Assembly (NCBI RefSeq): GCF_021134715.1
Contig: NC_060025.1
Span: forward strand, 9,114,001 to 9,178,000
From: Daphnia pulex
Lineage: Eukaryota > Arthropoda > Branchiopoda > Diplostraca > Daphniidae
Reading direction: 5' to 3'
DNA: 64,000 bases
The stretch's first letter is position 1, and each line of letters opens with the position of its first letter. Positions 1-64,000 of this stretch are shown one piece after another. The notes beneath the pieces are model-generated. The model was not told the origin of the DNA, did no database searches, and saw only the letters and a program-made list of their open reading frames with translations. Both the position numbers and the translations under genes were made by a program.

Positions 1-2
1 AC

Positions 3-1626
<1,624 letters not shown>

Positions 1627-3381
1627 TGGGACGGGCCCTCCACCCAGCGCGATAGATCAATACTAGTTTCAATGGTCTATTATTACAACTATTACTACTT
1701 CTACTACTACACTACGCTAGATATAATTTGGGTTGCAACCTCGGCTCATTCCCCCCACTTTCTCCCCCCCCCCTCAGCCCATGCAAAGCCAAAATGCAAA
1801 AGAGAAGAAAAAATTCAACGAGATGTGAAATTTGTATAGTTCATAATAGCCAATAATCTGTCCCTCCTTTTCCCCTCTTCTCTTGGCTTTCCTTTCGGGT
1901 AGCTTTTTTGGTGATCCCTAGAAGAGAAAATCTACTACCCACGAATATTCAAAACTTCATCCCTCTCTCCCTAGAAACGTGACTTATTCAATCTACAAAA
2001 TTCCCCTCATTTTTTTAAAAACTTTTGTGTTTAATCTTGTTTTAGGTTTCCAAGTTTCCGTAATATTCCTCCTCTTACATCTATTTTTTCTTCTAAATTT
2101 TTCAGTTTGCTCATCATCCTACCGCTATCCAGCCTAATTCCCGTTTCCTCTTTATTCAGTGCCTTAATTAAAGCAAGAGAACTTTAAAGAATTCTTCCTT
2201 TTATAACACAACTTGCGAAAAACTGATCGTCTTTTTGTTCGTCTCCAAAAAAACAAAATTGTGAGCTTGAGAATGAGTGAAGTTAGGCCCGGAAAGGATA
2301 AGATTTCGTGAAGGTTGTCCCCCCATCCATTCTGTTATGTTACTCAAAAAATAAGAGAGAAATCTACACTAGAAAACATATTACTGTGGGAGCTAAAAAG
2401 AAAATGGAGACCGATTGGATGATAATGTGACGTGTGTCGAAATGAATTTCGTCGCCGATTCTTCCCAACTCCTCCACCCGTTCCAATTTAATTTATCCAA
2501 CCATTTTTTCTTTTTGTTTTTTGTTTCTTTATGTGTTTGTGTGTCATGTCGTCCCGAATTTTTCCTTCCTCATTTCTAAACTAAAATCTTTTTTCCACTT
2601 TTTTTTTTCTTGTCGATGTTAGGACTCCAGAAAGCTCAAAAATGACTTCCCACCCGAATATGGTAAACGATTTGTGTTGGTACGAAAACACACACACACA
2701 CGAACATATCGACAATTCAATTATTTGAATGCGATTCGCCCAATTATTATTATTATTCTCTCACTATATATTTTTTTTTTAAATTAGATCCGCAAATTAA
2801 AGAGTCAAATAGTTGAGCCGACCAGCGCTTTCATGTCTCTCCTTCAGCAACTAACATTTCGTTCCAATAGTTAATGATTTGTGAAGATGTACAGATTGAC
2901 ACATCAAATCCCTTTTACTTTCATTTTCTCCCCCCCCCCCCACTTACTCGCTTGATATATGGACGCGCTGAGTGATTCACCGTTCATCCATTTTTTGTTA
3001 ATTTGCCTAATGAAAAGTGTCGATAAAAATAACAAAAATTGTTTCCTTTTTTTAAGAAAGTAAAACAAATCGTGTGCGAAATGAAAGAAGAGTGAAAAAG
3101 AAATTAGAAGATTTTTTTAAGATCCTGCAACGCTGGAGACGACGAAAAGATTTAGCAGACAATTAATTAATTAAGTTGAAAACAAAAAATTTTCTTTCAC
3201 TCCCTCGTGTGTGTCTGTCTGTGTGTGTGCAAGTTGGTGTCCGTCAATCCATCTCTACCCACAAGAAACCCCCCCCCCCCCTAGCCCCGATTTCAACCTC
3301 CCCCCATTGTATACGTGTTACTTTTTTCGTGACGCAAAATAAACGGTTTGGAGAGCAAAAGTGTATTTCAACTATAGTGTG
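1627..3381. other. S6K 3' UTR / intergenic spacer
   Basis: No supported coding sequence. The stretch is T-rich with C-runs (about 1765, 2930 and 3271) and CA/GT microsatellites (about 2690 and 3208). It probably holds a long S6K 3' UTR; an AATAAA at 3338-3343 is the best poly(A) signal on the + strand. If used, S6K transcripts end about 40 bp from the stop codon of the convergent SET-MYND gene. Confidence 0.5.
3338..3343 (+). terminator. Candidate poly(A) signal AATAAA for S6K
   Basis: Canonical AATAAA on the + strand, about 1.7 kb after the S6K stop and just before the convergent gene's stop. The assignment is by position only. Confidence 0.35.
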
Positions 3382-5448
3382 TCACATGGTCGATATCCAA
3401 CGTTGGATTTGCTCCATGGCTTCAACAGCACTCACAATTCCTCCTGTCGAAGCAGGATCTTGCAGTGAAAGGATTTCGATCGACTCTGATAAAATGTCTC
3501 GAACGATTTCGATTTGTTTCTTGAAATGGGATAAAATTTTACATTGACTTTCTTCAAACGACCTTTGGGCCAGCAGCAACAACGGGGCGTACATTTCGTA
3601 CATCGTCACTCCTGCATGGACATTTGATTACGTAAAAGGTGAGTGAATCATTTTTGTATGTGTCAATTTAGTTTAGTTAGAAGAAAACAGACCACGTATT
3701 CGAGTGAGGCCGGGCTCGACGATATCGGCGACAGACAGTAATCGCCGGCAGATGTCAACTTTCCGTTCCAGCTGTTGTGACGTCATAGTGTTGAGTAGAA
3801 ATCGTTCGTTTCTCCCGTACAAAGTGCTCAGCGATTGCCTGGCTCTGGTCAACAGGAAATGATTGGGATGGAGTAGCGAGGCGTGTCGACTGAGGAAATC
3901 TTCCAATCTATTCCGTCATAATCAATCGAACAAAAATTTGAAAAACAACAACCTTTCTTTTTTTACAGCTGTTTTTCCCCCCCCATTTTTACTTTTCCAC
4001 TTGATCGGGTTCGATGGTTTCGAATTCTTCTTTGAGTTTGTCAATCACTTGTGTCACGACAGCTGCCGTTAAACTGTAAGGACATTGGGAGCATTTCCAG
4101 TCCGTTTCTGGCTCGTCCAGCGGTCGTTCAGGTAACACGACGCCATTCGAACAGTTTGGGCAACGGAGGGCCGATAAATAAGTCGAACATTCAGTCGGAT
4201 CCGAGCACCGGGAACAATCGCATTCGAATAATTTGCTGTGACGTAACACGGCCCTTCGCTCTTTAGTCCCTGCAACGAAAAGAAAATTTGTGTTGATTGC
4301 ATTACGTAATAATTACGTTGGGGTTTAATACCTTCCAGGGGTAAAGTGTAGCTGGTGAATATTTGTTCACCTTTCATGATTGGAACTGAGGCTCGAACGG
4401 TCATCTTGTAACTAGAAAAATTTGAATAATTAAGTTTAAGTCTTTAAAATTATGTTTGATTTTTACTTGGCATCGATGACGTGCTGGGTATTGGCTACGC
4501 AGTTGTGTGACATCATGGACGCCAGGGGGAACACACCCAACACTTGTTGATATTGATTCCCGGCAAGTCGAATTTCAAACGCGTTGACGTCTATGACGCC
4601 GCAGGAAGCGTGAATTTCCTCCTCGCTAAATTCATCCGCCAATCCGCAAATTTTGCGGAGAAATTGAACAACGTTCACTTGGTAAATTCTCCACATGTCC
4701 GACTGTCGTCGCAAGTCGTTGTGATTCTCCAACATTTTATATTCCTAATTTAAAAAATTAAAATTGTAAAAGTACAAAATGATTTTTTAAAAACTTAATT
4801 GTCGATACGTTGAATAATTTGGGCTGCGTAGTTTTCAGTAAAAGTCCTCTGAGCGGAGTAATACATTGATAGACCGGATGCATTTGATGGACATCATTGA
4901 TTACAATGCAGGATTTAGCTCGACTTAGAACTAAACATTCAGCTTTGTGTTCAGGGCTCTAATATAATCAAATTTAAAAAATCAAAATGCGCTAATGTAA
5001 ATCGATAGTTGAATACCTTTGCGCATTGCTCCTGGCAAAATGGGAAATTGCAATTGGGGCAGCGAAAGAGGCTGGCCTCTTGTACACGATCCAGACTGGC
5101 ATAGCACTTGAGACAACAGGGTATGCAGCCCTGTTTGGGTCCAGTGATAACAGCCGTTTCTCCAAAAATAATTTCTCCGGGCTTGAGGTTTTTACTCGCA
5201 AAGATGCAGCTGCGGCGCAATAAATCTCATCTTATTTATTTAACACGGGGAAATGGCTATTAAATAACTTACCGTCCGAATTTCTCGTCGTGAACAATCT
5301 TGTAGGGCTTGCAGAGACTCTTGTGGACTAGCCAATGTTCTTTTTGGTGATTTTTTGAGCAGTAGGAAATTTCACCGCATCCGCCGCAGATTTGCGAGGC
5401 TTCCGCACGACACACTGCGCAACTGCCGTTCGATTCCGTTCGATTCAT
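3382..5448 (-). CDS. SET and MYND domain protein, arthropod-specific SmydA/msta-like, copy 1 (532 aa)
   Basis: Putative SET-MYND protein. Relatives are lysine methyltransferase-like, but the arthropod-specific clade often has uncertain activity. Eight exons (complement): 5273-5448, 5017-5209, 4809-4958, 4467-4744, 4332-4411, 3993-4269, 3693-3907 and 3382-3611; lengths sum to 533 codons. Exon 1 encodes an N-terminal MYND finger (CAVC...CGGCGEISYC...HWLVHKSLC). Exon 2 has the start of SET (KNLKPGEIIF) and a second Cys-rich zinc segment (CCLKCYASL...CPNCNFPFC). Exon 4 carries SHNC at the family's NHSC-like cofactor site; exon 5 has GEQIFTSYTLPLEG; exon 6 has the post-SET CDCSRC and a zinc ribbon-like pair (LRCPNC / WKCSQCPY). 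Exons 7-8 form a helical tail. The intron 7 donor is a weak GT (gtctgt). Part of a three-gene tandem array with conserved intron phases. Confidence 0.88.
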
Positions 5449-6861
5449 TTTTTTTTTTAATTCCCGTTTTTTGGGCGGCCTAGTAGTAACAAATAAGAAA
5501 AGGGACCCTCACAGAGCTGCGAGTAAATGGTTGCACAACAATTTCTTGTGGACGCCCGGATACAAATGAAGCTGCTGGACGAAATGTATCTTTAGTCTTT
5601 TTGGGACTACTCCACTTATATGGGGGTCTCGTCTGGTTGGTGGTGGCCTATAATGAGTCAGCAGAGAGCTTCTTCTTCTTGTTTGGATTGGCTCACGAGA
5701 GTCTGCCCGTGCTGATGAGGTTCACAATGGAGAGCCAAGTTTAATGTTGTTGTATGCACACAATGTCATCAGCCCATCCATCAACTTCAGCGTCGCCTTG
5801 CTGTCTATGATAATCTCTTCTCGCAGTTTCATCTTCCGCATTTCATTTGAATAGGGGCGACACGTGTAGAAAACATTAGAACTTTATATTTGTAAATAGG
5901 ATCGTTGGCTGGTCGTATAGAAGTAACGTCGTCCTATCGTATCCTTCCTGGAAGGGTAAACCTTGACTAGGACAACAGTTGCGGCGAAGGTTAAAATCGA
6001 CTGGAATTTTTAGAAGGAATTTTTGACACATTGCAACACGTGTCGGGTTCGTTGTGCCTAGCCTGGGAATGTTTTTCTTCTCTCCTGGGGTCGTGGAGTC
6101 ACAAAAGACCTAGTGACTTTCAAACCAGGCCAATTTCTTTGACATGTTAAGTCGGCGCCGACGGTTAACTTTTTGAATGGCTTCATCCACATTTTCTTAC
6201 TATCTTCATTGGATTTCATTAAAAATTTAAATTTAAAAATTTATTTTGTAAAAGTTAAATTAAAGTAATTAAATCAAGAATTTCTTTAAAATTTTGAAAT
6301 AACCGACTGCCACACAACTGGTTGTAAAAAATACGTTTTGTTTATTTATTTAAAGACAATTTGATGCGGTAAAGTTGATAACTAGTAGCCGGATAATTTT
6401 ACAGTTTTGTTAACTTGTAATCAAAGCTGCGCCCTGCTCTCAAGGACTGCTGTGTATCGTCTTAATCGATATATATCTACCAGCTGGAACAACAACAAAC
6501 TTTTTATTTTTTTCACTGTTTGGAAGGTAAACAACATTTTCTAGCGTCTACCATGTAATTCCATTCCCGAGTTTTCACGTCGGGAAATTTTGATCACCGC
6601 GGCATCCCAAACTTTTATTTTATTTTCGTCTGCGATATTTTTATTCAGTTCAAACTATTCGGGGCATGTGGCGATAAACAAACGTCCCAATCCAAGCTGT
6701 TTGGGTTATTTATTTAAGCAAAGATAAATCAACATTACCATAAAAGTCGTTTTTTTAAATCCTATATAACGCTCACGGGTCCTCCTACTATTTATTACGT
6801 GTCGGTAACTTTGAAAGACTGGGATCACAATGGCTAGACAAAAGCTAAGGTTGGGGGGCCG
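5449..6861. other. Spacer between SET-MYND copies 1 and 2
   Basis: No supported coding sequence. On the minus strand a TATA-like CATATAAG lies at 5615-5622, about 170 bp upstream of the copy 1 start codon, and may be its core promoter. The rest (about 6200-6800) is AT-rich with no recognised feature. Confidence 0.4.
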
Positions 6862-8883
6862 TCACAAAGAATAGATCCAGCGCTGAATTTGCCCCAGGGA
6901 TTGAACAGCTGCCGTCCCCATGGCCCCTTCCGCCGAGGCGGGATCTTCCAGCGAAAGGATTTTCGCCGATTCCGACAGGATCACTCGAACGGCTTCGATT
7001 TTCTCTTGGCATTCCGCCGAACTGATTTGGCCGGCCTCAAACGCCCGTCTGGCCATTAGCAGCATTGGCGCGTGCATCTCGTATAGTGTCACACCTTAAA
7101 ATCAACAATCAAATTGCTGTTTAAGTGATGTGAAAAGATTGAATTCATTTACTTCACATACCTCTGATTCGTGTCAGACCGGGCTCGACGACATCCGCCA
7201 CATCCAGCAACTGCCGGCAGATGGCAACTTTACGTTCCAGCTGTTCCATCGTCAAAGTGTTGAGCAAATACTTTTCATCCCGTCCGTACAATTGACTCAG
7301 CGACTGCCGGGCGCTCGTGAACAGGAAGTGATTGGGATGGAGCAGCGAAGCGTGTCGACTTAGGAATCCTTCGTATCTATTTTGCATATAAATCCGACGC
7401 GATAAAGAGCGAAATTGTTTTGAATCAATTCGATAATGAAATACTTTTCCACTTGATTGGGTCCGATGGCTTGGAATTCTTGTTTGAGCCGGTCGACCAC
7501 TCGGTTCACGACGGAAGCCGTAAGGTTGTAAGGGCACCGGGAGCATTGCCACTCTGTTAATTCCGACTCGTCCAGCGGCCGGACGGGCAGGACGGAGCCT
7601 GTCGTGCACTTTGGACAGCAGAGGGCCGATAAATAAGTCGAATATTCCGTCGGATCTGAGCACCGGGAACAATCGCATTCGAATAATTTGCTCTGACGCA
7701 ACACGGCCCTTCGCTCTTTTGTTCCTGGGAAATGTTTTAAAATAGGTTTTTACAAGGTTTCGACACATTAAAGTGCTTCAATACCTTCTAACGGTAAAGT
7801 GTAACTGGCGAATATTTGCTGGCCTCTATCGATCGCAACTGTTGCTCTAACCGTCATCTGATATCTGCATGCGAATCATTTCCGGTTAATTAGACTTGAA
7901 ATCAATTTGGGGGTTAATGGAATTTTACTTGTCGTCGATAATATGGTGAGTATTGGACACGCAATGATGTGACAGCATCGAAGCTAATGGGAAAATGCCC
8001 AGCGCTCCTTGGCCGTCTGACAAACGGATTTCGTACGAGTTGACGTCGAGGACGCCACAGGCCGAGTGGATTTCCTCTTGGCTAAATTCATCCGCCAAAT
8101 GGCACGAATTCCGGAGAAATTCGACGACGTTGACTTGGTAAACGTCCCACATTTTCGACTGTCGTCGCAAGTCGTTGTGATGTTCCAATTCGCTGAATGC
8201 CTATTGCAAAATGATTTAGTTTAGCTTTACTAAGTCAAATTTGTTTTTCTGAAATACTTGGAATAATTTCGGTTGCGTCGTTTTAAGTAAAAGGCCCCGC
8301 AGAGGAAGAATGCATAGGTAAATCGGGTGGAATTCGTTCATGTCGTCAATGTGTTTTTGAGCTCGTCTTATTACGAGGCATTCGGCTTCGTGATTTGGAC
8401 TCTGATGTAATAATTATTGATTAAATGAAATGATTTGCTAAATTATCTCTCAACCTTTGCGCATTCTTCTTGGCAAAATGGGAAGTCACATCCGGGGCAC
8501 CGGAAGAGACTGGCCTCTTCCGCATCCTCCAGACTGGTGTAGCACGTAAGACAACACGGACGACAACCTTGTTTGGGTCCCGTGATTAAAGCCTTGTCCC
8601 GAAATATTATTTCGCCCGGTCTGATATTCTTGGACGCCACCATAAAACTTTTTTAATTAAATGGGTAATTTAAAAATTTATTTGAATTAGCACAAACTCA
8701 AAGTTAATTTAATTACCGTCCGAATTTCTGATCGCAAACAATCTTGTAGGGTTTGCATTGACTCTTGTGAGTGGCCCAATGTTGTTTCTGGTGATCCTTG
8801 GCGCAGTAAAAGACTTGAGCGCATCCGCCGCAAATTTGCGAGGCTTTTGAACGACACAATGCGCACAATTCCGTTTCGTTCAT
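6862..8883 (-). CDS. SET and MYND domain protein, arthropod-specific SmydA/msta-like, copy 2 (527 aa)
   Basis: Second member of the array. Exons (complement): 8717-8883, 8455-8647, 8258-8401, 7929-8200, 7785-7864, 7445-7724, 7162-7376 and 6862-7094; total 528 codons, with the same phases as copies 1 and 3. The N-terminal MYND finger reads CALC...CGGCAQVFYC...HWATHKSQC. The SET start is KNIRPGEIIF; the cofactor-site motif is SHHC (SHNC in the other two copies); GQQIFASYTLPLEG and the post-SET CDCSRC are kept. The start ATG at 8881-8883 gives MNETELCALC. Exon 7 and part of intron 7 are almost identical in DNA to copy 3 although other exons have diverged, which suggests gene conversion. A perfect heat-shock element lies about 160 bp upstream. 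Histone methylation activity is not established from sequence. Confidence 0.88.
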
Positions 8884-9041
8884 TTTGATAATCTCTGTTA
8901 CAATAAAACTGTTTTAAGGTTGCGCACCGTATAATGAGACACTAATGGAACACTATGGAGAGCTGCTGTGCTAGAGTTGTTGTCCGATCAAAACGTTCCA
9001 GCTGTCTCTCCTAGGCCAAGATTTCTAGACATCTGATGGTG

Positions 9042-9056
9042 GGAAGCTTCTAGAAA
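9042..9056. promoter_or_regulatory. Heat-shock element (three inverted nGAAn units)
   Basis: GAA-gc-TTC-ta-GAA is a perfect three-unit HSF site. It lies about 160 bp upstream of the copy 2 start codon. A second partial TTC-ta-GA pair sits at 9023-9029. The match is seen in sequence; stress induction is inferred. Confidence 0.55.
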
Positions 9057-10087
9057 TGTCTTGTAATCACCTTCTCGATATTGCGTCGTAGTTTGCAGCC
9101 CGCCTTTTATTTTTCCTTATTTTTATATTTTTATAGTTTTGTTTTAAAAACAGTCCCGCACGTGTTGGAGGCCATTAATTCATCCCCCCGCTAAAACGGA
9201 CAAGCAGAAAATTCTATTTCCATATCGATGCGATGTATGTACGTGGGAGAGTTCGTTGGGGTTTGTGGCTGGGCATGGCCCAAATAGATTCAAATTAATA
9301 TCTCCGACGACGAACCGTGTCAGCAGCTCGTCCATTCTCAGCACTGCAACCTCAACCGGAAAAGATTTAATTAAGCGTTAATTTAAATTCAATACAGGGA
9401 AATGATTCGGCATAGGATATCGTCGCACTTGTTGCGCTAAATTTAGTTGTCATAACACGTGTGGGGGGGGGGGGGTTGTTGAGTTGTTCACGAAATAAGA
9501 AATGCGCCGTGTCAAATGTAAATATAGTGGTGGGGGAGTTGTCAACGTCTAGGTCGACTTAAGTCAAGCGGTTTGACTGCTGCTGGACGAGTTCCGGCCT
9601 CTGCGGATGTTGACTGGACGGAAAAAGATTGAAACGACGGAACAATCTCTCTCATCATCGCATGTGAATGTTTTCGAGTATTTATGCTGTGACGTTTTTA
9701 ATGGTTTTGGACAGATGCCAACTTCATTTGTGGACGTTCAAGTTCATCTCACAGCGTATTGCAAATTGTTGTTTTACAATGGCGCAAATTCTTTTTTTAT
9801 TTTGAATAACTATTTGTATTGGCATGTCTGATTCCATTCGTGAACGTTCGTGAATTGATATACATACACAACTATCAGTTAAAATATTTGTGAGAGGTTT
9901 GTGTGATTAAATCGGATTTATGAGCTTGGGTTGCGCTATTATATCGGTGTTTCAAACATGTAGATTCAAGTTGGATTTTGATGGCAGTTGCATTCGTGCT
10001 GGACGACGAAATGGCGGATACCTTTTCCGGATGAAATATAGAGTTCAATAAAAAAAAGGTAGACTCGGTAGCTAGGCAATTCAGTGG

Positions 10088-10093
10088 TTTATT
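10088..10093 (-). terminator. Poly(A) signal AATAAA of the chimeric gene
   Basis: AATAAA on the minus strand, about 140 bp past the chimeric ORF stop and 60 bp past the relict SET-MYND stop. It fits the end of a transcript covering both. Confidence 0.5.
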
Positions 10094-10151
10094 ATCGTGG
10101 GTCTTGTTTAAACGTCATACAGTGGCTGTCAAGACAATGGGGAATAATTAA

Positions 10152-10251
10152 TTATGAATGTATCCAGTGCTGAATTCGCCCCATAGATTGTAAAACTGAT
10201 GTAACCATGGCCCCTTCCGTCGAGGCAGGATCTACTAGTGAAGGAATTTTT
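10152..10251 (-). pseudogene. Relict 3' end of a SET-MYND gene, out of frame with the overlapping ORF
   Basis: Read in its own minus-strand frame it encodes IPSLVDPASTEGAM, then about 19 residues ending GRIQHWIHS and a TAA at 10152-10154. This matches the C-termini of the SET-MYND copies (SLEDPASTEGAM... to IQRWI). It overlaps the last codons of the 793-aa ORF in another frame, and the ORF's TAG stop lies within it. An indel therefore appears to have moved this tail out of frame, after which the shifted TAG became the stop. Confidence 0.8.
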
Positions 10252-12616
10252 TCCGCTCAGCGAGATTCTTGGCAGCCAACTCTAGCATCAGTTGCTGCAT
10301 TTTTATTTGGTTCTGATGATTGTGTCCAGGGCCAAGATTGGCCCCGCACATTTCTCGCTTCCGGTCAACCCAATTTCCGGTTGCTTCGTCATATACCATC
10401 GTAAGTGGTGCGCCCTTGTTCCAATACTTGTCGGGCGGCGGCGGACAGTTGGTGGACGTGTCCACCCATACTCCGTTCTTTTCATCCCAGATGATCACCG
10501 GGTTAGTATCGTCCGGTAATTTCATTTTCTTCGCAGGGAGCCACTTTGATATAGTTTTCCACCAGTTGTCGTTGGCTAGCTTGGGCGAAGTATCAATTGT
10601 GGATGGAACCGGAAGCTGCTGATGGATCTCTTGATAGAATGACGCGGGTAGTAATTCCATCTTGCCATGTTGTGGCTGCTGCAACTTGACTCTCCGGTAA
10701 GGATTTTCCCTGGCACTAAAAAATGCTGGACTCTCCCAAGTACGTGGGGGACGGGAATTATTGGGTACCGGCGTCCTGGGCGCCAGTTCAATCACTTTTT
10801 TCTCACAAGGATGGGCTTTGGTAATCGGCAAATGACTGTTCTCCAAAAGCTGATTGTCATCCACCAGCATGGGTGGGACAGGCGATTCCGTCGAGGCAGG
10901 ATCTTCCAGTGAAGGAAATTTCGCAGATTCCGAAAGGATCGCTCGAACGGCTACGACTTTCTCATTATATTTCGCCGGACTTAATAAGCCGGCCAAGTGA
11001 TTCGCTTTAAGATCACTGATATTTTTCGCAGCCAAATCTTGCAAAAGTTTCTGTATATTCTTTTGGCTCTGATGTTGATGTCCGGGTGGTCCAGGATTGA
11101 CCCCATCCATTTCCTTCTTCCGGTCAACCCAATTTCCGGTTCCTTCATCAAATTCCATCGTAAGTGGTGAGCCCTTCCAATTATAAGAGTTGTCGGGCGG
11201 TGGTGGCGGCAAGTCCCTCGACGTGTCCTTCCAAACTCCGTTCTGTTCATCCCAAATAATAGTCGGGTTTAAGTCATCGGGTAATTTCATTTGTTTGGCT
11301 GGTAGAAACTTTTTCAACTTTGTCAACTTATTCCACCAGGTGTCATTATTGTCCAGCTTTGGTTTCTTATATTGGATTTGACTAGGAACAGGGACTTTTT
11401 GGCCCAATGGATTAATCCAATTGGATTCCGGCACAGGTGATTTGTCTTGATTAAGACTGTCTGGTAGTCCTGTCATTATTGGCTCCGCCATTTCGGTTGT
11501 CTGGTAAAAATTTTCGTATGGAACTGCGTATTCAGGTTCAATGACACTGTAATAATAAGGATCGGTTTCGATCATCGGTAATACTTCTTTCGGCGCAGCA
11601 ATGCGGTTGGGATACAAGATATGTAATAGGTCCTTTTCTCCCGGTGTGAGTGAACCGTCAGATTCCGGAACTGCTGCCGGAACATTTTCAAAAATCGGCA
11701 AATGATTGTCGGCAACTAAGAATGCTTCTCTCGGCACTCCGTTTGGGAACCAAATTTGAAGTTGTGTTATTTCCTCCGGTGTGAGCGAATCGTCGAATTC
11801 CGGAACTGCTGCCGGAACATTGTCAGGTATTTGGTTCAGGTTTGTTGGAACTGGTTGAACGCTGGACATGCGGGAAAAATCAGGGTACTTGGGTTTGGTA
11901 ATTTCGCCCTGCTGAAAATCGTGCTTGTCACATTCATTGCGTGTCATCATTCCAATGACACGATCGGTTTGGTAAGTTGGTATAGGACAGTCGGCAACCA
12001 ACAATGCTTCTCTCGGCACGACTCGATTTGGGAACCAAATTTCAAGTTGGGTCATTTCGGCCGGTGTGAGCGGTTCGTCTACTTCCGGAACTGCTTTAAC
12101 ATCTGGTATTATTTGGTTTACGCTGGAAAAGCGGGAAAAATCCGGGTACTTTGGTTTACTTATTTCGTTCGAATGTAGACGAATCTGGTAATCATGTTTA
12201 TTTTCCTTAGCGTTTATTCTCCGTTCCAGCAGGTCGATTTGTTTTAGCTTCCGGGAGCGATTCGAGCAACTTGAAACTTGTGGCACAGCCGGCACCGGTT
12301 GGGGTGATGTCGGGGCACATAGGAATCGGTTTTTAGATTGCTGGGACAAGGGTGGAATATGTCCAGCAGCAGCCGGGGTCTGGGACAATGGTTTAGTTTT
12401 TCCTGAATTAATCGTCTGGTAAGATGTCTGGAAATTACTTTCATAAATCGAATACTGTCGGGTATGATGGTTGGGGTTTAATTCCTCCATTTTGTTTTGC
12501 ATCGGTTGCATGGTGGGTTGCAACTTGTGCTTAGTATTACGGTCTGGTAAGGTGCCGTAAAACCACAAACTCTTTACTATAGTCCAAAGTCCGTTTCCCA
12601 TATTGCGGTTGAACAT
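10235..12616 (-). CDS. Intronless 793-aa chimeric repeat protein: Sec16-C-terminus-like modules plus captured SET-MYND tail
   Basis: One uninterrupted ORF of 793 codons lying between SET-MYND copies 2 and 3. Residues about 150-350 hold three diverged repeats sharing LTPxExxxLxIxFPNR and PREAxLVAD; two carry KPKYPDFSR just before. Residues about 426-535 and 684-790 are two copies of a module with a W-rich start, LPDDxNPxIIWDE, W(V/K)DTS, a proline run, TM.(F/Y)DE.TGNWVDRK and an H/Q-rich end. LPDD...WDE...WVD followed by prolines resembles the C-terminal conserved region of Sec16, the ER exit-site scaffold; this comes from memory of the family, not a search. Residues about 541-578 (AVRAILSESAKF...EDPASTES) are clearly homologous to the SET-MYND exon 8 product. 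There is no signal peptide or membrane segment. A TATA box lies 47 bp upstream of the ATG. It looks lineage-specific; function unknown. Lack of introns suggests a retrocopy or de novo assembly. Confidence 0.75.
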   Translation of the reverse strand: MFNRNMGNGLWTIVKSLWFYGTLPDRNTKHKLQPTMQPMQNKMEELNPNHHTRQYSIYESNFQTSYQTINSGKTKPLSQTPAAAGHIPPLSQQSKNRFLCAPTSPQPVPAVPQVSSCSNRSRKLKQIDLLERRINAKENKHDYQIRLHSNEISKPKYPDFSRFSSVNQIIPDVKAVPEVDEPLTPAEMTQLEIWFPNRVVPREALLVADCPIPTYQTDRVIGMMTRNECDKHDFQQGEITKPKYPDFSRMSSVQPVPTNLNQIPDNVPAAVPEFDDSLTPEEITQLQIWFPNGVPREAFLVADNHLPIFENVPAAVPESDGSLTPGEKDLLHILYPNRIAAPKEVLPMIETDPYYYSVIEPEYAVPYENFYQTTEMAEPIMTGLPDSLNQDKSPVPESNWINPLGQKVPVPSQIQYKKPKLDNNDTWWNKLTKLKKFLPAKQMKLPDDLNPTIIWDEQNGVWKDTSRDLPPPPPDNSYNWKGSPLTMEFDEGTGNWVDRKKEMDGVNPGPPGHQHQSQKNIQKLLQDLAAKNISDLKANHLAGLLSPAKYNEKVVAVRAILSESAKFPSLEDPASTESPVPPMLVDDNQLLENSHLPITKAHPCEKKVIELAPRTPVPNNSRPPRTWESPAFFSARENPYRRVKLQQPQHGKMELLPASFYQEIHQQLPVPSTIDTSPKLANDNWWKTISKWLPAKKMKLPDDTNPVIIWDEKNGVWVDTSTNCPPPPDKYWNKGAPLTMVYDEATGNWVDRKREMCGANLGPGHNHQNQIKMQQLMLELAAKNLAERKKFLH
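10247..10567 (-). repeat. Sec16-like module, second copy in the chimeric ORF
   Basis: Encodes residues about 684-790. It begins with NWWKTISKWLPAKKMKLPDD and contains IIWDEKNGVWVDTS, PPPP, TMVYDEATGNWVDRKREM and an H/Q-rich helix. It is directly followed by the frameshifted SET-MYND tail. Confidence 0.75.
10883..10996 (-). other. In-frame captured SET-MYND exon 8 fragment
   Basis: Encodes residues about 541-578 of the chimeric protein. AG..SPAKYNEKVVAVRAIL followed by SLEDPASTES aligns with AGQISSAECQEKIEAVRVIL and SLEDPAS.EG of SET-MYND copy 2. DNA similarity is also visible (CGCCGGACTTAATAAGCCGG versus CGCCGAACTGATTTGGCCGG), so the homology is real rather than low-complexity. Confidence 0.82.
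11012..11341 (-). repeat. Sec16-like module, first copy in the chimeric ORF
   Basis: Encodes residues about 426-535: TWWNKLTKLKKFLPAKQMKL, PDDLNPTIIWDEQNGVWKD, a run of five prolines, TMEFDEGTGNWVDRKKEM and the H/Q-rich end. It is followed by the in-frame SET-MYND fragment. Module plus SET-MYND tail is therefore the unit that was duplicated. Confidence 0.75.
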
Positions 12617-12662
12617 TTTGACTTTGAGAAAACTGCGATTACTCTAAGGGGAATCGGTGTCC

Positions 12663-12670
12663 CTTATATA
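12663..12670 (-). promoter_or_regulatory. TATA box of the chimeric gene
   Basis: TATATAAG on the minus strand, 47 bp upstream of the ATG at 12614-12616. This implies a very short 5' UTR and a focused promoter. Confidence 0.6.
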
Positions 12671-12830
12671 ACCTTTGGCTTCGATTCGCCATTCGCAGCA
12701 GCCGTTTGGCTCAGTTATTCGATAATATTTTAAAAGCGTCAAAGTTTATGTCATTCAATTATAGCTCATTCGAAACAGAATTTTATTACGCATATATTTC
12801 AAAAAAGAAATTTAATTTTTAATTAATTCT

Positions 12831-13148
12831 GATCGAATTAAATTCAAAATTCAAAATTCCATAGGTGCTGCCATCTACTATTGCGTAATATGCATACTAC
12901 GCAGTATCCATGTAAATACATTGTCCTATGTTCCTATTACGCAATATTGCGTAATCAGAACATTGGGTCTAATTTAAGTTGAATAATTCGCGTAATTTTA
13001 ATTGAATTCGAATTAAAGATAATTTGCTGGAAAAGCAGTAAATGTACTGCGTAATTAAAATAAACGCCCGTCTCATATGAATATTTATCATCATACTAAG
13101 TCAAAAACAGCTTGGGAAATGACGTAAGAGGTTATAAAGGAACTGTGT
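12831..13148. repeat. Tandem ~320-bp repeat, unit A (upstream of the chimeric gene)
   Basis: Starts GATCGAATTA. It shares with unit B, in order: TTCCATAG, GCTGCCATCT, a 22-bp near-palindrome, TAATTTAAGTTGAATAAT, GTACTGCGTAATTAAAAT, GCTTGGGAAATGACGTAAGA (one base fewer in B) and a GGAACTGTG-like end. Copies of TGCGTAAT/ATTACGCA occur throughout, including a perfect 20-bp palindrome at 12936-12955. Confidence 0.8.
12936..12955. repeat. Perfect 20-bp palindrome of two facing ATTACGCAAT/ATTGCGTAAT sites
   Basis: ATTACGCAATATTGCGTAAT equals its own reverse complement. Each half resembles a C/EBP-PAR-bZIP type binding site, so a bZIP dimer cluster is possible. That reading is inference from motif shape. 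Confidence 0.6.
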
Positions 13149-13164
13149 TTTATTATTTAACTGT

Positions 13165-13486
13165 GATCGAATTATATTCGAAATAAAAAATTCCATAGAG
13201 CTGCCATCTGCTATTGCGTAATATGCATACTACGCAGTATCCATGTATTGCGTAATAAAAAACATTCCGTTGATCAATTCAATTCAATAATCTTAGTGGG
13301 CTTAATTTAAGTTGAATAATATGCGTAATTTTAATTAAAGATGATTTCCAATTAAAGATAATTTGTAAAAGCAGAAAATGTACTGCGTAATTAAAATTAA
13401 CGCTCGTCTTATGTGAACATTTGTCATCATCATATTCATCCCCAGAAACTGCTTGGGAATGACGTAAGAGGGCGTAAAGGAGCTGT
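13165..13486. repeat. Tandem ~320-bp repeat, unit B
   Basis: Second copy of the block, with the 22-bp near-palindrome TGCGTAATATGCATACTACG(CA) at 13215-13236 identical to that at 12882-12903. It has small indels and lacks the 20-bp perfect palindrome. It lies between the chimeric gene promoter and the 3' end of SET-MYND copy 3. Confidence 0.8.
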
Positions 13487-13665
13487 GGTGATTTCACTGT
13501 CGGTTCATTTGCCAGTGAGACGTAACTCTTGTTCTATATTTAAAAGTGCCGCTGTAATTTCCAAATGAATTAAGATAATATCATACATGAGGGAGGGTTA
13601 TTCTATGAAATCAAACAACAGCTGATGAGAAATCAATTCGTTTATTTTCCCTTATTAGTTGTGCA

Positions 13666-15780
13666 TCACATGGACGAGATCCATCGCTGGATTTGATCCA
13701 GGGCTTGAACGGCCGCACTACCCATGGCCCCTTCCGTCGAGGCAGGATCTTCTAGCGACAAGATTCTAGTGGCTTCCGACAATATCGACCGGACAGATTC
13801 AATCTTCTCTTTGAATTCCGCCGAACTGATTTGGCCGGCCTCGAACGTTCGTCTAGCCATCAGCAACATTGGCGCGTGCATCTCGTATAGTGTCACACCT
13901 TTATTCAACAATCAAATTGCTGTTTAAGTGATGTGAAAAGATTGAATTCATTTGGTTTCTATGCATACCTCTGATTCGTGTCAGGCCGGGCTCGACGACA
14001 TCCGCCACATCCAGCAACTGCCGGCAGATGGCAACTTTACGTTCCAGCTGTTCCATCGTCAAAGTGTTGAGCAAATACTTTTCATCCCGTCCGTACAATT
14101 GGCTCAGCGACTGCCGGGCGCTCGTGAACAGGAAGTGATTGGGATGGACAAGTGAGGCGTGTCGACTTAGGAATCCTTCGAACCTTCCGGCCCAAAAAAA
14201 AAGGTTTGATTGCAACTTTTATAATCAGATTTTTTAAAAATCTCAAAATACTTTTCGACTTCGTTGGGTCCGATAGTTTCGAATTCTTCTTTGAGTTTGT
14301 CGACCACTCGGTTGACAACGACGGCCGTCAATTTGTACGAGCACAAATTGCATTTCCATTCCGTTTCTTTCTCATCCAGCGGGCGGATGGGCAGCACGAA
14401 GCCCGTGGGGCATTTCTGGCAGCGCAGGGCCGATAAATAAGTTGAGCATTCCGTCGGATCGGAGCAGCGGGAACAATCACATTCGAATAATTTACTCTGA
14501 CGCAACAGAGATCGACGTTCTCTCGTTCCTGTAATTTTAAATGTAGCGTCATTTTCAGTTTAATATATTCATTTAATTGGATTAAATATTGCCTTCGAGC
14601 GCCAGAGCATAACTGGAAAAGACTTGCTCTCCTCTCATAATTGGAACTGAAGCTCGAACTGTCATCTGGTAACTAAATAAGAAATTTGATTAGGTTTTAT
14701 TATTTCGGTATCAAAATTTTGAATTGATTTCTACTTGGCATCGATGACGTGGTTCATATTAGACACGCAGTTGTGAGACATCATCGAGGCCAGAGGGAAC
14801 AGACCGAGGATGCGTTGCTGGCCACTGTTGGGAGGTCTGATTTCATAGGCATTGACGTCCAGGGCCCCGCAAGCCGAGTGGATTTCTTCCTGGGTAAATT
14901 GATCGGATAATTCGCAAACCTTGTGGAGAAATTCGACGACGTTGATTTGGTAGACGCTCCAATAGTCCGACTTTCTCCTCAAGTCGTTGTGGTTCTCCAA
15001 TCCGTTGAATTGCTGTTTATTATATTACAAAACGGACTGTGTGTAATTAATTATTTTAATTAATTTGCAGTTTTTGGTTTTATACTTCGAATAATTTGGG
15101 CTGGGTCGTCTTCAATAAAAGTCCTCTGAGTGGCGAAATACATTGGTAGACCGGATGCGATTTGCTCATGTCGGTTATTGTGATGCGCGATTTGGTCCGG
15201 CTCAAAACTTTGCATTCCGTTTCGCCATGTTCGGGACTCTATTATTACGTATTTTGACGGACGGACCGTTTTTAGAAAGTCAAAGTTATTGTTATTTGTT
15301 TGGTTATATGATTTTACCTTGGCACATTTCTCTTGACAAAACGGGAAATTACATCCAGGGCACCGGAAGAGACTGGCCTCTTCAACATTCTCCAAACTGG
15401 TGTAGCACGCCAAACAGCACGGCAGACAACCTTGTTTGGGTCCCGTGAAAATGGCCTTTTCCCGAAATATGATTTCACCCGGTTTGATATTCTTGGACGC
15501 CACCATGATCCTAAAAAGATATAATCCGTTTATAGTCACGATGTGTTTTTATTTTAAATGAATTCTAATAGATGTAGTATTTATACCTGCCATATTTCTG
15601 GTCGAAAACAATCTTGTAAGGTTTGCACTGGCTCTTGTGAGTGGCCCAATGTTGTTTCTGGTGTTCCTTTGAGCAGTAAGAAATTTCACCGCATCCTCCG
15701 CAGATTTGCGAGGCTTTTGAACGACACAATGCGCACACTTTGCTGCTGGTGCCGTTGGCCGTTGGTCGATTCATCATCAC
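13666..15780 (-). CDS. SET and MYND domain protein, arthropod-specific SmydA/msta-like, copy 3 (540 aa)
   Basis: Third array member. Exons (complement): 15587-15780, 15318-15510, 15086-15238, 14735-15012, 14593-14672, 14252-14528, 13969-14183 and 13666-13898; 541 codons with the same phases as its paralogues. The MYND finger is CALC...CGGCGEISYC...HWATHKSQC. SET pieces are KNIKPGEIIF, SHNC and GEQVFSSYALALEG; the post-SET motif is CDCSRC. The exon 5 donor is GC (AAG|gcaata) where copies 1 and 2 have GT, so the intron 14529-14592 would be GC-AG. The start may be ATG 15778-15780 or the ATG two codons later. Exon 7 is nearly identical to copy 2. Its promoter faces the long spacer before bazooka. 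Confidence 0.87.
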
Positions 15781-33381
<17,601 letters not shown>

Positions 33382-34492
33382 GCAGCAACGACGGCAGCAG
33401 TTAACATTCAGCTAATTATATAGGGACAATAGGTATCTGTGTTAATATCAAACTCAAAAAAAAATGAAACTATCAAGTACTTTGAAAACGAATGCATGTG
33501 CAGTCCATTGGTCAGATTTTCTTTGAAATATTTTCAAAGGAAAAAAGTCCATTTTCATTTTCATTTTTTTGCTCGATCAAAAAAACTGTTGAATTGTAAA
33601 TAACTTAAGAAACTGTTTATTTTTTCAACACAAACCCAACGCGGAAATCTTCAAAGTCTGTCCCCATCAACCAATCTATTTTTAAATATTCCAATCCCTC
33701 TTTTTACATATTAAAACACAAATTAAGCTGAAAAGTAATTGAGCGAATCGTGTGTTGTACATATCGCGGAACCGTCCATGAAAGAAAGAAGAAAAGAGTA
33801 TTATTTTCTTTTTTTAAAATTATAAATAGTCCCAGTCGTCAATTGAATATTCTCGCACTAAAAAACAAAATTGAAAACTTGACGACTTACGGGCCAAATG
33901 TTTGTTTTTGAATGAAGAAGAGTTATAATTCACAATTTGACGCTAATATTTGCGCAGGTTGGCTCTTGAAAACTGTTTCAAATCGTGTGTCTTCATCTGT
34001 CACTTTCTATTTGTTTTTATACATTCCCCCCCATTTGCCATATCAAATCAAGTGTCTATTATTCCTCCTCTCTCATTTGTAATAATAATTTCTTTTATAT
34101 TTCGGTTTTTAACTATGCATCACAAAACACACTCCGATATAGTATAATAACTCTGCTACTGTTTAATTTTTTTTCCGGTCGAAAGAGAAAAAGAAAAGAA
34201 ACTAGAAAAAAAATTATCTTTTGAATAAACGAATGACGTGATTCTATTTTTTTTCGCCTTGACAACAAAATATTTAGACCGATTTAATTCATCAAGGACG
34301 TGAGGGACAGGAAAACGAGGGTCGGTGGTTTTGGAATCTTTTCCAAACGATTGCGTCTTATAACCTTCCAGGATATCCTGCAGACACCGTGTCGGATTTT
34401 CAGGGGTCTTTAGGCTACCGTTCCACATTGTGATTCACATTCATTCGCCGTAGATGGTTCACTTTATTTTCTGTAAGAATTTGTTTAAAATA
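33382..34492. other. Bazooka 3' UTR and short spacer
   Basis: AT-rich sequence. An AATAAA near 34223 could end bazooka transcripts. A 90-codon minus-strand ORF is listed separately at low confidence. Nothing else is recognised before the endonuclease start. Confidence 0.4.
34156..34428 (-). CDS. Possible small protein of unknown function (90 aa), or a relict
   Basis: An ORF opens with ATG right after an in-frame TGA. The first ~60 residues have balanced composition (for example ENPTRCLQDILEGYKTQSF and RFPVPHVLDELNRSKYFVV), unlike noise in AT-rich DNA. After a run of eight A's it changes to F/S/K-rich sequence, so a genuine frame may end or shift there. It is antisense to the bazooka 3' flank. 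I do not recognise the family. It may be a single-exon fragment or chance. Confidence 0.22.
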   Translation of the reverse strand: MWNGSLKTPENPTRCLQDILEGYKTQSFGKDSKTTDPRFPVPHVLDELNRSKYFVVKAKKNRITSFVYSKDNFFSSFFSFSLSTGKKIKQ

Positions 34493-35766
34493 ATGACTTT
34501 GTTTTTTATTGTTTGGACGTGTCTAACCGTTTCGGTTGCATTAGCGAATGTACGGAATGCCAACGGCCCAGGTTCGTGAATTTTATTTTATTTTGCAATT
34601 TCTATTTTCGTCAATTTAATCACCCTTTTATTTTAGGCTGCGTCTTTAATTTGGATAAAGAATCGCCCAAATATCCTCCGCATTTATTTGACGCTACCAA
34701 GAATGAAATTATTCAACCGGTTTTGGTGGCCAACAAAAGAGTTATCAGTTTACCAGTCGGCCAGCAAGTTATCGTCGCCTGTGTAGGATGGAACAACGTT
34801 TTAAATGCTGCCAATCTGTCAGTCAGTGCAGCCGAATGCGTTTCGCCATCATCTCAACTCCGTTTGGGCGCCCAGAGTCTTGGCTACAAATCGTTGGGTT
34901 GCAGAACTCAAGCGAAAGAAACTCTGAAGACACTGGGGAAATGTTTTACCGGAGGAACTTTGATTGAGATCGGATGGCAAATTGAATCTTCTTTCGTCAA
35001 ACAGATAACCATCTGTCACCAGCAATCCACTGCCAACACCCTGTACTCTTCCAGCGTCATCCGGGGAGCTTCAATTCTGGCTGACGATGAATCCAACAAT
35101 CGTCCGCCCTTCCGCCAAGGATCCTTCTTTGCCGGAATTAACGTTAATCGAGCTTACTTGCAAACCAGTCAAATGGCTACTTTTACAAGGATTCTTGGCT
35201 CGGCGGAGCTGGCTAGACGATACCTGGATCCTTCCAAGAGCTGGTACTTGTCTCGAGGTCATCTGGCACCAGATGGCGATTTTGTGGATGCCGCTAGTCA
35301 GGATATGACGTATTATTACATCAACTGCGCACCCCAATGGCAGTCGTTCAACAATGGAAACTGGAAAGCGCTCGAGACGGCCGTCAGGAATTTGGCTTCC
35401 GGGCGGATGGCCGATTTCACTATTTACACTGGCACGTTTGGAATTCTGACTCTCGCCGATGTCCATGGACAACAGAAACCAATCACACTGTCAGATGGGA
35501 AGATTCCTGTGCCCAAATATTACTGGAAAGTAATTCACGATCCAGCAAGTGGAAAAGCGACGGCAGTGGTTGGCATTAACAATCCCTATTTGACTGTCAT
35601 TACCGGTGCTGACGTTTTCTGCCCCGATGTTTGCAATCAAGTGACGTGGATCAAATTTGAAAGAACTAGGTTGGCCAATGGTTACACCTTTTGCTGCACA
35701 GTGCAGTCTCTACGCAAAATCATATCGTATTCTCCAGACTTGGGCAATTTATCTCTTTTGATTTAA
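34493..35766 (+). CDS. Secreted DNA/RNA non-specific endonuclease (dsRNase-like, 402 aa)
   Basis: Metal-dependent nuclease of the endonuclease NS / insect dsRNase type, likely secreted into the gut or extracellular space. Exon 1 is 34493-34571 and exon 2 is 34637-35766; 403 codons. Exon 1 encodes a hydrophobic signal peptide (MTLFFIVWTCLTVSVALA). The catalytic motif is SRGHLAPDGDF at about 35250, with Ser where the family has Asp/Ala-Arg-Gly-His; the general-base His is present. Downstream INCAPQWQSFNNGNW carries the metal-binding Asn and the NNGNW signature. Several cysteines fit extracellular disulfides. AATAAA at 35816-35821 is a likely poly(A) signal. Confidence 0.9.
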
Positions 35767-36177
35767 TTTGAAGCATTTACAAGTTTATTGACAGAAGCAG
35801 ACAGAAGGAGATTATAATAAATTCAATGTCAGCCTTTGGTTCTTTTTCAAAAATTTTATGATAATTTTTGAATTTTGATTTTATTGTAAAAATCGGCAAT
35901 GTTTTTGTAAAATGTTTTTTTAATTATAACAGTTTGGCAAACACGTACGAACTTCCGTTTCCCGCGCCTTCCTTATTAGACGCCATTGAATTTCTAGAAA
36001 ACCTATCAGTTGGTTAGTAACCACCACCACAAGACAGACGTTCGGAGTTCAGACCTTCATAAATGTTTAATTAATGTTCCGTGGGATGATACATTTTAAT
36101 TTCCTGCTATTATCCATCGTATTTGGTAAACAACCTATTGATTAATTTGATTGAGCTTGAAAACAACTTAAAGATGG
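35767..36177. other. Short spacer with endonuclease poly(A) signal
   Basis: AATAAA at 35816-35821 fits the end of the endonuclease mRNA. The remainder presumably holds the promoter and 5' UTR of the next + strand gene. An acceptor-like tttaacag ending at 36200 leaves that gene's first exon uncertain. Confidence 0.45.
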
Positions 36178-39100
36178 ATGTATTTATTTACATTTAACAG
36201 CTTAAGTGGAAACAAGGTTAGAGCTTGGCAGTTGGCAGCATCAGTAAAAATGATTCCAACTAATCGAATTCAGTCGCTAATTCACCCTTATTATCCATAC
36301 CGTGACACATTTGCCGTTAATGTGCTAGAAAATTACAAATTTACTGAACTGGTTGGTAATGAGATCAAGGTATGCTAGATGGTGTTGAGAAGATAGACTT
36401 ATATGTATTAATATATCGTAATTGTTATTTAGATTCTGTTTCTTGGATGTGTGGACCTAAGAAGCATTTTGAAGACAGTATCAGCAGGAAATGTAGAACA
36501 CTTCCAATTTCATCTGAATTGTTCTTCCCCGTTGGTTTTGGCACGAAACATGTTGATACTCAAAATCATAACCTCCCAAGATTTTGATACCAAGAATGAT
36601 GAAGATGTTGCTTTCCTATGGGATGTTTGGTATAATATGGATTGGCCAGAACAAACCCAACATCGATTTAAATTGGTATTGAGGGACCTATTGGACAATG
36701 ATCTACCACTAAACATTACCATCACTAATAACAGTCAGTCCTTGGAAGATATAAGAACAGTGTGGTTATCATGGTGGTTATTTGTGGGTTTGTCTACTTT
36801 GGAATCCCATTCAGCAAGAAAATCGCTGCTGGAGAAAATCAATGAAGAAAGGTATTGAAACACGCAAACAAGTCTGTTTTAAAAAGTAAGCCAATGTTAT
36901 ATTACTGACAATTTTTTTTATCGAACTACAGGCTGAACTATATTGTGGAAGGCTGGCGACAACTCCACAGCAAAGATATAAATCCGCAGGGGATATACAG
37001 CAAATCATTGATTCCAGAAGCTGTAGATAACTTTGCGTTTCATCTAGATTCCAAGTTTAAACATCTGGGTGATGCAACAAGGAAGAAAGTTCACGAAGAA
37101 GCTATGCGATTTTTCTCAAAAGGAAGCTGTCGGCTGCGAAATGGAAATTCGAACGATGCTTTCGTCAACCCAACTATGATGCTAGATCCAACGACTCCCC
37201 ATTGGAATGTTGCTCCGAAACTATCACCATTCGATAGTTTTCTGCCGTTAACTGAGGAAGAGCTTGATATGTCTGAAGGCGAAATTCTAATTCGTTCTTG
37301 TCAGAAAATACTCACGACCCAAATAGCCGGATATCGAAGTCGTCTAGAAACAGTCAAAATTGTTTTCCACCTGGAAGATCCCATGAAGTTTTTCTATTCA
37401 GACACAACCAACCTAACCTTTGACGTCATTGATTGTTCAAGCTTATCGGACACCGTTGGATTACTTAATCTCATCGTGGGAAGTAGCAAGAAATTGGCCG
37501 ATACTCCTGAAGCTATTTTCTTAACCGAGAGCACGAATTGGCAAAACTCAGCAATCTCTGCAGTGGAATACGTCGAAGAAGCTCTTTGTTCTCCTCTGAG
37601 CATGATTCCGACACTTTACGGATTGAAACTGGCTAATCACATCGAATTGGGCTCTTCGCTACCTACTTTTGAATGCTTCTTGTTGTACTCCATTAAGCTT
37701 TGCTGGAAAAGGGCATCGCCTTTCCGTAATGTAGTACCGAGTCCGTCTCCGGAGATGAGTCGTTGGTTTCAAGAACTTGCGAAAAAGTGTTTCTTAGTTG
37801 GAGAAGGATGGACAGACAAATATCGGAACGAAAATCCTAAGAAGTCATGTGGTATGCTCTGCTACACCCCTCTCTCGTTCAGCTACGCAGTGAACTCGAT
37901 GATTCAGCGCGTTGGTGGTGATTTTTTGAAAGACATCGAGAAGTTGGAACTGCCGTCTATATTTAGACTTACTTGGCGAACTTTTGAAAGCTGGAAGAAC
38001 AACGAAATTGTCATGAAATTTTCTGCTGTTTTGAAGGGCTCTCCATTCCAGAATTTTTTGCTCAAAGCGTTAATCGAACTGAGAAAAACCCCTGTGTTGA
38101 GGCTTATGCTGATCCCCAAGAACGAAGTTCACTGCTTTGATCAATGTGTTTCGGAAATTCGTTCTCAACAGAGGCCCTGGTTGAAGATACCTAATGCTCA
38201 CGTTATCGAAAACTTCGAAATGGATGTACAAAAGACTTCGGATGGATCCGTCAGCAAAACTGTTGTGTCATTTCTAATGGTGTCGAATCATGGCATTGAA
38301 AATACGCATTGTGCCGTCCTTTTTGAACTGATGACTGGAGTGCCAATAGTGAACTCTGGATTGGTGTCAGCTATGCGAGTGACAAAATATGATCATTCAT
38401 TCCCATGGAATTCTAGAGTACCAACAGTACTTCCACATCTGTCTGCAGTGCGAATGGGCGTCATCAGTTGCAACGAGGATCCGTACCAATACGCCGTGGA
38501 AATAATGATTGAATGTGTCGGAAATATCTCGGGTAAAATCACATACATTATTCTTCATCGTCTTTTTATTGAAAATCGCTAATGATCTTTTCTATTTTTT
38601 TAGGTTTAAAAGTCTCCACAAACCAATGTCTACCCTGTGAGTCTATCCACGATGTGACGCTATCGTTGAGTCAGCCAAAAAACATGGAACCGTTGGTTTT
38701 GTCCTTTCCTCATCCCATCCTTGTCGACGGAATCAATGCTACACTTCACCGCACAACCCGTTCGATCAAATTAGTCTTGAAGAAGGCTCTTTCGGAGCCC
38801 TGGCCTTGTGAATTTGAAGTGGATCATTGCAAATTGAATGCGGATTGCTTAAAACCATGGGTAAAAGACAAATGTTTACTTTTAACTCATCTCCTTGGCA
38901 GCGTGGCCCGGGTCTACGAAAACTCGAATCCGCAAATTTTGGCTCTGAAAAAAGTCCGGGAAATTGTAGCAAAACTGTTTGTGGAGTCAACAATCAACGG
39001 CCATGAATATGTTCGCATCCAGAAAGAAGGTTCGACGGGAAGTCCCGATTGGTATATTCGAATTCACTCCCCACATCGCGTTACTCCGCTGAGCGCTCCT

Positions 39101-39628
39101 TTGTTAATCATATCAGCTGTTGACAAACGTTTGACGGAAAAACTTGTGCAGCAAGGAAAGTTGGATAAGTCTCGTGCTGATAAAGATTTATTGCGGATTT
39201 GGGAATCTCCAAGATGTAAAAAAAGCGCGAAGGGCAAAGATAACCCACTGACGATCCTGATTGGCAATGCAGAAGAAGCTCAGTTACTCCGCTTCGTTTT
39301 ACGGCTGAATTCCACTAAGATCACACCGAGTGCCTGGCAACGCAAAAATCTTCCTCTTGGAGAGAACAGTCCATGGTTGGCAACGTTCATTACACCGCTC
39401 TACCAAGACAGTCCGCTTGACACCGAGTATGTGGAGAGTAAAATCTCACCTGCAGTTCTGCGTTATTATGAAGGAAAACAAGTGAATGACAGATATCGCT
39501 GTGCCGCATGTGACGCCATTTCCCCACACCTTAAGCAGTGTGGCCGCTGTCGCAATATTTTTTACTGTGATGTTCAATGTCAACGAGGGGATTGGGTTAA
39601 TCACAAAAGCACTTGTTCAAAGCAGTGA
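36178..39628 (+). CDS. Large MYND-finger protein with DUF4470-like N-terminus (1078 aa)
   Basis: Exons: 36178-36369, 36433-36851, 36932-38532 and 38604-39628; 1079 codons with consistent phases. The N-terminal region (ILFLGCVDLRSILKTV, FHLNCSSPLVLARNMLIL, FLWDVWYNMDW) resembles the DUF4470 pattern found in fungal and animal MYND proteins and in dynein assembly factor 3; this rests on motif recall. The long middle has no recognised domain. The C-terminus is a MYND zinc finger: CAAC, CGRC, FYCDVQC, HKSTC, ending CSKQ. MYND fingers usually bind proline-containing partners. The start is uncertain: the first ATG at 36178 overlaps a possible acceptor at 36200, so an upstream first exon may exist. 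Not related to the SET-MYND array beyond the zinc finger. Cellular role unknown. Confidence 0.82.
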
Positions 39629-40490
39629 ATGAACACCTATGTATTGTTGATCCCTACCCCCCAAAACACTTAAAGTTCCCTTTAAAGTTCTTAACTTTCT
39701 GAGCTTTCAACCGTTTCAAATTCAATTGTTTGTTTTTGCGTTCTTAGCTGTTTGTTCGCTTAAGCAATGTGTCCTTTTTATGTAACTGCTAAAAATTGCT
39801 CAACTACCAGACTTCAAGTACGATATGCGTAGTTCAAAGTTATCCTGAATTGGATATTGTATTTCAAGGTTATCAAAAAATTTCGAGTTTAATGGTCAAA
39901 TAGACATTGTCCTTTTCTACTTACTTGAAATTTCAGCCCTGTAAACTTTCTTTAATCGTTAATTCTTCTTAGGACAACTAATACCGAAGAGTCGATTACG
40001 AGTAATTCACGATATGAAGGTAAGACATTTTCATTATTCGTCTTTAAATTTCATTTGGTTTTTTGTTTGAAGTCACATCACCTCAGAAATGATAATTTGG
40101 GTTCATTTATGAGGAGAATTCACTTTTCTCGTAAATATCACATTTATTTTGTCCAACTGAAAACTAAGTTATGCAATTTGAATATTTGATGCGTAAGTTA
40201 TTTGATGAGATTTCGCAAGCTCTATTTAAAAGAATAAATTCGTACAGTATCAAACAATTTCAGGGTCGACTTAAATACAAGGACAAGTTAAAGTTTAAAA
40301 ATTTGTTGAGCTGCTAATAATCACAACACTCGGCTGGGGATCTGTTCAAATTTGTGTGACAATTTTTGCAATCATTAGGAAAAATGGCTGAATAATGCGA
40401 GCACTTGGAGGGGCTCAATGCGTTTCGAAGAAATCTTGTGATAATGTTATGCTGATGAAAAACGAGACGAAAAAGCCAAGAAGGCAACTA
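39629..40490. other. Spacer between convergent genes
   Basis: About 0.86 kb, AT-rich, holding the 3' UTRs of the MYND gene (+) and the SPRY gene (-). An AATAAA near 40233 on the + strand and one near 40143 on the minus strand are candidate poly(A) signals. No coding sequence is supported. Confidence 0.4.
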
Positions 40491-41794
40491 CTAGGCATCG
40501 TCAGCTTTTCTTTTCCTTCTAGAGTCCTGTACAAAAATAATATTTTTTAAAATTTTATTTCAGACATTTGTTCAACAAATCGTACTCACCTTGCTGACGT
40601 GGAAGAAATTGCGATTGAACCAAAATTGTGATAATAGGGACGATGCCGAGCCAGGAGAGCTGATTGTTGTTGACGAGGCGATATCTGACAAACTGGAATC
40701 TGATGAGGCATTTCCTGAGGAACTAGAAGCTGAGGAAGCAGATCTGGGTACGTCACACCTACAATCAATAAGTAAAACATTTGATAAAACTAAATATAAT
40801 TTAAGAAAGCTATAATTCAAAACATACCATTGTGGATGGTGCACTAAATACGTAGCAATCATACTGGAAAAAAAAGGAACTCATATCATCTGATGTAATT
40901 GATAAATCAAGAAATTTTGCGATACCTTTGAATTGAAGCTTCCATCGGTTTGTCAGGAATGGGATAATTAAGAATAACAGAAGCTATACGTGCCCTGAGT
41001 TCTCTCATATCATCTCCGATTTTGTATACAAAGGGACATTGACCAAAGTTGGCTTCAACAACTTCACCATGAGAATTTAAACCAACTGTTGGGTACAAAT
41101 TTAAAGGTAAATCGACAAAAGCTGTTCCAAGGTTGAGTCCATTTTTTGTGTAAAAGCAAGTGTTGTCGATGAAGTTTATCCCGCATCCGATAACGTCGTT
41201 TGTGGTGAAAGTAGGTCCATATGTTTGGCCAGTACCAGATGAGCAAAATGACTTTCCATCATCACCGTGATACCCAAATGAGTTTTCTCTCCAACCGGGA
41301 AGTGCATTCATGTCAACCTCCTCAGCTGAGAGACCAATCCCAATGTAACTATCAAAGAAGAACTAATTTAGCTGCTTGTAGTTGAAACAATTTTTAAGAT
41401 AAATGTATACCCATCACTTCCTCTGTTGATAATTTTCACTTCATAATAATACAGGCCACAAGCTGATGGAATAGGGTGGGTAGCCCTGACACTTACTGCG
41501 TCCAATTGTGTTTTGCCGTAACCTAGAATAGAATTGGGAAGTAGGAGAAATCAATGACAAGTTGCTTAAGAAAGAAAACACACACCATAAGAGTTGGTGC
41601 TGATCCCAAGAATAAAAAAAGAGGTTTAATTATTCTATACCTTGATAGCTGACTCTTAGGTTGTTTTCTGACAATCCAACAAAATAGAATTTATCCTCAG
41701 AACTCCAGCAGAGTGGCAGAGGAAAGCCGTCTTCTTCACAAACGAATGGGTAGAGGGTCCTAAGGCGGTTCAAACCTGGAGAATTATTCTCCAT
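40491..41794 (-). CDS. Truncated RanBP9/RanBP10-like SPRY protein (309 aa)
   Basis: Six exons (complement): 41641-41794, 41411-41522, 40926-41348, 40828-40863, 40590-40758 and 40491-40526; 310 codons with matching phases. N-terminal [25 protein letters not shown] and the SPRY core ([48 protein letters not shown]) are near-identical in pattern to RanBP9/10, the SPRY subunit of the CTLH/GID E3 ligase. The start of LisH remains (MIATYLVHH). The CTLH and CRA domains are then missing, replaced by a Ser-rich stretch and a basic tail ([10 protein letters not shown]) that could be a nuclear signal. It is likely a shortened paralogue that binds SPRY partners without entering the ligase; that is inference. 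Confidence 0.88.
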
Positions 41795-42713
41795 TTCCTA
41801 GAATAGTTGTAACCGGTAAAATTTAACGCTTATTGTGAGTTGACGTTTATGTACTATTCGATAAAAACAATAACAAATGTAACTCTGTTTGTAATTCCTA
41901 TCGCTAGATGAACAATCTTATTTTGTAAAAATGTCCGCTAGATGACACTTACATCAGATTCAAATGGTATCTGTTTTGAAATTTTTGAAATTGAAATCGA
42001 TCAACTTGAAATTTCTCCCTTTGAGGCTTTGAACTTTTCTTTAAAAAACTATTTGACGATGATTATTTGTTTACTTTAATTAGGAATCGCTTCACCGTAA
42101 CCGTTTTTTTTTCGTTTATTATTTATAGGTTCTAATTCAACGAATCAATTTATATCGTCGGAATATTCGTAAAGAATGAAACAATTTTGATTGGCCGTGT
42201 GATAGTGATTTGTATTTTAATCTCAAAAAGTCAGCCATTATTATTTTTCCATAGAACTCATTTCGTAAACGGGAATAGAGATAGAAATAAAGTTCGAAAT
42301 GAAAAAGGAAATAACAAACGAGTTGGTGGGTACGTGGCATGATGGTCGGGAAACTAAATCATTAAAATGGATGACAATAGCAGGTTGGTATAAAGAGAAA
42401 ATATGTACATGATGAAGAAGCTGCTGTGTATGTGTGTTTATATGATTAATAAGAGAACAATCACCTGCTTTTTTGTTTTATAGTGAAAGTTGTTACACCC
42501 AAACATGCAAACCAGACACAGGAAAACTATTAGAGAGAAAGTAAAAAATGTTGTTACTGAAAAATGGCGGTCTGATGAATAGAGAAATCAACAGTAGCAG
42601 TTTTGCTAGAAGCTGTGATTGTACGAAAGAAATATAACAGACTAATAAGACATGCAATTTGTGGCGTGTGTGTGTTTACGCGAAGGAGATTGTGTTTGGA
42701 CAAATAAGCCAAA
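41795..42713. other. Spacer between the SPRY and cytochrome b561 genes
   Basis: Contains the 5' region of the SPRY gene and the 3' flank of the cytochrome b561 distal last exon. No convincing coding sequence. Weak CGCTAGATG motifs occur near 41902 and 41937. Confidence 0.4.
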
Positions 42714-45700
42714 TTAGAGTCTCTCAGATTCCTCGTCGTGATCGCCGCTAGAATGAGATGAGATGGACGACGGCCCGCGATGTTGGCACCGAATAAGCAT
42801 CAGCACCGGCATTAGGATTGCAAGTCCCATCAGTGTGGCTCCCAAAACATTGACAACCAATCCTTCGGGTGGGAATGCTGTGTACCAGTCTCTGTAGTGG
42901 TTGTTGTATTGTTTTGTTCACAAGTGTTGAAAGCAGGTTATTTTCAATTAGTTAAAATTAGGGAAAAAAAAGGAAGGAAATCATAAAAATAAAGTTATGA
43001 GAAATAAAAATCCTCAACCGCTTTTTAAAATAAAAGTTGAAAGGCTAACCCAACGGTAAACATAACTGTTGGCGTTTGGAGCTTTTTTTGAGCTTTTGGC
43101 GCCAAAAAGTTGTCGTTGCCATGGGAATCAAAGCAGACGAAAGGAGAATTGTGAGAGAAAACGTGTTTTGTGAGGCAACGAGGCAACATTCTAGCCATGA
43201 ATATTTAAAAAGGGGAGAACCAGGTACACCCATTTGTTGTTTAAGGTATTGTATGAGATAGTGAAAGAGAGAAAAAAAACCCTCTTCATGCATTTCAAAT
43301 GACCATTGATATTAAATATTAGGCAAATGTGGTTGTTGTTTCGGTGTCCTGATTTGCAAACCATTTTACAGTATAAAAGAAAATAACTGTCCACATAATA
43401 AATGAGAGGTATATATATGTATACGTCGCTTTGCTTTCAACGGATTCTTAGAGGCCATGGACTGCAACAACATGGATGCGTCGTGCACGGAATTTATCAA
43501 AGAGCAGGAGGACTGGCATCAATATCATCAGGGCCAGCAAGGTGACGGCAAGGACATTAACTACAATGGCTTCGTCACCAAGATCCCTGTACTTTGCCCT
43601 ACATCACATTAAACGAGTATATAGATTTGATAAATTAATCATTATTTGAAATTAAATCTTTGTGATTTTGCAGTTTTTCCAACTCAACAACAAGATGGAA
43701 GAGTGCCTATAAAACTATGGTAAAAAGCCAGGGTCTATCAACCCCCCGAGTGGGCAGCTCTTGTGGTGAGTAGGATTGATGCCACATACTTAAGAATGCA
43801 AGTGAATAAATTGTGTGTACTAACCCCAGGCTGTTGATGGCCTTTTCTGTGATGCCAGTCAGGCAAGTAGCGATGGCCATAAGGAAAGTGATGAGTCCAA
43901 ATGTAGCGTGCACCGGAACCAAGGCTGCCCTCAAGGCAGCGGTCCTAGCCTCACAGCACAACAGGATCAAGAAGCTGAAGAATCCGACAACCAACTGTAC
44001 ACACGTGGAGAAAAACAAGAAAGTCGTCCTCAAATTAACAGGTGAATCAACCAGTTGTTATAGATATTGTTAATAGTATCAATTTTGATTGAAGAAACCA
44101 CTTGTTTGCCCCATTATTTGGCGGTACACACACACACACAATGACGTAAAAGCTGTCGCGCGATATTTAGGTCGAATGAAAAGCCGGTAGCCTGTTATGG
44201 TCTAGTAAGCATTTTCCTTAGAATTATGTGATTAGTGAGTAAAATGATGTAAGCATCTCGTGACGAACGACATCAGGCTGTCGTGCTTGAAAAAATAACA
44301 AAATAAAAATGAGCCAATAACAAGCTGTTTGGTGAATTTTGAAAAGGGTTGGATTAACACAAAAAAAAGAAGGCGGTGGTGGTGGTTTTTTTTTGGGTGG
44401 GCGACGATGTGTGGCGGTCAGCAGAGTGGCGATCTTTATTATTTGTAGTACACTAACTCTATTACCGTCCTGACTACCTGGATAGCGAATAGGCCCATGG
44501 TCGTGAGACCCATCCATGAATGGAGGCTCCAGAAGTTGGCGATGGGAGGAACGCTCAAGTTGCGAGAATCCCACACGGTGATGAAACCCATGACGATGGC
44601 CGGCACGGCCAAAATGTGGAACACCTGGGGGGTAAAGAAAGAAAAAAACATGTCGTGAAAAAATAAAAGAAACGACTCCCTACAAAAAGATCTGCGGTCG
44701 CTCACCGTATGAAATAATTTCTTGTAGATGTGGCGGCAGCAGCCGAACGAACGGTACGACAATAGAGCTGTTTTTTGTTAAAGTTTTGTAGAGAAATGTA
44801 ACATGTTTTTAGGGCAGTCTAAGAAATGGACCATTCTGAAATTCTTTTTACGATTTTCTATCGAGATTATTTTTTACGTTTTATTATCCCCCCACTTTCA
44901 AAGTTCATGTTATGGCTTTAATTTTGGTGAGGAAAATTGAACTTTGTTTGCCCGGACAAAGGTTATGGTTTTAATTTTAAATGTTTTTCCATTGTTGTTT
45001 TCAAAATACCTTTTTTTAAATATTCAAATCTTTTTTTCTTTTTAGGGTGTTGGGTAATTTACCATTTCCAGACAGGTAGACGAATCCTCCAATCATGAGG
45101 ACTGGATGGTAGTTGAATTCCAGTTTGGGTTGATCTTGCCATCCGAATCCGCCTAGATAGTAGATGACCCAAAAGAGGACCAGGCCGAGGGCGCCGTGCA
45201 ACAGGAGTTGAGTCAGAGCCAGGAGCCAGCCGAAGAAACACCAATTAGGCGGGCTGGACGATCCTTCCTCCGAGATACTCACCGTCTCTACCTTACCAGA
45301 TCTAAATGGAATAGACACAAGTAAGTCTGTTGTTGTTTGCCATGGCCCCCTTTTTTATTCCCCCCTCATCCACTCCAAATCATCTTATAATGGAGGTCGT
45401 CAAATGATACCGACGTTTTTACTCTCTCTCTCTTTTTTGTGTGCATCGTGCCATTCTCTAGAGAACAAGATCCTGCCCCCCAAAGTAGCAAGGTTATACT
45501 ACTGTCTATTAGTTCAAGCAGAGAGTTGTTGTTTTCGAAAGGAAATGGCTGAAACAAAGAGGAGCAACTCTGAGAGACAGGACAGGGACATATTGGAGCC
45601 ATTTGATGACCTACTTCCTGTAGAATTGTCACTCGCAATTGTTTCGGTATTCTTTGACGTAATCGAATGCTACATCTAAACGTCCAAGGCTAGTCAAACT

Positions 45701-45785
45701 CGTTTCTCGTCTTCCAAGGTTCAATCTACTGCGCAAAATTGACACGAATCGGTTCAAATTTCATCATGGCAACTCACCTGACCAT
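42714..45785 (-). CDS. Cytochrome b561, transmembrane ferric/ascorbate reductase (258-268 aa isoforms)
   Basis: Six-helix di-heme protein moving electrons from cytosolic ascorbate across vesicle, lysosome or plasma membranes. Exons (complement): first exon 45778-45785 (ATGGTCAG) or 47049-47059; common exons 45063-45301, 44706-44767, 44478-44624 and 43825-43994; last exon 43448-43598 or 42714-42891. All combinations stay in frame. Helix 1 is WLLALTQLLLHGALGLVLFW. Heme-ligand histidines lie in FNYHPVLM, KKLFHTVFHI, LHSWMG and PVHATFG; the ITEKA motif before the last helix is present. The distal last exon gives an acidic tail (HDEESERL); the proximal one gives a short basic tail ending HGL. The name of the vertebrate counterpart (CYB561 or CYB561A3) cannot be fixed from sequence alone. 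Confidence 0.92.
43448..43598 (-). other. Cytochrome b561 alternative (proximal) last coding exon
   Basis: Follows exon 43825-43994 in phase 2 and encodes AKYRDLGDEAIVVNVLAV, a final transmembrane helix (LLALMILMPVLLLF) and the tail FRARRIHVVAVHGL before TAA. The distal exon 42714-42891 encodes the parallel VVNVLGATLMGLAILMPVLM helix, so the two arose by exon duplication and are mutually exclusive. Confidence 0.85.
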
Positions 45786-47048
45786 GGCGTAAAATTTCCA
45801 ATCGGTAGAACAACTATTTTTTAAAAAATCACACACACTAGAAACACACGATTGAATTCACTGCTAACACACTCTGAGAATAAAAACACCTGTCCGATTC
45901 CGACTTGCAACTGCGATTGTGTGTGTGGTGCGGACTCGTTGGCAGTCGTGTGAGAAGTGGACGAACGTGGTGGGACGCCCGTCTCCCCCGAAAAAGCCTT
46001 GAGCGTGTGTGTGTTGAGCCACCAAACAGCGTAATGGAAATCGGGAAATAAGCCTCGAGGCCCTTTCTCTCTCTCCCCTCGATGATTACGTTTATATTTT
46101 TCATAGTGCAAGCAGCAACCGACCCGCTCCATACGATCTACTATACTCGGCCCAACGAAAAGTGGTACCCCGTAGTAAAAAAGTTCCATTGCCGCTGGGC
46201 CAGCTTTTTAAATGCACTAGAGTTTGTTGACTCTTGTGTACTTGTATAGCTCTTTCGGTTTTGAACTCCTCCTAGTGCTGGGTTGTATATTTCTCCCATG
46301 GATTCTTTCCAGCTTGACCCCGCCAGCAACTTTTGCTTTCTCATTCGACAACAAGGAGAGGTCCTTGTACGCTTCTATCCATGTCGAGAGGCCTTTTGAC
46401 TACAGTTGAGTGGGAAAATACGAGGGTGGAAATCGAACTAGTTGTGCTGTATCATCGCCAAAATTCTTTTTTTAATAACCCACTTTCACGGACGATTGTC
46501 AGAGCAATTTCTCTTTGCCCCCCACGTGAAAGTTGATAGGTCTAAAAAAATTGTCGATTGGCCATCAAATTTTTTTAACTGCAAGGGCGTGCTATGTAAT
46601 TAGTAGACAAGATGTGTACGTCAAAATTTATTGAGGAAAAACCCCGCTGAAATTTCCCGGACTGGAACACAAAATTTTTTGGCCGGGCTTTCTCTCATTG
46701 ATTGCAAAAGAAGAATTAAAGGCCGAGGTGCACACACACACGTACTAGATTCGGTCACCAATCCTTAGTGGCTCGAACCGGAATTATTCAATCAATTAAG
46801 GAAAAAAATAAAAGGAGGAGTAGGACAGAAGTAACTAGTTGTAACTTCCTTGATGATGATCGCCATTTCCTGTCTAGACCGGCCCTAACACACGCTCACA
46901 TACTTTTCGAATCCAGTTGTAGGATATTCTCTGTTAACGTGCCATGCAAACCCGCAATTCCGGTTATCAAATTGGAATTTTCAATTGCTTTTTTTGTTGT
47001 ATCAGATTTTTAAAATTAGAAATTTGTGGTAAAATGTTAGAAACTTAC

Positions 47049-47059
47049 TTGAAAGCCAT
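47049..47059 (-). other. Cytochrome b561 alternative upstream first coding exon
   Basis: ATGGCTTTCAA followed by the consensus donor gtaagt. It joins the common exon in phase 2 (MAFK|SGKVETV), just as 45778-45785 does (MVR|SGKVETV). This suggests two promoters 1.3 kb apart. Confidence 0.65.
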
Positions 47060-47522
47060 GATTGTGAATCGGTGAAATGCCAAGACGCTCGTGTGCAATA
47101 ATCGATAAAAACAATCCCGAACGGAAGAAAGAGGGGGGGAAATTTTAATTAAAAGTATACTTGAAAGATTGATGAAGATTTCAAGTCGACCACTCTGTTG
47201 CGACACTGGTAACCGACTGATCGACGACGTTTGGACGAAGAGCATATGGCGGACGGGAAGCGGATGAGCCGTGAACGAACGAACGAAGGAACCGGCTGCG
47301 GTGAGGCGTGGCCAAACGATTTCGCTTGCTACACTTGAATTGTTATTTTTCTTTTCTTTTATTTTTGCGCGCTCCCCTGGGGGTGAACTAGCGCATTTTT
47401 CATCGCTGTGGTGATGCCATTATCAACTGGGCGAAATTTTTTTTTTCTATTCCCACCCACTCGTCGATTTACGTGATCGGATTTTTAATTTAAGGCAATT
47501 TTTCATTTTTTTTCCCCTTTGG

Positions 47523-47575
47523 GGGGGTGAATAATTCAATTTGTTTGAACTTGAATTATTCATATAGTCACCCCC
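47523..47575. repeat. Imperfect inverted repeat (hairpin)
   Basis: The left arm GGGGGTGAATAATTCAA (47523-47539) pairs with the right arm 47551-47575, which has an 8-nt bulge; the loop is 11 nt. It could be a structured RNA element or a small mobile-element relict. The function is not known. Confidence 0.5.
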
Positions 47576-48559
47576 GAATGTTTCACCCTCCCAAGAAAAA
47601 ACAATTCTTCTTATGCGGTGGAACATGTTTCCGAATGAATTTTTCTCCCCTTGAAAGAATCAAACGAAAATTTCATCTTGGCCTATTTGCGGCATAGGAA
47701 ACAGCAAGACGATGACCGACTTGATCCGCAGAGCGTACGACACCCAATCATTTTCTTGCTGACTCCCTGACTCAACATTTTCTCCACCCCAATCGTGACT
47801 TTGCTGGACCACCTTTCGTCGCACAGCAGAAACCCAAAAACAAAAAAACTGGTCCAAAGTCAACCAACCCAAGGTTTATTTCTTTTAACCAAAATCTATT
47901 GCGGTTAAATGGGGGAAAACTCGTTTTCCCAAAGAAAAAAGAAAAGGTTTCAAGTGGATGAGAAAGGTGACACTCTAAATGTTATATCGAGACGGAAGTG
48001 TATTTTTTGAAACATTTTTTCAGACCTGTCCTGCTATGGAGGTCATTGGGATCCTGTCCAAAAACAACTCGTCTAATAATTCCGACTCCTCTGCTAGACA
48101 GATAATTCCAAACACTCGTTTTCTTTTCCTCTAAATTTCCATTTTGACTAATGAGCAGAAATTTTCTTTCGTTTTGGTTTTGGTTTGCAATTCTTTAATC
48201 GACCAGTTCACCTGGATACAAAAATGTCCAGTTCTTTAGGTTTACACGTCCCACGTTTAGGCAAACACAAACAAATGAGGAGGGGAAAGACTTTTTCCAA
48301 AAGAAATGTTCACACATATTGTTTGTTCTTTTTTTCTATCTCACATTAGTGAGAAGGAGGGGAGAAATGGACTCTGTAACGGGACAAATCAGAGAGGAAC
48401 ACATACACACACCGTTACGTCTCTCTAATAGGTTAGTGGAGGGGGGATGTTATATATTCAAACAACAACATGAAACATCCACACAAATAAACTGAAAATT
48501 AATAGGACTAACAACAACAACACAACCATCCATCATCCACGTGTCCATCTTTTTCTTGT

Positions 48560-51530
48560 TTAAGAGTCGTTTAAACTGAGAACAACTTCGTCGTCAGCAT
48601 CGGCGGCTCCAAAATCGCCGGAATGTGGCGGATAATCTTCTTCATCTGCGGTTTTGGTGTCGTTAGTCTTTTGGTGGTGGTGTTGTTGTTGTTGTTGTAG
48701 GTGATGGTGGTGGTGTTGTAGGTGTAGTCCCGTTTTGGATGTCGCGTTCATAAACGCCATGTTGGCTAAGTGGATTTCATCGCCGATATCGGCGTCGTCG
48801 TCCGTTACATCCGGTGGCTGCTGCGGCTGAGACGGCCCCAGGCGCTGCAATTGAGACGCCAGCGACGGGTCCGATTCCTTGTTGTTGGTGGCGTTGTTGC
48901 TGCTGCTGTTGTTGCTGTTTTGATTCATGAACGACGAGGCCAAATCCAATGCGCCGTGACTGGCGAAGAAATGGTAATCGTCGCTGTTGGCGCCGACGCC
49001 CACGTCCTCTTCAGTCCCGTGGTCGTCGGGCTCGTCCGATTCCCGGTACGTTGGATGCTGCTGAGTGGGCGGCGGTGGGTGGTGGTAGACGGGCGAAGAT
49101 GCCGTCGACGTTGTTGTCGTCGTTGTCGTTGCATTGACGTAATGGGGCCAGTCGGGCGATGGAGACGCCGACAAGTGGGCCAGAAATGTTGAAGGTGTCA
49201 CGCTCCCGCTCGTGTTCACTGTCGCATTCCGGTTCATTGAGATTTAGTTCACTCTGATTCAATTTGACTATTTTATTCAGGAAAAAAAATGTTTACCGTA
49301 AATCTGTTGACTCGATTCACCAGTTGTCGTTTCTAAACAAAATTATTTTTACAAATTTTAAAAGAAATCTAAATTGAATTGAAATGATTTTGTGTTTCAC
49401 CATTAGTGGAGACTGGCAAAAGAGGTTCCGGATGATAAATGTAGGACGTTTCGTGGCCGACAACATTTTGTTGCTGCTGGTGGTGATGATGAAGGTATTG
49501 ACTGAAAAGTTGTTGCTGCTGCTGCTCACAATCAACTTTGTTGCCAACGATGCTGACCATCGATGACGACGAGGCTTCGGGCTGTTGCATCAGTAAACCG
49601 CTGACGTCGGCCGTCAGTGACGCGCCACCCGATGGGTCACGTTCGAAAGGATTGTCGTGGCCTTGGTGCTGCTGTTGTTGTTGTTGTTGGCCGAGGTGGT
49701 GCTGCTGCTGCTGCGGGTGATGCTGGTGGTGTTGGTGATGAGTAATTCGTTCGTGTTTCCGAAATTTGGCGCGACGATTTTGAAACCAAACCTGAAAAAT
49801 CAATTAGTTTAGGCAACGACTCGTAGATGGCGCTAGCGTCCGCGATCCACATTTTTAAAAAGGCCATTTTTATGTAATAAGCTCGGCTCGGCGCTCTTTA
49901 AGCCGCTTTTAGAAACAAAAAAAGTCGATAGATTAGTCCGTCGTGTATACCAATATATGCAAATGAGAGCCTTAAAGGTAAAAGAATTTGATAGTCGTAA
50001 AAATATTAATAAGAAAATTGGAACCTGAACTCTCGCTTCGGTCAAATCGATTTTGACGGCCAATTCTTCACGGAAAAAGACATCGGGGTAATGGGTCTTG
50101 TGGAATGCGTGTTCCAGCTCTTCCAGTTGGAAATTGGTGAAAGTCGTCCTGTTTTTCCCCCACCATTTTGTTATACCCAATCAAATTTTTCATTTGTTAT
50201 TTTCTTTTTTTATCTTCGACTATCTATGATTTATTATATATATTTTGTGTGTGTGTGCAAGTACCTATATCTTCTTTGCTTTCGTTTCAGTGGGCCGTGA
50301 CCACCTCCGCCAGATGTTTGCTGCTGTTGCTGTTGCTGTTGGTGATGGGATTGTTGCGTCACCGAAAGTCCCTGTCCCTGGGAACGGGTCGTCGAAGAGG
50401 TCGAGGGTGAATCGTCGTCGCCACTGTCGTGATTCAGAGTTTCCGGTGAACCAAGAGCTTCATCCTCTACCACCACACCATCCACCCCTAGTGGCAAAAA
50501 TAAAAGCCAGAAAAAAGAAGAATAACAAAAAAGGCTGGTTCACACATATCCTGGACATCCATATCAGATTAGGTATAGTTGCACAACAAATAATATCTAG
50601 AATAATTAGCTTAGCTTAATTTAGTTAGAAATGCCTTTAGTGAGAGCCCTGCCGAAGACCTGAACATTATAGAGTCGATGGGGTAGTAGTAGCAGTGTGT
50701 GTGTATATGCTGTTGCTGTGTGTGTGTGGTGCTCTGCTCTCTATAATTGAATCAACTATCCTCTAACAAGGTTATAACAGCTCTTCTATACTCTCTCTCT
50801 CTCTTGACTAGCGAAAATTCTACATATAAGTTAGACTGGGCTGGGACCTGTCGCTTTTCAGTTACCAGATCTTCTCAGTCAACTCATCATCCACCACCCG
50901 GATGGGCTCCCGAAGGACCAACCGATTTCTCTGCTTTTGTAGTAAGTACTCTTTTGTTAGTGTACGTGGTTGAATGAAAGGCTCTTTCTTTTTTTCTTTT
51001 TCTCTCTCTTTTTATGGCTCTTTTTTTATATTTTATAAGAGACCCTGAAATCAACGTATCACGATGATTATGCAAGACTTGAAAGGGGGGATCCAGCCTC
51101 ACGACATTTTGACTTTTCACGACTTTTTGTGTGCGAGCGTAGATTTGATTTTATATATTTTAAAAGAATCAAAAAGGGAATTTCTTTTACCTAAATGAGC
51201 GGATGATGATGAAGGGACGTGATGATCTAGAAGGAGTAATCCATTGTTGTTGCTGTTGTAAGGTGGCGGAGGCGGCTGAGTGCCGGACGAGGACGGAGGA
51301 CAATCGAGCGAGTCGAATTGCGATTGAATGGAGACGGTGGGATCATCCGGACTGGCTGGATTGTAGTGCAAAATGTCGTGAATCGAGTAGCACGACGGCG
51401 GCAGACAGTTGAGCCGGAAGTGTCTCAACGGCGACGAGGACGACGAGCTGCCGGAATCATCCGGCTCGACATTGCCTCCTCCGCTGCTGCTGCTGGGCGT
51501 TGTTGTGCTGCCGTTGTTCATCACAGACAT
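48560..51530 (-). CDS. Aristaless/Arx-like paired-class homeodomain transcription factor (about 590 aa)
   Basis: Exons (complement): 51191-51530, 50265-50487, 50025-50148, 49401-49791, 49297-49332 and 48560-49218; 591 codons under this model. The homeodomain spans exons 2-4: [20 protein letters not shown], then a middle with HKTHYPDVF and DLTEARVQ, then [14 protein letters not shown], with Gln at position 50. The [12 protein letters not shown] lead-in and KTHYPDVF...DLTEARVQ favour the Aristaless/Arx group, although FRKHE (usually WRKRE/WRKQE) and FFREELAVK are divergent. Exon 1 has an octapeptide-like [11 protein letters not shown], a possible Groucho-binding site. The tail is rich in H, Q, N and S; I see no OAR motif. 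The acceptor of the last exon is weak and a stronger one at 49267 leads to another frame, so the C-terminus is uncertain. Confidence 0.85.
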
Positions 51531-54500
51531 TCACACGTACGGAATTCGCGGACGACAACGGCAACTGTTCCGGTCCAGCTCAATCGACTTGACCGTCTAG
51601 ATGAAGTGACACACTACGGGCCCCGACATTATCGTCGCCCAGTTGCAACTCGGATGGCAGGGACGGGCTGCCAAATAATAAAAAAAGGTAACGCAACGGA
51701 CCTGATTGTCGCCGTAGCGCATGTCCGCCCCCGTCACCCTCTCTCTCTCTCTTTCACCAGGTATGGAATTATGATTTTCTTTTTTCCAGCCAGGGGGTTG
51801 TCGACTACGTTTGAAGTAGATGTGGATACCTCGATCCGCCTTCTTTCTCCCCCCTTCCATTTCGTTATTTGACTGATCTAACGGATTTCGAAGCTCTACG
51901 ACCGTTTTTTTCCGTCTCTTTTTTTAGTCCGTCCGTTTCGTGCGTGTTTTTTTTGTTCACACAACAAGGTGGGGGGTGGTGGTCCACCTGAGTTTGGGGG
52001 GTGTCGTTTTGTCTCCCGGGGTTTATTTTTTGATAAAATGTTGAAGGGAATTATAATTGATTGGAATGACATTGCGACTTAACAAAACCCTCGGCACATT
52101 GTCGAAATGTGTCGGGAATCCAGGGCAACCAATTAGTCGGGATACAAGGTATCGGATAGAAAAATAGACGGGCGACTTTTGATAGGCTTTCCAATCCAAT
52201 CATCGGTGCGTTTGTGTGTGTCGTTATATACCTACTTGATTGAGCCAGGGCAAATCAATTTGAAGATATCTTTTGGGTTTGGGAATAGAACGAGCGATCA
52301 AAAAGAAAAATAAGTTTTTCTTTAGTACATGGGTGGAGAGGGGATACACACAACAACCTCATTTTCATATTTTTTCTGAGCTCCGGCACTTTGTCGGCTT
52401 GAATAATCGATGGTCCCGCCGTTTCGTTAGACTATTGGAACTCCTTTTTTATTTATTTTTTGGAAATATATTTTTGTACTACACTGTGCAGTGGAGGACT
52501 GTACTGCAGTCAAGTCAGGAAATGATTTCAAACACCTGCTACCGCTGGCAAACTCTTACGCCATATCTTACTTCTTTAGCTTCTTTTTGAGTGGAAAACA
52601 AATAACAATAAAAAGAAAAAGAATAAAGGGAATCTGCACCGTTGCTGGAACACTTTGGCACGTCATGTCGGTCGGCTGCCTATGTGGAACAGCCCAGCGC
52701 CAGCCCAGCAAGAAAGAAGAAACACATTGGCGGCCGTGATGTAAAACAACTCGAGGAAAGACACAAAATGAGAGGAGATTAGTTTGACTGTTTGGAAATT
52801 GAATGTGTCGGACGGAAATAAATTATTGGGCCGTATAATACTGTTAGAAAATGCTCCGCGCAATGGCGGAACCGCAGAAAAGTAATCATCTTTTTTTCTC
52901 TAGTAGCTAATAAGAGAGAGAGAAAAGTTAATCCGGGCGCCAGTTTTAAGCGGGCATCGATGTCACTGGAACTTTCTACACACGTACTCATCTCGTCTTT
53001 TTTGTGACTTTTTTAAAACTGTAGCGACAACAATGGTCCAGCACGGAACATTATATTCCCTACTTTACTGTCGCCCATTTAGTTGGGGTAGTAAAAAACC
53101 AAAATTGAAACTTTTTCTTCTTCTTTTAAATTTTTCTGGTGAAATCTGATGTTGTGAATATTTCGTGAATTTCTGCCGAAATCTTAGACGTGTGTGACCG
53201 TTTGTCCGGCGTGTGTTGTACGGCTTCTTCACGGTTAGTGGATATCGATTGCATTCACATCACGCAGGGGAAAAACCCGCACCTCTAAATTTTTGTATCA
53301 AAATGAAAAATTCTAGCGCGCCATTATTCAAAATCAAATGGATTATTTTGCCCTTTTTGCCGATTTTAATTTTCAAGGTTCCACAAGCTGAGAAAGGGAA
53401 AAACAATTTAACACAAGTCGAGATGAGATCACACCCACTATCGCCTAGCATCTTCTTTTTCTCTCCGACCCTGAAGAACAAGTCAAATCGAATAAAATAA
53501 AAAGGAAAAATTTAAAGGATAGTCATCACGGTTCCTCCTAATATTTATTCTTCTTTTTCTTGTTGGAGGCGTCCGCTTGGCCATTCCGGGAATTTTGTTT
53601 GTTTGCGTAGGTGCGGTCGTCGCCGTCGCCGAAGAAAAAGAAGAAAAAGTTGAATACCAAAAAAAGATGGTCCATGATAACAACATTCAAAAGGCGAAGA
53701 GACGAAGGCAATAGAAAACGTTTTTCCCTTTTGAATTTTGTGTTTTTTTCTAGTCTTAGCTAGAGGCTAGAGTCTTGTGTGTGTGTTGACTGCGGCATTT
53801 CGCCCTGAGGCTCTCACCTGGTTTTTTTTTACCTGCGTCTTGCCAAGCCCGAAGAAGGAGGAGGAGAAAAAGAAAAGAGAGAACCTTCCAGCAGGAGCAG
53901 CAGCGGCGGCAGTATTATATATTTTGGTGTGGTGTTACAAGAGGAGGTTGGTTGGTTGGTAGGTACAGTACCTCATGGTCATCAGTTGCGTTCAGCTCGT
54001 GACACAGTGCGGTCCGCTTTTTATTCTTTCCATCCAATTTAAAGTTGCAGCTGTCGCCCGGTTTTTATTATTTTCTCTGTCTCAATTTTGTGTTTGTGTT
54101 GATGTGCTGTGGCCGTTTGCGAGTGAAATTTTTGGTTGATTAATTTCCCTCCACAAATTCGAATGGCTCATTGAGAGTCGTCCGGCCGACCAACGACGTT
54201 TCTTTTTCATCAGGTAAACACACACACACTAAGAATTGATTGGTATTTTTTACAAAAGATCTTTTGGGGATGAAGAGGGAAACTTTCACCCGTGTGGTAA
54301 ATCACGTCGACCTATTGAAAATTCCTGACTCGTTGGTCATCATACACAAACACGCAACAGGTCGAGAGAGAATCGGTGTGGGGGGAGGAAATTCGAAACC
54401 GCCCAAGGAAAAATAGGAATTTGTTATTTTTCTTTCTTTCTCGGTGGAATAAATGAATTTTTTGTATTTATTTATTTTCTCCCTTTTTTTGACTAACAAA

Positions 54501-55281
54501 TTGCTCACGTCGCCCACACGGGAGAATATTTTTGGTTCTCTTGTTTCCAACGAGTTGGACACGACCGATGTGAAACCGATAATCCACACGAAAAAGAGCG
54601 TGAAAAGAAACATTCATTTCCTGTCTCCCGAAAATAGTACATCTATTCAAACGGGATTTTAGGGTTTTTGTTATTTTTTACGATTATTAGATTCGCTTTT
54701 CTGATTTGATTTTAGCCTGCGGATCGTTGGCAATTGAAACGGGACAGACACATTTTTCTACAGAAAAAAAATCTGGGGGGGAGTTGTCATTTATTTTGCG
54801 TCACAGCTGTTTCGTCATCTCTCTGGTGTGGGCGCAGAAGGTTCTTTTTTATTTTTAAATGCGCGCACCTGCCGCTCACGGCCACGTTACGTGTTTGGCC
54901 GCGATTTATTTGCCAAGAAAAGTTTCCCCATTAGCGGGCGTCATTTCACGACGGCCTTTTGGGGTGGAAATTTTCAGATGACATCGTGACAAGGAGAGTT
55001 GCGTGCCATCAAGTTGTAATAAGATCAACCGTCAAATGATGATGATGAGGCTTGTCTCCCCCCGCCATTTGCCGGCGACCTGTTGACCTACTGAAAGAAA
55101 ATCTGCGACATTTTTAACATCCGTCTGAAAATAGAAAACCAACACACACCCAGAAATTGTTTTTGTAAAAGTGCTAATCATCAGTTGAAACGAGTTTTTT
55201 TTATTTTCTCTTACTGGAAATTGACATTTCTAAACATTTTTATGCGCAGGATATTTGAAGAATTTCCCTCCACCCACCGTG
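51531..55281. other. Divergent intergenic region between the homeobox and calpain-like genes
   Basis: About 3.75 kb with no supported coding sequence. It holds the promoters and 5' UTRs of both flanking divergent genes. A likely 5' UTR acceptor (ttttatgcgcag) ends at 55250, just before the calpain-like start codon. Microsatellites (CT near 51740, GA near 52915, CA near 54223) are the only other features seen. Confidence 0.45.
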
Positions 55282-58200
55282 ATGGCGTCCGAATACGAAC
55301 GCATCCGGCGCCAGTGCCTCAAACGCGGCGAACTTTGGGAGGACACGGAATTCCCGACGACGCAAACGTCCATTTTCTACCACCAGTCGCCGCCATTTCA
55401 ATTTGTTTGGAAACGGCCCAAGGTAAATAATAATAATACAACCAAAAAATTGTCGCATCGTCTATTTAAAGAGAAGAGAGAGAGATAACAAACCCGCCCA
55501 ACACACAAGAAAGAAAAAAAAGGTCGATTGTGAAAGTGGCCGGCCTGACTTTCACCGACTGGTTGTTGTTGCAACAACATTCAAGGCCAGTCCTTGTTCG
55601 CCTTTTTATATCCCTTTCCCAAATCCCACGTCTCTCTCCTTTGAGTTGTCATGTTGACGTCATGAATTCCTAGTCGGAGAAATGGATATATCCATTTGGG
55701 TGCGTGTGTTTGTGTGTTGTGATGGATCGATTAAGCCCCCCGGAAGAAGGAAAAAAAGCCGGATATTTTTTTTGGGGGATTTTCACAACACAACACCTTT
55801 CTCCTTCCTCGTTTATTGCGATCTAGCAGCCGACGAATGGAAAGTGTGTAGTAGTTTTTTGGCAGCACGTCAACCGTCAAGTGACGTGGCGTTGTGTTGC
55901 GATCCCCGACACGCAAGTCTCGGGAATTAATCGTCCGCGGATAACAACGCCAAAGAAAAACGGGAGGAAACTTTCTCTTTTCTGCTTTTGGTTTCTTTCT
56001 TTTTCTTTCCCAAAAAATTGATCTGACCGTAAATAAAATAAAATCCACCGAAAATGTCTGAAAATAAAAAGGGAAAATGTTCGTGAAAGTCGAAACCCGA
56101 TAAAACGGAACGAGCAGCGTGCGAATCTATTTGGAATCAATGGACTGTCGATTCCGTTACAACACCGGGCACCACCGCCACTGTAATTTGATTTTCTCGT
56201 TGGGACATTTTATTATTTTTATTTTCATTAGGAACTGGCCACCAATCCGGTGTTTATACGCGAGGGAACTTCGGTGCTGGACGTTGTTCCGGGTAAACTG
56301 GGCGACCGTTGGCTCGTCTCCACTTTGGGCTGCCTCTTTTTGACCAAAGGATTTTTCTACCGGGTCGTTCCGGCCGACCAGGGATTCGACACGGCCCTGG
56401 ACGGTACAAATTCGTCGACAGGTGAGAAAACAAAGATCCTCCTCCTCCTTGTTGTTTTACCCAACAATTAAAGTCTAAAAAAGAAAATTGTCGAGTGAAT
56501 GAGAGCGGAACCAACATCATCATCTCTCACATCATCTTGATTTGTTTCTATTTCGTTTCGCCCTGCAGGTTATTGCGGAGCGTTCCGGTTTCGGGTCTGG
56601 TGGTGCGGCGAATGGGTCGAAGTGGTAATCATCGCCCGGTTCATTATGTCTTACCTCCTTCCTTTTTTCGTCGACTACTATGTCTTTTTTAAACCGAGAA
56701 CGCGAGTTAAACCATTTTGTCTTGTTTGTTTTTGTTTGTTTTTCTTCTGCTCGTAGACCGTGGACGATCGTCTGCCCACTGTCAATGGCCGTCTGGTGTT
56801 TGCCCACTGCCTCAATTCCGGTCAGTTTTGGCCGTGCCTCTTGGAGAAAGCTTACGCCAAGTCAGTATAGCCACAATTAGGACAGACAGACGGACAACAG
56901 AGTTCATCATCTGGAAATAGTTTTATTATTTTGTATTTTTAATCATTTGCTTTCCTTTTGTTGTTGTTGTTTGGATGGCGTCCACCAGGTTGCACGGCTC
57001 GTACGAAGCGTTGAAATACGGCACCACATTGGACGGGCTGGCGGATCTAACCGGCGGAGTAACGGAAAGCCTTTCAGTGGTCGGCGGTGGTCACATCAAC
57101 AAAGACACGTCCTTTCATGTCCGGCTCCTGGCCCGCCTCCTGGCCAACACTTCCATACTAACGGCCGTGGCCCATCGCCCTACTACTACTACCGGCACCA
57201 TCCAGCAGCAGCAGCAACAACAACCCAACAGCCTGACGTCGCCGCAGCCCAACAACAAGGAGAACAACAACAATAATAATAGCTTGTCCTCTTGCAACAG
57301 CAGCAGCACAACCACAAGCAATGGATTAACAACAACCAAGGAGCAATCACTGCAACAACAGCAACAATCATCTCGCAGCGTCACCGATCGGCTGCCCATC
57401 GGCATCCTCGTCGGCATCAATTACAAAATCTGCGCAGTAGACAAGGTACGGCCAATGTTTTTCAAATTTATCTTTAAGGCAAATTTTTTTATTCAAATTT
57501 TATTCCATTTGTCTGGGAATGGAATGGAATTAGGTGGATACATTGACGGAGGAGAGCGTGCCACTTTTGCGTCTGCGATGCCCGTACGGGCGTCACGGCG
57601 AGAGCACGGGCGACTGGTCCCGTGGCGACGCCAAAAACTGGGAGACGTCCGTTTCCGTGTCGGCGGCCGAGCGCGAGCGACTCGGACCCGACCAACTGCC
57701 CGACGGCGAGTTTTATCTGAGTTTTCCCGATTTTATCGCCACGTTTACGGCCATCGAGTGCGTCCACCTGGACGCCGAAACCAGTCGCGACGAGCCCACC
57801 TTGCAGGGGCGAGGTACAACAATCGCCCATCCCCAATTGTTGCCCAACAACAATTGATTTCCATCTCTTTTTTCATATTTCCAGTTGCCTGGATCACTCG
57901 AGTTTACCAGGGATGTTGGCAACGTGGAGTCACCGCCGGCGGCTGCCGCAATAATTCCGGTAATTCAACTTGACCGCAGACTTGTGTGCACAGGATAAAA
58001 ATAACGACAACTGATTTCCCCATTTTGATTGTGTGTGTGTGTGCGCTCGTATACAGAGACATTCCACATTAATCCGCAACTGCATCTGATTGTCAGCGAT
58101 GCCGACGAGGTTGTCATATCGCTGAACCAGCACAGCGTCCTCGAGCCGAAAGTCATCGGCTTTTCGGTTTATCCGCTGCCCAAGCTGACGGGCTCAGACC

Positions 58201-59459
58201 TTATCAATCGAGCTTTCTTCAAAAAGACCAAAAGTCTCGTCAACTCGCAGTACACCAACAGTCGACAGGTCAGTCAATTTAATTTGATTAAAAATTCGGT
58301 TATCTCTTCTTATGCTAATGAGTTGGGTATGCGTTCATCACAGGTGAGTCAGCGCTCCCAACTGGATCAAGGCGGTTATTTGATCGTTCCTACAACTTTC
58401 GAAGCGGGTCACGAAGGATCCTTCACTTTGCGGGTGTACAGCACTCAGGCCATCAAGCTCAAGTATAAAAATTCGATTCTTAATTAGTCGTTGGCATTGA
58501 AACATTGGGAAATGATAAAAAACCCGTTATATAACATAACCAAACCCAACCCCAAAACGACAAAACAGATTGGTGGATATGTTGCCGTGTCAAATGAAAC
58601 CGACTCTGATTCGAGCCCCTCCGGTCATCAACGGCTACAGCACGCAGACTTCTGACGGTAAAAACGTGGCCCAATACGAGGCCGTCTTCCTCCAATTGGC
58701 CGATGAGCATCGCACCGTTAACGCGTTCGAGCTGCACGAATTGCTCGAGGCTTGTCTACCCAATGGTAACGCTATACTCTCTTTGCTACATTGCTATTGA
58801 AATTTAGACCACATGTGTTTCAACTTCTTTTAATAGATTACATCAAGAGCTGCGCAAATTTGGACGTTTGCCGGCAACTCGTCCTCGTCTTTGATGTAAT
58901 CATTTGAATTTTGCCTTTTGGCGATTTAATTCCAAACTGAATTAATTTAATTTTGTTTGTTTGTTTTAGGTGTCTGGACTGGGTAGACTGAAACTGACGG
59001 ACTTTCGTGACTTTATGGCCAGTCTGAAACAATGGCAAACGGCTTTCAAATCGCACACGAAGGAGAAGACGGGCATTCTGAGAGCCGAGCGCTTCCGTGA
59101 CGCCCTTCACGACGTCGGATTCCAAGTGAATAACGACGTTCTCTCGGCCCTCATTTTACGTCACATGCGCAAAGATGGAACCCTCAGATTCGGAGATTTC
59201 GTTTCGGCCGTCCTCCACCTCACCGTGGCATTTGGTAGAAAACAATTCGTTTCCTATTTCATTGACGTGAATTTTTGATTGTAAAAAACATTTGATTCTG
59301 ATTTGATAGGGACTTTTGATAAGCGTGATCCGCTCCAGAACGGAAGTGTCAAGCTCACACTCACAGAGGTAAATTTTGTCAAATTTAATGTAGTGAATTT
59401 CATTAATAATGTGAATGTTTTCATTTTTACAGTGGCTCAAGTACGCGCTTATGTGCTGA
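55282..59459 (+). CDS. CalpC: CalpC-like calpain pseudoprotease (about 742 aa)
   Basis: Calpain-fold protein with classical architecture but no active site. Exons: 55282-55422, 56232-56421, 56569-56624, 56757-56860, 56989-57445, 57534-57813, 57885-57959, 58057-58268, 58344-58462, 58569-58765, 58849-58895, 58970-59234, 59310-59368 and 59433-59459. The catalytic Cys site GDCW reads GDRW ([12 protein letters not shown]); the His site GHAY reads GINY; the Asn site RNPWG reads RCPYG. All three residues are lost, as is known for Drosophila CalpC. The fold is intact: TAGGCRN, a C2-like domain (FHINPQLHL) and penta-EF-hand segments ([26 protein letters not shown]). A low-complexity Q/N/S/T insertion of about 75 residues sits between the two catalytic halves. 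The acceptor of exon 11 was chosen (caag ending at 58848) to keep LDVCRQLV in frame and needs checking. Likely a regulator or scaffold, not a protease. Confidence 0.9.
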
Positions 59460-59635
59460 TCTTTTTTTGTGATTGGCTGCTTTTTTTTTACATCACACAC
59501 ACACACACACAAGTTTTATATGCTCACATCCGCATTGCTGGATTTTTGCTCATTTTTTTTACGTACACACACCCACACGAATAAGCAAATTTTTTATAAT
59601 TTTGTATATAGCCTTTTTTAAAAGAAATGCTTGGC

Positions 59636-59641
59636 AATAAA
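59636..59641 (+). terminator. Poly(A) signal AATAAA of the calpain-like gene
   Basis: Canonical AATAAA about 180 bp after the TGA at 59457-59459, and the first on this strand. Confidence 0.6.
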
Positions 59642-59975
59642 CAACCAATTGTTTGTTTTTTTCGGGATTTGAATATCTCTGGCAAATTTATTTTTAAAAA
59701 TTTTGCATGACGAATCGAAATTATGCAAAGGAGATTGCATCACTGGCCGAATTTTTGAACTGATCTCTAATTTTATTTGAGTGATGGGATTGTGGAACTG
59801 TCGTCCTAATTTTCACGTCCTGGAATTCTTTTTGGGAAGAGGTAGAAAACGAACATTTAAATCCACTATTTCTTCCAGTCGACGCTTATTTATATGTTTT
59901 GCTAGGGGGCAATTTTACTCCGAGATCTGACCCAAATCTTTACTTCTAGAAGCTGTGTGAATCTCGGCATAGCTC

Positions 59976-60139
59976 TTCCTGTTTTCATAGTTTTATTAGC
60001 AACCAGTTGTATTTTTACAAGGAATTAGCATAACGGGTGTATACATCCCGGATCCCGCACACAAGGAATGTCAAGCGATTGATAGTGGCTTGGAACATAT
60101 CCCCCATGTATGTGATGGTTAAATTTGATTGGCATTTTT
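59976..60139. repeat. Duplicated flanking block, copy A
   Basis: Shares with 61941-62110, in order: TTCCTGTT, TTTTATTAGCAACCAG, a GGTGTA..CATCC segment, GCACACAAGGAA(A)TGTCAA, TTGATAGT and GTGA(T/C)GGTT.AA...GATTGGC. It precedes the first BTB gene as copy B precedes the truncated one. The ancestral duplication unit therefore included about 700 bp of upstream DNA. Confidence 0.7.
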
Positions 60140-60280
60140 TTTTTCGTTTGAACTTTTGGAATCCATGATTTTTTTTCTCATGCGGTGAAGTCAAGCTGGT
60201 TGCTAGACTGTTAGTGTTCATTTTAAATTTATCACGTTAATCGCAATCCGTGGGAATCTATTTTTCTAATTAGATATTAG

Positions 60281-60306
60281 AACCATCTAGCGGCCGCTAG
60301 ATGGTT
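60281..60306. repeat. Perfect 26-bp palindrome centred on GCGGCCGC
   Basis: The half-site AACCATCTAGCGG is followed exactly by its reverse complement (CCGCTAGATGGTT). Each half carries the CCATCTAGCGG / CCGCTAGATGG motif that recurs elsewhere in the window. It may be an inverted pair of protein-binding sites. Confidence 0.75.
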
Positions 60307-60664
60307 TCAATAGTGCTGCCACCTTTCGTGCTAATTTAACATTTTTAAATAATCGGCGTTACCGCGTAAGTGTGACGCACTCTGAGCAGTGAGCTGAGCA
60401 CTGACATTTATGCTAATTCTTCTCAAAGTTATGAGCTCAGAAAATTTCGAAAGTGACAAAGTTTGAAAAAGTTAATTCTAAAACTTCATTAAGACTTAAA
60501 TTACTTGTTTATTATAAGGGTATAAATTGTAATAGGCCTACTACTTATAAGGGGGTCTCGACTAGTCGACTCGAGAGACTTCATTCCACACATTTGGTAA
60601 AGAAACTCAAAGCTGTTCAAAGTTGCTTCGAATATTTGTATAATTTCTTCAATTCTGCATTAGA

Positions 60665-61720
60665 ATGTCGGACATATCCGTTCAAGAATTGCGGCGTGGA
60701 CTGTTCAGTATAATCTGGAAATTCACAGGCAGTTCTAAGAAAGTTGAACTTGTTGAACTTTGTGGATCCCAGGTGGGGCAAAAAATAACCATATCTTATA
60801 TTGAAAATTCCACTGGAAAAACCAAGAACAAATATGAATATACCCTCCTTGTCGAAGAAACTTCATGGGGTAACACCACAAGTGATGATTCACAGCTTAG
60901 CGAAAGCAGTCAAGTTGTTGAAGAAATGCAACTGGTTCAAAAACAGATGTATGAAGTAAACAAAGAAACGTTTGTGAAAAAAAAATCAGCAGATCCTCTA
61001 AAATTGCTGAAATCTGAAATGCCCAGCCCAATACATATTTGGATTAAAGGCTCATGCATCAAAACACAATACTATCCACTGGTAAAAGTTGATTCTTTCA
61101 AGTGGAAAAAAGTATGCACTACGAATCAGCAACGAGATGTTCTTTTATTGTGCGTTGATTTCGGCTCGACTAATAAAAGTGAACGAAACATCATCACCGG
61201 ATTGACCGAGATGTTCAACAACCAACATCGCTGCGACGTCCAGTTCAAGTTCATCAATGAACAAACGATCGGTGCCCATATTTTGATTTTGTCTGCTGGC
61301 AGTCCCGTCTTCGCTGCAATGTTTCAGCCGTGCATTTCGGAGTCAACAACCCGTCAGGTGACCATTACTGACATCAAAGTGGAAGTCTTCCGGCAGCTAC
61401 TGATTCACTTGTACTCGGGCAGTGCACCGAAAATAGAAGAAGAAAACATCACCCAACCGCTCTACCTGGCTGCGGAAAAATACGACATCGAGACCCTCAA
61501 AAGCGATTGCATCGACGTGCTACTAAAAAAGTTGGACATCAACAACGCCATCGAAATGTTAGTTTGGTCTCATTTGCATTTCATCCCGAAGTTGTTTGAA
61601 TTCGCCCTGAAGTTCTTGACGGATAATAGACGCGAAATCTGTCTCCTCCCCAAATGGCTAGACTTCGTCAGGAACCACCCGGAATTGTGTGCGCTTGTCA
61701 CAAAGCGTATGGTTGTTTAA
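60665..61720 (+). CDS. BTB/POZ-BACK protein, SPOP/TD-POZ-like (351 aa), intronless
   Basis: Likely substrate adaptor for Cullin-3 ubiquitin ligase. A single exon encodes 351 residues. Residues about 1-170 (MSDISVQELRRGLFSIIWKF...) are a diverged MATH-like or unassigned N-terminal region with regular beta-strand-like pattern. Residues about 180-285 form the BTB fold (CDVQFKF, IGAHILILSAGSPVFAAMF, EVFRQLLIHLYSG, LYLAAEKYDIETLKSDC). A short BACK-like helix region follows (NAIEMLVWSHLHFIPKLFEF, REICLLPKWLDF). AATAAA at 61846-61851 ends the gene. It has a second full paralogue and a truncated one downstream; all are in the same orientation. Confidence 0.88.
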   Translation: MSDISVQELRRGLFSIIWKFTGSSKKVELVELCGSQVGQKITISYIENSTGKTKNKYEYTLLVEETSWGNTTSDDSQLSESSQVVEEMQLVQKQMYEVNKETFVKKKSADPLKLLKSEMPSPIHIWIKGSCIKTQYYPLVKVDSFKWKKVCTTNQQRDVLLLCVDFGSTNKSERNIITGLTEMFNNQHRCDVQFKFINEQTIGAHILILSAGSPVFAAMFQPCISESTTRQVTITDIKVEVFRQLLIHLYSGSAPKIEEENITQPLYLAAEKYDIETLKSDCIDVLLKKLDINNAIEMLVWSHLHFIPKLFEFALKFLTDNRREICLLPKWLDFVRNHPELCALVTKRMVV

Positions 61721-61845
61721 TGTGAATTTAAAACAAAAAACTTTTGCTGTTACTGTATGTTCATTGCACAGCGCGTAACCTTTTTTTACAACACAGAAAA
61801 CCTTTTTGTATTTGTTAGAACTTCGTGAAATTAATTTCATAAGGA

Positions 61846-61851
61846 AATAAA
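61846..61851 (+). terminator. Poly(A) signal AATAAA of BTB gene 1
   Basis: AATAAA about 125 bp after the TAA stop of BTB gene 1. Confidence 0.6.
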
Positions 61852-61940
61852 TCTTTTAAACTAGGTTTAATTGTTAAATCGCTTAATGATAATAGATGAG
61901 ATTTTTGAAATTTTTAATCGGATGATTGGATGACGTGGGA

Positions 61941-62110
61941 TTCCTGTTCATCTTTTATTAGCAACCAGATAGTTTTATAAGAAATTAGGATAACATTAAC
62001 AGGTGTACATCCTGCACACAAGGAAATGTCAACCATAAACGCTTGATAGTAACAAGGACTTGATCAGGTCCATTAAGAAAGTGACGGTTGAATTAGATTG
62101 GCGTTCTTTC
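61941..62110. repeat. Duplicated flanking block, copy B
   Basis: Partner of 59976-60139. Similarity is patchy but collinear (TTCCTGTT, TTTTATTAGCAACCAG, TGCACACAAGGAAATGTCAA, CTTGATAGT, GATTGGC). Confidence 0.7.
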
Positions 62111-62584
62111 TTTTTGTTTTTACAATTGGTAACAATTTTTGAAGTGTTATATCACTTATATGCAGATTGTTACAACGTCACGCCCATCGCAACGCATGCC
62201 GTGATGTTATTTTTTCAAATCGAAAAACAAAATCCATCTAGCGGCTATTTGAATACTTCAACCTGCAAGCCTGTTGAAAAACAGCGCCCCCTTTCATGCA
62301 AAGCGGCAAACATAAGTTTTGACATTTCTAATTAGCAACTGTGTTGGACTGTGACGCACTTACGTTATGCAAGTGATTTATTACATTTATTTAAATCAAA
62401 GTACGATCTCTTGAAATTTTTATATTCAAATGTGACGAAGTTTTTGATTTTCGTTTTGGGTTTGGTTACAGAAACTAGGAACCGCCGAACCGGACATCGT
62501 CCACACGTGGTGAATTGGTGAACAAACTCAAAAATTCCGATTATTCGTTCTTGCATTTCTTAGATTCTGTTTAGAAGGTTTAGA

Positions 62585-62653
62585 ATGAACGCAACATCTG
62601 TTCAAGAATTGCGGCGTGGACTATTCCGTATCAATAATATTTGTACCAACTGA
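62585..62653 (+). pseudogene. Truncated BTB-gene copy (N-terminal remnant)
   Basis: A 22-codon ORF starts MNATSVQELRRGLFRI and stops at TGA. It matches the first 15 or so residues of BTB gene 1 (MSDISVQELRRGLFSI), with DNA identity across GTTCAAGAATTGCGGCGTGG. The BTB and BACK regions are gone and the sequence beyond is unrelated. It is the remains of a tandem copy broken by deletion. Confidence 0.82.
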
Positions 62654-62881
62654 AATTCGAAAACTGATAAAATGGTTTAATACATGCAAATGGCAACCAT
62701 GCACCTAGCTCCGTAGCTTCACATCATATCCACACACTCGATTGACGTTTAATTTTTGATAACATTTTCATAAACTTTGGAAGCATTCTCGTAACTTTCG
62801 GCAATTTATGGAATATTCAGTAACATTTTAAAATACCCATTAATTTTGTCAGTTGTTTAAACCCATTTTTTCTCTCTACAG

Positions 62882-62938
62882 GCATCAGCTTATCTGCTTG
62901 GAATTTTCGATCTTGAAGAGGAACTTGAAGTCGTTTAA
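62882..62938 (+). other. Exon-like fragment with strong acceptor (possible 5' UTR exon or orphan terminal exon)
   Basis: A strong pyrimidine tract plus CAG (ttttttctctctacag) ends at 62881. The following frame reads ASAYLLGIFDLEEELEVV then TAA. It lies just upstream of the second BTB gene, so it could be the start of that gene's 5' UTR exon. The open 18-codon frame may be chance. Confidence 0.3.
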
Positions 62939-62974
62939 TACGTGATACCTGGTGATACTACTGTCTTGTGTGAA

Positions 62975-64000
62975 ATGTCAGGCAAGTCAATGATCTCGTT
63001 ACAAGAAGTACGTCCAGGATTGATCCGTATACATTGGGATTTCATTGGCCTTATGAGTGAAGTTGGTGTGTACACAGAGACAGTTTGTCTGTATCGATAT
63101 CAACTGGGACTGACCTACACAATCACTTACCATCTGGAAAGCACAGGTGGCAGTTTAAATTATCTATACACTGTCACTGTTGAAGAAAGTCTGTGTAGCT
63201 GTGCTTGCTGTAAACTATGCTGTAATGAAGCATCAGACTCCACCATTGAAAAGTTCAAGACACTGCAACCAAATCGATCATCATCACATGTTAAGGCACC
63301 AGAAGCTGAAGTCCTTCGCCCCCTCTACATGTGGCTAAAAAGTGCTTACGCTGAATGCAGAGACATGCCACTACAACAAATGAGTTCAATCAAGTGGAAA
63401 GTATCGAGTGAAATCAGCAAGACACGTGATCTTCTCACACTGTACATCGATTTCGGGACGAATACTTTGAGCCAACGGAACATCAGTAATGGGCTGGCCG
63501 AAATGTTTACCAATCAAATTCTATGTGACGTTCAATTTCATTTTAACGACGGGCAGACGATCGGTGCTCACGCTGTAATTCTGTCTGCCGGGAGTCCAGT
63601 TTTCTCGGCAATATTTCATTTGAAAATGTTGGAGTCGCAAACTCGGCAAGTGAAAATCACCGACTGTGAAGCTGAAGTATTTCAACAACTTTTGATTCAT
63701 CTGTACACGGGCAACGCTCCAAGACTGGCGGAGGAAAATCTCACACAGTTAATTTTTGCGGCCGCAGATAAGTATGGAGTGTCGACACTGAAAGGCGATT
63801 GCGTCAACGTGTTATTAAAACGAGTAAGAGTCGATAATGCCATTAAGTTGTTGACCTGGTCTCACTTCAACACCATCCCGAAACTCTTCGTAACCTCCAT
63901 GACATTTTTGGTGGAAAACTGCCGCGAAATTTGCCTTCAGTCCGAATGGATAGATTTTACCAAGAACTACCCTGACTTGTGTGTGTTGGCCACTCAGCGT
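62975..64000 (+). CDS. BTB/POZ-BACK protein, SPOP/TD-POZ-like, second full copy (342 aa visible, 3' end beyond window)
   Basis: Open from the ATG at 62975 to the window edge, exactly 342 codons with no stop, so the end is probably only a few codons further (copy 1 is 351 aa). The N-terminus MSGKSMISLQEVRPGLIRI parallels copy 1's SVQELRRGLFSI, but residues about 30-140 are very different, with a Cys-rich CSCACCKLCC where copy 1 has none. The BTB region is well conserved (CDVQFHFNDGQTIGAHAVIL, SAGSPVFSAIF, FQQLLIHLYTGNAP, LKGDCVNVLLK), as is the BACK-like part (DNAIKLLTWSHFNTIPKLF, REICLQSEWIDF). Probably a Cul3 adaptor with changed substrate-binding surface. The start choice follows the alignment to copy 1. 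Confidence 0.87.
   Translation, partial: MSGKSMISLQEVRPGLIRIHWDFIGLMSEVGVYTETVCLYRYQLGLTYTITYHLESTGGSLNYLYTVTVEESLCSCACCKLCCNEASDSTIEKFKTLQPNRSSSHVKAPEAEVLRPLYMWLKSAYAECRDMPLQQMSSIKWKVSSEISKTRDLLTLYIDFGTNTLSQRNISNGLAEMFTNQILCDVQFHFNDGQTIGAHAVILSAGSPVFSAIFHLKMLESQTRQVKITDCEAEVFQQLLIHLYTGNAPRLAEENLTQLIFAAADKYGVSTLKGDCVNVLLKRVRVDNAIKLLTWSHFNTIPKLFVTSMTFLVENCREICLQSEWIDFTKNYPDLCVLATQR

Follow-up and report, generated by a model that had tools for sequence, protein, structure and literature searches.

The window, the whole 64,000-nucleotide stretch of Daphnia pulex DNA that was analysed, contains an array of SMYD (SET-MYND) genes with a long reading frame between two of them. This minus-strand ORF (12616-10235) starts with an ATG, is intronless and runs uninterrupted through 793 codons to encode a protein of 793 aa. 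It is flanked by SMYD copies C and B, with copy A beyond, all on the same strand. The features discussed below are as follows.

3382..5430, minus strand: SMYD copy A
6862..8870, minus strand: SMYD copy B, the closest to tail 1 among the SMYD copies found
10088..10093, minus strand: poly(A) signal AATAAA, 3' of the stop codon and kept in the paralogue
10156..10255, minus strand: tail 2, derived from SMYD exon 8, out of frame and mostly past the stop codon
10235..12616, minus strand: the 793-aa intronless ORF, a member of a dispersed family
10268..10564, minus strand: module 2, residues 685-783 (Sec16 profile match at residues 684-723)
10886..10994, minus strand: tail 1, derived from SMYD exon 8, in frame
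11024..11338, minus strand: module 1, residues 427-531 (Sec16 profile match at residues 426-468)
12622..13141, minus strand: upstream region with a TATA box (12664-12670), homologous wholly or partly to upstream regions of family genes on C8 and C9
12816..13487, plus strand: two tandem copies, ~333 nt each, of a distal upstream element
13666..15740, minus strand: SMYD copy C

Both modules contain LPDDxNPxIIWDE and GNWVDRK. At the DNA level, 75% of 295 aligned positions are identical in the two (E 1.6e-50), and SMYD exon 8 sequence lies 3' of each. The ORF thus joins two parental sequences, Sec16-like and SMYD, in one open frame. The preliminary description of this DNA had reported a chimeric intronless ORF with two signature modules inside a SET-MYND array; the ORF and both signatures were observed, and its module and tail coordinates were correct to within a few bases.

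Pfam searches with the ORF and five related proteins (P0001-P0005, see below) gave only matches under the Pfam cut-offs, e.g. DUF1902, and a PDB sequence search with the ORF gave no match at E<=1. The viral contigs searched yielded one pattern match and no relative. A candidate N-terminal amphipathic helix was dropped as too weak: its moment was reached by 88, 70 and 99 of 2000 shuffles for the window ORF, P0003 and L057, respectively, and by 673-1597 of 2000 in the other three of the six sequences.

Sec16 likeness of the two modules

The Daphnia Sec16 gene is located on C1, where its C-terminal exons encode FKPKTQMKLPDDKNPT and IVWDAKKGQWVDTGKD, separated by an intron. A protein search with the Sec16 C-terminus returned 15 proteins at E<=1, all with a Sec16 domain, from Daphnia (D. 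carinata, D. sinensis), insects, spiders and a mollusc, among others. A profile of the motif was built from 11 of the 15, leaving out P0007 and P0008 (Daphnia, on purpose), P0011 (a near-duplicate) and P0021 (motif not seen). This non-Daphnia profile matches both modules (E 7.6e-15 for the ORF among 1341 targets), with domain scores of 29.4 and 23.3 bits against 11.1 bits for the best of 5000 shuffles, as the preliminary description, which had called both modules Sec16-like and proposed a profile check, anticipated. In a genome search with a Daphnia Sec16 segment (a 64-letter query whose first 7 letters are not true to the Sec16 sequence), five places reached E<=10 among the best candidates scored, namely the two Sec16 exons, both modules (E 6.9e-8 and 2.6e-7) and the paralogue (E 4.8e-7). 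Therefore, the likeness is not due to chance, and the comparisons show the modules to be homologous to the conserved C-terminal motif of Sec16. The homology spans the position of the Sec16 intron, between NPT and IVWD, and the intron is absent from the modules.

The match covers only ~43 residues. No further Sec16 match in the ORF was seen in the Pfam search or in the genome search with the Daphnia Sec16 segment, and TPR_Sec16 (PF12931), the central conserved domain, was not listed for the ORF by Pfam at E<=1. The second halves of the modules (ending DExTGNWVDRK) score only -1.0 and 2.3 bits against the Sec16 profile, and to derive them from that motif as well is a guess. When the module by itself served as a protein query, one protein, P0006, was returned.

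SMYD copies and the captured tails

The exons of SMYD copy C, joined by eye for the domain and structure searches, matched zf-MYND (E 4.7e-9) and SET (E 1.4e-7) and, among structures, SMYD2 (E 1.9e-13) as well as SMYD1 and SMYD3. Single SMYD exons gave no SET or MYND match, and a smaller exon join was weak. Neither domain was found in the ORF by the Pfam search.

Tail 1 matches SMYD copy B (6928-7036) with 81% identity over 109 nt (E 7.9e-23). Tail 2 matches copy B (6869-6968) at 78%, or at 79% for the segment 10156-10250 (E 7e-17), and overlaps the ORF codons only at 10238-10255, in another frame. Relative to P0003 it is without its 5' part, and tail 2 of the paralogue is in the same state. 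The preliminary description, which had each module followed by exon 8 sequence, once in frame and once out of frame, agrees with these matches. It had further called the event exon-scale: the captured piece does come from SMYD exon 8, but the homology begins ~58 nt inside that exon (its start was placed by eye at 7094) rather than at the splice site, and runs to the exon 8 stop codon. No SMYD 3' UTR match was seen at the tails, but neither do copies A, B and C match one another in their 3' UTRs.

The donor was probably a lost B-like SMYD copy, because tail 1 is 81% identical to copy B and 70% to copy C; tail 2 is C-like over a stretch of 40 nt (92.5%). A tree built on 37 residues places the SMYDs in one group (support 0.97) and the tail 1 sequences together, and joins the single tail of P0004 weakly (0.61) to the tail 2 sequences, which leaves the number of captures undecided by the tree. 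The junction is the same for every tail, as is the module end before it, and from this we infer one capture and a subsequent duplication of module plus tail. The capture of exon 8 and the duplication had been proposed beforehand and are supported.

Two other observations concern the SMYD copies themselves. Copies B (7102-7378) and C (13905-14185) are 100% identical in a 49-nt part of the last intron and 96% identical in the 222 nt that follow, compared with 74-87% in their other matched blocks, possibly owing to recent gene conversion. A partial copy of SMYD C (92% identity; G000:C9:4301408-4302812, L018 3408-4812) lies 4.8 Mb away and carries the edge of the ORF's upstream repeat.

A dispersed family with a shared promoter

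The ORF has 11 matches in its own genome at E<=0.01, itself included, among them the inverted paralogue, both copies of the C8 pseudogene, the 342-codon ORF at C8:8.480 Mb and three SMYD exon 8 copies; the other loci below are additional to these. The relatives at other loci have in common with it the N-terminal coil region, the module or the promoter.

C9:9103295-9104857: inverted paralogue, 520 aa, with one module and tail 2 as in the ORF
C9:9.075 Mb: weak family candidate (E 0.009, 13.7 bits)
C9:8.082 Mb: 217-codon frame, the start of which matches P0005 at E 1.7e-8
C8:8.480 Mb: 342-codon ORF with the N-terminal region
C8:7.529 Mb: 99-codon frame (plus strand) and a broken relative (minus strand)
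C8:7.699 and 7.716 Mb: module-only pseudogene in two copies, with a stop and an insertion, no tail seen
C7:2.165 and 1.234 Mb: distant subfamily

The long family ORFs are uninterrupted, and the broken relatives on C8 carry stops. L047, of the C7 subfamily, scores 19.7 bits with the coil profile (best of 2000 shuffles, 8.8); its Sec16-like stretch is a borderline case, since the whole protein scores 8.2 bits and one of 2000 shuffles exceeded this. L017 scores -1.8 bits for the motif. The Sec16-like motif of members outside the array thus appears degenerate or unproven. Upstream of the inverted paralogue lies a SMYD exon fragment (L012 4593-4761) that is 85% identical to copy C, versus 81% to B and 80% to A; part of the SMYD copy C gene seems to have been carried along in the inversion copy.

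The protein database holds five long relatives of residues 390-793. P0005 is tailless and has a single module; P0004 likewise has one module, followed by one in-frame tail; in P0003 and P0002 there are two tails, both in frame, and in P0001 tail 1 only. The same search, which was limited to similar lengths and close relatives, found no D. carinata or D. sinensis relatives of these residues, although proteins of both species are in the database, and within these limits no orthologue of the whole protein in distant arthropods, as expected from the preliminary description. A literature search for DAPPUDRAFT_313458 and 343686 returned no paper, and the gene was not found in the sections covered of PMC5459927, from the literature on Daphnia with SMYD, or in those of PMC6096569, PMC4980449 and PMC13389597.

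Homology also extends upstream of the coding region, over ~200-520 bp including the TATA box, and links this DNA to the regions upstream of the genes at C9:9.103, C9:8.082, C8:7.529 and C8:8.480 Mb. Compared pairwise with 4.5-9 kb loci, the promoter gave E values of 6e-52 (C8:7.529), 4e-33 (C8:8.480) and 2e-54 (C9:8.082). Genome-wide, C8:7.529 was matched at 9e-17 and, in a separate search, C9:8.082 at 4e-29 and C8:8.480 at 7e-9; C8:7.529 was absent from the results of the 196-bp query behind the latter two. The family copies have largely kept the blocks AAACGGCTGxTGCGA and TATATAAGG. The DNA in which the matches fall is AT-rich. For the C7 members, the DNA upstream of the genes gave no clear match to the ORF promoter, and no SMYD match was seen in the ORF upstream region. 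The preliminary description had credited the ORF with its own TATA box and poly(A) signal; both are present (TATATA, ~54 nt 5' of the ATG, is kept in the paralogue), but the TATA box is, judging by this homology, that of the family's promoter.

Two further features of the upstream DNA were noted. Nine of the 12 TTACGCA sites in the window fall within a 605-bp upstream stretch (12786-13390), and the window total is itself unremarkable (reached by 8 of 100 shuffles); the group is possibly a cluster of regulatory sites, owing in part to the tandem repeat. At C8:7.529 Mb (L046 2087-2859) two family promoters stand head to head, with the short open frame in one direction and the broken relative in the other.

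The shared upstream DNA indicates that the copies carried their promoters and therefore argues for duplication at the DNA level. Spread by retroposition, each intronless copy using a transcript begun upstream, would accommodate the uninterrupted long ORFs and the absence of the Sec16 intron from the module. However, the homology reaches ~520 bp upstream, through and past the TATA box, which an ordinary mRNA copy would not carry, and this explanation is considered unlikely. The gene is intronless, as a retrogene would be, but the upstream DNA carried along among the copies does not fit one.

A second explanation, close to that of the preliminary description, is that a Sec16 fragment (a retrocopy or a DNA piece) landed on or beside a SMYD copy and that the new gene grew there. 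The module is indeed homologous to Sec16 and lacks the intron, but a tailless relative exists, and N-terminal relatives and homologous promoters occur outside the array; with N-terminal region, promoter and module each found outside the array or in a tailless relative, a local origin of this kind is very improbable. Since the ORF is one of a family, and since the homology of its upstream region to the promoters of relatives elsewhere takes in the TATA box, what came into the array was probably a whole family gene, promoter included, duplicated at the DNA level; the SMYD tail would have been added later. The term young gene, used before, accordingly suits the tail and its duplication and not the family.

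The existence of a tailless relative (P0005) and of single-module forms (P0004 and the paralogue) suggests an order of steps, and we infer that the family gene came first, followed by tail capture and then by the duplication of module and tail together. To begin with, a family gene that had a single Sec16-like module would have been duplicated, along with its promoter, into the SMYD array on C9. Its 3' end would then have been joined to the last exon of a B-like SMYD copy, the other exons being gone, to give an in-frame SMYD tail. Module plus tail would next have been duplicated inside the ORF, and the end tail would have lost its 5' part and its frame in the lineage of the ORF and paralogue. 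Finally, the inverted copy would have arisen ~20 kb away.

Selection, possible role and known systems

Comparison of the ORF with the paralogue gave dN/dS of 0.40 for the N-terminal part (one-sided p 0.038) and 0.19 for the C-terminal module (p 0.0018); for module 1 versus module 2 it was 0.33 (one-sided p 0.0005). A value of 0.49 for all aligned positions was set aside, as it includes non-homologous middle parts. Coding differences between the two genes number 25 of 824 (3.0%) and 13 of 321 (4.0%), versus 64 of 499 (12.8%) in the 5' flank and 38 of 501 (7.6%) in the 3' flank (Fisher p 1.7e-11 when the N-terminal part is set against the 5' flank, and 2.9e-4 when the whole coding sequence is set against the 3' flank). 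All three coding gaps are multiples of 3, compared with 4 of 11 in the flanks. Tail 1 versus SMYD copy B is indistinguishable from neutral (dN/dS 0.55, p 0.27) and gives no clear sign of constraint.

The coding DNA is more conserved than its flanks and dN/dS is 0.19-0.40; for these reasons the ORF is probably functional, and the signs of coding support its earlier designation as a gene. Gene conversion between ORF and paralogue could also cause low coding divergence. The copy-number flux, the broken C8 relatives and the lost tail 2 would fit a decaying, non-functional ORF that is open only through its recent origin. Such decay seems unlikely: three comparisons gave dN/dS below 1, the coding gaps keep the frame, coding DNA has diverged less than flanking DNA, and the database has five long related proteins. 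The reading preferred here, with a probability of roughly 0.72 for the explanation as a whole, is that the ORF codes for a protein and belongs to a family of intronless genes scattered through this Daphnia genome.

The counterpart of the ORF motif presumably falls within the C-terminal binding region of human Sec16. According to PMC4980449, the C-terminal region binds Sec12 and Sec23 and, when overexpressed alone, disrupts ER-to-Golgi transport. A role of the ORF product at ER exit sites would follow from the motif only; by analogy, a small protein that has the motif twice could be a competitor or an aid of Sec16. In a tentative mechanism, less likely than not as a whole, the protein would be Pro-rich and probably unstructured, its two Sec16-like motifs would bind one of the partners of that C-terminal region (in humans, Sec23 or Sec12), and it would tune ER export or compete with Sec16. 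Chains could be paired through the coil, and the SMYD piece would probably be a passive spacer. It is also conceivable, if unlikely, that the members make up an undescribed, dispersing intronless family that moves with its own promoter, bears Sec16-like COPII-binding motifs, supplies soluble competitors or helpers of Sec16 and acquires new ends near its landing sites. If this were true, a promoter-carrying family would be a running source of chimeric genes. The stages of chimera formation, from a tailless gene through a single tail and a duplicated unit of module and tail to the loss of a tail, each seem preserved in a living relative, and the findings point to a Daphnia family, so far uncharacterised, whose products could disturb or extend what Sec16 does at ER exit sites.

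Among the closest known proteins is the D. pulex hypothetical protein DAPPUDRAFT_313458 (P0003; 928 aa) of the same family, which has two SMYD tails in frame; it differs in being only 64% identical over 78% of residues 390-793 and in having two modules that are each incomplete. With the C-terminal region of Sec16 (SEC16A) the ORF shares the W...MxLPDDxNPxIxWDxxxxxW motif, but it has the motif twice and lacks both a TPR_Sec16 domain and the intron found at this site in Sec16. With SMYD methyltransferases, including arthropod SmydA (PMC5459927), it shares ~109 and 100 nt of the last exon and neither the SET nor the MYND domain. The young Daphnia chimeric genes described in PMC13389597 are, like the ORF, recent chimeras, those being in D. 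pulex and D. pulicaria only; they have parts acquired by horizontal transfer, whereas the two recognised outside parts of the ORF come from the same genome.
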